Source: Candidatus Latescibacterota bacterium
GTDB taxonomy: Bacteria; JAAXHH01
DNA length: 64,000 nucleotides
Reading direction: 5' to 3'
Assembly (NCBI GenBank): GCA_022823465.1
Contig: JAJEHX010000023.1
Coordinates: forward strand, 1 to 64,000
Positions 1 through 64,000 of this stretch are shown here, one piece after another. The notes beneath the pieces are model-generated. The model did no database searches, was not told the DNA's origin, and saw nothing but the letters and a program-made list of their open reading frames with translations. The position numbers were made by a program, and so were the translations under genes. Numbering within the stretch: the first letter of the stretch is position 1; each line of letters opens with the position of its first letter.

Positions 1-1652
1 GTCCGGAAACCCGACGCGTTCGGTTCCAGGGCCGAGCCTTTCAGGTAGGGTTTCCATACCTGCGCCCGTTGCCTGTGCCACAGAAACACGCCGGCCACGT
101 CTTCCACCAGGAGCCGTTCCGCTTCTCTGTACAGGGCAATGCGGCGATCCGGGTCCCCGACCTCGGCGTCGGCCGCGGTCATCAGGCCGTCGAAGGCGGT
201 ATTGTTCCAGTTGTGCCGGCCATTGGACCGCCAGAGCCCGAGGAGGTTGCTCGGATCCACGAAGTCGAACTCGTAGGGCACCAGCCCAAAGGTAAGCGTA
301 TGGTTGTTCAGGCCGTCCATGAAGACCTTGTTCTCTACGTTACGCACTTCGACCTTCATATTGAGGTTGCGACTCAGCATCGCCTGCAGGCCCTCGGCCG
401 CGTCGCGGTGCATGGCGATCTCGTTGCGCAGCCACATGTCCAGCTCGGGAAAACCGCGGCCATCCGGATAACCGGCCTCCGCCAGGAGTTGCCTGGCACG
501 CACCGGATCGTATCGCTGGCTTTCCTCGTAGGCGTTTCCGGAATAGGCCGGGAATCCGGGAGGCAGCATGGCGTAGCCGGGTATGGCGAAGCCCTTGAGC
601 GCGGAACGGCAGATCGCGGCCCGGTCGATGGCGAGACTCATGGCCAGGCGCACTCTCCGGTCGTTGAACGGAGCTTTCGTGGTATCAAAAAACAGGTAAT
701 GGGTCCAGAAATTGGGCCAGGTATGCACCTGGCCGCTCAAGTCGTCATCGGAAAGCAACCGGGCCAGCTCCGCCTGGTTCTCCACCTCGGTAAAGTCGAT
801 CTCGTCGGCCTCGTACGCCGGAATCCGCGGAGGCGGCGTGGTCAGGTTGAACATCTTGTAGATCAACCTTTCCAGGTAGGGCTTGTCGGCCCCCCGGTAC
901 ATGGGATTGGCCTCGTAGACCATCCGTTCGCCCTTGGTCCATTCCACCATGACGAAGGGACCGGAGGAAACGCTGGTCTCGGGACGGGTGGACCAGGTGT
1001 CTCCGTGTTTCCGCACGACGTGCTCGGGCGATACCCAGGAATAGGTCAGCAGCAGGGGCAGGTGGGGCGTGGGTTCCTCGGTCGCGACATGAAGCGTAAG
1101 GTCGTCGGACGCCCATACGCCGAGGGAGTCCACGGGCGCCTTCCGGGCGACGACGGCCTGCCAGTTCCGGATCGGCTGGTAGTACCAACCGAAGTCGTAG
1201 GCGTTCTCCGGGTCGGCGCCCCGGCGCAGGGAAAAGACGTAATCGCGGGCCGTCAGTGGCCGGCCGTCGCTCCATTGCAGCCCAGGCCGCAGGTGGAAGG
1301 TCCACACCAGCCCGTCAGCGGACATCTCCCACCGCTCCGCGGCGCCGCCCCGCAACACGAAGTCCCGGTTTGTGCGCGTCAGCGGTTCGGCGATGATGTA
1401 TTTGCCCGCGGCGCCTTTGTAGACCGTTCGGAACCACTCGTTATAGGGCCGGGATTCGGAGAATACGCGAAGGACCTGTTGTTCCGGGGGCAGGGCATCC
1501 ACGGGCAAAGGCACCCCGATGGAGTTGACGTAGCGCGACCCGTTGGCGGAGTGGAGGGTATCGATCAGGCCGTAGGCGGACCATGTTAAACCCGCGGCGA
1601 GGAAGAGGAAGATCCAAGGCCGAAGAACCGATGTGCCGGTTTGTTTTCGCAT
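1..1652 (-). CDS. ABC transporter substrate-binding protein, family 5 (peptide/oligopeptide), partial, C-terminus off window
   Basis: Minus-strand translation from ATG at 1652 (MRKQTGTSVLRPWIFLFLAAGLTWSAYG...YNEWFRTVYKGAAGKYIIAEPLTRTNRDFVLRGGAAERWEMSADGLVWTFHLRPGLQWSDGRPLTARDYVFSLRR) has the SBP_bac_5 pattern; adjacent to Dpp-type permeases. Confidence 0.85.
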   Translation of the reverse strand, partial: MRKQTGTSVLRPWIFLFLAAGLTWSAYGLIDTLHSANGSRYVNSIGVPLPVDALPPEQQVLRVFSESRPYNEWFRTVYKGAAGKYIIAEPLTRTNRDFVLRGGAAERWEMSADGLVWTFHLRPGLQWSDGRPLTARDYVFSLRRGADPENAYDFGWYYQPIRNWQAVVARKAPVDSLGVWASDDLTLHVATEEPTPHLPLLLTYSWVSPEHVVRKHGDTWSTRPETSVSSGPFVMVEWTKGERMVYEANPMYRGADKPYLERLIYKMFNLTTPPPRIPAYEADEIDFTEVENQAELARLLSDDDLSGQVHTWPNFWTHYLFFDTTKAPFNDRRVRLAMSLAIDRAAICRSALKGFAIPGYAMLPPGFPAYSGNAYEESQRYDPVRARQLLAEAGYPDGRGFPELDMWLRNEIAMHRDAAEGLQAMLSRNLNMKVEVRNVENKVFMDGLNNHTLTFGLVPYEFDFVDPSNLLGLWRSNGRHNWNNTAFDGLMTAADAEVGDPDRRIALYREAERLLVEDVAGVFLWHRQRAQVWKPYLKGSALEPNASGFR

Positions 1653-1678
1653 GTTGCACCTGCCATGCGGCGGAGCTC

Positions 1679-2542
1679 CTACTCGTTCATCCTCGGGTCG
1701 AGGGCATCGCGGAGTCCGTCGCCAATGAGGGAGAACCCGAGCATGACCAGGGCGATCATGAAAACCGGAAAGAGGGCGAGGTGCCAGTAGTAGATCACGT
1801 TGGGCAGGTGGCTGCTGACCATCTGTCCCCAGCTCGGCGTGGGCGGGTTGATGCCCAGTCCGAGGAAGCTCAGTCCCGCCTCGGCGAAGATGGCCTGGGG
1901 AATGCCCATGGCCAGGCCGACGATGATGGGGCTGAGGGCGTTGGGCAGCATGTGGCGCACGATGGTGTGCACGTTGGAGGCGCCCATGGACCGGGCGGCC
2001 CGGACGAAATCGGACGCGCGGAGCGACAGGAACTGCGCGCGGACCAGGCGGCATACGCCCACCCAGCCGGTCACGCCGATGGCGAACAGCACGTTGCTCA
2101 GTCCGCTTCCCAGCCAGGCCATGATCAGTATGGCGAAGAGCAGGCTGGGGAAAACCGACATGACGTCCACCAGGCGCATGACGATGTAGTCGGCCTTGCC
2201 CCCCTTGAAACCGGCGATGGCCCCGAGGGGCACCCCGATCAGCAGGGAGATCATCTGCGCGACGAATCCCACGATGAGCGAGATCCGGGCGCCGTACACG
2301 ATCCGGCTGAAGTAATCCCGGCCGATGCTGTCCGTGCCCATGGGGTGGGTCCAGGACGGAAACTGCCACGCCGCGTCGAAATTGGCCTCGGAATAATGGG
2401 ACGGCGAGACCCATGGCGCGAAGATGGCCATGAACGAGATGACGATGATGATGATCCCCGCGGCGACGGACAGCTTGTTTTTCATGTAGCGGCGAAGGGC
2501 GTCGCGCCACAGGCCGCCGGTGGTTGGGGTGATTTCCGTCAT
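1679..2542 (-). CDS. peptide ABC transporter permease, DppC/OppC family
   Basis: MTEITPTTGGLWRDALRRYMKNKLSVAAG...HPMGTDSIGRDYFSRIVYGARISL...EAGLSFLGLGINPPTPSWGQM, typical DppC signature. Confidence 0.92.
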   Translation of the reverse strand: MTEITPTTGGLWRDALRRYMKNKLSVAAGIIIIVISFMAIFAPWVSPSHYSEANFDAAWQFPSWTHPMGTDSIGRDYFSRIVYGARISLIVGFVAQMISLLIGVPLGAIAGFKGGKADYIVMRLVDVMSVFPSLLFAILIMAWLGSGLSNVLFAIGVTGWVGVCRLVRAQFLSLRASDFVRAARSMGASNVHTIVRHMLPNALSPIIVGLAMGIPQAIFAEAGLSFLGLGINPPTPSWGQMVSSHLPNVIYYWHLALFPVFMIALVMLGFSLIGDGLRDALDPRMNE

Positions 2543-2565
2543 GGTGCTGGTTTTCCGTTCGTTTG

Positions 2566-3519
2566 CTAGTCTTCCGTTTTTTCTGTGGAGCGCCTCGTCG
2601 CGAGATGCTCGATGACCAGTACGATCGCGCAGCCGGCGATGCCCAGGGTAATGGCCAGCAGGACTTCTTCCGACACGGCCGCGGGCAGGACGTTTTGCTC
2701 TATCAGGGGCTTCACCACACCTTGGCTGTTCGTGAACGTTTCCACCGTTTCCTTCCACGGCCAGATCTTCCGCAATGAGCCGGCCATGAGGCCGATGAGG
2801 GCCGCCACGGTCACGTCGTGGTAGCGACGTAACAGCCACCTGAGCACCCGCGCGAAGAAGATGAGCCCCAGGATGCCTCCGAATCCGAAGATCAGAATGG
2901 GCAGGAAATCGCGCTGGACCACGGCGTTGAGCATGTACTCGTACTTCCCCAGAATGACCAGGATGAAAGAACCCGAAATGCCGGGCAGGATCATCGCGCA
3001 GATGGCGATGGATCCGCTCAGGAACACGAACCACGCGGCGGAGGTCGTCTCGACAGGGACGGCGCCCACCAGTACGAAGGCCGCCGATGCCGCCAGCAGC
3101 AACGCGAGCACTTCCGTCGCGGTCCAGGCGGACACCTTGCCCCGAACGGTGATGATCGACGCGAACACCAGCCCGAAGAAAAAGGCCCACACCAGGACGG
3201 GATGGTGCGCAAGGGCCCATGCGAAAAACCGGGCCAGGCTGAAAATCGCCACCATGATGCCGGTGACGAGGGCGATCAGGAAGGGATAAGGGAAACCGGC
3301 AAGCGCTTCTTTGAACCGAAAGGTAACCAGTGCGCGAAGAAACCTTACGTTGACCGCGTGCACGGCGTCCAGCAGTTCTTCGTAAACGCCGAGGATGAAG
3401 GCCATCGTGCCCCCGGAAACGCCGGGTACGACGTCGGCGACCCCCATGCAGAATCCGCGGGCGGAGATGCCCAGGTAGTCCAGGAAAGTACGTCCCGAAC
3501 GTGAAGACTCGTTGGCCAT
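2566..3519 (-). CDS. DUF368 domain-containing multi-pass membrane protein
   Basis: [50 protein letters not shown]...LPGISGSFILVILGKYEYML, DUF368 hallmark motifs. Confidence 0.85.
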   Translation of the reverse strand: MANESSRSGRTFLDYLGISARGFCMGVADVVPGVSGGTMAFILGVYEELLDAVHAVNVRFLRALVTFRFKEALAGFPYPFLIALVTGIMVAIFSLARFFAWALAHHPVLVWAFFFGLVFASIITVRGKVSAWTATEVLALLLAASAAFVLVGAVPVETTSAAWFVFLSGSIAICAMILPGISGSFILVILGKYEYMLNAVVQRDFLPILIFGFGGILGLIFFARVLRWLLRRYHDVTVAALIGLMAGSLRKIWPWKETVETFTNSQGVVKPLIEQNVLPAAVSEEVLLAITLGIAGCAIVLVIEHLATRRSTEKTED

Positions 3520-4451
3520 TACTTGCTCCCGCGTACGTATCTGACCCTGGGATCCACGAGCGCGTAGAGAATGTCGGTAATAAGGTAGACGATACCGATC
3601 AGCACCGCTACGAGCAGCGTCAGCGCCATGATCATGGGATAGTCCCGTTCGAAGATGCTGGTGACGAAGAACTGTCCCAGTCCCGGGATGCGGAAAATGC
3701 CTTCGACGAAGAGCGACCCGGTCATCACGCCGGGCAGCATCGGCCCCATGATGGTCAGCAGGGGGATCAGGGAGTTTTTCAGCACGTGGATGAACAGGAC
3801 GCTCCGTTCCTTGAGCCCCTTTGCCCGGGCCGTGCGCACGTAATCCATGCGCAGGTTCTCGAGCACGCTCGAACGGGTGTACCGGGCGATGATGGCCATG
3901 GGACCCAGGGCGTAGACGATCACCGGCATGATCCAGGTCTCGGGTCCGCCCCATCCGCCCGTGGGCAGGACCCTCCATATGGTGGCGAAAAGGACGATGA
4001 ACAGGATGGAAATGGCGAAACTGGGCACAGTGATCCCCAGGGTGGCGAGTATCGTGGTCCCGTAATCCATCCAGGTATTCTGTTTTATGGCGGACAGGAT
4101 GCCCAGGAGGATGCCGAAGGAGAAGGCCACGGCGAGGCCCATGCCGCCCAGTTGCATGCTGATGGGCCAGGTCCGCGCAATGAGGTCCGTTACCGTCTCG
4201 CCCGGGCTCTGGAAGGGAATGCCGAAGTCGAATTGCAACGCGTTCCACATGTACCGTCCGTACTGCTCGTACAGGGGCCGGTCCAGACCGTACTTGCGCA
4301 GGATGTTGGCCTTGGCCTCGGCGGACAGAGGCATCTTCTCTTCGTCGAAGGGGCCGCCGGGCACCGCATGCATCAGGCTGAAGGTGATGATCGTGACCAG
4401 GAACAGCACGCCGACCAGGCCCAAGATGCGGTATATGATGTATCGGATCAT
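3519..4451 (-). CDS. peptide ABC transporter permease, DppB/OppB family
   Basis: [38 protein letters not shown]...[31 protein letters not shown]. Confidence 0.93.
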
Positions 4452-4762
4452 AGGGTCAGATTTTCTAATGTACCGCGGTGATATCGGGGGAATCCACCGG
4501 TTCGTGACACGAGCGGGAATACCGGCGGTTCAGCCTCAATAGTGCAAGCAGGCGCGCCGGGGTGTCAAGATTTATTTGCCGGGGCCGGGCCGCACCGTAA
4601 CGCGAATTCAACTACGGAAAATCCGATGCCGGAGCGGGGTTTTCAGGGGGCCGTGTTTTGCCCCGATCCGGGGGTATCTCCCCTTGACACCCCCCACGTC
4701 GTTTCACAAATTAGCGACGTGATTCCACGGTGCCGGATTGACGGACAAAGGAGGACGCGAGC

Positions 4763-5878
4763 GTGCGGATCGTCGAGGTTTCTGCGCTGGTTTTGCGGCT
4801 GCCGGAGATAACAGGGGCCTGCGACGGCACGCAGGATACCTGCCTGGTCAAAATCGAAACGGACGAAGGCATCACGGGCTGGGGCGAGGTCGATTCGTGT
4901 CCCACCGTGGTTAAGGCCGTCATCGACGCGCCCCTGTCCCACCAGATCTGCAACGGCCTGGCCAACGCGCTGGCCGGTGCCGATCCCCTGGATATCGACG
5001 CGTGCACGGACCGGATGATGGACGCGGCCAATTACTACGGCCGGATCGGAGTAGGGCGGCACGCCATGGCGGGTGTCAACCTGGCGCTCTGGGACATTGC
5101 CGGAAAGGCGAGCGGGCAGCCCGTCTACCAGCTCCTGGGCGGTGCGCACCGGCTCAGGTTCCGGGCCTATGCTTCCGTCCTGTTCGGCGACACGCCCGCG
5201 GCGACCCGGACCATCGGCCGGAAGTTCGCCGACCAGGGATTCACGGCGGTCAAGTTCGGCTGGGGACCCATGGGCAAGGACGAGAAGCAGGACGTCGCAC
5301 TGGTGCGGGAGGCCCGCCGGGGAACAGGTGACGACGTGGACGTGCTCATCGACGCGGGGCAGGTGTGGGACTGGGAGACCGCGCTGACGCGCTCCCGGCA
5401 GTTCGCCGAATACCGGCCCTTCTGGATCGAGGAACCGCTGCACCCCGATGACATCGAAGGGTACGCCGCGCTGACCGCGGAGAGTCCGGTCCCCATTGCT
5501 ACCGGTGAAGCCGAATCCCGTCTCGAGGACTTCGAGCGCCTGGTCACCGTGGGCGGGCTGGACTGGATTCAACCCGACCCGGGCCGCTGCGGGATTTCGA
5601 CCATGGCGGCGGCGGGGCGGACTGCCCATAGCCATGGCCGCAAGGTCGTCAATCACAGTTACAAGAGCGGCATCACCATGGCGGCGTCGCTCCATGCCCT
5701 GGCTTCCCTGCCCAACGCGTCCGTCTTCGAATTCTGCATGTCGGATTCGCCGCTTCGGCACGAACTGACCCACGAGCGGTTTACCATCGATGACGACGGT
5801 TTCGTGGCGGTCCCCGACGGACCCGGACTGGGCGTCACGGTAAATGAAGAAACCATAGCCAGGTACCGGGTTGCCTGA
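4763..5878 (+). CDS. mandelate racemase/muconate lactonizing enzyme family protein (enolase superfamily)
   Basis: GTG start; TDEGITGWGE, KFGWGPMGKDEKQD, WIEEPLHPDDIEGY, VNHSYKSGI motifs. Confidence 0.9.
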   Translation: MRIVEVSALVLRLPEITGACDGTQDTCLVKIETDEGITGWGEVDSCPTVVKAVIDAPLSHQICNGLANALAGADPLDIDACTDRMMDAANYYGRIGVGRHAMAGVNLALWDIAGKASGQPVYQLLGGAHRLRFRAYASVLFGDTPAATRTIGRKFADQGFTAVKFGWGPMGKDEKQDVALVREARRGTGDDVDVLIDAGQVWDWETALTRSRQFAEYRPFWIEEPLHPDDIEGYAALTAESPVPIATGEAESRLEDFERLVTVGGLDWIQPDPGRCGISTMAAAGRTAHSHGRKVVNHSYKSGITMAASLHALASLPNASVFEFCMSDSPLRHELTHERFTIDDDGFVAVPDGPGLGVTVNEETIARYRVA

Positions 5879-5902
5879 TTTCCGATCACAAGGAGCACCG
5901 CA

Positions 5903-6304
5903 ATGGCCCCACCGAACCCAGTTATGCACGCCGCCCTCAACCGGATCAACGTCGATGAGATCAAGGAACAGATCGGTCCGCCTCCCGCCTCCTGCGCGGT
6001 CGTTGCCGCGGACCACGTAACGGCGGCTTTCATCTGGCAGGAATCCGGCACGATCAACGACAACCACTGCCACGACTACGACGAGTGGTGGCTGGTGCTG
6101 GAGGGAGAGATCGACTGGGTGATCGAGGGACGAGACGAAACCGTCCACGCGAAGGCGGGAGACTTCATCTACGTGCCTGCACTGACCTTCCATCACATCT
6201 TCCCCGTGGGCGGGAAGCCATCGATCCGCCTGGGCGTCGCCCTGACGGGGCACGGCCATCTGCACGAGCGTCCGGAGCGCAAGGTGAAGGTCACGTTGGA
6301 GTAG
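5903..6304 (+). CDS. cupin domain protein
   Basis: NHCHDYDEWWLVLEGEIDWVIEGRDETVHAKAGDFIYVPALTFHH. Confidence 0.85.
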   Translation: MAPPNPVMHAALNRINVDEIKEQIGPPPASCAVVAADHVTAAFIWQESGTINDNHCHDYDEWWLVLEGEIDWVIEGRDETVHAKAGDFIYVPALTFHHIFPVGGKPSIRLGVALTGHGHLHERPERKVKVTLE

Positions 6305-6324
6305 CGCCACAACGGAGTGGATCC

Positions 6325-6984
6325 ATGTCTACGAGAGTTGAAAATCTCGCATCCATCAAGGCTGGGGGCGTGGTCGCGGTGCTCAGGGCGGACAGCCCCG
6401 ACAACCTGGTCCATGTCGCTCAGGCCATCGGCAGGGGCGGCATCGGGGCCGTCGAGATCACCATGACGACGCCCGGCGCCCTGGGCGTCATTGGCGAATG
6501 CGCGGACCGGCTCGAGGGCGAGCTTCTCCTCGGCGCGGGTACCGTGCTGGACCCCGAGACGGCCCGCGCCGCGATCCTTGCCGGCGCCGAATACATCGTG
6601 ACGCCGACGCTGAACCCGGACGTCATCACCCTCTGCCGACGATACGACAAGGTCGTGATCCCGGGGGCATTGACCCCGACGGAGATCCTGACGGCATGGG
6701 AATGCGGCGCGGATATCGTGAAGGTTTTTCCCGCAACGGCTGTGGGACCCCGCTATTTCAAGGACGTGAAGGGCCCGCTTCCCCAGATCGACCTCATCCC
6801 CACGGGTGGGGTGGACCTGGACAATGCGGGCGACTTCATCCGGGCGGGCGCCTGCGCCGTCGCCGTGGGCAGCAACCTGGTCGACAAGGCCGCCGTGGCC
6901 GCGGGCGAATGGCACGTGCTTACCGATACGGCGAGGCAATATGTGGAAACCGTGCGGACCGCGCGGCAGGACGGTGGGGGATGA
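6325..6984 (+). CDS. bifunctional KDPG/KHG aldolase family protein
   Basis: GGVVAVLRADS...GGIGAVEITMTTPGAL...LGAGTVLDPETARAAILAGAEYIVTPTLN...VKVFPA...IPTGGVDLDNAGDFIRAGACAVAVGS. Confidence 0.92.
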   Translation: MSTRVENLASIKAGGVVAVLRADSPDNLVHVAQAIGRGGIGAVEITMTTPGALGVIGECADRLEGELLLGAGTVLDPETARAAILAGAEYIVTPTLNPDVITLCRRYDKVVIPGALTPTEILTAWECGADIVKVFPATAVGPRYFKDVKGPLPQIDLIPTGGVDLDNAGDFIRAGACAVAVGSNLVDKAAVAAGEWHVLTDTARQYVETVRTARQDGGG

Positions 6985-7931
6985 TCCGCAAGGCCGTGGT
7001 GCCCGTCGCGGGCCTGGGCACGCGGATGCTTCCGCTCACTCGTTCCGTTCCCAAGGAAATGCTGCCCCTGGGCCGCAAACCGGCGATCCATCGCGTGGTG
7101 GATGAACTGGCGGCCGCGGGGATCGAACGCATCCTCTTCGTGACGTCCGGCCATAAAAAAGCGATCGAGGAGTACTTCGAACCCGGCGGGCGGACGGCTG
7201 GGCCGCGTGGAGGGCGCCAGTCGAGCGAACCGCACCGTGATCCGCGCGGTCCAGACGAGCCGAACTATACCGGCCCGCACCGGGAACGACGCGGTCGGGA
7301 TCCTTCGGATCAGACCGGACCGCCCGCGCTCGACTATTCGTTCGTCCGACAGGACGTCCCGGCCGGCAACGGAGACGCCGTGCGGTTGGGCGCGTCCTTC
7401 GCGGGATCGGACCCCTTCGTCGTAGCGTGGGGCGATGCCGTCATCCGGTCGTCGACGGAAGGCCGCGTGCTGCGGCGCATGATGGAGACCCACTTGAAGG
7501 AGGACGCCGCCTGCACTATCGCGGTGGAATACGTACCCGAAGAGAAGGTGTCTCGATACGGTATCGTACGACCCAGATACGAATCCGGATCGGCCTTCCC
7601 GGTCGATGATATCGTGGAGAAGCCGTCCCTGGAAAGTGCGCCCAGCCGCTACGCCGTGTCGGCCCGGTACATATGCGGTCCCGGCATCTTCCCGGTGCTG
7701 GAGGCGACGCCGCAGGGCCGGAACGGCGAACTGTGGCTTGCCGACGCCATCCGCAACCTGCTCCGGCAGGGCGGGACGGTATGGAGCGTTCCCCTCGGGG
7801 CCGGTAGCAGGCGCTACGACATCGGCACGCCCCTGACCTACTGGGAAGCCTTTGCGGATTACGCCCTGGAAGACGAGACGGACGGAACGGCCTTTCGGGA
7901 CCTCCTGCAAAGGCGGTTGAACAGTTCATGA
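6981..7931 (+). CDS. GalU-like sugar nucleotidyltransferase (divergent)
   Basis: N-terminus MIRKAVVPVAGLGTRMLPLTRSVPKEMLPLGRKPAIHRVVDELAAAGIERILFVTSGHKKAIEEYFE is GalU-like; VEKPSLESAPSRYAVSARYICGPGIF; contains an unusual Arg/Pro/Gly-rich linker. Confidence 0.8.
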   Translation: MIRKAVVPVAGLGTRMLPLTRSVPKEMLPLGRKPAIHRVVDELAAAGIERILFVTSGHKKAIEEYFEPGGRTAGPRGGRQSSEPHRDPRGPDEPNYTGPHRERRGRDPSDQTGPPALDYSFVRQDVPAGNGDAVRLGASFAGSDPFVVAWGDAVIRSSTEGRVLRRMMETHLKEDAACTIAVEYVPEEKVSRYGIVRPRYESGSAFPVDDIVEKPSLESAPSRYAVSARYICGPGIFPVLEATPQGRNGELWLADAIRNLLRQGGTVWSVPLGAGSRRYDIGTPLTYWEAFADYALEDETDGTAFRDLLQRRLNSS

Positions 7932-8004
7932 TCGGCGCACGCATACCGCGTACAATTCGGTGCGCATACCGCCAGGAACAACTCGTGCCACTCGGCTCAC
8001 GCCA

Positions 8005-9000
8005 ATGGGAGTCCAATTGAACGGGACCGTGACCGCATCCGCGCCCGGCCGCGTCGGCATAGTAGGCAATCCGACCGACATGTACGGCGGCAGCGTGATC
8101 TCTTGTTCGACTAAGGAAAGGGCGAGGGTCGTGATCCGGCCGGCGGACCGCCTGGTCCTGGACGCCGGGGCCGAACAGCGGGTCGTTTCGACGCCGGACG
8201 ACCTGGCCACGAGGAAAGATATTTTCGATATCGCCCGGGTCGCGCTGGCCGGAACCGAATCGACGGATCTGCGCGCCCAGGTATCCTGGTCGACCGATAT
8301 CCCCTTCCGGGCAGGCCTTTCGGGATCGACCGCGCTGCTCGTGTCCATGGTCGCCGGCCTGCTCGCCTTCCGCGGCATCCGCCACGGTCCCTACCACCTG
8401 GCGGAACTCGTCCGCAGGATCGAGTACCGGAACCTGACTTTCTGCGGATACCAGGACGCCTACATGTGCACTTTCGGCGGGTTGCATTACATGGATTTCA
8501 GGGGGAAGGAGTTTCACCTGGAATACGGCACCGATCCTCTCGCCACCATGGAGCCGATGCCGGCGGCTGCGGCCCTGCCGGTCGTCGTGGTCATCACGGG
8601 AGGCCAGCGTGTTTCCGGCGGCGTGCATACCCCCTTGAGGGAAAGGTGGCTGGCCGGTGAATCCGAAGTGGTCGAAGCGTACAGGACCATCGCCTCCCTG
8701 GCACGGGAAGGCAAGAAAGCGATCCTCGAAAACCGGTTAGACAGGCTGGGAGCACTGATGAACGAAAACCAGGCGCTGACGCGGGAACTCGGCGGATCCA
8801 ATCCGGAGGACGACCGTTTCATTGAACTCGCACGAGAGGCTGGCGCGTCCGGCGCCAAGCTCGCGGGCAGCAGCGGCGCCATCGTCGCGCTTCACGAATC
8901 ACCCCGCGAACTGGCCAGGGCCATGATAGAGGCCGGCGCCGCGGGCATTCTCGAACCCGCCCCGGGACCGGGACTCGCAATCGAACAAGAAGACTCTTAG
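8005..9000 (+). CDS. GHMP-family sugar kinase
   Basis: ASAPGRVGIVGNPTDMYGGSVISC, FRAGLSGSTALLVSM, GASGAKLAGSSGAIVAL motifs. Confidence 0.85.
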   Translation: MGVQLNGTVTASAPGRVGIVGNPTDMYGGSVISCSTKERARVVIRPADRLVLDAGAEQRVVSTPDDLATRKDIFDIARVALAGTESTDLRAQVSWSTDIPFRAGLSGSTALLVSMVAGLLAFRGIRHGPYHLAELVRRIEYRNLTFCGYQDAYMCTFGGLHYMDFRGKEFHLEYGTDPLATMEPMPAAAALPVVVVITGGQRVSGGVHTPLRERWLAGESEVVEAYRTIASLAREGKKAILENRLDRLGALMNENQALTRELGGSNPEDDRFIELAREAGASGAKLAGSSGAIVALHESPRELARAMIEAGAAGILEPAPGPGLAIEQEDS

Positions 9001-9009
9001 GAAGTCGTC

Positions 9010-10302
9010 GTGAACATTACACTCGACTATCATAAAACCGGGCTCGAAGTGATTGTGCCGGACGAGCATCTCGTGGCGGTCCTCAACATGCGGGATACGC
9101 CGCCGCTGGATGACTCCGTGGCCGAGACCAGGGAGGCGCTGCGCCGGCCCGTGGCGGGCCCGCCGCTCGAAGCCATCGCCCGAGGACGCCGGAACGCCTG
9201 CGTGGTCGTCTCCGACATCACCCGGCCCGTGCCCCACGACATCATCCTCCCGCCCCTCCTGGAATGCCTGGAGCGAAGCGGAATCGGGCCGGAGGACATA
9301 ACCCTCCTGGTCGCCACCGGGCTGCACACGCCCATGAATGAGGATCAGCTCCGGGAGACCCTGACCGACGCCGTGGTGGACCGCTATCCTGTCGTGAATC
9401 ACCAGGCGCGTATCGGCGCGGAACAGGCCTTCCTGGGTGCCACGAGTACCGGGATCCCGATCCACGTGGACCGCAGGTACGTGGAGAGCGACCTCAAGGT
9501 ACTGACCGGGTTGATCGAAGCCCATTTCATGGCCGGGTATTCGGGCGGACGCAAGCTGGTCGCGCCCGGGCTGGTGGGCGTGGAGACGATCGAGCACCTG
9601 CATGGTCCGAAGATCCTCGAGCACCCCCGCGCCACGACGGGCGTGCTGGACGGCAATCCCCTCCACGAAGCAGCCCTCGAGATCGCCCGCCGCGCCGGCG
9701 TCGATTTCATCCTCAACGTCGCCATGGACGAGGACCGCCGCGTAACGGGGGTGTTCGCCGGCGAACTCGATCAGGCGCACCGGCACGGTGTCGGCCACGT
9801 GGACGGCATGGTCGTGGCCTCCGTGGAGGAACCGGTAGACATCGTCGTCACCTCCTCGGCCGGCTATCCACTGGATACCACCTTCTACCAAGCCGTAAAG
9901 GGCATGGTCGGCGTGCTGGACATCCTCCGGGAAGGCGGATCCATCGTCATCGCCGCCGGATGCGCCGACGGGATCGGCAGCGCGGAGTTCGAAGGACTGT
10001 TGCGGAAGACGACGGATATCGACGCTTTTATCGAGTGGATCCAGCAGCCGGGCGTATTCACCATCGACCAGTGGGAGATCGAGGAACTGGTCAAGGCGTT
10101 GAAGAAGGGCCGGGTATATCTTTACACCGATGGATTGAGCGACGACGACGTGCGGGACTGTCTCGTCGAGCCGGTCCCGTCCGTCGAGACGGGCATCGCA
10201 CGCGCCCTGGACCGCCACGGTGCCGGTGCCACCATCGCCGTCGTCCCGCGGGGACCCTACGTCATTCCCCGGGTGCGCCGGGGACAGGATGCGGCGGGGT
10301 AG
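9010..10302 (+). CDS. LarA-like (lactate racemase family / DUF2088) protein
   Basis: VVVSDITRPVPHDIILPPLLECL, VATGLHTPM, VNHQA, LIEAHFMAGYSGGRKLVAPGLVG, SSAGYPLDTTFYQAVKGM. Confidence 0.88.
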   Translation: MNITLDYHKTGLEVIVPDEHLVAVLNMRDTPPLDDSVAETREALRRPVAGPPLEAIARGRRNACVVVSDITRPVPHDIILPPLLECLERSGIGPEDITLLVATGLHTPMNEDQLRETLTDAVVDRYPVVNHQARIGAEQAFLGATSTGIPIHVDRRYVESDLKVLTGLIEAHFMAGYSGGRKLVAPGLVGVETIEHLHGPKILEHPRATTGVLDGNPLHEAALEIARRAGVDFILNVAMDEDRRVTGVFAGELDQAHRHGVGHVDGMVVASVEEPVDIVVTSSAGYPLDTTFYQAVKGMVGVLDILREGGSIVIAAGCADGIGSAEFEGLLRKTTDIDAFIEWIQQPGVFTIDQWEIEELVKALKKGRVYLYTDGLSDDDVRDCLVEPVPSVETGIARALDRHGAGATIAVVPRGPYVIPRVRRGQDAAG

Positions 10303-10399
10303 CGCGTTGAAGTAACCGGTCTCCCGGCGGACCGGTTTGCCGCCGTGGTCCACAGAACACGGGTGGATTACGAAGCCGCGGCCTGAAAACGAGTTCCCC

Positions 10400-10927
10400 A
10401 TGACCTCCAACAGGTATGTCCACCATACTCCCCGTATCCATCCCTCCGCCTTCGTGGCGGAAAGCGCGGACATGATCGGGGCGGTCGGCATCGGCAAGGA
10501 CGCGAGCGTCTGGTACCAGGTGGTGATCCGGGCGGACGACGAGCCCGTAACCATCGGCGAGGGAACCAACGTGCAGGACGGCAGCGTCATCCATATCGAC
10601 ACCGGACTGCCCACCGTGCTGGGGAAGGGCGTGACCGTGGGACACCGCGCCATCGTACACGGCGCGGTAGTGGAAGACCACGTGCTGATCTCCATGGGCG
10701 CCGTGATCCTCAGCGGCGCGCGCATAGGCGAGCACAGCATCATCGGTGCCGGCGCGCTGGTGCTGGAGAACATGGAAGTGCCGTCGGGATCCCTTGTGGT
10801 GGGCGTTCCCGGACGCGTGGTACGTTCCGTCACGGACGAGCAGATCGAGCGTATTCACCGGACCGCGGAAGGGTACGTCGAACGGCGTGGAATCTATCTC
10901 GAACGGCGCGCTCTCAAAAACGCCTGA
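10400..10927 (+). CDS. gamma carbonic anhydrase-like hexapeptide-repeat protein
   Basis: left-handed beta-helix hexapeptides: ASVWYQVVIRADDEPVTIGEGTNVQDGSVIHIDTGLPTVLGKGVTVGHRAIVHGA. Confidence 0.92.
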   Translation: MTSNRYVHHTPRIHPSAFVAESADMIGAVGIGKDASVWYQVVIRADDEPVTIGEGTNVQDGSVIHIDTGLPTVLGKGVTVGHRAIVHGAVVEDHVLISMGAVILSGARIGEHSIIGAGALVLENMEVPSGSLVVGVPGRVVRSVTDEQIERIHRTAEGYVERRGIYLERRALKNA

Positions 10928-10976
10928 CCTCCCCATTTTCGACGTTCCGTACATCGTGTCCGACGTCAAAATCAAC

Positions 10977-11005
10977 TTGACTTTTACGGTCCCGAACCAT
11001 AATTT
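10977..11005 (+). promoter_or_regulatory. sigma70-type promoter upstream of tRNA-Arg
   Basis: TTGACT - 17 bp - TAATTT, about 27 bp upstream of tRNA-Arg 5' end. Confidence 0.65.
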
Positions 11006-11031
11006 TCGGTGCTCTGGTTTGCTGGCCCTGA

Positions 11032-11105
11032 GCGCCTGTAGCTCAATTGGATAGAGCACCTGACTACGGATCAGGAGGTTGGGGGTTCGACTCCCTCCGG
11101 GCGTA
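11032..11105 (+). tRNA. tRNA-Arg(ACG)
   Basis: GCGCCTGTAGCTCAATTGGATAGAGCACCTGACTACGGATCAGGAGGTTGGGGGTTCGACTCCCTCCGGGCGT; cloverleaf, anticodon ACG. Confidence 0.95.
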
Positions 11106-11126
11106 TTTTTCGCGGGACGCGGCAGC

Positions 11127-11609
11127 ATGAGAAGCAATGACGGAGAACACGAAGGATGGCTTCGGCTGGCGCTTGAAGAAGCCAGGTCGGCCGGGGCCGC
11201 TGGCGATGTGCCTGTCGGAGCCGTGATCGTACACGACGGCGTGGTGATCGGGCGGGGTCAGAACCGCGTGGAGCGATTGCGCGACCCTACGGCCCATGCC
11301 GAAATGCTGGCGATCCGAGAGGCGAGTGCCGCCCTGGGATACGAACGGCTGGCCGGAGCCGCGCTCTACGTTACGCTGGAACCCTGCGCGATGTGCGCGG
11401 GAGCGATCGTGCTGGCCCGCCTTCAGAACCTGGTGTACGGTGCGGCCGATCCCAAGACCGGGGCCTGTGGCTCCCTTCGCGATATCGTGCGGGACAACCG
11501 GCTGAATCACCAGGTGGAGGTAACTGGAGGTGTTCTGTCGGAGACCTGCTCCGAACTGCTGAAGGACTTCTTCAGAACGAAAAGGGGGGCGGGCGAGCCG
11601 GTCAGCTGA
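11127..11609 (+). CDS. tadA: tRNA-specific adenosine deaminase TadA
   Basis: DVPVGAVIVHDGVVIGRGQNRVERLRDPTAHAEMLAIREA ... LEPCAMCAGAIVLARLQNLVYGAADPKTGACGS; lies next to tRNA-Arg(ACG), its substrate class. Confidence 0.95.
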   Translation: MRSNDGEHEGWLRLALEEARSAGAAGDVPVGAVIVHDGVVIGRGQNRVERLRDPTAHAEMLAIREASAALGYERLAGAALYVTLEPCAMCAGAIVLARLQNLVYGAADPKTGACGSLRDIVRDNRLNHQVEVTGGVLSETCSELLKDFFRTKRGAGEPVS

Positions 11610-11620
11610 CCACGGATAAC

Positions 11621-11708
<88 letters not shown>

Positions 11709-11841
11709 CCTTTTATGAAGAAACATCTCAATAGCATACCCTTGAGCAAATCTTGGACGGAAAAGGGACAGTTTCACTGTAACCTTCGGTAAAGTTCGAG
11801 AAGTGTTTTCAGATGGCGAAGGCAGGGAAAGGGAAAAGTGA

Positions 11842-12142
11842 TGCCAATAAGTAGTTTTAGGGTGACCTTCCCTGAGGATGACTGCTCTTTTCGTCTATTT
11901 TATGCCAAAAATACGTTCATAAAAGCTTTGGAACACATAGGTTGGATAAAGTTGAAGGATTGAGAATAAAGGGCTGTAAATCCCGCATCACTGTTAAAGG
12001 GCGGACTTGGTTTGGTACTCGTAAAACAGTCAAGTCGGCCAGAACGTACTGCATAGTTGTGGGGATAAGCAATCGGCAGAAGAAAAGATATCTTGAGAAG
12101 GTGTGTGAAGAACTGGATATAAAAATAAATGTCGAACTCTAA
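11842..12142 (+). pseudogene. possible small gene split by a +1 frameshift near 11940 (unknown product)
   Basis: Frame 1: MPISSFRVTFPEDDCSFRLFYAKNTFIKALEHIG; frame 2 from 11942: LDKVEGLRIKGCKSRITVKGRTWFGTRKTVKSARTYCIVVGISNRQKKRYLEKVCEELDIKINVEL. Confidence 0.35.
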
Positions 12143-12628
12143 CTCTCATCACACTTAGTATAGTTTCAGCGCACTGGGTTTCCTCTACCAGCCACCTAAG
12201 GGTTTGTGTTTTACCTCGTAGTTTACCCCCCACGTACGGACGCTCCAGATTCATTTCCCCATTTGCAAACGCAGAAACCTCATTAATAAATGTCTTACAC
12301 GACACAATTGACGTCATTGTACTTGTACCCTTGACCGATACACAGAGTAAAGCTTCCTTCTGATCGAGGAGGTCAACATAGACTCATTTCAAACTGACAC
12401 GCCATTCTGGTAATATCGTGTCTATCCTGATAACATATGTGAGGAATGTCGACAGTCAGAACGATGTCTGCGCTGTAAACTCTTGTGGGCAGTTGATAGA
12501 GTCGCTAAATTACGTAATACTGGTGGTTTGCACTCCTTCTGTAGTATAGTACCTGGTCCTCCTTGCCTAGTGTGAAGATTAGGAAATCCAAGGACGATAT
12601 GACCTTTCGATCACACGTATAAGTCAAA

Positions 12629-13735
12629 ATGCAAGTAATCGATCTTTTTTGCGGTGCTGGTGGATTTGGTTTGGGTGCTAGCCGAGCCGGATTCGATGTA
12701 TCCGTATCGGTTGAAATTGATCCCCAAACGGTTTCAGTCCATCGTAAAAATCTTCCAAATTCAACGCTTTGGGAGAAAGATATTAATACTCTGTCGGGAG
12801 TGGAACTATTAAGTAATTTCGAACTCCAACATCGCGAAGTGGATGGTGTAATTGGGGGACCACCTTGTCAAGGGTTCAGCCTCATTGGACGTCGAAACGT
12901 TTGCGATCCGCGCAATCATTTATTCATTCGTTTTTTTGACATCGTAAGTGAAATAGTCCCGAAGTTTTTTTTGGCGGAGAATGTTCTAGGATTATTAAGC
13001 AAAAAAAACTCACATATCGTCAGAGAAGCACTATCTAGGGTGGAAGGAAAGTATGAGGTCTTCTCACCAATTAGACTTGTGGCTAGCAAATACGGTGTTC
13101 CCACAACCCGTGAAAGGGTGTTTTTTTTTGGATACTTGCAGGATGAGTTAAATCGGATTCAGCCTACAGACTTTATACCCGAAAATATAAAAACGGTGCG
13201 TGTAAAGGATGCATTGAAAGGATTGCCCAAAACAATAGATCCGTATTGGATTCGAGAAGAGGATGGATGGAGAAAGATTAAAAAAGTAATAACAGGGAAT
13301 TTTGGTTCGAAGCTTTACAGTCATATACCCAATGGAGTTGGAGATGGGGACGCAATTAGACGGTTCATGAAACATAGTGAGGTGTCAGGATGTCTCGGTA
13401 CTCGCCATACTGAGTTAGTGTTGCAAAGGTATTCCAAAATCGAACCAGGCAGGTGTGACCCTGTTTCAAAAAGCTATCGTCTAGATAACAACGGTTTTTG
13501 CCCAACACTTAGAGCTGGCACTACAAAGGAAATGGGTAGCTACCAAGCAGTTCGTCCGTTACATCCTTCCGAAAATCGAGTAATAACGCCACGAGAAGCT
13601 GCAAGACTTCAGGGATATCCAGATTGGTTTCAGTTTCACCCCACGAAATGGCATAGTTTCAGGCAAATTGGTAATAGCGTCAGCCCTATTCTTGCCGAAC
13701 ATATATTGCGAGTTATCAGAAGGGCACTCGATTGA
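12629..13735 (+). CDS. dcm: C5-cytosine DNA methyltransferase (Dcm-like, copy 1)
   Basis: VIDLFCGAGGFGLGASRAGFDVSVSVEID, GGPPCQGFSLIGRRN, FLAENVLGL, LQGYPDWFQFH...QIGNSVSPILA. Confidence 0.95.
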   Translation: MQVIDLFCGAGGFGLGASRAGFDVSVSVEIDPQTVSVHRKNLPNSTLWEKDINTLSGVELLSNFELQHREVDGVIGGPPCQGFSLIGRRNVCDPRNHLFIRFFDIVSEIVPKFFLAENVLGLLSKKNSHIVREALSRVEGKYEVFSPIRLVASKYGVPTTRERVFFFGYLQDELNRIQPTDFIPENIKTVRVKDALKGLPKTIDPYWIREEDGWRKIKKVITGNFGSKLYSHIPNGVGDGDAIRRFMKHSEVSGCLGTRHTELVLQRYSKIEPGRCDPVSKSYRLDNNGFCPTLRAGTTKEMGSYQAVRPLHPSENRVITPREAARLQGYPDWFQFHPTKWHSFRQIGNSVSPILAEHILRVIRRALD

Positions 13736-13745
13736 GGGGGATCTA

Positions 13746-15155
13746 ATGGACAATTTAAAGTACACGACAGTTGATGCGACGCCCGTGAAGTCCTTTTTTG
13801 TCGATATGCTTACCAGAGACATCGAATTGGACGATGCGATCTTAGATCTGCTAGATAACTGTGTCGATGGGATACTACGTCTCAGGGGCGAGAGTATCGG
13901 AGAAACTCCGTATGAGGGTTTTGAGGCTGAGATTCGATTTGATAAAGACTCGTTTTTAATATCGGATAACTGCGGGGGTATTCCTTGGAGCTTTCATGAC
14001 TACGCTTTTCGAATGGGTAAAGATAGTCAGGAAAGAGATAATGATTTGCCAACAGTTGGAGTTTATGGAATTGGGATGAAAAGGGCGATTTTTAAGATAG
14101 GAAGACAGTGTCTTATATCAACTCAGCATGATCAGGATCAGTATGAAGTAGAAATATCTCCAGAATGGATTGCGGATCAAGCTAACTGGTCAATACCAGT
14201 ACATGCAGCAGCACGCCGCGACAGGAGCGAAGATGGGACGACTATTGTCGTAGATAAATTAAACGAGAATATCGCTAAACATTTTACCTCCGATATCGAG
14301 AATTTCACACGTGAGTTAGTAAGGAAAATCGAGACACACTATGCGTTTATCATCGCTAAAGGGTTTAAAGTAACTGTAAATGGTAATGCAGTTGAACCTA
14401 GACCCACAAAGTTGATCTTCGTCGAAACAAACAATGGAAACAAACCTGTAATCAGACCGTTTATTTACAAAACTGAAGTCGACGACGTTAAGGTATACTT
14501 AACTGTCGGGTTTACAAGACCTATACCCACTCAAGAAGAAATCAACGACGAGCAGGAAGAAAAAAGGTACTCATCCATGGACGCAGGGTGGACTGTGGTC
14601 TGCAATGATCGCGCAGTTTTGTATTGTGATCGTTCGGAACTAACTGGATGGGGTGAGGCTGGAGTGCCGCGATATCATACTCAGTTTATCGCAATTTCCG
14701 GTATTGTAGAATTCCAAAGTAACGACGCATCAAAACTTCCTACCACGACCACTAAACGCGGGGTTGACGCATCTTCATATCTCTATCTACAGGTTAAGAA
14801 CAAAATGAGAGAGGGAATGGCGATGTTTACAAACTTTACAAATAAATGGAAGGGGCGAGGGGATGAATCCAAAAAGTTCATAGATTCAGGTACCCCGCAA
14901 CCGTTAGACCAAACAAAAGTGTTGGCTGAAAGACTTACGATGAATCCAGTTCATTCTGGACTGAGAGGAGAGCAATTCAAGCCTAAGCTCCCTATGCCCA
15001 AACCTGAACCAACATCAAGAAAACGGATTTCGTTTTTAAAGAAATTAGAAGAAATCCAAACTGTTCAACGATACCTATTTGGCGAGGAGGAAGTTACGGC
15101 TTCTCAAGTCGGAGAAAAGAGTTTCGATCAGATGCTGAGAGAGGCTCAGCAATGA
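13746..15155 (+). CDS. GHKL (HSP90/MutL/MORC-like) ATPase domain protein
   Basis: Bergerat-fold motifs: ELDDAILDLLDNCVDG (N box), ISDNCGGIP (G1), GVYGIGMKRA (G2); C-terminal coiled tail. Confidence 0.85.
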   Translation: MDNLKYTTVDATPVKSFFVDMLTRDIELDDAILDLLDNCVDGILRLRGESIGETPYEGFEAEIRFDKDSFLISDNCGGIPWSFHDYAFRMGKDSQERDNDLPTVGVYGIGMKRAIFKIGRQCLISTQHDQDQYEVEISPEWIADQANWSIPVHAAARRDRSEDGTTIVVDKLNENIAKHFTSDIENFTRELVRKIETHYAFIIAKGFKVTVNGNAVEPRPTKLIFVETNNGNKPVIRPFIYKTEVDDVKVYLTVGFTRPIPTQEEINDEQEEKRYSSMDAGWTVVCNDRAVLYCDRSELTGWGEAGVPRYHTQFIAISGIVEFQSNDASKLPTTTTKRGVDASSYLYLQVKNKMREGMAMFTNFTNKWKGRGDESKKFIDSGTPQPLDQTKVLAERLTMNPVHSGLRGEQFKPKLPMPKPEPTSRKRISFLKKLEEIQTVQRYLFGEEEVTASQVGEKSFDQMLREAQQ

Positions 15156-16081
15156 AACACCCTCCGTACCACCTTAGAGTAAATAAAGCGATAGACAGGT
15201 TTCTACTCGTAGAACTCGTCAATATACTTGGAAAGCAAGTTAAACTATCTGACTACACTTACTATGGGTTTGGGGGGCCGTTTCTGGAGGACTGCAAGCT
15301 CATCCATGATCAATGTCCAGAGATCAAGATCGTTTCAATTGAAAAAAACACGGAGACATTCAAAAGACAACAGTTTCATCGATTTTCAAAAAAACTCGAG
15401 TTAAGACAAGAGGATTTCACGAGTTTTATATCGGATTTCTCAAGCACAGGCGGAGAGGTGTTCTGGCTTGATTACACCAATTTGAGATATGCTCATTTCG
15501 ATGTATTCATGAGCGTTCTGGAAAGAATATCGGAAAACAGCATAGTAAAAATTACCATTCCAGCAGAATACAATGGCTTAGATTGGGAGCGTTTCCAGCG
15601 AGATTACAATCAAGTCTTACCTGCTTCGTGTAATGAGACATCCATATCGAGACCCTTACCATTTATTAAATTGCTTCTGGAAATGCTACAGATCGCATCA
15701 CAACAAGCCCTTCCAGCGGCGAGAGAGGAGATATTCCAAATTTTGGATTCGTCGCATTACAACGACCAAAGTAAAATGCTGAGCGTCACGGGCATAGTCT
15801 GCAACAAGAGCCAATCTTCACAGGTCCTAGATTGGTTCAAAAACGACTGTTTTCTGAATCCGAGTTGGGATAGTCCTCGCAGAATAGACGTTCCTATTCT
15901 AAGCATTAAGGAAAGAATGCTTCTTGAGAGGTATTTACCAACTAATGCAAAAACAGGGCGTTACATTTCGCAGGTATTGGGATATCGGATTGACGATACA
16001 AACGAAGCAAATATCGAGAAACTGAAGCAGTATGAAGGGTTTTACCAATATTATCCATACTTTGCTCGGGTCTCGATCTAA
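15152..16081 (+). CDS. methyltransferase-like (Rossmann) protein of unknown function, coupled to GHKL ATPase gene
   Basis: 4-nt overlap with upstream ORF; YYGFGGPFLEDCKLIHDQCPEIKIVSIEKNTETFKRQQFHRF...EVFWLDYTN resembles a SAM-MTase core. Confidence 0.6.
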   Translation: MKHPPYHLRVNKAIDRFLLVELVNILGKQVKLSDYTYYGFGGPFLEDCKLIHDQCPEIKIVSIEKNTETFKRQQFHRFSKKLELRQEDFTSFISDFSSTGGEVFWLDYTNLRYAHFDVFMSVLERISENSIVKITIPAEYNGLDWERFQRDYNQVLPASCNETSISRPLPFIKLLLEMLQIASQQALPAAREEIFQILDSSHYNDQSKMLSVTGIVCNKSQSSQVLDWFKNDCFLNPSWDSPRRIDVPILSIKERMLLERYLPTNAKTGRYISQVLGYRIDDTNEANIEKLKQYEGFYQYYPYFARVSI

Positions 16082-16164
16082 CCTACCGTTGATACCTTTT
16101 CGATGATGTCGTAGGCAAGATACTTGCGTTCGTTCAATCTAACGGCGTCAAGGATTAGACTCCA

Positions 16165-16917
16165 CTAAACAACCTCAATCCATGACGGCTCAAATCCGAC
16201 AGCATTCAATACGTTTTCCATTTGCAACTCTTCCGGTAGTCCTTTAATCCTGAATCTGGTGGCACTCGCAGGAATCGGCTCGATTAATGTCAACTGACTA
16301 CCGTGCGGTTGCCAGGTAAACCGGTGGGTCTCTCCCTCAAATCCCTCGAGATTGCCCCTTGCGTTTTGACGCCACGTATAGCTGTTAACCGCAAAGGGAA
16401 CTATAGGTCTTTCGAACATGGTAAACTCTCTTGTTTCCATGTTTCGAACAAACACCATGAGCCGAACGTCAGAGTAACGTCCACGTGATTCGGAAATCCG
16501 GTTGTTTTGTATTTCGAGAACTATGTTTCCAGTGGATTGAATATCAGCTGTAGGGTTGTCTACACCTGCTGAGTATGTAGGACTATTCCTTCCAATAATC
16601 AGCCGTAACGTTCTTTGTCTTTCGGGGCCCCTGCTCACCGTGGTAAGCGCGTGCGGCCTAGAGTTCTTTACAGTTTTTACGGACCAGCAGCAAGCGTTCC
16701 ACGTCACATCAGCGATTCCTAATGGAGCATTTAGTGCGGTACCATCGACCGCTTCGGCAAAGATCCGACTGAATTCGTTGCCGTCTACGTCCGATTGCCC
16801 CACAACTCGCCTGTACACCAACCGTTTGCCCAACTCTTCGATTACAGAAGGTGGAAAGCCGTTCATGGGATACGGTTCAGAAACCGTGTATCCAGATCGT
16901 GTTCTTATATTTGCCAT
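16165..16917 (-). CDS. uncharacterised protein, candidate restriction endonuclease
   Basis: GIADVTWNACCWSVKTVK (D...-xVK-type active-site-like segment); genomic position at the end of a dcm-vsr-HNH cluster. Confidence 0.45.
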   Translation of the reverse strand: MANIRTRSGYTVSEPYPMNGFPPSVIEELGKRLVYRRVVGQSDVDGNEFSRIFAEAVDGTALNAPLGIADVTWNACCWSVKTVKNSRPHALTTVSRGPERQRTLRLIIGRNSPTYSAGVDNPTADIQSTGNIVLEIQNNRISESRGRYSDVRLMVFVRNMETREFTMFERPIVPFAVNSYTWRQNARGNLEGFEGETHRFTWQPHGSQLTLIEPIPASATRFRIKGLPEELQMENVLNAVGFEPSWIEVV

Positions 16918-16976
16918 TTTAGTAAGTTGAGCTTGCAATCCTAAAATTCAAAACAATGGAACAATACTATTGTGTT

Positions 16977-17747
16977 TTAGACTGTTCCCGACCAATCACT
17001 CTGATCTTCGTCCCATACTACCTCAGTAATCAAATGTTCTAGAAGAATGGACCTTACCCGCGTTCCCTGATCGACCTTGTAACGATACACACCTTCTTGA
17101 ACTACAATCCATCCATTTTGCAAATCGTGTCCTTCGATTGCGCGGATCATGGCTCTACTGCCAACTTCGGGCCAGCCAACCAATCCAGACTCCATTCTGA
17201 AGAAACGGTCTACTTGTTCTTGATCAAAGTTTTCTTGCATAGTAGCCCAAGCAGAAACTGGACAACCAACCACCTCGTTAATATCACCCAGTTCGTAATA
17301 GCCATGCCCTCGTGCATTCTTTATTATAACTCGTTGTATCCTTTCAAATTCCGGAGCCCAGACCATTCGTTCTTCGATGCCCAAATCTAAGCATGTCTGT
17401 ATGTATCTAGATTGGTCGATTCTATCTCTTAGACCTTCGTTAGTCTTAAATGAATTTGCCGCACTTGGAAGAACTTGATCATCCGGCTTCGTAGATCCCG
17501 ATATTACCGCGGACAAAAACGCTGCGAAGTACTCTTCGTCTAAAGCGAATTGCTCATTACAACCTCGACATGCCTTAATAGTCGGTAGGTCAGGTGGGTA
17601 TGGCTTCTTCAACAGACTCTTTGACGGCACGTGATCGTTGGTAGGGTCCGAAACTCCTTGTTCGCAATATACACAATACCCTCTCAGCCTTTCGTCTGTA
17701 AACTCACGGATTTGTTTCACCAGATAATACCTATAGTGTATCGGCAA
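16977..17747 (-). CDS. HNH endonuclease domain protein
   Basis: CVYCEQGVSDPTNDHVPSKSLLKKPYPPDLPTIKACRGCNEQFALDEEYF: paired CxxC with DHVP. Confidence 0.75.
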   Translation of the reverse strand: MPIHYRYYLVKQIREFTDERLRGYCVYCEQGVSDPTNDHVPSKSLLKKPYPPDLPTIKACRGCNEQFALDEEYFAAFLSAVISGSTKPDDQVLPSAANSFKTNEGLRDRIDQSRYIQTCLDLGIEERMVWAPEFERIQRVIIKNARGHGYYELGDINEVVGCPVSAWATMQENFDQEQVDRFFRMESGLVGWPEVGSRAMIRAIEGHDLQNGWIVVQEGVYRYKVDQGTRVRSILLEHLITEVVWDEDQSDWSGTV

Positions 17748-17768
17748 TCGGCCATTCCTGAATTCTCA

Positions 17769-18254
17769 TCAAATTTGCTTAACATGTCGTCCTACGAGAT
17801 TTACGACGGACAGAATCACATCGTAGAATACGGATAGTCTTGATCTGAGGTTTGTCCTGTGTCTACCGATCATGTCGAAATCAAACGTAAAATCCTTGCG
17901 TTTTAAATCGTGTTCCCAGATACGAATTGCATTCCATTGGATGTTCTTGTAATAGGTATTTACCTTTTTGTCCCTTTTTCTATTGCGTTCGATTTTAAGA
18001 GTCCAGTATTCAGTTCTGGTGGAAGGTATGCGACAGTGTTTTTTGCACCCATGCCAAAAACATGAATCGATGAAAATCACCGTCTTGTGTTTTGGTAGAA
18101 CGATGTCCGGCTTACCATAATACTTGGATGAGTTTTTAAGGTATCTATATCCCCGCTGCCAAAGTTCTTTACGAAATGCCACCTCGATTTTACTGTCTTT
18201 ACTTTTAATTCGAGACATGATTTCGCTGCGTTTCTTCTTTGAAACTGTATCCAT
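17769..18254 (-). CDS. vsr: very short patch repair endonuclease (Vsr)
   Basis: MDTVSKKKRSEIMSRIKSKDSKIEVAFRKELWQRGYRY...YGKPDIVLPKHKTVIFIDSCFWHGCKKHC...RNRKRDKKVN. Confidence 0.95.
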   Translation of the reverse strand: MDTVSKKKRSEIMSRIKSKDSKIEVAFRKELWQRGYRYLKNSSKYYGKPDIVLPKHKTVIFIDSCFWHGCKKHCRIPSTRTEYWTLKIERNRKRDKKVNTYYKNIQWNAIRIWEHDLKRKDFTFDFDMIGRHRTNLRSRLSVFYDVILSVVNLVGRHVKQI

Positions 18255-18354
18255 AGCGAAAAGTCTCGCAAACGCATCAAATCCAATCGCAAACCCACTT
18301 TTACGGAAAAGACTCTTCGAATAAATCGACCCAGGTAATCGTTATAGTGAATAA

Positions 18355-19365
18355 CTAATGGGCGTGAATCCTATCCGACTGCTCGTTTCGGTCAAACAAT
18401 TGGCTCTGGGAAAGTCTTCTTACAGGACCTTCCTCCATTGCCTGTATCATGGATTTAGCCACAGCTTCAATCTTGGGAATGACAACGCTGTTCCCCGCTT
18501 GTTTCCTTACCTGCGCGACCGGGACCACGATTTTGAAAGAGTCCGGGAACCCTTGGAGCCTTAACATTTCTCGAGGCGTGAATCTACGTTCGCCATTCAC
18601 GGTCACGTAGTTATAAGACCCCTCCGCTCTCAGAGCACAAGTGAACGGATGAATGCCGATGTTTCCACTCTTGTTTTCGTGTAATACGACCGGACGATGC
18701 GTGACTCTTTTGTTTTGCTCTTTTAGTTTACGTTCGAGTTTAGAACGGAAGTATTCAGTCAAAAAGTGTCGTTTGTCTATCTGGGCTTCAGGTTCAAGTA
18801 CATCAGATAACGATTTCGAATCCGAACCTTTTGTTGGAAACTCAAATGGGAAATCCCTGTTGAACCCAACTAGTATTATGCGTTCTCTCTTCTGCGGAAC
18901 ACCGAAATCAAGACCATTTAGTACTTTATAGTGTACGAAATACCCCAATGCTACCAAATGGTCCAATATGACCTTGAGGGTTCTCCCCTTGTCATGCGTG
19001 GTTAACTGCTTTACGTTTTCCAACAAAAACGCCTTGGGTCTTTTCGCTTTCAAGATCCTTTCTATGTCAAAAAACAAGGTGCCTCTGGTGTCCGTAAATC
19101 CATGCCGGTTCCCGATAATACTGAATGCCTGGCACGGGAAGCCTCCGGTTAATATGTCGTGATTCGGCACCTTAGATGCGTCTATTTGGGTTATATCTCC
19201 ATGAGGTTTCTCTCCGAAATTGGCTTTGTACATCATTTGACACTGTTCATTCCATTCGGAGGTAAACACACATTTACCACCGATCCTTTCGAAGGCGATG
19301 CGAATTCCGCCTATGCCGGCGAACAAGTCTATAAAGGTAAATCTACTGTTGTTTCCGTTAGTCAT
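18355..19365 (-). CDS. dcm: C5-cytosine DNA methyltransferase (Dcm-like, copy 2)
   Basis: MTNGNNSRFTFIDLFAGIGGIRIAFERIGGKCVFTSEW, GGFPCQAFSIIGNRHGF, LLENVKQL, VPQKRERIILVG, LQGFPDSFKI...QAGNSVVIP. Confidence 0.95.
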   Translation of the reverse strand: MTNGNNSRFTFIDLFAGIGGIRIAFERIGGKCVFTSEWNEQCQMMYKANFGEKPHGDITQIDASKVPNHDILTGGFPCQAFSIIGNRHGFTDTRGTLFFDIERILKAKRPKAFLLENVKQLTTHDKGRTLKVILDHLVALGYFVHYKVLNGLDFGVPQKRERIILVGFNRDFPFEFPTKGSDSKSLSDVLEPEAQIDKRHFLTEYFRSKLERKLKEQNKRVTHRPVVLHENKSGNIGIHPFTCALRAEGSYNYVTVNGERRFTPREMLRLQGFPDSFKIVVPVAQVRKQAGNSVVIPKIEAVAKSMIQAMEEGPVRRLSQSQLFDRNEQSDRIHAH

Positions 19366-19620
19366 TTCTGAACAAGCGTCCTTTCTGACTCCGCGATAGG
19401 CCAACGAAGGTTCTCTTTTGGTGTTGTTTTGTATGTGTTCATACTAAGTGCAGATCTCAATCGAAGCAAGTGAAAGGATAATCGTCGTTTACGATGTAAA
19501 AACACTTGATTAAGGGAATCTGGACGATGCTTTGTTGTTCCCTGATTCAAGTATAACTTGATAAGTCGTTCTATCGTGGATTCGGCACCTTCCCTCCAAC
19601 AAAGGTATAGTGTTGCAAAC

Positions 19621-19956
19621 ATGTCGGATTCTGTTGAAGAAATAAAAAAACACAATAGGGACCTGCATGGATACAGTGGAGCGCTGCTGGTCGTAGTAGA
19701 TAATGCACTGTGGGGAGCAAATATCGTAACATTCGGGCTTGCGACCCTTCTTGTTAGTCTACTCGCCTTTGTGTTCACCGGATTTGGTGTGTTTCTGGTT
19801 CAGAAGTTCCTCTCGGAAGATAGAACCGGTGTAGCTCTGGCGAAGGGATTTGTAACAGGTGTAATGGCAGGAGTTCCTACAGGCGTTGTAGGAACCGTGG
19901 GAGGAATTTACATTTTGAGTAAGGCGGGTATTCGGGCCATTCGCAGTAGAAACTGA
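19621..19956 (+). CDS. small Gly-rich membrane protein, unknown function
   Basis: MSDSVEEIKKHNRDLHGYSGALLVVVDNALWGANIVTFGLATLLVSLLAFVFTGFGVFLVQKF...GFVTGVMAGVPTGVVGTVGGIYILSKAGIRAI; divergent from dcm copy 2. Confidence 0.6.
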   Translation: MSDSVEEIKKHNRDLHGYSGALLVVVDNALWGANIVTFGLATLLVSLLAFVFTGFGVFLVQKFLSEDRTGVALAKGFVTGVMAGVPTGVVGTVGGIYILSKAGIRAIRSRN

Positions 19957-19976
19957 CCGTAATTACAGCTTCCGCG

Positions 19977-20756
19977 TTATACGAACTTGTCCTTTCCAGA
20001 CCCCGAGGACACAACCAATCGTTTTGTCAATTCTGCCCGGTAGCGGTTGATCCATTGCGTGTTGAGTTCGTCAGCCAGACGCCTTTGACGAGTCTTGATC
20101 GGGCGTCCGGGCGGTAGCTTGAGGCCGAGGAATTCAAGGATTTCACAGGCTACACCGACCGGGTCGGCGTCAAGGTCTTCATAACGCACCATGTACGGCT
20201 GAATCCCAACGGAATCAAACCACGCCCGCCAGGCCGAATTGTGCTCTTCAATCATCTGCACAAACTTGCAGATTTGATCGAAGTCGAATCGTGGTTCTTG
20301 TTCCGCCTGTTTCGACTCCTCCTGATCGGTCTGGTGCCAGACATTGGTTTGCTCGGCTCGGTGCCACGACACAGCCTGCGCCAGCACATCGTCGCGATGC
20401 AGATAGATAAAGTCTGTATGGCCGAACGCTTGGTTCAACAGGTCTAAATCGCCACCAGCGAGAGTAGGAAAGACGGTAGCCAACCTGTCGACCAGATAGT
20501 CCATAGTTCCCCACATAATCCTGGCGGCAAACACTCCGTTTTCGGTCCTGCCCGCGGCAAGGGCAACTCGAACGAATTCGGAAAACTCAAAGACCCCATC
20601 GGACGAGCGGCCGATGTCCCATCGGGCAGCCCACAGTTGCTCGTCGGGTTGGCGGAAGTACGACTCAGGTTGCCCCGCGACTCTCGTGGACGCCATCAAT
20701 CCGCACAGCAAGGTACTGCCTGTGCGCGGAGTGGCGCATATCAAGTACGAATCCAT
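19977..20756 (-). CDS. Stf0-type sulfotransferase
   Basis: MDSYLICATPRTGSTLLCGLMASTRVAGQPESYF (PAPS-binding TPRTGST loop; Stf0-like), FAARIMWGTMDYL, FIYLHRDDVLAQAVSWHRAEQT. Confidence 0.88.
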   Translation of the reverse strand: MDSYLICATPRTGSTLLCGLMASTRVAGQPESYFRQPDEQLWAARWDIGRSSDGVFEFSEFVRVALAAGRTENGVFAARIMWGTMDYLVDRLATVFPTLAGGDLDLLNQAFGHTDFIYLHRDDVLAQAVSWHRAEQTNVWHQTDQEESKQAEQEPRFDFDQICKFVQMIEEHNSAWRAWFDSVGIQPYMVRYEDLDADPVGVACEILEFLGLKLPPGRPIKTRQRRLADELNTQWINRYRAELTKRLVVSSGSGKDKFV

Positions 20757-20904
20757 GTGTCCCATCCGGAATAGGCTTTCCTGACTGCTTCTTGATTTCC
20801 TGAATCTGTCATTTCGTAATACCTCCAACCGGATGCAGTTTTTCGACCCTGTTTGGAGTTGGTTCTCGCTAAAATGGCATCACGCAATAACTGAGGTGAA
20901 TATA

Positions 20905-21019
20905 ATCTCTGGAGCTCAAACACACGTGTACTACCGGACCATTCGAAGGCGACGCGATTCCAGTCGATTCCGACAAACGGGTCAGTAAAGGTGAAATTAC
21001 TGTTGTTTCTACCCGTCAT
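20905..21019 (-). pseudogene. degenerate 5' fragment of a dcm gene (copy of dcm 2 start)
   Basis: MTGRNNSNFTFTDPFVGIDWNRVAFEWSGSTRVFELQ aligns to [38 protein letters not shown]; DNA-level match CGAAGGCGA.GCGATTCC...TACTGTTGTTTC..CCCGTCAT. Confidence 0.8.
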
Positions 21020-21119
21020 TTTTGTTAAATTTGCCCATCTGACTCTACGGTTGGACAAAGCGATTTGCTTTGGGTGAAACCACGTAGAGCAGAGGATGTT
21101 TCGGCGCGGCTCTGTGTGG

Positions 21120-21230
21120 GGATTCGTCTCTGGTGTTATAGCGGGAGTGCTGCCAGGCATAGTTGGTAACATCAGGAGGATTTGTATTCCGGGCAAGGCA
21201 GGAATCGGACCTGGACTACGGAGGGCATGA
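21120..21230 (+). pseudogene. degenerate 3' fragment of the small Gly-rich membrane protein gene
   Basis: GFVSGVIAGVLPGIVGNIRRICIPGKAGIGPGLRRA* aligns to GFVTGVMAGVPTGVVGTVGGIYILSKAGIRAIRSRN*. Confidence 0.8.
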
Positions 21231-21237
21231 ACACCTG

Positions 21238-21323
21238 GGAGAGGTGCGAGAGCGGTTGAATCGGCACGCCTGGAGAGCGTGTGTTCACCATGTGGACCGT
21301 GGGTTCGAATCCCACCCTCTCCG
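21238..21323 (+). tRNA. tRNA-Ser(GGA)
   Basis: GGAGAGGTGCGAGAGCGG...CACGC CTGGAGA GCGTG...GGGTTCGAATCCCACCCTCTCCG. Confidence 0.95.
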
Positions 21324-21435
21324 TTAATCCCCGGGGAAACCCGGACCCGGAACGAAGGGGTGGCGGCCCGTATGGACGCGCATGGTCCCGCCCGGACCTT
21401 TCGCCCCGCCAGGCCCTCGTTCCACGAAAGTTTTG

Positions 21436-21507
21436 GGGCAGTAGCTCAGTTGGGAGAGCGCCAGAATCGCAATCTGGAGGTCGGCGGTTCGATTCCGCTC
21501 TGCTCCA
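21436..21507 (+). tRNA. tRNA-Ala(CGC)
   Basis: GGGGCAGTAGCTCAGTTGGGAGAGCGCCAGAATCGCAATCTGGAGGTCGGCGGTTCGATTCCGCTCTGCTCCA. Confidence 0.95.
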
Positions 21508-21577
21508 CTCGGGTGGCCGGGGCCGCTATACATCGGCGTTCCTGGCCATCCCGTTATACAGCTTGGTTCGATTACGG

Positions 21578-21798
21578 TCGTGCTAGATGGGGAGTTAGCG
21601 GTGCCCTGTAACCCGCAACCCGCTACAGCGGGATCGAATTCCCATCCCGAGGATCGTCCTTGCTTCGCCGGTATGCGATGCATTCGGTATTGAAGGTCAG
21701 GTCCTGCGCAACGTGACAACGCCCAACCCCGTCAGGACCGGAAGGTAGCAGCGGTAAGCGCCTGAATCGTGTGCCGCGGGAGCGCCTGGCCGGAGCCG
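21578..21798 (+). ncRNA. ffs: signal recognition particle RNA, large bacterial type (with Alu domain)
   Basis: 5' Alu-like TGCTAGATGGGGAGTTAGCGGTGCCCTGTAACCCGCAACCCGCTACAGCGGG and S-domain CCCCGTCAGGACCGGAAGGTAGCAGCGGTAAGC...GCGCCTGGCCGGAGC; immediately upstream of dnaX; ends approximate. Confidence 0.92.
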
Positions 21799-21900
21799 GC
21801 GGCACGGATGCCCCGATGCGAGGAGATTCGAGGGTGGGTGCACGACCGCTTAAACAGTTCCGCTCCGTTCCGCCTGCCTCTCGTCCCACGTAACCCAGGC

Positions 21901-23880
21901 ATGGAGGTTTGGGCATTGGCCTACGAAGTCACGGCCCGAAAATGGCGTCCCCAGGAATTCGACGGCGTAATCGGCCAGGAACACGTCACCACGACGCTTA
22001 AAAACGCCATTCAGGCCGGCCAGACCGCCCATGCCTACTTGTTCGCCGGTCCCCGCGGCGTGGGCAAGACGACCACGGCCCGCATCCTGGCCAAGGCCCT
22101 GAACTGCGTCGACGGTCCCACTGTAACGCCCTGTAACGCCTGCTCGATTTGCCGGGAAATCTCGGAAGGACGCAGCGTCGACGTGCTGGAGATCGACGGC
22201 GCCTCCAACAACCGGGTCGAACAGGTCCGGACGCATCTGCTCGAGAGCGTCAAGTACACGCCCAGCCAGGGCAAGCACAAGATCTACATCATCGACGAAG
22301 TGCACATGCTGACTAAGGAGGCCTTCAACGCCCTGTTGAAGACGCTTGAAGAGCCGCCTCCCCACGTGTACTTCATCTTCGCGACGACGGATCCCCGGAA
22401 GGTGATCCCCACCGTGCTTTCCCGGTGCCAGCGATTCGACTTCCGGCGCATATCGGGACCCACCATCGTGGATCACCTGGCCATGATCAGCGAGCAGAGC
22501 GGGTACGACGTACAGCGCGAGGCCCTCGCCCTCATCGCGCGCCGGGTGGACGGCAGCATGCGGGACGCCGAAAGCCTGCTGGACCAGGTCGTCGCCTTCG
22601 GCGGCACCGGGCTGACCGCCGGTGAAGCGGCGGAGGTCCTGGGCATCGTGGACCAGGATGTCTACTTCGAACTGCTCGACATCGTGGCGGATCAGGACGT
22701 CCCCCGGGGGCTTGACCTGGTCGACCGGATCTTCCGGCAGGGCCACGACCTCGAAGAGATCATCCTGGGCGTGCTGGAACACCTGCGCAACCTGCTCGTC
22801 GTCAAGGCGGCGCCCGAAGCGGACGCGTTGCTCGGCGCAGCTGCGCTGGAATTCGACCGCTACAGGGCGCAGTCGGAGCGATTCGAGACGGAAGACCTGC
22901 TCAGGCTGTCCCAACTGGCCACGCAGATGGAAGAGGCCGTCAAGCAAAGCGCACTTCCCCGGGTGCAACTCGAGACGGGCGTCGTCCGCATGATACGCAT
23001 GGCCAAATCGGTGCAGTTGACGGACGTCATGGCCCGTTTGTCCGAAATGGCCCGCCGCGTTGGATCGGGAGAAGGGGACGGCGCCGCTTCCGATACAGCG
23101 GCCTCCGAAGAAGCGAAACCAACTGCCGGCGCGCGGGAATCAACCCAGGTCGATGCGCCACCAGCCACGGCGCCGGCCATGTCGTCCTCCGGGGATCAGG
23201 GTCCTTCGCGGGACGCGTCGCCCGCACCGGTCGACAAAGCGCCCGAGCCTCAGGACCCCGTGGTCCCCGCTGGGCCCGCAACGGCCACGGAATCCGCAAC
23301 AGCCACGGAGTCCGCAACGGCCACTCGGCCCGCAACGGCCACTCGGCCCGCAACGGCTACGGATCCCGTAACGGCCACGGCGGCTGCCCCTAAGCTTGAC
23401 GTTCGGGAGGTCCGCAACCGTTGGCCTTCTATCGTAAAAGAGATCACGGCGCAGCGGAGCGCCCTGGGCAGTTTCATGGCGGAAGCGGAGGTCTCGGCTT
23501 GCACGCCGGCCGACGATGCCGGGTCGGGCGCCCCCGCCAGGGTTACCCTCAGGTTCGGGGCCAGCCGGGTCTTTCACAAGCAACAGGCGGAAAAGCGTGA
23601 TAACGCGGTGCTGATACAGAGGATCTGCGCCGACGCGCTGGGATTTCCGGTTCGGATCGCCTGTGAAATCGGGGACAGTACCGGACCGGACGAGCGCACC
23701 ATCCCCAATGAAAACCCGGCCGGGGATGAACAGGGAATCCCGCCGAGCGGCGCGGCCGGCACGGCGGGCACGACCGCCACATCGGCCGCTAAGGAGACGG
23801 GCGCCCGTTCAGGCGCCGCGAAAGATCCGGCGGTCATGAAAATCGTGGACGCTTTCGACGGGCAGATAGTGAAGGGCTGA
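21901..23880 (+). CDS. dnaX: DNA polymerase III subunit gamma/tau
   Basis: YEVTARKWRPQEFDGVIGQEHVTTTLKNAIQAGQTAHAYLFAGPRGVGKTTTARILAKALNC...KIYIIDEVHMLTKEAFNALLKTLEEPP. Confidence 0.97.
   Translation: MEVWALAYEVTARKWRPQEFDGVIGQEHVTTTLKNAIQAGQTAHAYLFAGPRGVGKTTTARILAKALNCVDGPTVTPCNACSICREISEGRSVDVLEIDGASNNRVEQVRTHLLESVKYTPSQGKHKIYIIDEVHMLTKEAFNALLKTLEEPPPHVYFIFATTDPRKVIPTVLSRCQRFDFRRISGPTIVDHLAMISEQSGYDVQREALALIARRVDGSMRDAESLLDQVVAFGGTGLTAGEAAEVLGIVDQDVYFELLDIVADQDVPRGLDLVDRIFRQGHDLEEIILGVLEHLRNLLVVKAAPEADALLGAAALEFDRYRAQSERFETEDLLRLSQLATQMEEAVKQSALPRVQLETGVVRMIRMAKSVQLTDVMARLSEMARRVGSGEGDGAASDTAASEEAKPTAGARESTQVDAPPATAPAMSSSGDQGPSRDASPAPVDKAPEPQDPVVPAGPATATESATATESATATRPATATRPATATDPVTATAAAPKLDVREVRNRWPSIVKEITAQRSALGSFMAEAEVSACTPADDAGSGAPARVTLRFGASRVFHKQQAEKRDNAVLIQRICADALGFPVRIACEIGDSTGPDERTIPNENPAGDEQGIPPSGAAGTAGTTATSAAKETGARSGAAKDPAVMKIVDAFDGQIVKG
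23276..23385 (+). repeat. degenerate 18-bp tandem repeat within dnaX encoding (ATATES/ATATRP)n linker
   Basis: repeated GCAACGGCCACGGAATCC-like units translating to ATATESATATESATATRPATATRPATATDPVTATAA. Confidence 0.85.
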
Positions 23881-23924
23881 AACCGGGTCGCGACGGCCTG
23901 GTGCAGACAGGAAAGGACAGGGTT

Positions 23925-24236
23925 ATGGCCAAGGGCATGTCAGGCATGATGAAGCAGATGCAGAAGATGCAGAAGAAGATGATGCAGCTTCAGGAAGAAA
24001 TCGCCGAGCGGCGGGTCGAAGGCACGGCCGGCGGCGGCATGGTCACCGCGGTGGTCGACGGCAAGCTGAACGTCGTGGAGCTCAGGATCGACCCGGCCGT
24101 GGTGGATCCCGAGGACGTGGAGATGCTCGAAGATCTCGTACTGGCTGCGGTAAACCAGGGTCAGCAGAAGGCACAGGATATGATGACCCAGGAGATGGGG
24201 CAGCTCACCGGCGGACTCAACATCCCCGGCCTGTAA
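23925..24236 (+). CDS. YbaB/EbfC family nucleoid-associated protein
   Basis: MAKGMSGMMKQMQKMQKKMMQLQEEIAERRVEGTAGGGMVTAVVDGKLNVVELRIDPAVV; between dnaX and recR. Confidence 0.95.
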   Translation: MAKGMSGMMKQMQKMQKKMMQLQEEIAERRVEGTAGGGMVTAVVDGKLNVVELRIDPAVVDPEDVEMLEDLVLAAVNQGQQKAQDMMTQEMGQLTGGLNIPGL

Positions 24237-24304
24237 CGTCCCATCCAGCGGAGATTCGCGGATCCCGGTCCGGCTGACTGCCGGTTTTTCAAGGAACAGG
24301 TTGC

Positions 24305-24907
24305 ATGGTGCGCAGGTACAGTTCCGAGGCCCTGGCCATCCTGGTGGACGAATTGAGCCGCCTGCCCAATATCGGCAGGGTTACGGCGCAGCGGCTGGCC
24401 TTCCATATTCTGAAGGGGCCGGCCGAACGCGCCTTTTCGCTTTCCGACGCCATCCGGGCGGTAAAGGAGAAGGTCCGGCACTGCAACGTGTGCTGGAACA
24501 TCACCGAGTCCGAAACCTGCGAGATCTGTCACGATGCCCGTCGCAGGCCGGAGACCATCTGCGTGGTGGAAGAACCCCGGGACGTGATCACGCTCGAAAG
24601 CACGGGAGAGTACCGGGGCCTGTACCACGTGCTCCACGGCGCGCTTTCGCCCCTCGACAACATCACCCCGGACGACATACGCGCCCGGGAACTCGTGCAG
24701 CGTATGAACGATTCGGTGCAAGAGGTCATCATCGCGACCAATCCCAATATCGAAGGAGAAGCCACCGCGCTCTACCTGAGCCGGCTGATCAAGCCCCTTG
24801 GCGTGCGGGTTACCCGACTCGCCCGGGGTCTTCCCATGGGCGGCGACCTGGAATACGCCGACGAAGTGACCCTTGCCCGCGCCCTCGAAGGCCGAACGGA
24901 GTTGTAA
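24305..24907 (+). CDS. recR: recombination mediator protein RecR
   Basis: LSRLPNIGRVTAQRLAFHIL, CNVCWNITESETCEICHDARR, TOPRIM VVEEPRDVITLESTGEYRGLYHVLHGALSPLDNI. Confidence 0.97.
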   Translation: MVRRYSSEALAILVDELSRLPNIGRVTAQRLAFHILKGPAERAFSLSDAIRAVKEKVRHCNVCWNITESETCEICHDARRRPETICVVEEPRDVITLESTGEYRGLYHVLHGALSPLDNITPDDIRARELVQRMNDSVQEVIIATNPNIEGEATALYLSRLIKPLGVRVTRLARGLPMGGDLEYADEVTLARALEGRTEL

Positions 24908-24974
24908 CTCGGAGGAATTGTAACTAGAATCGGTAATACAATCGCCGGACCGATCTACCGATCCCCTTGCCGCC

Positions 24975-25559
24975 ATGAATCTGCCAAACAAACTGACCAT
25001 ATTCCGCATCATACTGAGTCCTATCTTCATGGTCTTCTTCCTGGTAGATACATTGTATACACGGTATATCGCCCTGGTGATCTTCATGATCGCTTCGCTG
25101 ACCGATCTGTACGACGGTTACCTGGCCCGCAAGACCGGCGTGATCACCAGTTTCGGAAAGTTCATGGACCCCCTGGCGGACAAGATACTCACCTCCACCG
25201 CCCTGATCTGCTTCGCGTCCCTCGGCTACATCTACACCTGGATGGTCCTGGTCATCATCGGCCGGGACTTCATCGTGACCGGCCTGCGATGCATCGCGGC
25301 GTACCGGGGGCTCCTGATCCTGCCGACCCAGGTCGCCAAGTGGAAGACCGCTTCGCAGATGGTGGTCATCGTGATTATCCTGCTCTACATCAACGTCCAG
25401 ACGACCATGATCGCCTTCGGCCAGTGGAACGGCGAGTTCGACGACGTCGCCTGGTGGATCCTCAACGGCATGGTCTTCGTCTCCATGACACTCACGGTCA
25501 GTTCCGGCCTGGACTACGTCGTCAAGAACCGGTCGATCATCACCAGTCTGCTGAGGTAG
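24975..25559 (+). CDS. pgsA: CDP-diacylglycerol-glycerol-3-phosphate 3-phosphatidyltransferase
   Basis: MNLPNKLTIFRIILSPIFM, DLYDGYLARKTGVITSFGKFMDPLADKI (CDP-alcohol phosphotransferase motif). Confidence 0.93.
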   Translation: MNLPNKLTIFRIILSPIFMVFFLVDTLYTRYIALVIFMIASLTDLYDGYLARKTGVITSFGKFMDPLADKILTSTALICFASLGYIYTWMVLVIIGRDFIVTGLRCIAAYRGLLILPTQVAKWKTASQMVVIVIILLYINVQTTMIAFGQWNGEFDDVAWWILNGMVFVSMTLTVSSGLDYVVKNRSIITSLLR

Positions 25560-25561
25560 GC

Positions 25562-26029
25562 ATGCGCGCCCTGATCATCCTGTTGTCGACCGGATGTTAC
25601 GCCGGTTACACGCCCCGCGCGCCCGGCACGGCCGGCAGCTTGCTGGGACTCGGACTGGTCTGGGTGTTTTCCGGTCCCCTTGGCCTGTCCCTTCCCTACT
25701 ACTTGCTGGTTACGGCGGTCCTGTTCCTCGTCGGCGTCTGGGTATCGGGCAGGGCCGAACCGCTGTTCGGACACGATGGGCCCGAGATCGTGATCGACGA
25801 GATCACCGGGGTCCTGATCGTCTTCCTTGTTGTCTTTGCCGGTATGCGTTTCGACGTCATGACAGTCGTTGCCGGCTTCGTCCTCTTTCGCGTCCTGGAC
25901 ATATGGAAGCCCTTCCCCTGCGACCCGATGCAGCGTCTTCCCGGCGGCCTGGGGGTCATGATGGACGACGCCGTTGCCGCGGTCTACACCTGTCTCCTGC
26001 TGTTGCTCACCGGATGGCTCATGTTATGA
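25562..26029 (+). CDS. pgpA: phosphatidylglycerophosphatase A family
   Basis: GYTPRAPGTAGSLLGLGLVW, GPEIVIDEITG, RVLDIWKPFPCDPMQRLPGGLGVMMDDAVAAVYT. Confidence 0.9.
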   Translation: MRALIILLSTGCYAGYTPRAPGTAGSLLGLGLVWVFSGPLGLSLPYYLLVTAVLFLVGVWVSGRAEPLFGHDGPEIVIDEITGVLIVFLVVFAGMRFDVMTVVAGFVLFRVLDIWKPFPCDPMQRLPGGLGVMMDDAVAAVYTCLLLLLTGWLML

Positions 26030-27279
26030 AATCCGCCGCGATCATCACGATCGGCGACGAGCTGCTATACGGTTCCGTGGTCGATACCAACGCCGCCTAT
26101 ATCGGCCAGCGCATGACGGAAGCCGGCATCGAACCGATATGTTCCATGACCGTGGGAGACGAGGGTCCCCGCATCGGCCAGGCCCTCGACGTCGTGTGCC
26201 GGCAGGCGGACGTGGTGCTCGTCACGGGCGGACTCGGACCGACCCACGACGACGTGACCAAGACGGTCATCGCGGAGGCGATCGGCCAGGACCTGGTCTT
26301 TCATCCCGATATCCTGGACACGGTGGAAGCCATGTTCACCCAGCGTGGCATGGACATGCCGGAATCGAACCGTATCCAGGCCTATATGCCCAGGGACGCC
26401 GAGGTCCTGGACAACCCCGTCGGCACGGCGCCCGGTTTCCTGGTGCGCCACCACGAAGCGGCCGTTTTCGTCATGCCGGGCGTGCCCCGCGAGATGAAGA
26501 AGATGCTGAACGAGCAGGTCCTCCCCCGGCTGAAGGAGCGGGGCGCGGGCAGGGTCATCCTGCACCGGTGGATCCGCACGACGGGGATCGGCGAATCGAG
26601 TCTTTCCCAGATCATCGGCGATGTCATCGCGGAGGCGGAGGACGTCAAGATAGCCTCCCTGCCCCAGGAAACCGGCGTCAACCTGCGTCTCACGGCCGAG
26701 GGAGGCAGCGAGGCAGAAGCCCGGCGGCGCATCGAGGCCGTCGAATCCAGGATGGTCGCACGGGCCGGCGAGCATATATACGGCATGGACGACGATACCC
26801 TCGAAGAAGTGGTGGGACGCCTGCTCCGGGAAGCGGGTGCGACGGTGGCGATCGCCGAATCCTGCACCGGCGGTCTCGTGGCTTCCCGCATGACCGACGT
26901 CCCGGGCAGTTCCGATTACCTGTTGGAGGGGGTCGTATCTTATAGCAATGCCGCGAAAATGGCGCGCCTGGAGGTGCCGGTCGGGACAATAGACCGGCAC
27001 GGTGCGGTCAGCGCGGAAACGGCGGCCGCCATGGCCCAGGGCGTGCGGCAAACCAGCGGCGCCGACTACGGCCTGTCCACGACCGGTGTCGCGGGGCCCG
27101 GCGGCGGGACGCCGGAAAAGCCCGTCGGCCTGGTCTACCTGGGTCTGGCCGCGTCGGATGGCGTCGTGACGCGGAAACTCATGCTGGGTCCGGACCGTCA
27201 CGTGAACAAGACGCGGGCCGCCCTGGCCGCCCTGAACCTGCTCCGGCTCGTGCTCACCCGCGCCGCCGGGGGGAACTGA
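26026..27279 (+). CDS. cinA: CinA family competence/damage-inducible protein
   Basis: AAIITIGDELLYGSVVDTNAAYIGQRMTEAGIEP...VTGGLGPTHDDVTK...IAESCTGGLVASRMTDVPGSSDYLLEGVVSYSNAAK. Confidence 0.95.
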   Translation: MKSAAIITIGDELLYGSVVDTNAAYIGQRMTEAGIEPICSMTVGDEGPRIGQALDVVCRQADVVLVTGGLGPTHDDVTKTVIAEAIGQDLVFHPDILDTVEAMFTQRGMDMPESNRIQAYMPRDAEVLDNPVGTAPGFLVRHHEAAVFVMPGVPREMKKMLNEQVLPRLKERGAGRVILHRWIRTTGIGESSLSQIIGDVIAEAEDVKIASLPQETGVNLRLTAEGGSEAEARRRIEAVESRMVARAGEHIYGMDDDTLEEVVGRLLREAGATVAIAESCTGGLVASRMTDVPGSSDYLLEGVVSYSNAAKMARLEVPVGTIDRHGAVSAETAAAMAQGVRQTSGADYGLSTTGVAGPGGGTPEKPVGLVYLGLAASDGVVTRKLMLGPDRHVNKTRAALAALNLLRLVLTRAAGGN

Positions 27280-27329
27280 ACGCGCCGCCGGGAACTTGAA
27301 GACCCGCTGGCGCCGTAGAAAGGCTATCG

Positions 27330-27884
27330 ATGCGCACGTTCATTGCCGTGGAAGTACCGGACACCATAAAAGACCGGATCGCGGAGCTGGAAAATCGACT
27401 AAAGGGTACAGGAACCGATGTCAAGTGGGTCGAGCCGGGTAATATCCACATCACGCTGAAGTTTCTTGGCAATGTCGAGACGCACCAGCCGGCAACGATA
27501 CGGGACGGACTGTGCGAAGCCCTGGATCCCATATGCCCCTTCGCCCTGGCCCTCGGACGCGTAGGCGCTTTCCCGGACCTGAACCGGCCCCGCGTCTTCT
27601 GGGTTTCTGTCGGTGAGGGCAGGGACGAACTGACCGCCATGCAGCACCGCATCGAAACCGAATTGCACGCCCGCGGCTTCGTCCGCGAGGAACGGCCCTT
27701 TTCGCCCCACCTGACCATCGGCCGGGTACGGTCGCCCCGGGGCCTGGCAAAGCTGACGGAACTGGTCCGGAGCACGGAGTTCGAGACCGAACCGTTCCCG
27801 GTGATGCGCGTGGCGGTGGTGAAGAGCGACCTGAAACCGGACGGACCGGTCTACACGGTCATCGATCACGTCGAACTGGATTGA
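27330..27884 (+). CDS. thpR: RNA 2',3'-cyclic phosphodiesterase (ThpR/LigT)
   Basis: NIHITLKFLGNV and SPHLTIGRVRS (two HxT motifs). Confidence 0.93.
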   Translation: MRTFIAVEVPDTIKDRIAELENRLKGTGTDVKWVEPGNIHITLKFLGNVETHQPATIRDGLCEALDPICPFALALGRVGAFPDLNRPRVFWVSVGEGRDELTAMQHRIETELHARGFVREERPFSPHLTIGRVRSPRGLAKLTELVRSTEFETEPFPVMRVAVVKSDLKPDGPVYTVIDHVELD

Positions 27885-27886
27885 CC

Positions 27887-28537
27887 ATGCCGACCATTAC
27901 GGATATCAGCAAACCGGGAAGCGGAAAGCGTCGGGAACGCAAGGTCACGATTGACGACGGGCGCGTCCTGACGATTACGGAAGAGACCTATGTCCGCTTC
28001 AATCTGGCCGGCGGCCAGGCGATGGACGCAGAACGACTGCGGGATGTGGAACTGGCCGACGGCGTAGCCCGGGCCATGATGGAAGCCCACCGGCTCATCG
28101 ACCATCGCATGCGCACCCGGCACGAACTGGCGGCGAGACTCAGGTCCCGGGGCCGGCCGGAAGACGTCATCGCGGTGGTGCTGGACCGGCTCGAGAACGT
28201 GGGATTGATCGACGATGGACGCTTCGCCCGCCAGTGGATCGACGAACGCCTCCGAAGCCGTCCGGTCGGCCTGTCCCTGCTGCGCCGGGAGTTGAGGCAG
28301 AAGGGGATCGACGCCGGAATCGTCGAAACCGCCCTCGAGGAAAGTGCATCCGGCGAAGGGGAAACGGACAGGGCCTGCGAGGCGCTTCGCCGGCAGACCT
28401 ATCGATACGCCCGCCTCGACCGCGCCGCGGCACACCGGCGCATGGTCGCCTTCCTGGGACGGCGGGGGTTCAGGCAGGATGTCATTTATCACGTCGTCCA
28501 TCGCGTGCTGGACGAGATGGCGGAGTCCGGAAATTGA
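27887..28537 (+). CDS. recX: regulatory protein RecX
   Basis: HRMRTRHELAARLRSRGRPEDVIAVVLDRLENVGLIDDGRFARQWIDERLRSRPVGLSLLRRELRQKGID. Confidence 0.93.
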   Translation: MPTITDISKPGSGKRRERKVTIDDGRVLTITEETYVRFNLAGGQAMDAERLRDVELADGVARAMMEAHRLIDHRMRTRHELAARLRSRGRPEDVIAVVLDRLENVGLIDDGRFARQWIDERLRSRPVGLSLLRRELRQKGIDAGIVETALEESASGEGETDRACEALRRQTYRYARLDRAAAHRRMVAFLGRRGFRQDVIYHVVHRVLDEMAESGN

Positions 28538-31179
28538 CCGGAGCCGAACTGCGCAGATCGTTTACGGGCTTTTTTGCCGACCGCGACCATACCGTCGTGC
28601 CGAGCGCCAGCGTGGTGCCCTGGGACGATCCCACGCTGCTTTTTACGAACGCGGGGATGAACCAGTTCAAGGACGTTTTCCTGGGACGGAGCACCCGGGA
28701 CTACGTGCGCGCGGTGGATTACCAGAAGTGCATGCGGGCCGGGGGTAAGCACAACGACCTGGAGGACGTGGGCAGATCGCCCATCCACCAGACCTTCTTC
28801 GAAATGCTGGGCAACTGGTCCTTCGGCGACTACTACAAGGAAGAAGCCATTGTCTGGGCCTGGGAATTGCTGACCGAAGTGTGGAAACTGCCCGCCGACC
28901 GGCTCTGGGCATCCGTGTTCCGGGAAGACGACGAAGCCGAACTGCTCTGGCAGCGGCACACCGGCGTTCCGGCCGGCCGCATACTCCGTTTCGACGAAAA
29001 GGACAACTTCTGGGAGATGGGCGAGACCGGTCCCTGCGGTCCCAACTCGGAAATCCACTACGACCTGGGACCGGAACGGTGCGATCGGGGAGACGACCCG
29101 GGCCATGTCTGCGAAGTCAACGGGGACTGCGTGCGATACGTGGAGATCTGGAACCTGGTCTTTATCCAGTACGACCGGGGAACCGACGGCGCGCTGACCA
29201 CCCTGCCCGCCCGCCACGTGGATACCGGGATGGGATTCGAACGCGTGCTCAGCATCCTGCAGGGCGTGGATTCGAACTACGAGACCGACGTGTTCCAGCC
29301 GCTGATGAATCACATCGGCGAACTGTCGGAACATCCTTACGCTGAGGGAGATACGGCCGTGGCCTACCGCGTGCTCGCCGATCACGTCCGGGCCCTTGCT
29401 TTCGCCATTGCCGACGGCGCCCTGCCCTCCAATGAAGGGCGCGGCTACGTCCTGCGCCGGATCCTTCGCCGCGCGGCGCGATATGGCCGCACGCTCGGAC
29501 TGACCGATCCCTTCCTCCACCGGCTTGTGTCGACGCTTACGGATCAGATGGGCGGAGCCTACCCTGAACTCCCGGTCGCAAGTGAGAAAGTGCAGACCGT
29601 GGTCCGGTCCGAGGAGGAAGCCTTCGGCCGCACGCTCGACAACGGGCTTGAACTCTTTGAGGGCATGGTGGAAAGGGCCGAGACGGAAGGGCGGCGCAAG
29701 ATTCGGGGCGAAGAGGCCTTCAAGTTATACGATACGTACGGCTTTCCCCTGGACCTGACGCAACTTATGGCCGGCGAACGGGGCCTGACCGTGGACCTCG
29801 CCGGATTCGAGACAGAGATGGAGGCGCAGCGGACGCGGTCCAGAGTCGGCGGGAAGGCGGTCGATGCTAGGGCGACCGGAGTTGCCGGCCGGGCGGCGGG
29901 TGCATCGCCGGGTAAGGCCTCCGAACCGACCCGTTTCGTCGGCTACGAAACGCTTTCATCAGACCGAACCGCTGTTGTCGCCTGTGCAGATGGGGACGTC
30001 GTCCTCGCTGAAACGCCCTTCTACGGGGAATCGGGCGGACAGGTAGGCGACACCGGCTGGCTGGAGACGGAGTCGGGCGACCGGATCGCCGTGCTGGACG
30101 CCACGCGCGAGGGCGATATCGTCATTCACCAGTGCGATCCGGACGGCGCCTCGGGGCTCGAACCCGGGACGGCTGTGGCCGCGCACGTCGACGAGGCCCG
30201 CAGACAGTCCATCATGCGGAACCACACGGCGACCCACCTTCTCCACGCCGTGCTACGGGAAACTCTGGGCGCGCACGTGGAACAGCGGGGATCCGTGGTC
30301 GACCCGGGCCGGCTTCGTTTCGACTTCGCCCATTTCGGCGCCGTCACCCGGGACGAGCTGGACGCCATCGAGCGCAGAGTCAACGAGCTCGTATTGCGGA
30401 ACATCGGCGTCGAGTGGTTCGAAACCGACCTCGAAGACGCCAGGAGCCGGGGCGCCATGGCGCTCTTCACGGAAAAATACGACGACCGGGTGCGCGTGGT
30501 TCGCATCGGGGACGTGAGCATGGAGCTTTGCGGGGGCACCCACCTGGGCGCGACGGGCGGGATCGGTATGTTCCGGCTGGTCCGGGAATCGGGCATCGCC
30601 GCCGGCGAACGGCGCATCGAGGCCCTGACCGGTACCGCCGCGTACGAAGCCGTCAAGCGGGACGAAGACCTCATCGCCGAGACCGCGGAGACCCTCAGGT
30701 GCGAGCCCGACGACCTGGCGAAGCGGGCGGGAGACCTGAACGCGCGGGTCCGTGAACTCGAACGGCACGTCCGCGATATGAGTGCGGATTCCGCGCGAAA
30801 CTGGATCGACGACCTGGTCGGCGCCGCCGTGGACGCAGGCGGCGTCTCCGTGGCCGCGGGCCGCGTGGCCTGTCCGGACATCGATACCCTGCGCGCCATG
30901 GGAGACATGGTGCGCGAACGGCTCTCCGGCGCCGCGGTGGGCGTACTCTTCGCAAGCTTCGATGAACGGCCGGTCTGCATAGTCGTGGCCACCGATGCCG
31001 CAATCTCCGGGCACGGACTCCACGCGGGCAGGCTGGCGCGGGACGTGGCCGCATTCATCGGCGGCGGCGGCGGCGGGAAAGCCCACATGGCGCAGGCCGG
31101 GGGGAAGGACGCGTCCCGGATCGATGAAGCCGTGGCGCAGGCGCCCGGTGTGGTCGGGAACCACCTGCGAAGCACCTGA
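28534..31179 (+). CDS. alaS: alanine-tRNA ligase
   Basis: TTG start; [51 protein letters not shown]...[24 protein letters not shown]...CGGTH. Confidence 0.97.
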   Translation: [881 protein letters not shown]

Positions 31180-31206
31180 CCGGCTGGCAACTTGAAGAGG
31201 CCGGAC

Positions 31207-31296
31207 GCCCAGGTCGCGGGACCCCGGCCGCATGCGTCGACGACGACTCAGGCCCAGGTCGCGGGACCCCGGCCGCACGCGTCCCGCACGCGTCTA
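31207..31296 (+). repeat. direct repeat, two units with 45-bp period upstream of RfbD-like gene
   Basis: GCCCAGGTCGCGGGACCCCGGCCGCATGCGTC (31207) and GCCCAGGTCGCGGGACCCCGGCCGCACGCGTC (31252). Confidence 0.9.
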
Positions 31297-31329
31297 CGAC
31301 GACTCGGGCTAAATGATCGGCACGGATTC

Positions 31330-32214
31330 ATGCGCATTCTCATAACCGGCGCTCGCGGGCAACTGGGCACGGACCTGCGGCGTTCGCTGCCGGGACACGA
31401 GCTCGTTCCCTGTACCCGGGATGAACTCGACGTCACCGAAAAGCACCGGGTATACGGCCTGTTGAAAGACCACCGGCCCGACGCGGTGATCAATACCGCC
31501 GCGTATCACCGGGTCGACGAATGCGAGTCGCATCCCGACCGGACATTCGCCGTCAACGCCTTCGGACCCTGGCACCTGGCCGCGGCCTGCCGCATGTACG
31601 AGGCGAAACTGGTGCATATCAGCACGAATTTCGTCTTCGGCGGCGAGGCGGACCGGCCCTATGCGGAAGATGACCTGCCTCTGCCCCTGAACGTGTACGG
31701 CACGGCCAAGCTGTCCGGGGAACACCTGGTTCGGTCGACCTGGGACCGCCATTTCATCATCCGGACCACCGGCCTGTTCGGCCTTTCCGGCGGAGGTGGA
31801 AAAGGATACAACTTCATCGAGGCCATGATCCGTGCGGGCATGGAAAGACGGGAGGTGGTCGTGGTAAGCGACCAGGTGATGGCGCCCACGGCGACGGCGG
31901 ACCTGGCCCGGGCGCTGGCGGAACTCGTTACAACCGATGCATACGGCACGTACCATGTGACCAGCGGCGGCGCGTGCTCCTACTTCGAGTTCGCCCGGAC
32001 CATCTACCGGAAGACGGGGATCGACGCGGCGGTGAAACCCACGTCCACCGAAGCCTACGGCGCGCCGGCCGTACGGCCCCTGTACACGGTGCTGGACAAC
32101 GGCCGGTTCCGGTCCCTGGGCCTCGCGGCGAAGATGCCCCCCTGGGAAGACGCCCTGGACGGCTACCTGGCGCAACGGGCCGGCGGCGACGGAACGATCG
32201 GCATGAGCCCATGA
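31330..32214 (+). CDS. dTDP-4-dehydrorhamnose reductase-like (RmlD) NAD-dependent sugar reductase
   Basis: MRILITGARGQLGTDLRRSL...VINTAAYHRVDECESHPDRTFAVNAFGPWHLA...STNFVFGGEADRPYAEDDLPLPLNVYGTAKLSGE. Confidence 0.9.
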   Translation: MRILITGARGQLGTDLRRSLPGHELVPCTRDELDVTEKHRVYGLLKDHRPDAVINTAAYHRVDECESHPDRTFAVNAFGPWHLAAACRMYEAKLVHISTNFVFGGEADRPYAEDDLPLPLNVYGTAKLSGEHLVRSTWDRHFIIRTTGLFGLSGGGGKGYNFIEAMIRAGMERREVVVVSDQVMAPTATADLARALAELVTTDAYGTYHVTSGGACSYFEFARTIYRKTGIDAAVKPTSTEAYGAPAVRPLYTVLDNGRFRSLGLAAKMPPWEDALDGYLAQRAGGDGTIGMSP

Positions 32215-33185
32215 TCATTACCCAGACGCCCCTGCGCATCAGTTTCGCCGGCGGGCTCACGGATTTCGCCGATTTCTACACGCGGGAAGACGGCCTGGTC
32301 GTCAGCGCGGCCATCGACAAGTACATCTTCGTCATCATCAACGAACGGTTCGACGACCGGATCTACATCAACTATTCGAAGCGGGAGGCCGTCGATCATC
32401 CCGACGAGATCGAACACGATCTGATCCGGGAGGCCCTGCGTCTCACCGGCGTGACCCGGGGCGTGGAAATCACGACGCTGACGGACATCCCCTCCGAAGG
32501 ATCGGGCCTGGGGTCTTCAAGCAGCATTACGGTGGGCCTGCTGAACGCCCTGTATACCTACTGCGGCAATCCGCAGCCAACGGAGAAACTGGCGCGGGAC
32601 GCCTGCAAGATCGAGATCGAGCGGTGCGGCCAGCCCATCGGGAAACAGGACCAGTACATCGCGGCCTACGGCGGCCTGCGCGGGTTCACTTTCACGCCCG
32701 GCGGCGTGGAGGTGGAACGTCTGGGCCTTGCAAACGGCCATACGGAACGGCTGAGCGACAGCCTGATGCTGTTCTTCACCAACAAGACGCGTAAGGCGGA
32801 AACCGTACTGCGCGAGCAGAAGGCGAATATGACCACCAAGTTCGCCCTCCTGAAAGAGATCAGGTCCGTGGCGGAAAGCACGCGGGAAGCCCTCGCCTCA
32901 GGGTGCGTCGACCGCATGGGCGAATTGCTGGACCGGGGCTGGACGTGGAAGTACAGGATGTCCGGCCTGGTGAGCAACGCCGAGATCGACTCCATGTACC
33001 GGAAGGCCAGGGACGCCGGCGCCACGGGCGGCAAGGTATGCGGCGCGGGCGGCGGCGGCTTCCTGCTCCTGTTCTGTCCGCTACCGTCCCAGCCCCTGGT
33101 CCGCGAAGCGCTTTCCGATTACAGGGAACTGCCCTTCAACCTGGAACGGGACGGCACCAGGGTGATCTTCAACATGCGGAGGTAG
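32211..33185 (+). CDS. GHMP kinase, D-glycero-D-manno-heptose 7-phosphate kinase-like
   Basis: TPLRISFAGGLTDFADFYTREDGLVVSAAIDKYIFV...SEGSGLGSSSSITVGLLNAL...KVCGAGGGGFLLLF; next to gmhA-like gene. Confidence 0.88.
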   Translation: MIITQTPLRISFAGGLTDFADFYTREDGLVVSAAIDKYIFVIINERFDDRIYINYSKREAVDHPDEIEHDLIREALRLTGVTRGVEITTLTDIPSEGSGLGSSSSITVGLLNALYTYCGNPQPTEKLARDACKIEIERCGQPIGKQDQYIAAYGGLRGFTFTPGGVEVERLGLANGHTERLSDSLMLFFTNKTRKAETVLREQKANMTTKFALLKEIRSVAESTREALASGCVDRMGELLDRGWTWKYRMSGLVSNAEIDSMYRKARDAGATGGKVCGAGGGGFLLLFCPLPSQPLVREALSDYRELPFNLERDGTRVIFNMRR

Positions 33186-33192
33186 GCATCGA

Positions 33193-33268
33193 ATGATCCG
33201 CGAATACCTCGACCGGAGGCGGGAGGTCTGATGATCCGCGAATACCTCGACTGGACGCGGGAGGTCTG
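33193..33268 (+). repeat. 38-bp imperfect tandem duplication covering the gmhA start codon
   Basis: ATGATCCGCGAATACCTCGACCGGAGGCGGGAGGTCTG then ATGATCCGCGAATACCTCGACTGGACGCGGGAGGTCTG. Confidence 0.95.
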
Positions 33269-33797
33269 CGGCCGGATCGAACCCCGTGAAGTGCAGGCCC
33301 TGATCGACCTCCTGATGGAGGCCCGGAAGAACGGCAAGGGCATCTTCGTCATCGGGAACGGCGGCAGCGCGGCGACGGCTTCCCATCTCGCCGTGGACCT
33401 GGGCAAGGGCACGCTGCGCGGCACAGAGGATCGGCCCCGGTTCCGGGTCAACAGCCTGACGGACAACCTGCCCTACGTCACGGCGTGGGCCAACGACTTC
33501 GACTACGACCTGGTCTTCGAACAGCAGTTGCGCAATCTCGGCGGACCCGGGGACGTGGTCATCGGCATCAGCGCGTCGGGGAACAGCCCCAACGTGGTCC
33601 GCGCCATGGAATACGCCCGCTCGGCCGGGATGGTTCCGGCCGCGATGACGGGATTCTCCGGCGGGAAGCTGAAGGACCTGGCCGATCATTCGGTCCACGT
33701 CCCCGTGGACGACTACGGCATGGCGGAAAACATGCACATGATCATCGTCCATATCATCATCACGCAGACCACGGCCCGCGTAGCGAACGGCGAATGA
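33231..33797 (+). CDS. gmhA: phosphoheptose isomerase-like SIS-domain protein
   Basis: GIFVIGNGGSAATASHLAVDLGKG...VVIGISASGNSPNVVRAMEYARSAGM. Confidence 0.88.
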   Translation: MIREYLDWTREVCGRIEPREVQALIDLLMEARKNGKGIFVIGNGGSAATASHLAVDLGKGTLRGTEDRPRFRVNSLTDNLPYVTAWANDFDYDLVFEQQLRNLGGPGDVVIGISASGNSPNVVRAMEYARSAGMVPAAMTGFSGGKLKDLADHSVHVPVDDYGMAENMHMIIVHIIITQTTARVANGE

Positions 33798-34669
33798 TCC
33801 TTCGTTCCTTTGCCAAGATCAACCTGGGCATCCACTTGCTCGGCAAGCGGCCCGACGGCTACCACGAGATCGTCACGCTGATGGAGACCGTGGACCTGGC
33901 CGATGACGTGGCGGTTTCCGGACAGGAAAGCGGGACGACCGTCACGTGCTCCGACCCGGCCGTGCCGGCGGACGGGCGCAACCTGGCGCACAAGGCGGCC
34001 GATCTCGTGCGGGACCGGTACGGACTCGCCGGCCGGGGCGTGCGCGTCCACATCGAGAAGCGCGTCCCGGTGGCGGCCGGACTCGCCGGCGGGAGCGGCA
34101 ACGCGGCCATGACGCTGCACGGGCTCAACGCCCTCTGGTCACTGGGACTGCGGGAAGAAGAGTTGATGGACCTCGCCGCGGAACTGGGATCCGATGTGCC
34201 GTTCTGTCTCTACGGCGGCGCGGCGGTGGCATCCGGGCGGGGAGAGAAAGTCAAGTGGCTGGACGCGGCCGGATCCCGCCATTACGTACTGGTCTGTCCA
34301 CCCTTCGAAGTCAGCAGCGGATGGGCCTATAGCCAATCGAAATTGGAATTGACAAAAGACAGCTCCTGTATTAATTTAGTTTCTTCTGTCATGCAGGCCG
34401 GGGATGTGGACAGACTGGCGTCCTGCCTGCATAACGACCTGGAACCGGCGGTCCGGGCGGCCTTCCCTGAGATCGACAGGGCAAGGGGCCTGCTGGCGGA
34501 CGCCGGCCTGGAAGGTATTCTGATGTCCGGCAGCGGTCCGACGGTCTTCGGACTGGCGTCCGGTCGGGCGGCGGCGGAACGGATGGCATGCGATCTGCGG
34601 GGACGGGTCGAACCGTCCTGGCGGTTCTTCGCGGTCTCCTCGAAATCCCGGTGGGAAGCCGGGGTTTAA
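33794..34669 (+). CDS. ispE: 4-diphosphocytidyl-2-C-methyl-D-erythritol kinase
   Basis: AKINLGIHLLGKRPDGYHEIVTLMETVDLAD...KRVPVAAGLAGGSGNAAMTLHGLN...ELGSDVPFCLYGGAAVASGRGE. Confidence 0.95.
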   Translation: MILRSFAKINLGIHLLGKRPDGYHEIVTLMETVDLADDVAVSGQESGTTVTCSDPAVPADGRNLAHKAADLVRDRYGLAGRGVRVHIEKRVPVAAGLAGGSGNAAMTLHGLNALWSLGLREEELMDLAAELGSDVPFCLYGGAAVASGRGEKVKWLDAAGSRHYVLVCPPFEVSSGWAYSQSKLELTKDSSCINLVSSVMQAGDVDRLASCLHNDLEPAVRAAFPEIDRARGLLADAGLEGILMSGSGPTVFGLASGRAAAERMACDLRGRVEPSWRFFAVSSKSRWEAGV

Positions 34670-34695
34670 TCGAGTTGCGGGAGGGAGGACGGCGC

Positions 34696-35649
34696 ATGGC
34701 GGTCGGTTTGAAGATTCTGAGTGGAAATTCAAACGCGCCGCTCGCGCAAGACATCTGCGAATATCTCGGCGTATCTCTCGGGAACGCGGCCGTTTCGCGA
34801 TTCAGCGACGAAGAGATCAGGATACATATCAACGAGGATATCCGCGGGACCGACGTGTTCGTGGTCCAGTCGACCAATTCCCCGGCGGAGAACCTCCTCG
34901 AGCTGCTGTTGCTGCTGGACGCGGCCAAACGGGCTTCGGCGCGCAGGGCCACCGCGGTGATCCCCTATTACGGCTATGCCCGCCAGGACCGCAAGGCGGG
35001 ACCCCGGGTGCCCATCTCGGCCAAGGTCGTCGCGAATCTGATCGCCGCGGCCGGGGCGGACCGCGTACTGACGATGGACCTGCACGCGCCGCAGATCCAG
35101 GGATTCTTCGACATCCCCCTGGATCATCTGTATTCCGCGCCCGTATTTACGCGGCGGCTCAGGGAACTGGGGACGTCGGAGGACCTGGTGATCGCTTCCC
35201 CGGACGCGGGAGGCATGGCCATGGCCCGGTCCTACGGCCGGCGGCTGAACTGTCCCCTGGCCCTCGTGGACAAGCGGAGACCGAGGCCGAACGTCTCAGA
35301 GGTCGTCAACGTGATCGGCGAAGTGGAAGGAAAGAACGTGATCATCCGCGACGACATGATCGACACCGGGGGAAGCCTGACCGGCGCGGCCGCGGCCTTG
35401 AAGCAGAACGGCGCCGAGACGATTTACGCGGCCTGCACGCACGCGCTGCTCTCCGGGAACGCCGTGCAGAAGGTGGAGGATTCCGTACTGGACTGCCTGA
35501 TCGTCTCGGACACGATACGCCTGAGCGAGGACAAGCAGAACGGCAAGCTGGAGCAGCTTTCCGTGGCCTCCCTCTTCGGCGAGGCGATCAAGCGCATACA
35601 CGAGGAGAAATCCGTCAGTTCGCTCTTTGAATCGTCGGACCAGACCTGA
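34696..35649 (+). CDS. prs: ribose-phosphate pyrophosphokinase
   Basis: KILSGNSNAPLAQDICEYLGVSLGNAAVSRFSDEEIRIHINEDIRGTDVFVVQST...YYGYARQDRK...IIRDDMIDTGGSL. Confidence 0.97.
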   Translation: MAVGLKILSGNSNAPLAQDICEYLGVSLGNAAVSRFSDEEIRIHINEDIRGTDVFVVQSTNSPAENLLELLLLLDAAKRASARRATAVIPYYGYARQDRKAGPRVPISAKVVANLIAAAGADRVLTMDLHAPQIQGFFDIPLDHLYSAPVFTRRLRELGTSEDLVIASPDAGGMAMARSYGRRLNCPLALVDKRRPRPNVSEVVNVIGEVEGKNVIIRDDMIDTGGSLTGAAAALKQNGAETIYAACTHALLSGNAVQKVEDSVLDCLIVSDTIRLSEDKQNGKLEQLSVASLFGEAIKRIHEEKSVSSLFESSDQT

Positions 35650-35772
35650 GACAGGCCATCATGGACAGGCCATCATGGCCGATCCGCGGGAACGGAGCGG
35701 AAACCGGCGCTGATCGCAGTGGATCGAATTTGAACACGCAATAGAACACCGGGTATCGCACAGGAGAAGGAA

Positions 35773-36438
35773 ATGAACCAGGTTTCTTTAAAAGCCCGTC
35801 AACGGACGGACACCGGAAAGCAGGTCGCCAAAACGCTTCGGCGGGACGGCAGCCTGCCCGCCGTGGTCTACGGTAGCGGAGAGCCCCCGACGCCGTTGAC
35901 GCTCGACTACCGCGAGTTCGAAGGGTTCCTGAGGAAGACCAGGGGCGAAAGCGTCGTCATCAACCTGGAAATCGAAGGCATGGACGACAAGAAGGCCCTG
36001 TTGCGAGACCTGCAGCGGGACTACCTGAGGAACCAGTTGCTGCACGCCGATTTCCAGCAGATCAGGATGAGCGACCAGATCACCACGGAGGTATCGCTCG
36101 TGATGATCGGCGAGCCCGTCGGCGTGACGAGAGACGGCGGGGTGCTGGACCAGTCCCTGCGGGTGATCGAAATCAGTTGCGTCGCGTCCGAAATCCCCGA
36201 GCACCTGGAAGTGGACATCAGCAATCTGAGCATGGGCGAAACGATCCATATCAGTGATCTTTCCTTCGACAACGTCGAAATCGTGACCGATGGAGAGGTC
36301 GCCGTGGTGTCTGTCCTCACGCCGATGGCCGAGGAGCCTGAGGAAGAAGAAGCAGTGGAAGAGCTGGAAGAGCCGGAAATCATCGGCCGGGCCCAGGAAG
36401 ACGGCGAGGGCGAGGAAGAAGAAGAGAACGAAGACTAA
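35773..36438 (+). CDS. rplY: 50S ribosomal protein L25 (CTC form)
   Basis: LKARQRTDTGKQVAKTLRRDGSLPAVVYGSGEPPTPLTLDYREFEGFLRK...; acidic tail; precedes pth. Confidence 0.95.
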   Translation: MNQVSLKARQRTDTGKQVAKTLRRDGSLPAVVYGSGEPPTPLTLDYREFEGFLRKTRGESVVINLEIEGMDDKKALLRDLQRDYLRNQLLHADFQQIRMSDQITTEVSLVMIGEPVGVTRDGGVLDQSLRVIEISCVASEIPEHLEVDISNLSMGETIHISDLSFDNVEIVTDGEVAVVSVLTPMAEEPEEEEAVEELEEPEIIGRAQEDGEGEEEEENED

Positions 36439-36498
36439 GGCAGCCCGGTTATGTGTCAGCATGCCGATTCCGGACCCTTGCGGCCTGAAGGTTCGTCC

Positions 36499-37074
36499 AT
36501 GCACGCCTTCATCGGTCTCGGCAACCCGGGCGTTCGCTACGCGGGCACGCGCCACAACGCCGGTTTCGACGTGATCGACACCTGGCTGCGGCGGCTCGAT
36601 CTCGAGCTTGCCCCGGTAAGTGACCGTTTTCATGGCGCCGTCGCAACGATCGCCGGTCTGCCCGTGGCGCTGGTGAAGCCGGTGACCTTCATGAACCGCA
36701 GCGGTTACGCGGTGCGGGAGGCGGCAGCACATTATGAACTCGACGTCGATCGCATCGTGGTCGTCTGCGACGACGTCAACCTGCCCTTCGGTACGCTGCG
36801 TATCAGGGCGAAGGGCAGTGATGGCGGCCACCGGGGACTGGAATCCATCATCGACGCGCTGGGAACGGAAGGATTCGCCCGCCAGCGTATCGGAGTCGAC
36901 CTCCCCCGGGACGCGGATACGCTGGTCGACTACGTGCTGGAGGCGTTTACCGAAGAGGAAGCAACCGATCTGCCCATCGTCCTCGACCGGGCCTGCGACC
37001 AGCTGGCGCTGTTCGTAAGCGACGGCTGCGGCGAGGCCGCGAGCAGGTACAACGGCCCGTCGTTCACGGACTGA
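36499..37074 (+). CDS. pth: peptidyl-tRNA hydrolase
   Basis: FIGLGNPGVRYAGTRHNAGFDVID...VKPVTFMNRSGYAV...DDVNLPFGTLRIRAKGSDGGHRGLESII. Confidence 0.97.
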   Translation: MHAFIGLGNPGVRYAGTRHNAGFDVIDTWLRRLDLELAPVSDRFHGAVATIAGLPVALVKPVTFMNRSGYAVREAAAHYELDVDRIVVVCDDVNLPFGTLRIRAKGSDGGHRGLESIIDALGTEGFARQRIGVDLPRDADTLVDYVLEAFTEEEATDLPIVLDRACDQLALFVSDGCGEAASRYNGPSFTD

Positions 37075-37115
37075 AGGGGCAATCCGGAAAGCGAACCCGC
37101 ATACAACCAGGAGGA

Positions 37116-37469
37116 ATGCACGTGCGGTCCTATGAAACAGTAGTGGTTATCGATTCCAAACTCGAAGAAGCGCCGCTCGAGGAGGAGATCTCCGCCATCG
37201 AGGGGCTCATCACGTCGAATCAGGGAGAGGTCGTCGACACGGAACGCTGGGGAAGCAGGAAGCTCAGCTACGAGATCAACGACGCCCACCATGGATTCTA
37301 CACGCTGATCCGATTCGATGGCGAACCGACCGTGGTCGACGCGCTGGACCGGTCGTTCAAGTTGAACGATCGCGTACTCCGCCACATGACGAAGCGGGTC
37401 AGGAAGCATCCGGCCCATGTATACGAAAAGGCGGAACAGGCCGAAAAGGACACAGGAGCGGAAGCATGA
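37116..37469 (+). CDS. rpsF: 30S ribosomal protein S6
   Basis: [64 protein letters not shown]. Confidence 0.96.
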
Positions 37470-37705
37470 ACCAATCCAGGACGAGGATGACCAGGACAAG
37501 AAAGCAGAAGCGCATACCGGGCCGTATCAAGAACATCGATTACAAGGACCCGAAGCAGCTCCGGCGTTTCGTTACCGAGCGGGGCAAGATCGTGCCCAGC
37601 CGCATTTCCGGCGCCAGCGCGTTGTGCCAGCGGCGCCTGGCAAAGGCCATCAAACGGGCGCGTCATATCGGCCTGCTGCCTTTCATCGAAGAAACCTACA
37701 AGTAG
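37466..37705 (+). CDS. rpsR: 30S ribosomal protein S18
   Basis: [50 protein letters not shown]. Confidence 0.97.
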
Positions 37706-37719
37706 CCGAGGAGTCGGAC

Positions 37720-38163
37720 GTGAAGCTCATATTGACCGAATCTGTGCGGGACCTGGGAAACATCGGTGAGATCGTCGACGTTTCCAACGGGTACGGCAGA
37801 AACTACCTGATGCTGACGAAAAAGGCCGTTCCGGCGACGCCCGGTAACCTGAAAATGCTTCAGGGCAAACTGAAACAGCAACTGGCCCTGGAAGCCAAGA
37901 CGGTAGAGCAGGCCTCCGAACTCGCCGGGATGCTCGAGGAAGTCTCCCTGACCGCCGTCGTGCAGGTCGGGGAAGAAGACCGCATGTTCGGTTCCGTCAC
38001 CCAGCAGCATATCGCCGACCTGCTGAAGGAAAAAGGCTACGATATCGACCGGCGCAAGATCCACCTCGACGAGCCCATCAAGGCGCTGGGGATATACACG
38101 ATTCCCATAGCGCTGCACGCCCGTGTAGAGGCCAACGTGAAGCTCTGGGTGGTCAAGGAATAG
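37720..38163 (+). CDS. rplI: 50S ribosomal protein L9
   Basis: GTG start; MKLILTESVRDLGNIGEIVDVSNGYGRNYLMLTKKAVPAT. Confidence 0.97.
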   Translation: MKLILTESVRDLGNIGEIVDVSNGYGRNYLMLTKKAVPATPGNLKMLQGKLKQQLALEAKTVEQASELAGMLEEVSLTAVVQVGEEDRMFGSVTQQHIADLLKEKGYDIDRRKIHLDEPIKALGIYTIPIALHARVEANVKLWVVKE

Positions 38164-38188
38164 GGGCGGATCGCGCCTTAAAATTGAC

Positions 38189-38217
38189 TTGACGCGGGCA
38201 GCCGGAATTCATATATT
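38189..38217 (+). promoter_or_regulatory. sigma70-type promoter
   Basis: TTGACG - 17 bp - TATATT upstream of ORF 38243. Confidence 0.65.
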
Positions 38218-38242
38218 GGACGCCTGTGGAGGTGGGGGAGAA

Positions 38243-38533
38243 ATGGCGAAAAGAACGCGGTCGGAGCCCGGTTCGCCCCGGTCGTCAGGACGGCGTCGCG
38301 CTACCGGAACCCAGACACATGTTCCACCCTTTCGGGGGTCCCATTACCGTCTCCTCGGTGCGGCACTCGGCGCTATACTACTGGGTTTTGTCGCGTTGGC
38401 GTACGAATCGATCACACTGGCGCCGCTGTTGATGGTTTCCGGTTATTGCGTGGGCATACCTCTGGTGCTGATTTGGAGAGGCAAGTCCGCAAGACAGGGT
38501 TCGGCCAACGACCGGGAATCGCGTCAAACGTAG
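38243..38533 (+). CDS. small two-TM membrane protein (DUF3098-like)
   Basis: HYRLLGAALGAILLGFVALAYESITLAPLLMVSGYCVGIPLVLIWR. Confidence 0.6.
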   Translation: MAKRTRSEPGSPRSSGRRRATGTQTHVPPFRGSHYRLLGAALGAILLGFVALAYESITLAPLLMVSGYCVGIPLVLIWRGKSARQGSANDRESRQT

Positions 38534-38546
38534 TGTGGACGCGTAC

Positions 38547-38621
38547 GGGCGATTAGCTCAGTTGGTTCAGAGCGCATGCCTTACAAGCATGAGGTCACTG
38601 GTTCGAATCCAGTATCGCCCA
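38547..38621 (+). tRNA. tRNA-Val(TAC)
   Basis: GGGCGATTAGCTCAGTTGGTTCAGAGCGCATGCCTTACAAGCATGAGGTCACTGGTTCGAATCCAGTATCGCCCA. Confidence 0.95.
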
Positions 38622-38632
38622 TGCAACATATC

Positions 38633-38707
38633 GGGGGCGTAGTTCAATCTGGTTAGAGCACTGCCCTGTCACGGCAGAAGTTGCGGGTTCGAGTCCCGTC
38701 GTCCCCG
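38633..38707 (+). tRNA. tRNA-Asp(GTC)
   Basis: GGGGGCGTAGTTCAATCTGGTTAGAGCACTGCCCTGTCACGGCAGAAGTTGCGGGTTCGAGTCCCGTCGTCCCCG. Confidence 0.95.
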
Positions 38708-38718
38708 TTGGAAATAAG

Positions 38719-38762
38719 ATAGATAGCCCGTCGAACATGCATGGTTCCGGCGGGCTATCTTC
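38719..38762 (+). terminator. terminator-like hairpin between tRNA-Asp and tRNA-Leu
   Basis: AGATAGCCCG (38721-38730) pairs perfectly with CGGGCTATCT (38751-38760); weak T-tract. Confidence 0.55.
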
Positions 38763-38768
38763 GATTGT

Positions 38769-38852
38769 GCCGGAGTGGTGGAATTGGTAGACGCGAGGGA
38801 CTCAAAATCCCTTGACCGCAAGGTCGTGTCGGTTCGAGTCCGACCTCCGGCA
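38769..38852 (+). tRNA. tRNA-Leu(CAA)
   Basis: GCCGGAGTGGTGGAATTGGTAGACGCGAGGGACTCAAAATCCCT...long variable arm...GGTTCGAGTCCGACCTCCGGCA. Confidence 0.95.
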
Positions 38853-38881
38853 TCCTTCTAAAAAGAAAGCAGGTTGAAACG

Positions 38882-39997
38882 ATGTTCGATCCCGTCCAGG
38901 TCACCAGGGAGCTGATCGCATTCAATTCGATCAGCGCCAACAGCAACGCGCCCGTATCCGATTACCTGCAGGACCAGCTCGACCGGCTGGGCTTCGCGGT
39001 TGAGCGCATCACCTACCAGGACGCCAACGGCGTGGAGAAGGTCAATCTCGTCGGCCGCAAGGGAGAGGGTAGGGGCGGACTGGCGCTGCTGGGCCATTCC
39101 GACACCGTCCCGGTGGACGGCTGGGAGACGGACCCGTTCACAGCGGAGATCCGGGACAATCGGATTTACGGCCGGGGCAGCTGCGACATGAAAGGGGCCC
39201 TGGCCACCATGCTGGCGGCGGGTGGGGCCTTCGAGGCGTCGGAACTTTCCGCGCCGATCTACCTCGTGTTCACCGCCGACGAAGAAGTCGGGTGCTGGGG
39301 CGCGGCGGAAGTCAGCGACCGTTCCGAACTCCTGGCGGACAGCGGCCTGCGTTACGGCATCATCTGCGAACCCACACTCATGCAGGTGGTGCGGGCGCAC
39401 AAGGGCGCCGTTTTCATGCGGGCGGAGACGAAAGGCCGGGCGGCCCACAGCAGCACCGGCAAAGGCGTCAACGCCCACCTCGCCATGATCCCCTTCCTCT
39501 CGGAGATGAAGGCCATCCACGACGAGTTGCGCAGGGACCCCGTCCACCTGAACGACGAATTCGATCCGCCTTTCTCCGACTGGAACATCGGGATAAACGA
39601 CGGCGGGATCGCCCTGAACATGACGGCGCCCAGCAGCGTATGCACGGTCTACTACCGGCCGATGCCCGGACAGGACCAGGAAGCCCTCCTTGACCGCACG
39701 CGGCAGGCGGCCGAACGCTGCGGCGTGGAACTGAAGATCCAGAAGATCGGGGACCCCTTCAGCACCGACCCGGATTCGGACCTGGTCCGGACGGCCCTTC
39801 GCATTACCGGTACGGAGCAGGCCCACACGGTACCCTACGGCACCGATGGTCTGGTCTTCGGCAGGAAGATGGAGCTGATCCTGCTGGGCCCGGGGGATAT
39901 CAGCCAGGCCCACACGGTGGACGAGTGGATGGACCTGGACCAGTTCGATCTGGCGATCGACACGTACAAGGCCATGATCCGTACATTCTGTGTTTGA
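38882..39997 (+). CDS. M20 family metallopeptidase/deacetylase (ArgE/DapE-like)
   Basis: LLGHSDTVPVDGWETDPFTAEIRDNRIYGRGSCDMKGALATMLAAG...VFTADEEVGCWGA. Confidence 0.93.
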   Translation: MFDPVQVTRELIAFNSISANSNAPVSDYLQDQLDRLGFAVERITYQDANGVEKVNLVGRKGEGRGGLALLGHSDTVPVDGWETDPFTAEIRDNRIYGRGSCDMKGALATMLAAGGAFEASELSAPIYLVFTADEEVGCWGAAEVSDRSELLADSGLRYGIICEPTLMQVVRAHKGAVFMRAETKGRAAHSSTGKGVNAHLAMIPFLSEMKAIHDELRRDPVHLNDEFDPPFSDWNIGINDGGIALNMTAPSSVCTVYYRPMPGQDQEALLDRTRQAAERCGVELKIQKIGDPFSTDPDSDLVRTALRITGTEQAHTVPYGTDGLVFGRKMELILLGPGDISQAHTVDEWMDLDQFDLAIDTYKAMIRTFCV

Positions 39998-40012
39998 GGG
40001 GAGGACACCGAA

Positions 40013-41086
40013 TTGCAGATCGGCCTCGTCGGCCTGCCCGGTTCCGGGAAGACCACGTTGTTCAACGCCTTGGTGAGGGCAAATGCGGAAACCGGCGGTT
40101 ACGCGGGGCTGAACAAGGTCAACCGGGGGACGATCAGGGTTCCGGACCAGAGAGTCGACCGCCTTTCCGGCCTGTTCAATCCACGCAAGACCACTTTCGC
40201 CACTGTGGAATACCTGGACATCGGCGGTATTACGACCGGCGCAGGGCGCCAGGAGGAGCAGCAGGACGCCGGGGGACTGGGCGACCTGCGCAACATGGAT
40301 CTGCTGGTCCACGTGCTCCGGGGGTTTCCGGACCTGGCCGACGCGCCTATAACGCCTTCGGACGATTTCGAGACAGTGGAGCTGGAACTCGCCATCGCCG
40401 ATCTGGAGATTATCGAGCGCCGGCTGTCACGCCTTTCCAAGGAGGCGCGGTCCACGAAGCGGCCGGATCTGGTCCGCGAATGGCAACTGCTCGAACGCTG
40501 CAAGGAGGAAATCGAAGGCGGCGGTGTCATCCGGAACCTCGAATTTGATCCGGAAGACGAGAAAAGGCTTAGAGGCTACCGGTTCCTGTCGCAGAAACCG
40601 GCGCTCCTCGTGCTGAATATCCGCGAGGAAGACCTGGGCTCGGAAGCGCAGCGGCTTGCGGCACTGGGTGAATGTGCCGATGGGCTGGACGCATTGGCGC
40701 TCTGCGCGAAGGTCGAAATGGAGATCGCCCAGCTCGAAGAGGACGACGCGGATGCCTTCCTGGAGGATCTGGGCATCCGGGAATCCGCCCTGAACCGCAT
40801 GATCATCGCCTCGTACAGGCTGCTTAACCTGATTTCCTTCTTCACCGTTGGAGAGGATGAAGTAAAGGCATGGACCGTCGCGCGCGGCGTCACGGCGCCG
40901 GAAGCGGCCGGGACGATACACTCCGACCTGGAACGGGGGTTCATCCGGGCCGAAACGCTGGAGTGGGAATCTCTGCTCGATCTCGGGGGATGGCAGGCGG
41001 CGAAGGAGAAGGGCGTGCTGCGCGTCGAAGGCAAACAGTACGTCGTCCAGGACGGCGACGTGATCAACGTGCGATTTAACGTCTGA
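40013..41086 (+). CDS. ychF: redox-regulated ATPase YchF
   Basis: IGLVGLPGSGKTTLFNAL...PDQRVDRLSGLFNPRKTTFATVEYLDIGG...LRNMDLLVHVLRGF...FFTVGEDEVKAWTVARGVTAPEAAGTIHSDLERGFIRAE. Confidence 0.95.
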   Translation: MQIGLVGLPGSGKTTLFNALVRANAETGGYAGLNKVNRGTIRVPDQRVDRLSGLFNPRKTTFATVEYLDIGGITTGAGRQEEQQDAGGLGDLRNMDLLVHVLRGFPDLADAPITPSDDFETVELELAIADLEIIERRLSRLSKEARSTKRPDLVREWQLLERCKEEIEGGGVIRNLEFDPEDEKRLRGYRFLSQKPALLVLNIREEDLGSEAQRLAALGECADGLDALALCAKVEMEIAQLEEDDADAFLEDLGIRESALNRMIIASYRLLNLISFFTVGEDEVKAWTVARGVTAPEAAGTIHSDLERGFIRAETLEWESLLDLGGWQAAKEKGVLRVEGKQYVVQDGDVINVRFNV

Positions 41087-41161
41087 TAGAACCAGATTCA
41101 CAAGTTGAAGATTTCGCTTGTCAACCTGCAGGCAGTGTCGATATCATAGATTACCCTTTCG

Positions 41162-41179
41162 GCCCGGGACGACCCGGGC
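41162..41179 (+). other. short perfect hairpin upstream of candidate selenoprotein gene
   Basis: GCCCGGG ACGA CCCGGGC, 7-bp stem, 4-nt loop. Confidence 0.6.
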
Positions 41180-41213
41180 TCAATCCACCACAAGGAATAA
41201 TGGATCTACGAAA

Positions 41214-41792
41214 ATGAAAACCAGAAACCACCTGATGACCGCGTTGCTTCTCGCCGGAGGGCTGCTGTGGTCTTCTCCAGTCGGCGCCCAGCTCGGCGCC
41301 AACGCCGGCTTCAATCCTGAACCGCTCAGCCTTGTGGATTTCAAGAAGGCGTTCAACGGCGATACGGGCAAAATTCGCCTCGTCGTGATGTTCTCGCCTA
41401 CATGAGGCCACTGCATAAGCGGCGCCGGGGCGGTGCAGCAAGAAATACTGAAGCGGTTTCCCTCAGACGACCTCCGGGTCTACGTGGTCTGGCAGCGGAT
41501 ACTCAGGAACGACGCGGTTAATGCGGCTCGTACCGCGGCCGTCAATGTGTTCGACGACGATAAGCGTGTCAGCCAGATGTGGGACCCCGCGAACGCGCTG
41601 GGATTCTGGTACAAGAAGTCGGGTGAACTGGAACACAAGGACCCCATGGTCTGGGACGCCTACTTCCTCTACGGCGCGGATGCCGAATGGAAGGACGCGC
41701 CTACCGGACTGATCGACGCCGGTTACACGGTGTGGAATATGAAAGACAGGCTCTTGAAATCGGTGGCGACCACGATGGAGACCGTGGACTGA
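41214..41792 (+). CDS. candidate secreted thioredoxin-like selenoprotein (in-frame TGA at 41403-41405 in UxxC position)
   Basis: MKTRNHLMTALLLAGGLLWSSPVGAQ (signal peptide)...GKIRLVVMFSPT-[TGA]-GHCISGAGAVQQEILKRFPSDDLRVYVVWQRILRNDAVNAARTAAVNVFDDDKRVSQMWDPANALGFWYKKS...; both halves in the same frame. Confidence 0.75.
41403..41438 (+). promoter_or_regulatory. possible bacterial SECIS-like hairpin just 3' of the TGA
   Basis: CACTGC (41409-41414) pairs with GCGGTG (41430-41435); alternative CTGCA/TGCAG (41411-41415/41434-41438). Confidence 0.4.
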
Positions 41793-41804
41793 TCCCGGCT
41801 CCGG

Positions 41805-43226
41805 TCACCCCTCCAGGCTGAGGAGGAAGGGTTCCTCGAAGGCCTGTACAAGCCACTGCATGAAGCGGGCGCCGTCCGCGCCGTCTATGACTCTGTGATC
41901 GTAGGAGAGCATCAGCGGAAGCATGAGGCGCGGCTGGAACGCGCCGTCCACGTAAACCTGTTCCATGCGGCTTCGCGCCAATCCAAGGATGGCCACGTCC
42001 GGCGCGTTCACGATCGGCGCGAAGAAGGTCCCGCCGAACCCGCCCAGGTTCGAGATCGTAAACGTACTCCCCTGCATATCGTCCGGTGAGAGCTTCCTGT
42101 CCCGTGCCTTCGCGGCGACTTCGGACAACTCGACGGACAACTCGACCATGTTTTTCCGGTCCACGTCCCGGATGACCGGCACGACCAGGCCGCGGTCCGT
42201 GTCGACCGCCACGCCCACGTGGTAGTATTTCTTGTAGATGATCTCGTGCCGGGCCATGTCGACGCTTGCGTTGAACAGGGGAAACCGCTTGAGCGCCGCG
42301 GCCACGATTTTCAGGGCGATGGCCGTCATGGTCAGCTTGCCGCCGGCGGCTTCCGCCGCGGGGCCAAACTGCTTTCGCAGGGCTTCCATGTCTGTGACGT
42401 CGGCCTTGTCGCCATAGGTGACATGGGGGATGTTCGTCCACGCCGCGCTTAAGTGCTCCGCGGCGGCCCGGCGTAGATTGCTCATGGACTCGGTTTCCAC
42501 CGGACCCCATTTCGTGAAGTCCGGCAGCGGAGCCGAAGGTGCGGATGGCCTGGGACCGGCCGCCGAGCCCCGGCCGGCGCTCAGGTCCCTGGAATGGGTC
42601 TTTACGTCTTCGACGGATATCCGCCCTCCCGGACCGGTTCCGGGCACCTGGCCGATATCTAGTCCGATCTCGCGGGCGAATCGGCGCACGGACGGAGCGG
42701 CCGGCACAGGTTCCCCGCCGGTTGTAGCCGGAACAGTCGTTGGCGGCGATGAAGACGGAGCAGGTGGCGCGGGCGGGGTTTCCCTCGAGGGAGACGGGAC
42801 CTCCGAACCGGTTGCCGCCTTTTGATCCGGTGCTGCGGATGCGCCCGGATCCGCCTCCCCCGAGGCGGTTTCCTGAGCGGAAGGCTCCGTGACGGCCGTG
42901 TCCGGTGCCTCGGAAGCCGCTGCCCCGGAGGCCGGCGCCGCATCCGCGGCCGGTTCTTCCGCCTCCTTGCCGGCGGCTGCCTCGGCGCCCGCTTCTTCAT
43001 ACATGAGCACGGGAGCGCCCACTTCGGCCGTCGCGCCATTCTCCACGAGGATCTCGGTGACCACGCCGCTGAATCCCGACGGCACCTCCAGGTTGGCCTT
43101 GTCGGTCTCGATCTCCAGGACGGGTTGATTGACTTCGACCCTGTCCCCCACCGCGACCAGGATACCCACCACGGTCCCGTCGTCTATGTTCTCGCCAAGG
43201 GCTGGAAGATTGAAAGGCGTCGCCAT
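41805..43226 (-). CDS. aceF: pyruvate dehydrogenase E2 (dihydrolipoamide acetyltransferase), one lipoyl domain
   Basis: lipoyl site VLEIETDKANLEVPSG; Ala/Pro linker; E3-binding VRRFAREIGLDIGQVPGTGPGGRISVEDV; catalytic LPLMLSYDHRVIDGADGARFM. Confidence 0.95.
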   Translation of the reverse strand: MATPFNLPALGENIDDGTVVGILVAVGDRVEVNQPVLEIETDKANLEVPSGFSGVVTEILVENGATAEVGAPVLMYEEAGAEAAAGKEAEEPAADAAPASGAAASEAPDTAVTEPSAQETASGEADPGASAAPDQKAATGSEVPSPSRETPPAPPAPSSSPPTTVPATTGGEPVPAAPSVRRFAREIGLDIGQVPGTGPGGRISVEDVKTHSRDLSAGRGSAAGPRPSAPSAPLPDFTKWGPVETESMSNLRRAAAEHLSAAWTNIPHVTYGDKADVTDMEALRKQFGPAAEAAGGKLTMTAIALKIVAAALKRFPLFNASVDMARHEIIYKKYYHVGVAVDTDRGLVVPVIRDVDRKNMVELSVELSEVAAKARDRKLSPDDMQGSTFTISNLGGFGGTFFAPIVNAPDVAILGLARSRMEQVYVDGAFQPRLMLPLMLSYDHRVIDGADGARFMQWLVQAFEEPFLLSLEG

Positions 43227-43245
43227 GGTTCCGGTATCTCCAACG

Positions 43246-45918
43246 CTACAACATGAGCGGATTCGGCTTGTCGGCGTCGATCTCCAGATCGGTCATCGCC
43301 TGCTTCAGCCTGGAGGCAGGCAGTTTTCCGTCGCGCATCAGCCCGTAGAGGGCGGACAGCGTGATGTAACGGGCGTCCACCTCGAAGAAATCCCGTAAGG
43401 CGGCGCGGCCGTCGCTGCGGCCGAATCCATCGGCGCCGAGCGTGATCAAATGGCCCGGGAACCAGGCGGATACGGTGTCCGGCAGCGCTTTCACGTAGTC
43501 GCAGGCCGCCACGTACGGGCCCGGCACATCGGCCACGCAGGAAGTCACGTAGGGCACGCGGGGTGTTTCTTCGGGATGCATGATGTTCCATCGCTCCACG
43601 TCGACCGCCTCGTTGTGCAGCGCCTTGTAGCTGGTGATGCTCCAGACGTCCGCGGCCACGCCGTACTGTTCTTCCAGGATCCTGCCCGCCTTGAGCACCT
43701 CGTTCAGGATGGCGCCGCTGCCGAAGAGCTGGACGCGCAGGTCGCCGTCCTTCTTCTCCGATTCGCGGAAGCGGTACATGCCCTTGAGGATGCCCTCGCG
43801 GGTCGCCTCGGGATCGCCCGGCATGGGCGGCATGGCGTAGTTCTCGTTGTGCACGGTCAGGTAGTAGAACACGTCGTCCTGTTCTTCGTACATGCGCCGG
43901 ATGCCTTCTTCGATGATCACGGCCAGTTCGTATCCGTAGGCCGGGTCGTAGGCCAGCAGGTTCGGCACCGGGTAGGCCAGCAGATGACTGTTGCCGTCCT
44001 GGTGCTGAAGTCCTTCGCCCGCCAGCGTGGTGCGGCCCGACGTGGCGCCGACCAGGAAGCCCTTGCAGCGCATGTCGCCCGCGGACCAGACCAGGTCGCC
44101 GACGCGTTGCAGTCCGAACATGGAATAGTAGATGAAGAAGGGGATGGTGTTGATGTCGTAGGTGGCGTAGGCCGTGCCCGCGGCGATGAAGGACGACATG
44201 GCGCCGGCTTCCGAGATGCCTTCCTCCAGCAGCTGGCCGTCCTTCGACTCGCGATAGTACAGGAGCGTTTCGCTGTCCACCGGGTCGTAGAGCTGACCCA
44301 CCGGCGAGTAGATGCCGGACTGCCGGAACAGGGCCTCCATGCCGAAGGTCCGCGCCTCGTCGGGCACGATGGGCACGATGAGGTTGCCGATCTCCTTGTC
44401 CCGCATCAGGTCCGAGAGGATGTTGACGAAGGCCATGGTCGTCGACACCTGCCGGTCCGTTCCCTGGTAGTACTTGCTGTACTTGTCCTGCTTCGGCGCG
44501 TGGAGCGGCGTGAAGGTCGTCCGCCTGGAGGGCACGTAGCCGCCGAGGGCCCTGCGCCGCTCGTGGAGGTACTGAATCTCCTCGCTGTCCTCGGGCGGCT
44601 TGTAGAAGGGCACTTCGGCCACGTCCTCGTCGGAAATCGGGATCCGGAAGCGGTCCCGGAAGGCGAGCAGGTCGCTGTCTTCCATCTTCTTGATCTGGTG
44701 CGTGGCGTTGGCCCCCTGTCCGCTGTCGCCCAGTCCGTAGCCCTTGATCGTCTTCATCAGGATGACCGTCGGCGCCCCTTCGGTCTCCACGGCCGCCTGG
44801 TAGGCGTGGTAGACTTTGAGCGGATCGTGGCCGCCGCGCCGCAGGTGCTGCAGTTGGGAATCGGACAGGTGTTCCACCATCTTCTTGAGATCGGGATGGA
44901 CGCCGAAGAACTTGTTCCGGATGTATTCGCCGGACGCCATGCTGTACTTCTGGTACTGGCCGTCCACCGTCTCGTGCATGCGGTTCACGAGGAGCCCGTC
45001 GCCGTCCTTCTCCAGCAGGGAATCCCAGTCGCTGCCCCAGATGCACTTGATGACGTTCCATCCCGCGCCCCGGAAGATGGCTTCCAGTTCCTGGATGATC
45101 TTGTGGTTGCCCCGGACGGGACCGTCGAGCCGCTGCAGATTGCAGTTGATTACGAAGATGAGGTTGTCGAGCTGCTCGACGACAGGCACGGTGATGGCGC
45201 CCAGGGATTCGGGTTCGTCCATTTCCCCGTCCCCCATCATGACCCACACTTTGGAATCGCTCGGTTTCTTGATCCCGCGGTTCTCCAGGTATTTCATGAA
45301 GCGGGCCTGGTAGATGCCGGTAATGGCGCCGAGGCCCATGGATACCGTGGGGAATTCCCAGAAGTCCGGCATCAGCCAGGGATGAGGATAGGACGACAGC
45401 CCGGGCGTATTCACCTCGTGGCGGAAATTCTTGAGCTGTTCTTCGGAGATCCGGCCTTCCAGGTAGGCCCGCGCGTAGATGCCGGGCGCGGCGTGCCCCT
45501 GGACAAAGAGGAGGTCGCCCTCGTGGCTTCCGTTCCGGTTGCGGAAGAAGTGGTTGAATCCCACCTCGTAAAGCGTTGCCGAGGAAGCGAATGTGGAGAT
45601 GTGCCCGCCGATGGAGCCGTCGGCCCGGTTGGCCCGGACCACCATGGCCAGCGCGTTCCAGCGCACGATGTTCTTGATGCGCCGTTCCAGGTCGCGGTCG
45701 CCGGGATAGGGTTCCTGCAGTTCGACGGGTATGGTGTTTACGTACGGCGTGTTGGCTGAGAAGGGCAGGCGTACGCCGGACTCGGCGGCGCGGGACTCCA
45801 AAGCCGCGAGAATGCGGCGGGTCCGCTCCGGGTCGCCCTGCGATATGACGTACTCAATCGATTCGAGCCATTCGTGAAGTTCCAGCGATGCTACATCGGG
45901 TTCCACGTCCGTTGTCAT
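43246..45918 (-). CDS. aceE: pyruvate dehydrogenase E1 component (homodimeric type)
   Basis: DGSIGGHISTFASSATLYEVGFNHFFR, GDLLFVQGHAAPGIYARAYLEGRI, WVMMGDGEMDEPESLGAI, TMAFVNILSDLMRDKEIGNLIVPIVPDEARTFGME. Confidence 0.97.
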   Translation of the reverse strand: MTTDVEPDVASLELHEWLESIEYVISQGDPERTRRILAALESRAAESGVRLPFSANTPYVNTIPVELQEPYPGDRDLERRIKNIVRWNALAMVVRANRADGSIGGHISTFASSATLYEVGFNHFFRNRNGSHEGDLLFVQGHAAPGIYARAYLEGRISEEQLKNFRHEVNTPGLSSYPHPWLMPDFWEFPTVSMGLGAITGIYQARFMKYLENRGIKKPSDSKVWVMMGDGEMDEPESLGAITVPVVEQLDNLIFVINCNLQRLDGPVRGNHKIIQELEAIFRGAGWNVIKCIWGSDWDSLLEKDGDGLLVNRMHETVDGQYQKYSMASGEYIRNKFFGVHPDLKKMVEHLSDSQLQHLRRGGHDPLKVYHAYQAAVETEGAPTVILMKTIKGYGLGDSGQGANATHQIKKMEDSDLLAFRDRFRIPISDEDVAEVPFYKPPEDSEEIQYLHERRRALGGYVPSRRTTFTPLHAPKQDKYSKYYQGTDRQVSTTMAFVNILSDLMRDKEIGNLIVPIVPDEARTFGMEALFRQSGIYSPVGQLYDPVDSETLLYYRESKDGQLLEEGISEAGAMSSFIAAGTAYATYDINTIPFFIYYSMFGLQRVGDLVWSAGDMRCKGFLVGATSGRTTLAGEGLQHQDGNSHLLAYPVPNLLAYDPAYGYELAVIIEEGIRRMYEEQDDVFYYLTVHNENYAMPPMPGDPEATREGILKGMYRFRESEKKDGDLRVQLFGSGAILNEVLKAGRILEEQYGVAADVWSITSYKALHNEAVDVERWNIMHPEETPRVPYVTSCVADVPGPYVAACDYVKALPDTVSAWFPGHLITLGADGFGRSDGRAALRDFFEVDARYITLSALYGLMRDGKLPASRLKQAMTDLEIDADKPNPLML

Positions 45919-45988
45919 CGAGCTTCCCCGGGGTGCGCCGCGCGTCGGCGTTCAGCTCTTTTCCCATTCGAAAACATCGACACAAAAT

Positions 45989-46006
45989 AGGGGTGTGGCA
46001 CCCCTT
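45989..46006. other. short hairpin in aceE/dapA-like divergent intergenic region
   Basis: AGGGGTG TGG CACCCCT. Confidence 0.5.
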
Positions 46007-46212
46007 CTGTCAATCATTATATTGATTTGCGGCCGCGTCGCGGCGGCGTCCCGGACCCCTTCCGGAAAGGCGTCCGGGATACACATGGAGAGATGCTCAG
46101 AATCGTTCTTGGAGAAGCGCGCGGTTTACCTCTGGCGAGGTGCCGGAAGCAGTCCTTGGAGAGTGCTCCGAGTACTCCTCCGTATAAGCGCACAGTCAGG
46201 CCTGAAAGCACG

Positions 46213-47142
46213 ATGAAAACCTGGGAGGTTGGCATGAAAAGCGACGGCCGGCACGGCTGGCACGGCATATTCACCATACCGCAGACCCCCTTTACGGACG
46301 ATGGCGCGCTGGACGAAGACGGGCTGCGGAGGCAGATCGATTTCTGCGTGGACGTGGGCGCCCACGGCGTCGTCTATCCCGTCATGGTGAGCGAGTTCTG
46401 GCTGCTCTCGGACGACGAGCGGAAACGGGTCGTGGACGTGGCCGTGGAGCAGGTGGACGGGCGCATCCCCATGATCGCGGGCGTGGCGGGGGTGAGTACC
46501 GAGGTCGCCGTGATGTTCAGCCGCCACGCCCGCGAGGCCGGCGCCGACGGCGCGATCGCCCTGCCGCCCTACGTGCTCAAGCCGGGCCTGGACGGGCTGG
46601 TCGACTACTACAGGCAGGTTGCGGAGGCCGTGGGAAACCCCGTTTTCATCCAGAACTTCGATCCGCCCCTCGGCTCCAGCCTCTCGCCGGCCTTCATCCG
46701 GGAGTTGCTGCTGGACATTCCGCACGTGAAGTACATCAAGGAGGAGATGATGCCCTGCGGTCATTCGGTGACGGCACTGCTGGAGACCTGCGGGGACGAG
46801 CTACACGGCGTCTTCACCGGGTTCGGCGGCCGGTGGTTCATCGACGAGCTGAATCGCGGCGTGAGCGGCACCATGCCCGCCTGCGAGTTTACCGACGTGC
46901 TGGTCCGGCTATACGAACGGTACCGGTCGGGCGACGTGGAAGGGGCGCGGGAGATCCACAACCGGCTGCTGCCCCTCATCAACATCGAGAGCCTGCACGG
47001 GGTGATCTTCTGCAAGGAGATCCTGAAGCGGCGCGGCCTGATCGCGTCGACGTACACCCGGGCGCCGGGGCAACTGGACCGGCACGACTTCGCGGAGATC
47101 GACCGGCTCATCCGGGACGTAGAGCCATTGTATATACGGTGA
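46213..47142 (+). CDS. dihydrodipicolinate synthase (DapA) family aldolase/lyase
   Basis: GIFTIPQTPFTDDGALDEDGLRRQIDFCVDVGAHGVVYPVMVSEFWLLSDDERKRVVDVAVEQV...VKYIKEEM. Confidence 0.9.
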   Translation: MKTWEVGMKSDGRHGWHGIFTIPQTPFTDDGALDEDGLRRQIDFCVDVGAHGVVYPVMVSEFWLLSDDERKRVVDVAVEQVDGRIPMIAGVAGVSTEVAVMFSRHAREAGADGAIALPPYVLKPGLDGLVDYYRQVAEAVGNPVFIQNFDPPLGSSLSPAFIRELLLDIPHVKYIKEEMMPCGHSVTALLETCGDELHGVFTGFGGRWFIDELNRGVSGTMPACEFTDVLVRLYERYRSGDVEGAREIHNRLLPLINIESLHGVIFCKEILKRRGLIASTYTRAPGQLDRHDFAEIDRLIRDVEPLYIR

Positions 47143-47222
47143 GCGATACCGCGCCGACGTCCGCGCCGCGAAAGCCGCGCGGCGCCGAGGAAAGATCATC
47201 ACTTGCGTCCCGTGCCCGCCCG

Positions 47223-49208
47223 CTACGTCCATTCGTGCAGGGCGTGTCCCTGGCCGGGAAACCAGATCCAGTCCACGAGGAACCCGAGAAACACCCCCAC
47301 ACTGTATCCTACCAGCACGCCCCAGGCAAAGGGCTGGGCCCGTCGATAGATGGTCACTCCGCCGATCCGCATCAACAGCATCTTGATCAGCCAGGCCAGG
47401 AACAGCGAGAACATGAGCAGGCGGATCACGTCGGCGAAGGCCACGGTAAAACCCACCGGCGCCAGGGGCCAGCCGGGAAAACGGTAGGTCAGGGCCGTCA
47501 TGACCAGCATGATGACGCCGCCGAGGGCCATGAACAGGAACTCGGGCGGCTGCAGCTGGTCGGCGTTGCGTATCCACCGCACGATATCGTCAAAGTAGGT
47601 CTCGTTGATGCCGCCGAAGGCGTCGCGCGTGCCGAAGTTGTACGCGCCGATGGTCGTGTTCCCGATGTAGATCGTGTACAGGATGGACGTCAGCAGGCTG
47701 ACGACGAAGGTGACGGACATGAGGGCGAGTATGCCTCGCTTGTCCCGCAGCAGGTCGGACGTCACCTTGTCGGACTGGGCGATGGTGCCGATCCCCATGC
47801 CCCGCCAGTTCCGGGCGTAGACGGACCCCAGGCCCAGGGTGGTCAGGCTCTGGGGGTCGATGTTTCCCGAGCCCACGGTCAGTATGGTGAAATGGTGGGC
47901 ATTGACCGGAAGGTCCATGAAGGCCAGGCCCGTCTGGGCGATGATCCGGGCCGTGCCCAGGTACAGAATGAAGAGAAACAGCAGGTAAACGGGCAGCACC
48001 TGCCAGGAGAGGCCCGACCCCACGAGCCAGGCCACCAGGTAGACCAGGCAGCCGGCCAGTCCGAGGACGGCCACCCGGTAGGACATCAACTCCGAGGCCG
48101 GCCGCTCGCCGCTGCGCAGGGCCCGCCGAAAGACGTCGGCGATCTGTGCGCGCGCCGTCCAAAGGTGCCAGAAGACGAAGACGATGAATCCGCCGAAGAA
48201 CTGGGCCTTCACCACGGCGTTCACCCCCACCGGACTGCCGGAATACTGGAGGCCGACGCGGTCCAGCAGTCCGCCTTCCAGCACGCCGCAAAGGGCGAAG
48301 AACCACAGGCTGAAGGTGATCTCGACCGGCGCCAGGAATGCGAAGCACAGGGCATAGATGTTGACGCTGATCCTTATGGCCGGTATGCCTTCCAGCAAGG
48401 TCAGGTTTGTGTGGTAGAGCGCGCCGATGGGAATGTGCGGGATGGCTCCCCAGAACGAGGAGATGTTCCAGATCATCAGGGCAAGGGATAAACTGAAGCC
48501 CACCTGGAACATGCGGTCGTAGACGAATCGCGGAAAGGTCCGTTCCGTCCCATCGTCATGGCGGATCAGGTCGACGGCCATCTGCACGAGCGGAAAGGAC
48601 AGCCGCTCGTGGGCCACCCAGGTCCTCCTCATGATGGTGGACATGCAGGCGCCCATGAAGAACAGCACGACGAAGAAGGTCAGCCACCAGAAGAGGGGCG
48701 AAAACCAGGGCCCCCAGATGACGTCGCCGGCTCCTTCCGGGATCCCCTCGTAGAACCACACCAGCGTGTTGCCCTGGCCGCTGACCAGCAGCCAGTCCGG
48801 CAGATAGTCGAAGAAGGTGGCCTCCCACTGGTTCTCCGGCCGCGCGAAATAGTAGGGCGTGGCGATGACCCCCATGAGATAGGCGACCAGGACCTTGCCC
48901 GGCACGAGGGAGGAAACGAACATCATTACGAAGACCAGGGCCAGTTCGCTTCCGTTCAGCACCCAGGACGGCCGCCAGGTGCGCAGGGCCGGGTTGACGA
49001 TGAGCAGGAGGAAGAAGAAGGGGATCAGGACCGCGATGGGCAGATGGGACACCGTCATGCGGGACGAATGCACGAGGAAGGAGCCGAAGGGGACCCAGAT
49101 GTTGATCAGGACGGCGAGCAGCAGGCCCAGGACCACGGCGCGGCGTGATATGCCGGCTGATCGCAATGTTCCGGGTTGCGGGATACCAATGCGCAGTTTG
49201 GTTGCCAT
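47223..49208 (-). CDS. large multi-pass membrane protein (DUF6785/DUF6784-like)
   Basis: Many TM segments; VPFGSFLVHSSRMTVSHLPIAVLIPFFFLLLIVNPAL...; I recall the family tentatively. Confidence 0.6.
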   Translation of the reverse strand: MATKLRIGIPQPGTLRSAGISRRAVVLGLLLAVLINIWVPFGSFLVHSSRMTVSHLPIAVLIPFFFLLLIVNPALRTWRPSWVLNGSELALVFVMMFVSSLVPGKVLVAYLMGVIATPYYFARPENQWEATFFDYLPDWLLVSGQGNTLVWFYEGIPEGAGDVIWGPWFSPLFWWLTFFVVLFFMGACMSTIMRRTWVAHERLSFPLVQMAVDLIRHDDGTERTFPRFVYDRMFQVGFSLSLALMIWNISSFWGAIPHIPIGALYHTNLTLLEGIPAIRISVNIYALCFAFLAPVEITFSLWFFALCGVLEGGLLDRVGLQYSGSPVGVNAVVKAQFFGGFIVFVFWHLWTARAQIADVFRRALRSGERPASELMSYRVAVLGLAGCLVYLVAWLVGSGLSWQVLPVYLLFLFILYLGTARIIAQTGLAFMDLPVNAHHFTILTVGSGNIDPQSLTTLGLGSVYARNWRGMGIGTIAQSDKVTSDLLRDKRGILALMSVTFVVSLLTSILYTIYIGNTTIGAYNFGTRDAFGGINETYFDDIVRWIRNADQLQPPEFLFMALGGVIMLVMTALTYRFPGWPLAPVGFTVAFADVIRLLMFSLFLAWLIKMLLMRIGGVTIYRRAQPFAWGVLVGYSVGVFLGFLVDWIWFPGQGHALHEWT

Positions 49209-49556
49209 GGTCCGGTACGCCGAAAGGTCAAAGAAAACCGGGTTTTAAGCGGGGAAAGGATGCCGGGTCTGTACGACTTCAATATATCCGGTTCCCGACA
49301 GACGGCACAACCCTAGATTTAGAACGCGAAGCCGCGTCCTTGGTTTTTGCTTGAACCGGTGTGTCAACCTTTTTATATTGCTTTGTTCAAGCATGCAACG
49401 GCTCATTACGCTCGGGATGAATGCGACAGTTTGGGCCTCGCGGCCGTTCCGGGCATTCCCATGTTCCCCAACGATGCGAAACGCGGAAACGGCGGACTGC
49501 ACGGCTTCGAGCGTGCGAAACCGCCGGTTGCCGGATACCGACAGGGGTAGCGCCTC

Positions 49557-52500
49557 ATGTGGTCGAAGATAAAAACGGGGATCGGCATCGCCGTCGCGGC
49601 ACTGATGTTGTCCTCTGTCACCATCTTCCATCCCAGGGATATTACCGAAAATATCCTGATGAAGCTGATCTCCCTGCCCGAACCCCAGGAGATACAGCCC
49701 TTCCTGGGCCATGACCGTTCGCTGGAGGAGGCCCTGGAGTCGGTCAGCGCGGAGTCGATCGAAAACACGGTGCGGACCCTCTCCTCCTATCCTTCCCGGG
49801 TCGTGGGTTACGCCGGCGCGGATTCGGCCTATGAATACATCAGGGACCAGTTCGACGAGATCGGCCTGCAGGACGTCCGGACCGAGACGTTTCCGGTCAC
49901 GGTGCCCATCGACAAGGGCTCGAAACTCACCGTCCTGGAAACGGGCGAGGAGATCCCGCTCCACGCCCTCTGGCCCAATCTCGTGCGCACGCCCACCACG
50001 CCCCGCGAAGGGCTGTCCGGTCCGATCGTCTACGGCGGCAAGGGGGAATTCGGCGACTTCAACGGGTACGACATGCAGGGCAGCGTCGTACTCATGGATT
50101 TCGATTCCCAGGACCGGTTCATCAACGCCCGGATGCTCGGCGCCAGCGCCATCATCTTCTTCGACAACGGACGGGTGACCCGGAGCGAGGCGGAACTCAA
50201 ATTCATGGGGCTTCCGCTCAACGTGCCCCGGTACTGGGTCGAAAAGGACCACGTGCCCGCACTGCTGGCCCTGGCCGAACCGGCGACGAACCAGGTAAAC
50301 GTACAGGCCCGGATGGACTGGGAGGTCGTGGAAGGGAAGAACATCTTCGGGTGGATACCCGGGCTTGACGAGGAAATGCCAAATGCACGGGACGAGACCC
50401 GCACGAAATGGAAGGACTACACGATCGTCATCGAGTCCTTCTACGACGCCATGTCGGTGGTCCCAGGCGTTGCGCCCGGCGCCGAGAGCGCCACGGGCGT
50501 GGCCGCGCTGCTGGAAGTCGCCAGGGCGGTCAAGCAGTATAGCCCCAAGTACTCCGTGGTCATCCTGGCCACTTCCGCCCACTTCATGGGCCTGGAAGGC
50601 GCGCACAACTGGCTGTACCGGCACGGCAGGGCGAGCGGTTACTTCATGTCGAAGATCCCCGAGGAAGACAAGATCGACTTCGACATGTTCTTCGGTATCG
50701 ACCTTTCCAGTCACGAATCCCGCGTCGGCGCTTTCGCCTTCGGCACCTTCGACAACGGCGCCTGGGCGACCAACCACTACATAAAGAACATCTTCGCGCC
50801 CTATTCGAGGAAATTCGCGGGCTACATCCAGGAAGCCTTCGGGGCGGGCGCCGACTCGGCCCGGTACGTCAACGCCATCGTGCCTCCCCAGCGGACCTGG
50901 AAGGACTTCATGCCCGTCAAGCTGGGCCTGGACAGCGAGGCCGTCACCTACTTCGGCAAGAAGGGCATGTCCTTCGTCACGCCGAACGGTACCCGGGGCC
51001 TGGTGGACACGCCCCACGACCGCTTCGAATCGGTCAACGTCGCAAATGTGACCGAGCAGGCGCGCTCCCTCGCGGTCATGCTCGCCCGGGCCACGACGGA
51101 CGGCGAGCTCTTCGAAGAGACCAAGCTCAAGATCCAGGACACGGCCCACGACATGACCGGGACGGTCTACGAATTCGACCGGGACGTCAACTTCTTCGTG
51201 CCCAAGAAGCCCATCCCCGGCGCCCTGGTCACCTATTTCAAGAGCCTGACCAACACGGGCGTGCGGGGCATCCTGATCAACAAGGCCGATTCGCTGGGAC
51301 GCTTCGCCTTCCGTCCGCTGAAGCAACAGAAGGGGCCGATTAAGCTTCGGTCCTACGCCCTGGACGAGGACGGCGAGATCATCTACGCGCCCGACCTGGG
51401 GCAGGAAGGCGACAAGACCTTCCCCCTGAACGCGGCCAGCGGCGCGAACGAAAACACGACCCTGCAGATCGTGTTCCGGGCCCGGGCCCTCGACGTGTAC
51501 GAGATCATCGACTCCCGGTACCTCACCGCGCTGGACCAGTTGACCGTCCTGGGGCAGAACGACGCCGAGCCCCAGTGGTACGGCCACAGCTATATCGAGA
51601 AGCAGAGCGGCACGGAAGGGCGCACCGTTCCAGCCGCCGTCGTCTTCGCCAAGCCTGGGCAGCGCCTCAAGCTCCTCATGAGCACCAGCCTCTTCGGCGT
51701 CAAGTACCTGCTGACCAATGCGCCGGATGAATTTCTGAAGAATCCCGTCGAACCGGGCGAGGTGACCCTGGCGCTCCTGGAAGAGGCCCAGGGACAGGGC
51801 TACCTGGTCGACGAGGGGCTCATCGTCAATCCGTCCTACCAGGGCACGCGGGACATGTGGGTCGTGGACGACGTGCGGCTGAAGCAACTGGCCCGATTCG
51901 GCGTGGAGAACCAGCGCATCGAGCAACTGCACGAGGAGGCGCGCGTCGCCCTCCTGGAGGCGGAGGAGCATCTCGCGAACCGGGAATACGACGCCTTCAT
52001 TTCCAAGTCGCGGGAGGCCTGGGGGCTCGAAGCGCGGGGATACCCGGAAGTCAAGTCCACGGCGGACGACACGGTCAAGGGCGTGATCTTCTATTTCATC
52101 CTGCTCCTGCCCTTCTCCTTCTTCATGGAACGCCTGGTCTTCGGGTTCCCGACGATCAACAAGCGGATCTTCGGATTCGCCGTCTTCTTCATCGCGGTTT
52201 TCCTCGTGCTGCAGCAGGTGCATCCCGCCTTCAAGCTCAGCACGTCGCCCTACGTCATCTTCCTGGCCTTCGTCATCTTCGCGCTGGGGACGACCGTGCT
52301 CATCATCGTCCTGTCCAAGTTCAACCAGGAAGTGCAGAAGATCAAGCGCGCGCAGACGGGCATGCACGAGGCCGATATCGGCCGGTTGAGCGCCACGGCC
52401 GTCGCCCTGTCGCTGGGCGTCTCCAACCTGCGGAAACGTAAAGTGCGCACGGCCCTCACGGCCGCCACCATCACGCTGCTGACCTTTACCGTGCTGTCCT

Positions 52501-54185
52501 TCACGTCCATCACGACGTCCCTCAGGTACTACAAGCTGGAGCGGTACAACGAGCCGGCCTATGACGGGACGCTGGTCCGGGACCGGAACTGGAAGGGGCT
52601 GCAGCCCTCCGTCTACGACTATCTCAAGAGCACCTTCCAGGATAAGGCCACGCTGATCCCCCGGGCCTGGTACATGTCCCAGGTTAAAGGCGAAAAGGGG
52701 TTCTTCTCCTTCTCGTCGCCCAGGTCGTCCCACGAAAGCTACGTGAACAGCATCCTGGGCCTGACCCCGGACGAGCCGAAGGCGACCCGCCTCGATGAAT
52801 ACCTCCTGGGCGGGAGATGGTTCGAGCCCGGCGAACGGAACGCCGCCATACTGCCCGACGACGTGGCCGCGGTGGTGGGCATCAGGCCGGAAGACGCCGG
52901 TTCCGCCTACATCGACATGTTCGGCATGAATCTGCAGGTCGTCGGCGTGATCGATTCCCGCAGGTTCAACCAGCTCAAGGACCTGGACGACGAGAAGCTG
53001 ACGCCTGTCGACCTGGTCCAGGAAAAAGGCAAGATCGCGCAGCGTATCGGAGAGGACCCGCGGCTGCAGGCCGAATCGCCGCCGGAAGCCTTCATTCACC
53101 TCGAATCCAACAACGTGATGATCCTGCCGTTCGAGACGGTCATGGACCTCGACGGCAAGATGTACTCGGTCGCGATTACGGATTTCAGGGACGAAAGCGG
53201 GCAGCCGAATCCCGATTTCGACCGGGATATCGAGGACTTTCTGTCGCGGGTCGCCATGACCATGTTCGTGGGCAAGGACGGCACCGTAAACGTCTACAGT
53301 TCCATCGGCTCCACCTCCATCGGGGGCATCGGCAACTTCCTCATTCCCATTCTCGTCGCCGCCATGATCGTCCTGAACACCATGATGGGCGCGGTACACG
53401 AGCGCTTCCGGGAGATCGGCGTCTACAGCTCGGTCGGATTGGCGCCGAGCCACATCGCGGCCCTTTTCCTCGCGGAGTCTTCGGTCTTCGCCACGGTCGG
53501 CGCCGTGCTGGGATACCTGGGGGGGCAAACCATCACCCTCGTGCTGTCGAACTATGAGATCCTCGCCGGCCTGTCGCTGAACTATTCCTCCCTTTCGGCC
53601 GTCTGGTCGGTGGTCGTGGTGATGGCCACGGTCTTCCTGTCGACGGCCTATCCGGCGAAGAAGGCGGCGGACATGGCCGTGCCGGACGTGGGCCGGGAGT
53701 GGAAATTCCCCGAACCCGACGGGGACGACTGGAGTTTCGACTTCCCCTTCACCATCGGCAGCGTCGAGGTGCTGGGCATGTACGCCTATCTCACGCGGGT
53801 CTTCGAATCCTACGAGGAGGGTTCCCTGGGCGCCTTTGTCACGGAAAACGTCCAGTTGAGCGCCCAGGAGACGCCGTCGGGCCATCCCATGTACCATATC
53901 TCGATGATGACCTGGCTCGCGCCTTACGACCTGGGCATCAGCCAGCGCGTCTCCCTCAGCGCCGCGCCGGCCGAGAATGAAAGAGACCTGTACGCCGTCT
54001 GGGTGGACATCCACCGCGAGAGCGGCGACGTCGCGTCCTGGCAGCGCATCAACCGGCGATTCCTGAGCGTGCTGCGCAAGCGCTTCCTGGTCTGGCGCAC
54101 CCTGCCGCAGGACTTGAAGAACCAGTACGCCGTCGCCGGCCGGGAAACGACCAAAGAGGCGCAAGAAGCGGGCCAACCCGTATGA
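49557..54185 (+). CDS. degenerate M28-peptidase-like ectodomain fused to FtsX/MacB-type permease domain
   Basis: N-terminus with PA-like insert and M28-like IVIESFYDAMSVVPGVAPGAESATGVAALLEVARAV; C-terminus FLIPILVAAMIVLNTMMGAVHERFREIGVYSSVGLAPSHIAALFLAESSVFATVGAVLGYLGG (FtsX). Confidence 0.8.
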   Translation: MWSKIKTGIGIAVAALMLSSVTIFHPRDITENILMKLISLPEPQEIQPFLGHDRSLEEALESVSAESIENTVRTLSSYPSRVVGYAGADSAYEYIRDQFDEIGLQDVRTETFPVTVPIDKGSKLTVLETGEEIPLHALWPNLVRTPTTPREGLSGPIVYGGKGEFGDFNGYDMQGSVVLMDFDSQDRFINARMLGASAIIFFDNGRVTRSEAELKFMGLPLNVPRYWVEKDHVPALLALAEPATNQVNVQARMDWEVVEGKNIFGWIPGLDEEMPNARDETRTKWKDYTIVIESFYDAMSVVPGVAPGAESATGVAALLEVARAVKQYSPKYSVVILATSAHFMGLEGAHNWLYRHGRASGYFMSKIPEEDKIDFDMFFGIDLSSHESRVGAFAFGTFDNGAWATNHYIKNIFAPYSRKFAGYIQEAFGAGADSARYVNAIVPPQRTWKDFMPVKLGLDSEAVTYFGKKGMSFVTPNGTRGLVDTPHDRFESVNVANVTEQARSLAVMLARATTDGELFEETKLKIQDTAHDMTGTVYEFDRDVNFFVPKKPIPGALVTYFKSLTNTGVRGILINKADSLGRFAFRPLKQQKGPIKLRSYALDEDGEIIYAPDLGQEGDKTFPLNAASGANENTTLQIVFRARALDVYEIIDSRYLTALDQLTVLGQNDAEPQWYGHSYIEKQSGTEGRTVPAAVVFAKPGQRLKLLMSTSLFGVKYLLTNAPDEFLKNPVEPGEVTLALLEEAQGQGYLVDEGLIVNPSYQGTRDMWVVDDVRLKQLARFGVENQRIEQLHEEARVALLEAEEHLANREYDAFISKSREAWGLEARGYPEVKSTADDTVKGVIFYFILLLPFSFFMERLVFGFPTINKRIFGFAVFFIAVFLVLQQVHPAFKLSTSPYVIFLAFVIFALGTTVLIIVLSKFNQEVQKIKRAQTGMHEADIGRLSATAVALSLGVSNLRKRKVRTALTAATITLLTFTVLSFTSITTSLRYYKLERYNEPAYDGTLVRDRNWKGLQPSVYDYLKSTFQDKATLIPRAWYMSQVKGEKGFFSFSSPRSSHESYVNSILGLTPDEPKATRLDEYLLGGRWFEPGERNAAILPDDVAAVVGIRPEDAGSAYIDMFGMNLQVVGVIDSRRFNQLKDLDDEKLTPVDLVQEKGKIAQRIGEDPRLQAESPPEAFIHLESNNVMILPFETVMDLDGKMYSVAITDFRDESGQPNPDFDRDIEDFLSRVAMTMFVGKDGTVNVYSSIGSTSIGGIGNFLIPILVAAMIVLNTMMGAVHERFREIGVYSSVGLAPSHIAALFLAESSVFATVGAVLGYLGGQTITLVLSNYEILAGLSLNYSSLSAVWSVVVVMATVFLSTAYPAKKAADMAVPDVGREWKFPEPDGDDWSFDFPFTIGSVEVLGMYAYLTRVFESYEEGSLGAFVTENVQLSAQETPSGHPMYHISMMTWLAPYDLGISQRVSLSAAPAENERDLYAVWVDIHRESGDVASWQRINRRFLSVLRKRFLVWRTLPQDLKNQYAVAGRETTKEAQEAGQPV

Positions 54186-55006
54186 AGTTCGCCTTCTGTA
54201 ATGAAATGTTCCGGGACGTGCCCCTCCGGCAGGTCTTTCGCACCGCCGCGGAAATCGGTTACGACGGCGTGGAGATCGCCCCATTCACGGTGGCGCGTTC
54301 GGTGAACGAGGTCGGACCGGACGCAAGGAAGGCGATTCGCGACGAGGCCGCCGAATTCGGCCTGGAGATCACGGGACTGCACTGGGTCCTGCTCAGCCCG
54401 GAAGGCCTCTACCTCAATCACCCCGACGACGGCATCCGCTACTGCACCAGGCTGTATCTCTGCGACCTGGTGAAATTCTGCGGGGACCTGGGCGGCCGGG
54501 TCATCGTCCTCGGATCGCCGAAGCAGCGCAACGTGTTGCCGGACCAGACCTTCGAGGCGACCTGGGACCGGACCCGGACGGCCCTCGAGGAATGTCTGCC
54601 CGCGGCCGAAGAAAACGGCGTAACGATCTGCCTCGAGCCCCTGGACAGCGCCCAGACCAATTTCATCAACACCCCGGCCGAGGCCGCGCGGATGGTCCGG
54701 GAGATCGGTCATCCGAATCTCCGCATGATCATCGACGTGCGGGCGACCCTTTGCCAGGGCCTGGACGCCGCGGAGGCCGTTCGCGAACACAAGGACGACA
54801 TGGCTTACATTCACTTCAATAACGCCAACGGCGATGGCCCGGGTTACGGCGACACCGATTTCGTGCCCATTCTGCGGGCGCTTCGGGAAACGGGTTACGA
54901 GGGGTACGGTTCGGTGGAAGTCTTCGACTATTCTTACGGCGCGGAGAACATAGCGCGAAAGAGCCTGGAAACGCTCCGGACGGCCTGGGCGGCCTGGGCG
55001 GCATAA
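54182..55006 (+). CDS. sugar phosphate isomerase/epimerase (AP endonuclease 2-like TIM barrel)
   Basis: MKFAFCNEMFRDVPLRQVFRTAAEIGYDGVEIAPF...ICLEPLDSAQTNFINTPAEAARMVREIGHPNLRMIIDV...YEGYGSVEVFDY. Confidence 0.88.
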   Translation: MKFAFCNEMFRDVPLRQVFRTAAEIGYDGVEIAPFTVARSVNEVGPDARKAIRDEAAEFGLEITGLHWVLLSPEGLYLNHPDDGIRYCTRLYLCDLVKFCGDLGGRVIVLGSPKQRNVLPDQTFEATWDRTRTALEECLPAAEENGVTICLEPLDSAQTNFINTPAEAARMVREIGHPNLRMIIDVRATLCQGLDAAEAVREHKDDMAYIHFNNANGDGPGYGDTDFVPILRALRETGYEGYGSVEVFDYSYGAENIARKSLETLRTAWAAWAA

Positions 55007-55066
55007 GCCGGAGGCCAGCGTCCGGGAGCAGGCGGCACGAGCCGCGGAGCATGAGAGGGTGGCCGG

Positions 55067-55600
55067 GTGAATCAACAGGTCCTCGACAGAGAAGGCATCG
55101 CCAGGGCGGTATCTCGTATCGCCCACCAGATCCTGGAACGCAACAAGGGCGCGGCCGGCATCGTCATCGTCGGTATACAGAGGAGAGGGGACTGGCTGGC
55201 GCGCCGGCTGGCCGATGCCTTGCGCGAAGCAGAGGACACGGCCGTTCCCGTGGGCGTGCTGGACATCAACCTCTACCGCGACGACCTCCAGGTCCGCGCG
55301 GACTACCCCGTCGTCCGAACCACCGACATACCCTTCGACATCGAGGGACGCACCGTCATCCTGGTCGACGACGTCCTGTACACGGGCCGTACCATCCGGG
55401 CGGCGCTGGACGAACTGAAGGACTTCGGCCGGGCCAGGCGCATCGAACTCGCCGTCCTGATCAACCGGGAGGGGCGGGAACTGCCGATCCAGGCGGACTA
55501 TATCGGGGAGGACATCGAAGTGGGCCCCGGCAGAACCGTGGTCGTGCACGTTCATGAACTCGACCGGAAAGATGACGTTTCCGTCGAGGAGGTGGTGTGA
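55067..55600 (+). CDS. pyrR: bifunctional pyr operon regulator / uracil phosphoribosyltransferase
   Basis: AVSRIAHQILERNKGAAGIVIVGIQRRGDWLARRLA...DDLQVRADYPVVRTTDIPFDIEGRTVILVDDVLYTGRTIRAALD. Confidence 0.96.
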   Translation: MNQQVLDREGIARAVSRIAHQILERNKGAAGIVIVGIQRRGDWLARRLADALREAEDTAVPVGVLDINLYRDDLQVRADYPVVRTTDIPFDIEGRTVILVDDVLYTGRTIRAALDELKDFGRARRIELAVLINREGRELPIQADYIGEDIEVGPGRTVVVHVHELDRKDDVSVEEVV

Positions 55601-56556
55601 TGGATGAAGCCCGCCTCCACGCGCTGCGCCACCGCCACCTTATCGGCCTCGAGGATTTCTCGCGCGAGGAAATCCGGCTGATCCTGGATACGGCGGACTC
55701 CTTCAAGGAAGTGATCCGGCGCCCCATCCGGAAGGTCCCCGCCTTAAGGGGGAAGAACGTCGTCAATCTCTTCTTCGAATCGAGCACCCGCACGCGGCTG
55801 TCCTTCGAACTGGCCGAGAAGCAGCTCTCCGCCGATACCCTGAATTTCGCATCCACCGGCAGCAGCGTGTCCAAGGGAGAGACCCTCGGCGACACGGCCC
55901 GGAACATCGAAGCCATGCAGGTGGACTGCGTGGTGGTGCGTCATTCGGCGGCGGGCGTCCCCTTCTTCCTTTCCCAGTGCCTGTCGAACGCCGTCGTCAT
56001 CAACGCCGGCGACGGCGCCCACGAACATCCGACCCAGGGCCTGCTCGACCTGCTGACCATGCGGGACGCGCTGGGCGACCTGGAAGGGCTGAAGGTCGCG
56101 CTCATTGGCGACGTCGCCCACAGCCGGGTGGCGCGCTCCAACATATGGGGACTTCAGAAAATGGGCGCGAAGGTGGCCGTCTGCGGCCCGCCCACGCTGA
56201 TCCCCGTCGACATCGAAGCAATGGGCGTTGAGGCTTGCCACCGGCTAGAGGACGCCCTCCGCGACGCCGACGTGGTCTACGCCCTGCGGATACAGCTTGA
56301 AAGGCAACAGGAAGCCTTCTTCCCTTCCCAGCGCGAATACACGCGGCTCTTCGGCATCGACCCGGAACGCCTCGAACTCGCCCGTCCCGGCGCCATCGTC
56401 ATGCATCCCGGTCCCATCAACCGCGGCGTGGAACTCGACTCCCGCGTGGCGGACAGCGGCCGGTCCGTCATTCTCGACCAGGTAACCAACGGGGTCGCCG
56501 TCCGTATGGCGGTCCTCTATCTCCTCAACGGCGGGGGTGAGCGCGATGCGGCCTGA
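55600..56556 (+). CDS. pyrB: aspartate carbamoyltransferase catalytic subunit
   Basis: VNLFFESSTRTRLSFELAEKQL...HEHPTQGLLDLLTMRDALG...VMHPGPINRGVELDSRVAD. Confidence 0.97.
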   Translation: MDEARLHALRHRHLIGLEDFSREEIRLILDTADSFKEVIRRPIRKVPALRGKNVVNLFFESSTRTRLSFELAEKQLSADTLNFASTGSSVSKGETLGDTARNIEAMQVDCVVVRHSAAGVPFFLSQCLSNAVVINAGDGAHEHPTQGLLDLLTMRDALGDLEGLKVALIGDVAHSRVARSNIWGLQKMGAKVAVCGPPTLIPVDIEAMGVEACHRLEDALRDADVVYALRIQLERQQEAFFPSQREYTRLFGIDPERLELARPGAIVMHPGPINRGVELDSRVADSGRSVILDQVTNGVAVRMAVLYLLNGGGERDAA

Positions 56557-57886
56557 CGGACGGGTTACAGGCGGACGGGTCACGTCGGGCGACGCGGAAC
56601 TGTCGGTGGTCCGCAACGGACATATCGTCGATCCCGCTTCCGGCCGCGACGAGATCGGCGACCTCTGGTTTCGCGACGGCCGGATCATCGATCGTCCCTC
56701 GGACGACGAGGCGAAAGGGGCCTCCGTCGTCGATGCGGCCGGGCGTCTCGTTCTGCCGGGCCTGGTCGATATGCACACCCACCTCTGCGAACCGGGCTAC
56801 GAGTACCGGGAGACCCTGGAAAGCGGGGCGGCGGCGGCGGCGGCCGGCGGCGTCACCGGCGTGGCGTGCATGCCGGATACCGAACCCGACCTGGACGATG
56901 CCCCCGCGGTGAGATTCGTCCGGGAACGGGCGGCGGGCGTCCCGGTGCATGTCTACCCCATCGCCGCGGTCACCGCCGGCCGTGCGGGCGAGCGCCTGAC
57001 GGAGATTGGCGAGCTTGCCGACGCCGGCGCCGTCGCGCTTTCCGACGCCGAACGAACCGTCCGGAATCCTGCCATTCTGCGCCGGGCCCTCGAATACGCC
57101 AGGATGTTCGATCTGCCCATCATCGCGCACTGCGAAGATCCGTCGCTCTCCGCCGGCGGCCTCATGCACGAGGGGAGCCACGCTACCCGGCTGGGTCTCA
57201 AGGGCATCCCGTCCATCGCCGAGGAAACCATCGCCGCGCGGGACATCATGCTCGCGGAATGGACGGGGGGACGGCTGCACCTGACCCACGTGAGCACGGC
57301 CGTGACCGTGGGACTCGTCCGGTCCGCGAAGCAGCGGGGCGTCCGGGTGACTGCCGATGTCAGCCCCCCACACCTGGTGCTGACCGATGAAGCGCTCTCC
57401 TCGTACGACACCCATCTGAAAGTCAATCCGCCCCTGCGAACCCGGGCGGACGTGGAGGCGCTTCGGGAGGGCCTCGCGGACGGAACCATCGACGCGGTCG
57501 CTTCGGATCACACGCCGCGGTCCGTGGACGAGAAGAACACGGAGTTTCAGGAAGCGCTCCCCGGCGCCGCCGGACTCGAGACCATGCTGTCCGTCGTGTA
57601 TACCGAGTTGATTGCGCCGGGCCTGCTGACCTGGAACGATGCCGTGCGGCGCATGTCGACGGCTCCCAGCGGAATACTGGGCACGGAAGGCGGCAGCCTG
57701 GCGTCCGGCAGTCCGGCCGACTTCATCCTCTTCCACCCGGACGGAACCTGGACCGTGGATCCCGCGTCCTTCAGGTCAAGGTCCGGCAATACGCCCTTCG
57801 CCGGTCGCGTGTTAAAAGGCGGCGTAACCATGACCGTCGTCGCCGGCCGGGTAGTTTATCGGTGCGACGACCCCGAATCATCTTGA
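56546..57886 (+). CDS. pyrC: dihydroorotase
   Basis: VVRNGHIVDPASGRDEIGDLWFRDGR...LPGLVDMHTHLCEPGYEYRETLESG...IAHCEDPSL...LHLTHVST...VASDHTPRS. Confidence 0.95.
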   Translation: MRPDGRVTGGRVTSGDAELSVVRNGHIVDPASGRDEIGDLWFRDGRIIDRPSDDEAKGASVVDAAGRLVLPGLVDMHTHLCEPGYEYRETLESGAAAAAAGGVTGVACMPDTEPDLDDAPAVRFVRERAAGVPVHVYPIAAVTAGRAGERLTEIGELADAGAVALSDAERTVRNPAILRRALEYARMFDLPIIAHCEDPSLSAGGLMHEGSHATRLGLKGIPSIAEETIAARDIMLAEWTGGRLHLTHVSTAVTVGLVRSAKQRGVRVTADVSPPHLVLTDEALSSYDTHLKVNPPLRTRADVEALREGLADGTIDAVASDHTPRSVDEKNTEFQEALPGAAGLETMLSVVYTELIAPGLLTWNDAVRRMSTAPSGILGTEGGSLASGSPADFILFHPDGTWTVDPASFRSRSGNTPFAGRVLKGGVTMTVVAGRVVYRCDDPESS

Positions 57887-57912
57887 CTGAACGTGCCATA
57901 TGAGTGTATTTT
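57883..57912 (+). promoter_or_regulatory. possible sigma70-type promoter for the TPR gene
   Basis: TTGACT - 18 bp - TATTTT. Confidence 0.4.
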
Positions 57913-58016
57913 CAGGAAACTGTTTGTTCTGAATAAACCGGCATAGTCATCGAAACGCATCCCCGTGACAGGCCTCGGCGATGTGCCGTCGACGCGTCTG
58001 TCGAAAGGAGTCCGTA

Positions 58017-59216
58017 ATGTTTTTCAGAAAGGTTTCCATCTGCGTGCTATTCGCCCTCGGCTTCGCCGTGCTGGCTCCCATCGCGGCGGACGCGCAGAAA
58101 ATCGAGCTTCGTTCCGCGAAGATCTACATCCGTGAAACGCCGCCCCAGTGGGATAAGGCCCTGGCCCTGCTCGAGACCGCCCTTGAAAAGGACCCGGGCA
58201 ACAACGACGCCCACTATCTCCTCGGGCTCATTCATTACTACCAGGGCAACTTCGACGCGATGTTCGAGAACTGGGAAGCGGTAACCCTCGACGACCTGGA
58301 CAGGAAAGACAAGAACCAGTACAAAGATACCCTGAGCTCCATGATCCGTACGAACTACCAGGTGGGTCAGCAAAGCTACGAAAAAGGGGAATACGCGGAA
58401 GCCGCCGATTTCTACAGCCGTTCGGTGAATGCGACCTCGATGCTGCAGGACGCGTTGCGTTCCACGGGCAACAAGAACGATGCCAAAACTGCCGACGAAC
58501 TGGAACCCGCCAAGCAGCAGGGTTACCTCTACTGGGGTTACGCCCACCTGGGCGCCGAGGATTACGACAACGCCAGATCGGCCCTGGAGAAGCTTCTTGA
58601 AATCGATCCCGACAAGTTCGAAGCCTGGGACGGCCTGATCAACGTGTACTACACCAGTGAAGCCTGGGACAAGCTAATCACGGCCTGTAACAAGGTTATC
58701 GAGATGTCGGAAGAGATCGATCTCAACACCTACCTCATTCTGCGTAACGCTTATTTCGGCGTGGCCGACACGGCCAGCGCAGTCTCAACGTACGAAAGGG
58801 CATTGGAAGCGTTTCCGGAAGAGAAGTCGCTGTACCGGGACGTCAGCTCCATCCATAGCGCCAAGAAAAACTACGATAAGGCGATCGAGACGCTCGAAAA
58901 GGGGCACTCCGCCCTGCCCGAGGATGTCGAACTGCTGAGATACCTGGGGACCAATTACTACAACAAGGGGTTGTCCGACAAGGAAGCCGGGGATGTCGAA
59001 GCCGCATCGACGGCATTTCACGGCGCCCTGGACAGCATGAACAGGCTGTTGGCGCTGCAACCGAACAACATAGATGGGCACGACATACTCAGTGACGCCT
59101 ATTTCGGACTTTCCAGCGTCGAAACGGACGAGGCCAAAAAGCAGGAGTTCGCCGCCAAGGGAGAAGAACACCGGAAAAAGAGGCTGGACCTGATCACTTC
59201 CGGTGAGGGAATGTAA
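58017..59216 (+). CDS. secreted tetratricopeptide-repeat protein
   Basis: signal peptide MFFRKVSICVLFALGFAVLAPIAADAQ; multiple TPR units (ALALLETALEKDPGNNDAHYLLGLIHYYQGNFDAMFENW, etc.). Confidence 0.9.
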   Translation: MFFRKVSICVLFALGFAVLAPIAADAQKIELRSAKIYIRETPPQWDKALALLETALEKDPGNNDAHYLLGLIHYYQGNFDAMFENWEAVTLDDLDRKDKNQYKDTLSSMIRTNYQVGQQSYEKGEYAEAADFYSRSVNATSMLQDALRSTGNKNDAKTADELEPAKQQGYLYWGYAHLGAEDYDNARSALEKLLEIDPDKFEAWDGLINVYYTSEAWDKLITACNKVIEMSEEIDLNTYLILRNAYFGVADTASAVSTYERALEAFPEEKSLYRDVSSIHSAKKNYDKAIETLEKGHSALPEDVELLRYLGTNYYNKGLSDKEAGDVEAASTAFHGALDSMNRLLALQPNNIDGHDILSDAYFGLSSVETDEAKKQEFAAKGEEHRKKRLDLITSGEGM

Positions 59217-59265
59217 TTCCCGGGTTGGTCGCCGGGGCGATAAAGCAGGTTGAACACTGGGTTTT

Positions 59266-59300
59266 AAGAGGATTCCGTGGGTTCTCCGGAATCCTCTTTT
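59266..59300 (+). terminator. Rho-independent terminator after TPR gene
   Basis: AGAGGATTCCG TGGGTTCT CCGGAATCCTCTTTT: long stem followed by T-run. Confidence 0.85.
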
Positions 59301-59316
59301 GTATTGTCCAAACTGA

Positions 59317-59345
59317 TTGACACCCCGGTAGCGGCTTTCTATACT
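59317..59345 (+). promoter_or_regulatory. sigma70-type promoter upstream of SPOR lipoprotein
   Basis: TTGACA - 17 bp - TATACT. Confidence 0.75.
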
Positions 59346-59393
59346 ACCGTTGCCCTTTGCCCATTTCCTTCGTCTCGAGTATGGAGGTCTATC

Positions 59394-59963
59394 ATGCGGT
59401 CCAATTCGTTGGCTTTAAAGCAATGCCGGATCGTAACGCTGATGCTCTGCCTGGGATTCGGCTTGCACGTCGCGGGTTGCGGTCCTTTTTCACTGGGGAG
59501 AAGCGTACCGGTTCCGCCGGATACGACGGCGGATGCTCCGGAGGCTACGGAGGCCCCGGAGGTCCCAGAGGCTTCGGATGCCCTGGAGGCTCCGACCAAA
59601 GCGGTGGAAAACGACGAAAACACGCCGCAGCCGGACCGCGACCGAACTGCGACCGAACCGGCTTCCGTATCGCCAACAGCCGCCCCGGTCCCGGATACCC
59701 TTTGGGGGTACAGGGTCCAGCTCTATTGGTTTACATCCCGGGACGCGGCTGAAGCAGCGGTAGAGCGGGTGGAACGGTTTCTGGCGGACTCGTCGCTGGC
59801 GGACTCTTCGCACGGTATATACCTGAACGAAGAAGCTGGGGGCTTCAGAGTCCGGGTGGGCGATTTCACGGACAAGGCCGATGCCGACCGCTTTCGCGAC
59901 CGGATGAGAAGGGAAGGCTATGCCGATGCCTGGACGGCCAGGACCCGGATTCAGGCACCCTGA
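59394..59963 (+). CDS. SPOR-domain lipoprotein
   Basis: lipobox-like LHVAGC; Pro/Ala/Glu linker; C-terminal YRVQLYWFTSRDAAEAAVERVERFL...GGFRVRVGDFTDKADADRFRDRMRREGY. Confidence 0.85.
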   Translation: MRSNSLALKQCRIVTLMLCLGFGLHVAGCGPFSLGRSVPVPPDTTADAPEATEAPEVPEASDALEAPTKAVENDENTPQPDRDRTATEPASVSPTAAPVPDTLWGYRVQLYWFTSRDAAEAAVERVERFLADSSLADSSHGIYLNEEAGGFRVRVGDFTDKADADRFRDRMRREGYADAWTARTRIQAP

Positions 59964-60008
59964 CGGGCAAGTCCGATCAGGGTGCTCCACCGAAGGGAAT
60001 TCCTCCAA

Positions 60009-61199
60009 ATGACGGCACGTAACGGTTCGTTCGCCCCTCTGGACCCCGGCCGGCGCATTCTGATGGGGCCAGGTCCGAGCGATATGCATCCCAGGGTCTA
60101 CCAGGCCATGGGCGCACCGCTTACAGGGCACCTGGACCCCTATTTCATCGGGGTCATGGACGATACCAAGGCCCTGCTCCGGTACGTGTTCCAGACTGAA
60201 AACGATCTGACTATTCCCATCTCGGCCACCGGCTCCGCGGGCATGGAGACCTGTATCTGCAATCTCGTCGAACCCGGAGACGAAGTGCTCATCTGCGTGG
60301 GCGGCGTATTCGGGGACCGCATGGCCCAGATGGTCGAACGGCACGGCGGCAGGCTGATTCGCCTGGAGGGCGACCCGGGCCGTCCGTTTACACCGGGGCA
60401 GGTCCGGGAAGCGCTGGCAGGTTGCCGCCCCAAACTCGTGGGTCTGGTACACGCGGAAACGTCCACGGGCGTGCTGCAGCCCCTCGAGGAAATCATCCGG
60501 ATCGTCCATGAACACGACGCCCTCGTCCTGGTCGACACCGTGGCCTCCCTGGGTGGAACGCCCGTCAAGGTCGATGAATGGGGCATCGACGTCTGCTATA
60601 CCGGCAGCCAGAAATGCCTGAGCGCGCCTCCGGGCCTGGCGCCCGTCACGCTGAACGAACGGGCGCTCGCTGCGGTTTCCGCGCGTAAGACGCCGGTTGA
60701 CTGCTGGTACCTGGATCTTTCCCTGATCAATGCGTACTGGGACGGCGACCGGGTCTATCATCATACCGCGCCTGTGAGCTTGATCTACGCGTTGAGGGAA
60801 GCGCTTGTCCTCATTCACGAGGAGGGACTGGCGAAGGGCCATGCGCGGCATGTCCTGAACTACGAGGCGTTCAAGGCCGGCATCGACGCCATGGGGCTCG
60901 GGTTCTTCGTGGATGAACCCCACCGCGCCCCGACAATCAACCCTGTCCTCTCTCCGGAAGGGGTCGACGAAGCCAGCGTGCGCCGACGCCTCCTCGAAGA
61001 CTACGGCATCGAATTCGGCGGCGGTCTCGGCGCATTGAAAGGCAAGGCCTGGCGCGTGGGCCTCATGGGTCAGTCCTCGCAGAAGGATCACGTCATGTTA
61101 TGCCTGGGCACCCTCGAAGACGCGCTGCGAGCGGAAGGACACGAAGTCGCGGAAAGCGGTGTGGCCGCGGCAAGTGCCGTGTACGCCGGTTCGTCTTAG
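60009..61199 (+). CDS. alanine-glyoxylate aminotransferase family (class V) protein
   Basis: RILMGPGPSDMHPRVYQAMGAPLTGHLDPYF...VDTVASLGGTPVKVDEWGIDVCYTGSQKCLSAPPGLAPV. Confidence 0.95.
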   Translation: MTARNGSFAPLDPGRRILMGPGPSDMHPRVYQAMGAPLTGHLDPYFIGVMDDTKALLRYVFQTENDLTIPISATGSAGMETCICNLVEPGDEVLICVGGVFGDRMAQMVERHGGRLIRLEGDPGRPFTPGQVREALAGCRPKLVGLVHAETSTGVLQPLEEIIRIVHEHDALVLVDTVASLGGTPVKVDEWGIDVCYTGSQKCLSAPPGLAPVTLNERALAAVSARKTPVDCWYLDLSLINAYWDGDRVYHHTAPVSLIYALREALVLIHEEGLAKGHARHVLNYEAFKAGIDAMGLGFFVDEPHRAPTINPVLSPEGVDEASVRRRLLEDYGIEFGGGLGALKGKAWRVGLMGQSSQKDHVMLCLGTLEDALRAEGHEVAESGVAAASAVYAGSS

Positions 61200-61327
61200 A
61201 GCGAACCGCGTGGCGGCAGTTAGGCGGACCGCGTGACGGCCATTCGTCATCACCGGGCATCCGTCGCATAAGCTGGAAGAGCTTTTGAGCAGCACTGGAG
61301 TAGTACTATGGCAGCACTGGAGGAGCT

Positions 61328-61651
61328 ATGTATTTCGTTGAAGAAGAAAACATGTCCACAAAATCGATTGCACCGGGCGTAAGCATCGCCGTGGCAGGGG
61401 GCGAGCGGGCCCAGATGTCTTTCGTGACGCTCACGCCGGGATCTCAGGTGCCCATGCACGATCATCCCCACGAACAGATGGGCGTCGTACTGGAAGGTGA
61501 ATTCGTCATGGTCATCGGAGAAGAAAGTAGGACCATAAAAACGGGGGACAAGTACGTGATTCCCGGCGGGGTTCGGCACGGCGTGACCGAAGTCATGGTC
61601 GAATCCGTCGCCCTCGACATATTCAGTCCGCCCCGCGAGGACTACGCTTAA
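61328..61651 (+). CDS. cupin domain protein
   Basis: PGSQVPMHDHPHEQMGVVLEGEFVMVIGEESRTIKTGDKYVIPGGVRHG. Confidence 0.9.
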   Translation: MYFVEEENMSTKSIAPGVSIAVAGGERAQMSFVTLTPGSQVPMHDHPHEQMGVVLEGEFVMVIGEESRTIKTGDKYVIPGGVRHGVTEVMVESVALDIFSPPREDYA

Positions 61652-61705
61652 TCGACACCGGCAGCGAACCGACGCATTCCGCAGCCAACCAGTCAGGAGT
61701 GATCC

Positions 61706-62455
61706 ATGTCCGATGCCCTACCCCTCGACCGTCCCGTACAGCTCTGGAAAATGACCCGCAGGCAGTTCCGCGAGGGGATCTACGCCGGCAACCTCAAGGG
61801 CGCGATTATCCCCACGGGGAGCACGGAACAGCACAACGAGCACCTGGAGATGTCCCACGACACCGCCAGCGCCGTGTACGTATCCGAACGTGCTGCGCAG
61901 AAGCTCTATCCGGAGGTCGTGGTCACCACGCCGCTGGCCATTGGCGTGTCGGAGCACTGGATGGACCACAAAGGGACGCTGACGACCCGGCCCGAGATCT
62001 TCACGGAACTCCTCTACGACGTGGCCGACAGCATGAAAAGGGGCGGGATCAACCATATCCTGGCCGTCAACGGCCATGCCGGGAACGCCGGTCCCGTCAA
62101 CGCCGTGCTGGAGGATATCCAGTCCCGCCTGGGCGTCGATTTCGCCTTCTGCAGCTACTGGGAAGCCTACACCCCGGAAGTCGTGCGGAAATACATGGAA
62201 TCGAACAACTGTCCCGGCCACGCCAGCGAGTTCGAGACCTCCTTTGCCTACGCGGCCTTCCCGGGACACGTCCACTGGGAAGGCGTCGATTACGATTCGG
62301 CCAGGCTGACCATTTCCGAGGCCGACCGGGCCGCTCAGGACCGGGAATTCCACCACGAAGCAAAGCTCGCCGACGCCGTGAAGGGCCAGGGCATGATCGA
62401 CGTGGCGGTCGACTGGGTCGCGGCCAGGATGAAGGCGATGATCGAGGGCACCTGA
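61706..62455 (+). CDS. creatininase family protein
   Basis: GAIIPTGSTEQHNEHLEMSHDTASA...VTTPLAIGVSEHWMDHKGTL...HILAVNGHAGNAGPV...GHASEFETS. Confidence 0.92.
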   Translation: MSDALPLDRPVQLWKMTRRQFREGIYAGNLKGAIIPTGSTEQHNEHLEMSHDTASAVYVSERAAQKLYPEVVVTTPLAIGVSEHWMDHKGTLTTRPEIFTELLYDVADSMKRGGINHILAVNGHAGNAGPVNAVLEDIQSRLGVDFAFCSYWEAYTPEVVRKYMESNNCPGHASEFETSFAYAAFPGHVHWEGVDYDSARLTISEADRAAQDREFHHEAKLADAVKGQGMIDVAVDWVAARMKAMIEGT

Positions 62456-62458
62456 TCC

Positions 62459-63216
<758 letters not shown>

Positions 63217-63220
<4 letters not shown>

Positions 63221-64000
63221 TCGGCGTATTACGCAGGCCGTGGGTCAGGCGCGTCCTGTCGAACTGGATACAGCCGGCGGCCATTGCCGGCATCCTCGTC
63301 TTCGCGGTCACGCGCGGCGCGGAGAACATCAACTACCGGTGGCAGTGGTACCGGGTCGGCGATTTCCTGCTCACTTCTGAAAACGGCGCCTGGTCCGCGG
63401 GGCCCCTGGTCCAGGGCCTCTTCGTCACCCTCGAAATCTCCATCCTGAGCCTCTTGCTGACCCTCGTCATCGGACTCGCGACCGCCATGCTCCGCCTGTC
63501 TTCTTCCGTGATCGGGCGCGGGCTTGCCCGCGGGTACCTGGAGCTGATCCGGAACACTCCCCTGCTGATCCAGCTCTACGTGATGTATTTCGTCCTCGGT
63601 CCCATTCTCGGCTGGGGTCAGACCACGACGGCCATCGCGTGTCTCGCCGCGTTCCAGGGCGCCTACACGTCGGAGATCTTCCGGGCCGGCCTGCGCGCCA
63701 TCCCCCGGGGGCAGGTCGAGGCGGGGGACAGCCTGGGACTGTCGCGCGTCGACAACTACCGGTACGTCATCCTGCCGCAGGTGATTCGCAACATGCTTCC
63801 GCCGCTCACCAACGAGGCGGTTTCCCTCGTGAAGAACTCCTCCATCGTCAGCGTCATCGCCATCTTCGACCTGACCACGCAGGGCCGGAACCTCATTGCG
63901 GACACCTTTCTGACTTTCGAGATATGGCTTACCGTGGCGGCGATCTACCTGGTTGTGACCCTGGCCCTTTCGACCGCGGCGGCCATGGCCGAACGACGCA
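63217..64000 (+). CDS. amino acid ABC transporter permease (His/Glu/Gln/Arg type), partial at window end
   Basis: GTG start overlapping previous stop; [21 protein letters not shown]...[66 protein letters not shown]. Confidence 0.95.

Follow-up and report, generated by a model that had tools for sequence, protein, structure and literature searches.

Within the window (the whole stretch of 64,000 nucleotides that was analysed), a single reading frame runs from an ATG at 41214 to a TGA stop at 41790-41792 and is interrupted only once, by an in-frame TGA at 41403-41405 (Table 1). Read through this codon, the frame gives a joined protein of 192 residues, U64xxC67: MKTRNHLMTALLLAGGLLWSSPVGAQ...RLVVMFSPT-U-GHC...WDAYFLYG.... 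The initial annotation had described two open reading frames in one frame, split only by this TGA, which was confirmed on re-reading the sequence; the start that it gave at 41118 belongs to a mechanically called TTG ORF, and the homologues favour the ATG at or near 41214, the frame itself being real. The downstream half was also correctly described as lacking a good start of its own, as its sole start codon is an internal GTG at 41433. The six frames of the window contain 29 TGA-bridged frames that are as long as this one or longer, and in such a GC-rich stretch openness alone is therefore weak evidence, so that conservation carries the case.

The gene stands alone, with a ychF-type gene on one side and a convergent 2-oxoacid dehydrogenase E2 gene on the other. 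Further upstream, the gene order L25-pth-rpsF-rplI (35773-38163) is common to the window and Pyrinomonadaceae (L044/L048). Isolate names and papers on sponge Latescibacterota suggest that this Latescibacterota genus is sponge-associated.

Table 1. Features of the locus, with positions in the window
Feature	Position	Strand	Basis or remark
Candidate selenoprotein gene, uncatalogued thioredoxin-like UxxC family	41214..41792	+	192 codons plus stop TGA 41790-41792
Probable signal peptide, residues 1-25, VGA/QL	41214..41288	+	Sequence inspection
In-frame TGA, putatively read as Sec (U64 of UxxC)	41403..41405	+	Codon kept across genus and phyla; Cys homologues
Cys67, putative resolving Cys of UxxC	41412..41414	+	Invariant in 24-row alignment
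Putative SECIS minihelix GCGCC-GGGGC-GGUGC	41422..41436	+	Stem 41422-41426/41432-41436, loop 41427-41431
Invariant WDAY motif, before central strand	41652..41663	+	Alignment and predicted structure
Upstream neighbour, YchF-type GTPase	40013..41086	+	By inspection; position also kept in related genomes
Convergent downstream neighbour, 2-oxoacid dehydrogenase E2	41805..43226	-	By inspection; outside the system

Conservation and decoding of the in-frame TGA

The gene is present in 12/12 genomes of the genus, the other 11 copies at 77-90% identity, and every copy contains exactly one internal stop, always TGA and always at the same codon, with no frameshifts. TGA occupies this codon also in a second genus of the family (L028, 45%) and in another phylum (L029, 40%), and it stands at the aligned codon in members from Acidobacteriota, Chloroflexota, Actinomycetota, and Nitrospinota. 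Scanning a single genome for each species extended the family to Pyrinomonadaceae, Rubrobacteraceae, Nitrospinota, Chloroflexota, and other Acidobacteriota, with the aligned TGA in all copies that have the N-terminal half except L054, which has Cys. In profile searches, 12/399 Chloroflexota genomes matched, two of these 12 matches (E about 1e-4) resembling ordinary CxxC thioredoxins, and 45/347 Acidobacteriota genomes gave 50 matches, of which 38 have TGA as their sole kind of stop, 11 are free of stops, and a weak one has TAA, the position of the site having been inspected in 14 loci of the 50. A search of PLSDB plasmids for the family gave no match. Within the genus, dN/dS amounts to 0.15 over the 40 codons that precede the TGA and to 0.20 over the part that follows, purifying selection acts on both halves, and the first eight codons after the TGA show zero synonymous change.

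Homologues with Cys in place of the TGA were found at four loci (L054, L065, L089, and L090). A tree of 40 rows, 36 with Sec and four with Cys, groups the genus with L028 in a supported clade (98/96). Most rows have Sec, and the four with Cys are rare exceptions on separate branches, so Sec and Cys have probably been exchanged more than once; the deep branches of this tree are weakly supported and give no direction for the exchange.

In 22 distinct sequences, a stem of 5 bp and a loop of 5 nt lie at a fixed 19-33 nt from the U of the UGA, and 97.3% of the stem cells pair versus 24-58% when the partner is slid. Both sides of the stem are changed in six cells (shuffle mean 0.8), and compensatory changes occur across phyla, the main ones being third-position swaps (Gly GGC with Val GTG, GGG with GTC, and GGT with GTA), which keep the base pair and leave the protein unchanged. 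Bacterial SECIS elements are described as having a stem of 4-16 bp, a loop of 3-9 nt with G in its first two positions, a distance of 16-37 nt from the UGA, and an MFE of at most -7.5 (PMC13188914), and the minihelix in the window lies within all four ranges, with 5 bp, a 5-nt loop beginning with GG, a spacing of 21 nt, and -12.0 kcal/mol for a fold of 40 nt. The stem appears in this 40-nt fold and is absent from the MFE structure of a 56-nt single-sequence fold. Compared with shuffled GC-rich sequence, its stability shows no excess (z +0.8); the energy is thus ordinary for the composition, and the support rests on covariation. An Rfam search at the site matched no bacterial SECIS family. RF00031, the eukaryotic SECIS, had no match anywhere, controls included, and is hence uninformative.

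The window genome contains selA (491.8 bits), selB (350 bits), and selD (254 bits), all above curated cut-offs, and a tRNA-Sec gene, found by ARAGORN and by Rfam RF01852 (70.6 bits), which is located directly downstream of selB. Nearly all carriers tested have selB, selA, or both above cut-off, the exceptions being G087, with neither, and G146, with only a piece of selA (70 bits). The G087 genome is 97% complete and has on contig 46 a TGA-form gene (L029) that is 85% identical to L046; the lack of both sel genes above cut-off there may reflect contigs that are missing, misbinning, or a gene that is dead. A second selA-like gene (182 bits) and a selD-like gene (101 bits), adjacent to each other and below the family cut-offs, were observed in G000 (contig C51:53377-56632).

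The initial annotation had taken the TGA for a Sec codon and not a nonsense mutation, a reading for which the conserved TGA, the selection on both halves, the covariation of the SECIS, and the Sec genes all argue, and UGA 41403 is almost certainly decoded as Sec. SelB and tRNA-Sec would read it under the control of the minihelix within the coding region, yielding a product of 192 residues whose thioredoxin-like fold would hold a UxxC active site. It is very improbable that the TGA is instead a true stop followed by a separate gene, or that it encodes Trp or another residue through a variant code or leaky readthrough. TGA codons are generally known to be read through at times, and the normal stop of this gene is itself a TGA; against this, the downstream half would begin inside the predicted thioredoxin fold, TGA terminates other genes here (YchF and this gene), the homologues show Cys and never Trp at the site, and the SECIS covaries beside a complete Sec machinery. 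A pseudogene, in which a nonsense mutation or an error of sequencing would have put the TGA into a Cys gene, is allowed by a reading of this single genome with its 29 similar frames, and decay does occur in the family (G013). It can practically be dismissed, given that independently assembled genomes of 12 genus members and of several phyla share the same TGA, that the genus shows no frameshifts, and that dN/dS is 0.20 downstream. The relatives within the genus show no random disruption, and the sole broken copy belongs to another genus of the same family (G013, locus L030/L055), where only a C-terminal half is left after ychF in what is apparently a decayed copy.

Predicted fold and status of the family

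An AlphaFold2 model from a 24-row alignment (pLDDT 87, pTM 0.80, with residues 41-190 at 93-98) and Foldseek agree with the thioredoxin-like fold that had been proposed from the order of strands and helix, a fold that sequence profiles do not detect. The best Foldseek matches are of the TlpA, ResA, CcmG, DsbE, GPx, and AhpC types (E about 1e-5 to 1e-3), and with modest TM-scores of 0.39-0.53 by query length the fold match names no substrate. The domain is thus confidently predicted to be thioredoxin-like, without a close match to any solved family. It has the beta-alpha order in the model, with UxxC opening the first long helix, and six positions are invariant in the alignment when U and C are counted as one (U64, C67, W147, D148, A149, and Y150). 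There is no conserved Pro at the cis-Pro place; W147-D148 stands just ahead of strand 149-153 in the predicted structure and, judging from the strand order, WD appears to occupy the place of the thioredoxin cis-Pro.

The signal peptide that had been noted ahead of the domain is, on inspection, probable for residues 1-25. N-termini differ among members by the same kind of inspection, with a signal peptide in this genus, a TM anchor or a lipobox in others, and none of these in Nitrospinota.

Sequence profiles from Pfam, NCBIfam, and PDB gave no family over the domain; a single member only touches NF041057 (E 0.036), and a search of the window genome with NF041057 gave no match. The prokaryotic selenoprotein catalogue of 2026 comprises 119 families (PMC13188914), and none of its entries is recognisable as this one. 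The family is new relative to Pfam, NCBIfam release 20.0, and that catalogue; the NF models from the work of Haft and Gwadz (2023) and Haft and Tolstoy (2025) on selenoprotein neighbourhoods, which PMC13188914 lists, should be part of the NCBIfam release searched.

Gene context and possible substrates

In several other lineages, the family gene is located among mercury genes. For example, in L053 (Anaerolineales) it follows genes for MerB, MerA, MerB, MerR, and a CopZ-domain protein; in G494/L070, MerR, a Sec paralogue, MerA, a membrane protein, and a second Sec paralogue are encoded on one strand; and in G385/L071 the order is HMA-MerA, MerE, CcdA-like protein, and selenoprotein. Similarly, L046 (Nitrospinota) encodes a MerT-like protein, a Sec-containing MerP-like protein (UxxU), and the selenoprotein. 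In Acidobacteriota, the domain is itself fused to mercury-related domains, as MerT is followed by a Sec domain-HMA fusion in L085 and MerT-HMA by an HMA-Sec domain fusion in L087, while L089 combines MerR, a fusion of MerT with the Cys domain, and a MerA-type reductase, and L094 has MerR and MerC. A CcdA/DsbD-like membrane protein adjoins the family gene in Rubrobacteraceae and several Chloroflexota (L045 and L075 by Pfam; L049, L071, and L073 by motif, by eye). No mer genes are among the neighbours of the window gene, and no MerA above cut-off was found in the window genome (best 300 of 454 bits).

Other Sec genes accompany the family at some of these loci. Directly upstream of the family gene in L029 and L046, beside a MerT-like gene, lies a MerP-like gene that has TGA twice in frame (GMVUGAUP) and the best match of which is NF041115 (UxxU metal-binding); in L029 there is in addition an ORF resembling glutaredoxin, with SSPT-TGA-SSC, and the Nitrospinota mercury locus thus brings several neighbouring Sec genes together. 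In L045 (Rubrobacteraceae), a small Cys-type DF family (seleno)protein (NF049942, 102.5 bits, 3235-3537) adjoins the family gene directly downstream; it belongs to a different family and is a neighbour, not a homologue.

Leaving any mercury role aside, it is very probable that the gene encodes a Sec-decoded thioredoxin-like oxidoreductase, and it is likely that this acts as an extracytoplasmic thiol/selenol oxidoreductase. The protein would be exported and may be held reduced from across the membrane, as many relatives adjoin a CcdA/DsbD-like protein, and its selenol-thiol pair would act on soft-metal or oxidised-thiol substrates by reducing or capturing them. For the family, the likeliest substrate chemistry would be that of mercury, as Hg(II) or organomercurial-thiol adducts, given the placement of relatives within mer operons and their fusions to MerT and HMA (MerP-type) domains. 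A mercury- or metal-linked substrate is the favoured possibility for the family as a whole, where the gene context supports it well, and a tentative one for this genus, where the gene stands alone and we infer its role.

The same selenoprotein could instead be a general extracytoplasmic disulfide reductase of the TlpA/ResA/CcmG kind, serving for instance in cytochrome maturation and having no mercury link in this genus, and this is a serious contender that falls somewhat short of an even chance. ResA, CcmG, and DsbE are among the best Foldseek matches, the CcdA/DsbD-like neighbours suit a reductive relay, and the copies of the window, Pyrinomonadaceae, and Zixiibacteriota have no adjoining mer genes; the repeated placement in mer operons and the MerT and HMA fusions of other lineages speak against it, as does the invariant WDAY that seems to replace the usual cis-Pro region. 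A selenol peroxidase of the GPx/Prx type, which the matches to GPx5, GPX4, Bcp, and AhpC would permit, is unlikely, since the motif here is UxxC, whereas GPx-like selenoproteins have UxxT (PMC13188914), and the gene context is one of metal and DsbD rather than peroxide defence. The fuller proposal, a mostly Sec-based thioredoxin-fold mercury-resistance module that would be new to science and extracytoplasmic (selenol reductase or mercury-transfer domain) and would be fed by CcdA/DsbD and pass metal to MerT/MerP/MerA, with stand-alone detoxification in some lineages such as the sponge-symbiont Latescibacterota, is evenly poised.

Relation to known systems

The proposed family would add one more to the 119 catalogued for prokaryotes. 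It occurs widely in phyla that are poorly cultured, current models miss it, and the C-terminal halves of its genes are open to mis-annotation as start-less hypothetical proteins. Its common Sec and rare Cys forms touch a weak spot of search methods that need Cys homologues, a weakness that the authors of one such method state for their own (PMC12013277). The link to mer operons and the MerT/HMA fusions suggest selenol chemistry in natural mercury detoxification.

The family resembles the known thioredoxin-like UxxC selenoproteins, including Trx, Prx-like thiol:disulfide oxidoreductase, and thiol:disulfide interchange protein as well as DsbG-like NF041057, GOS_C NF045500, and SaoT NF040730, in its thioredoxin-like fold and in having Sec first in CxxC, and some of these known proteins are exported; unlike them, the new domain brings none of its members to a match with a Pfam or NCBIfam family. 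It shares with the Sec MerT/CopZ fusion NF045683, with NF041115 (MerP type), and with the MerB-like SaoL the occurrence of Sec in mercury-handling proteins and the same type of operon, but these are transport, HMA, or lyase proteins, whereas the new family has a thioredoxin-fold domain, no description of which in mer operons was found in the accessible literature. With TlpA, ResA, CcmG, and DsbE it has in common the predicted overall fold, probable export, a CxxC-type site, and a CcdA/DsbD partner in several genomes, and it differs from them in having no detectable sequence similarity, Sec in place of Cys, and a conserved WDAYxLY after the central loop.
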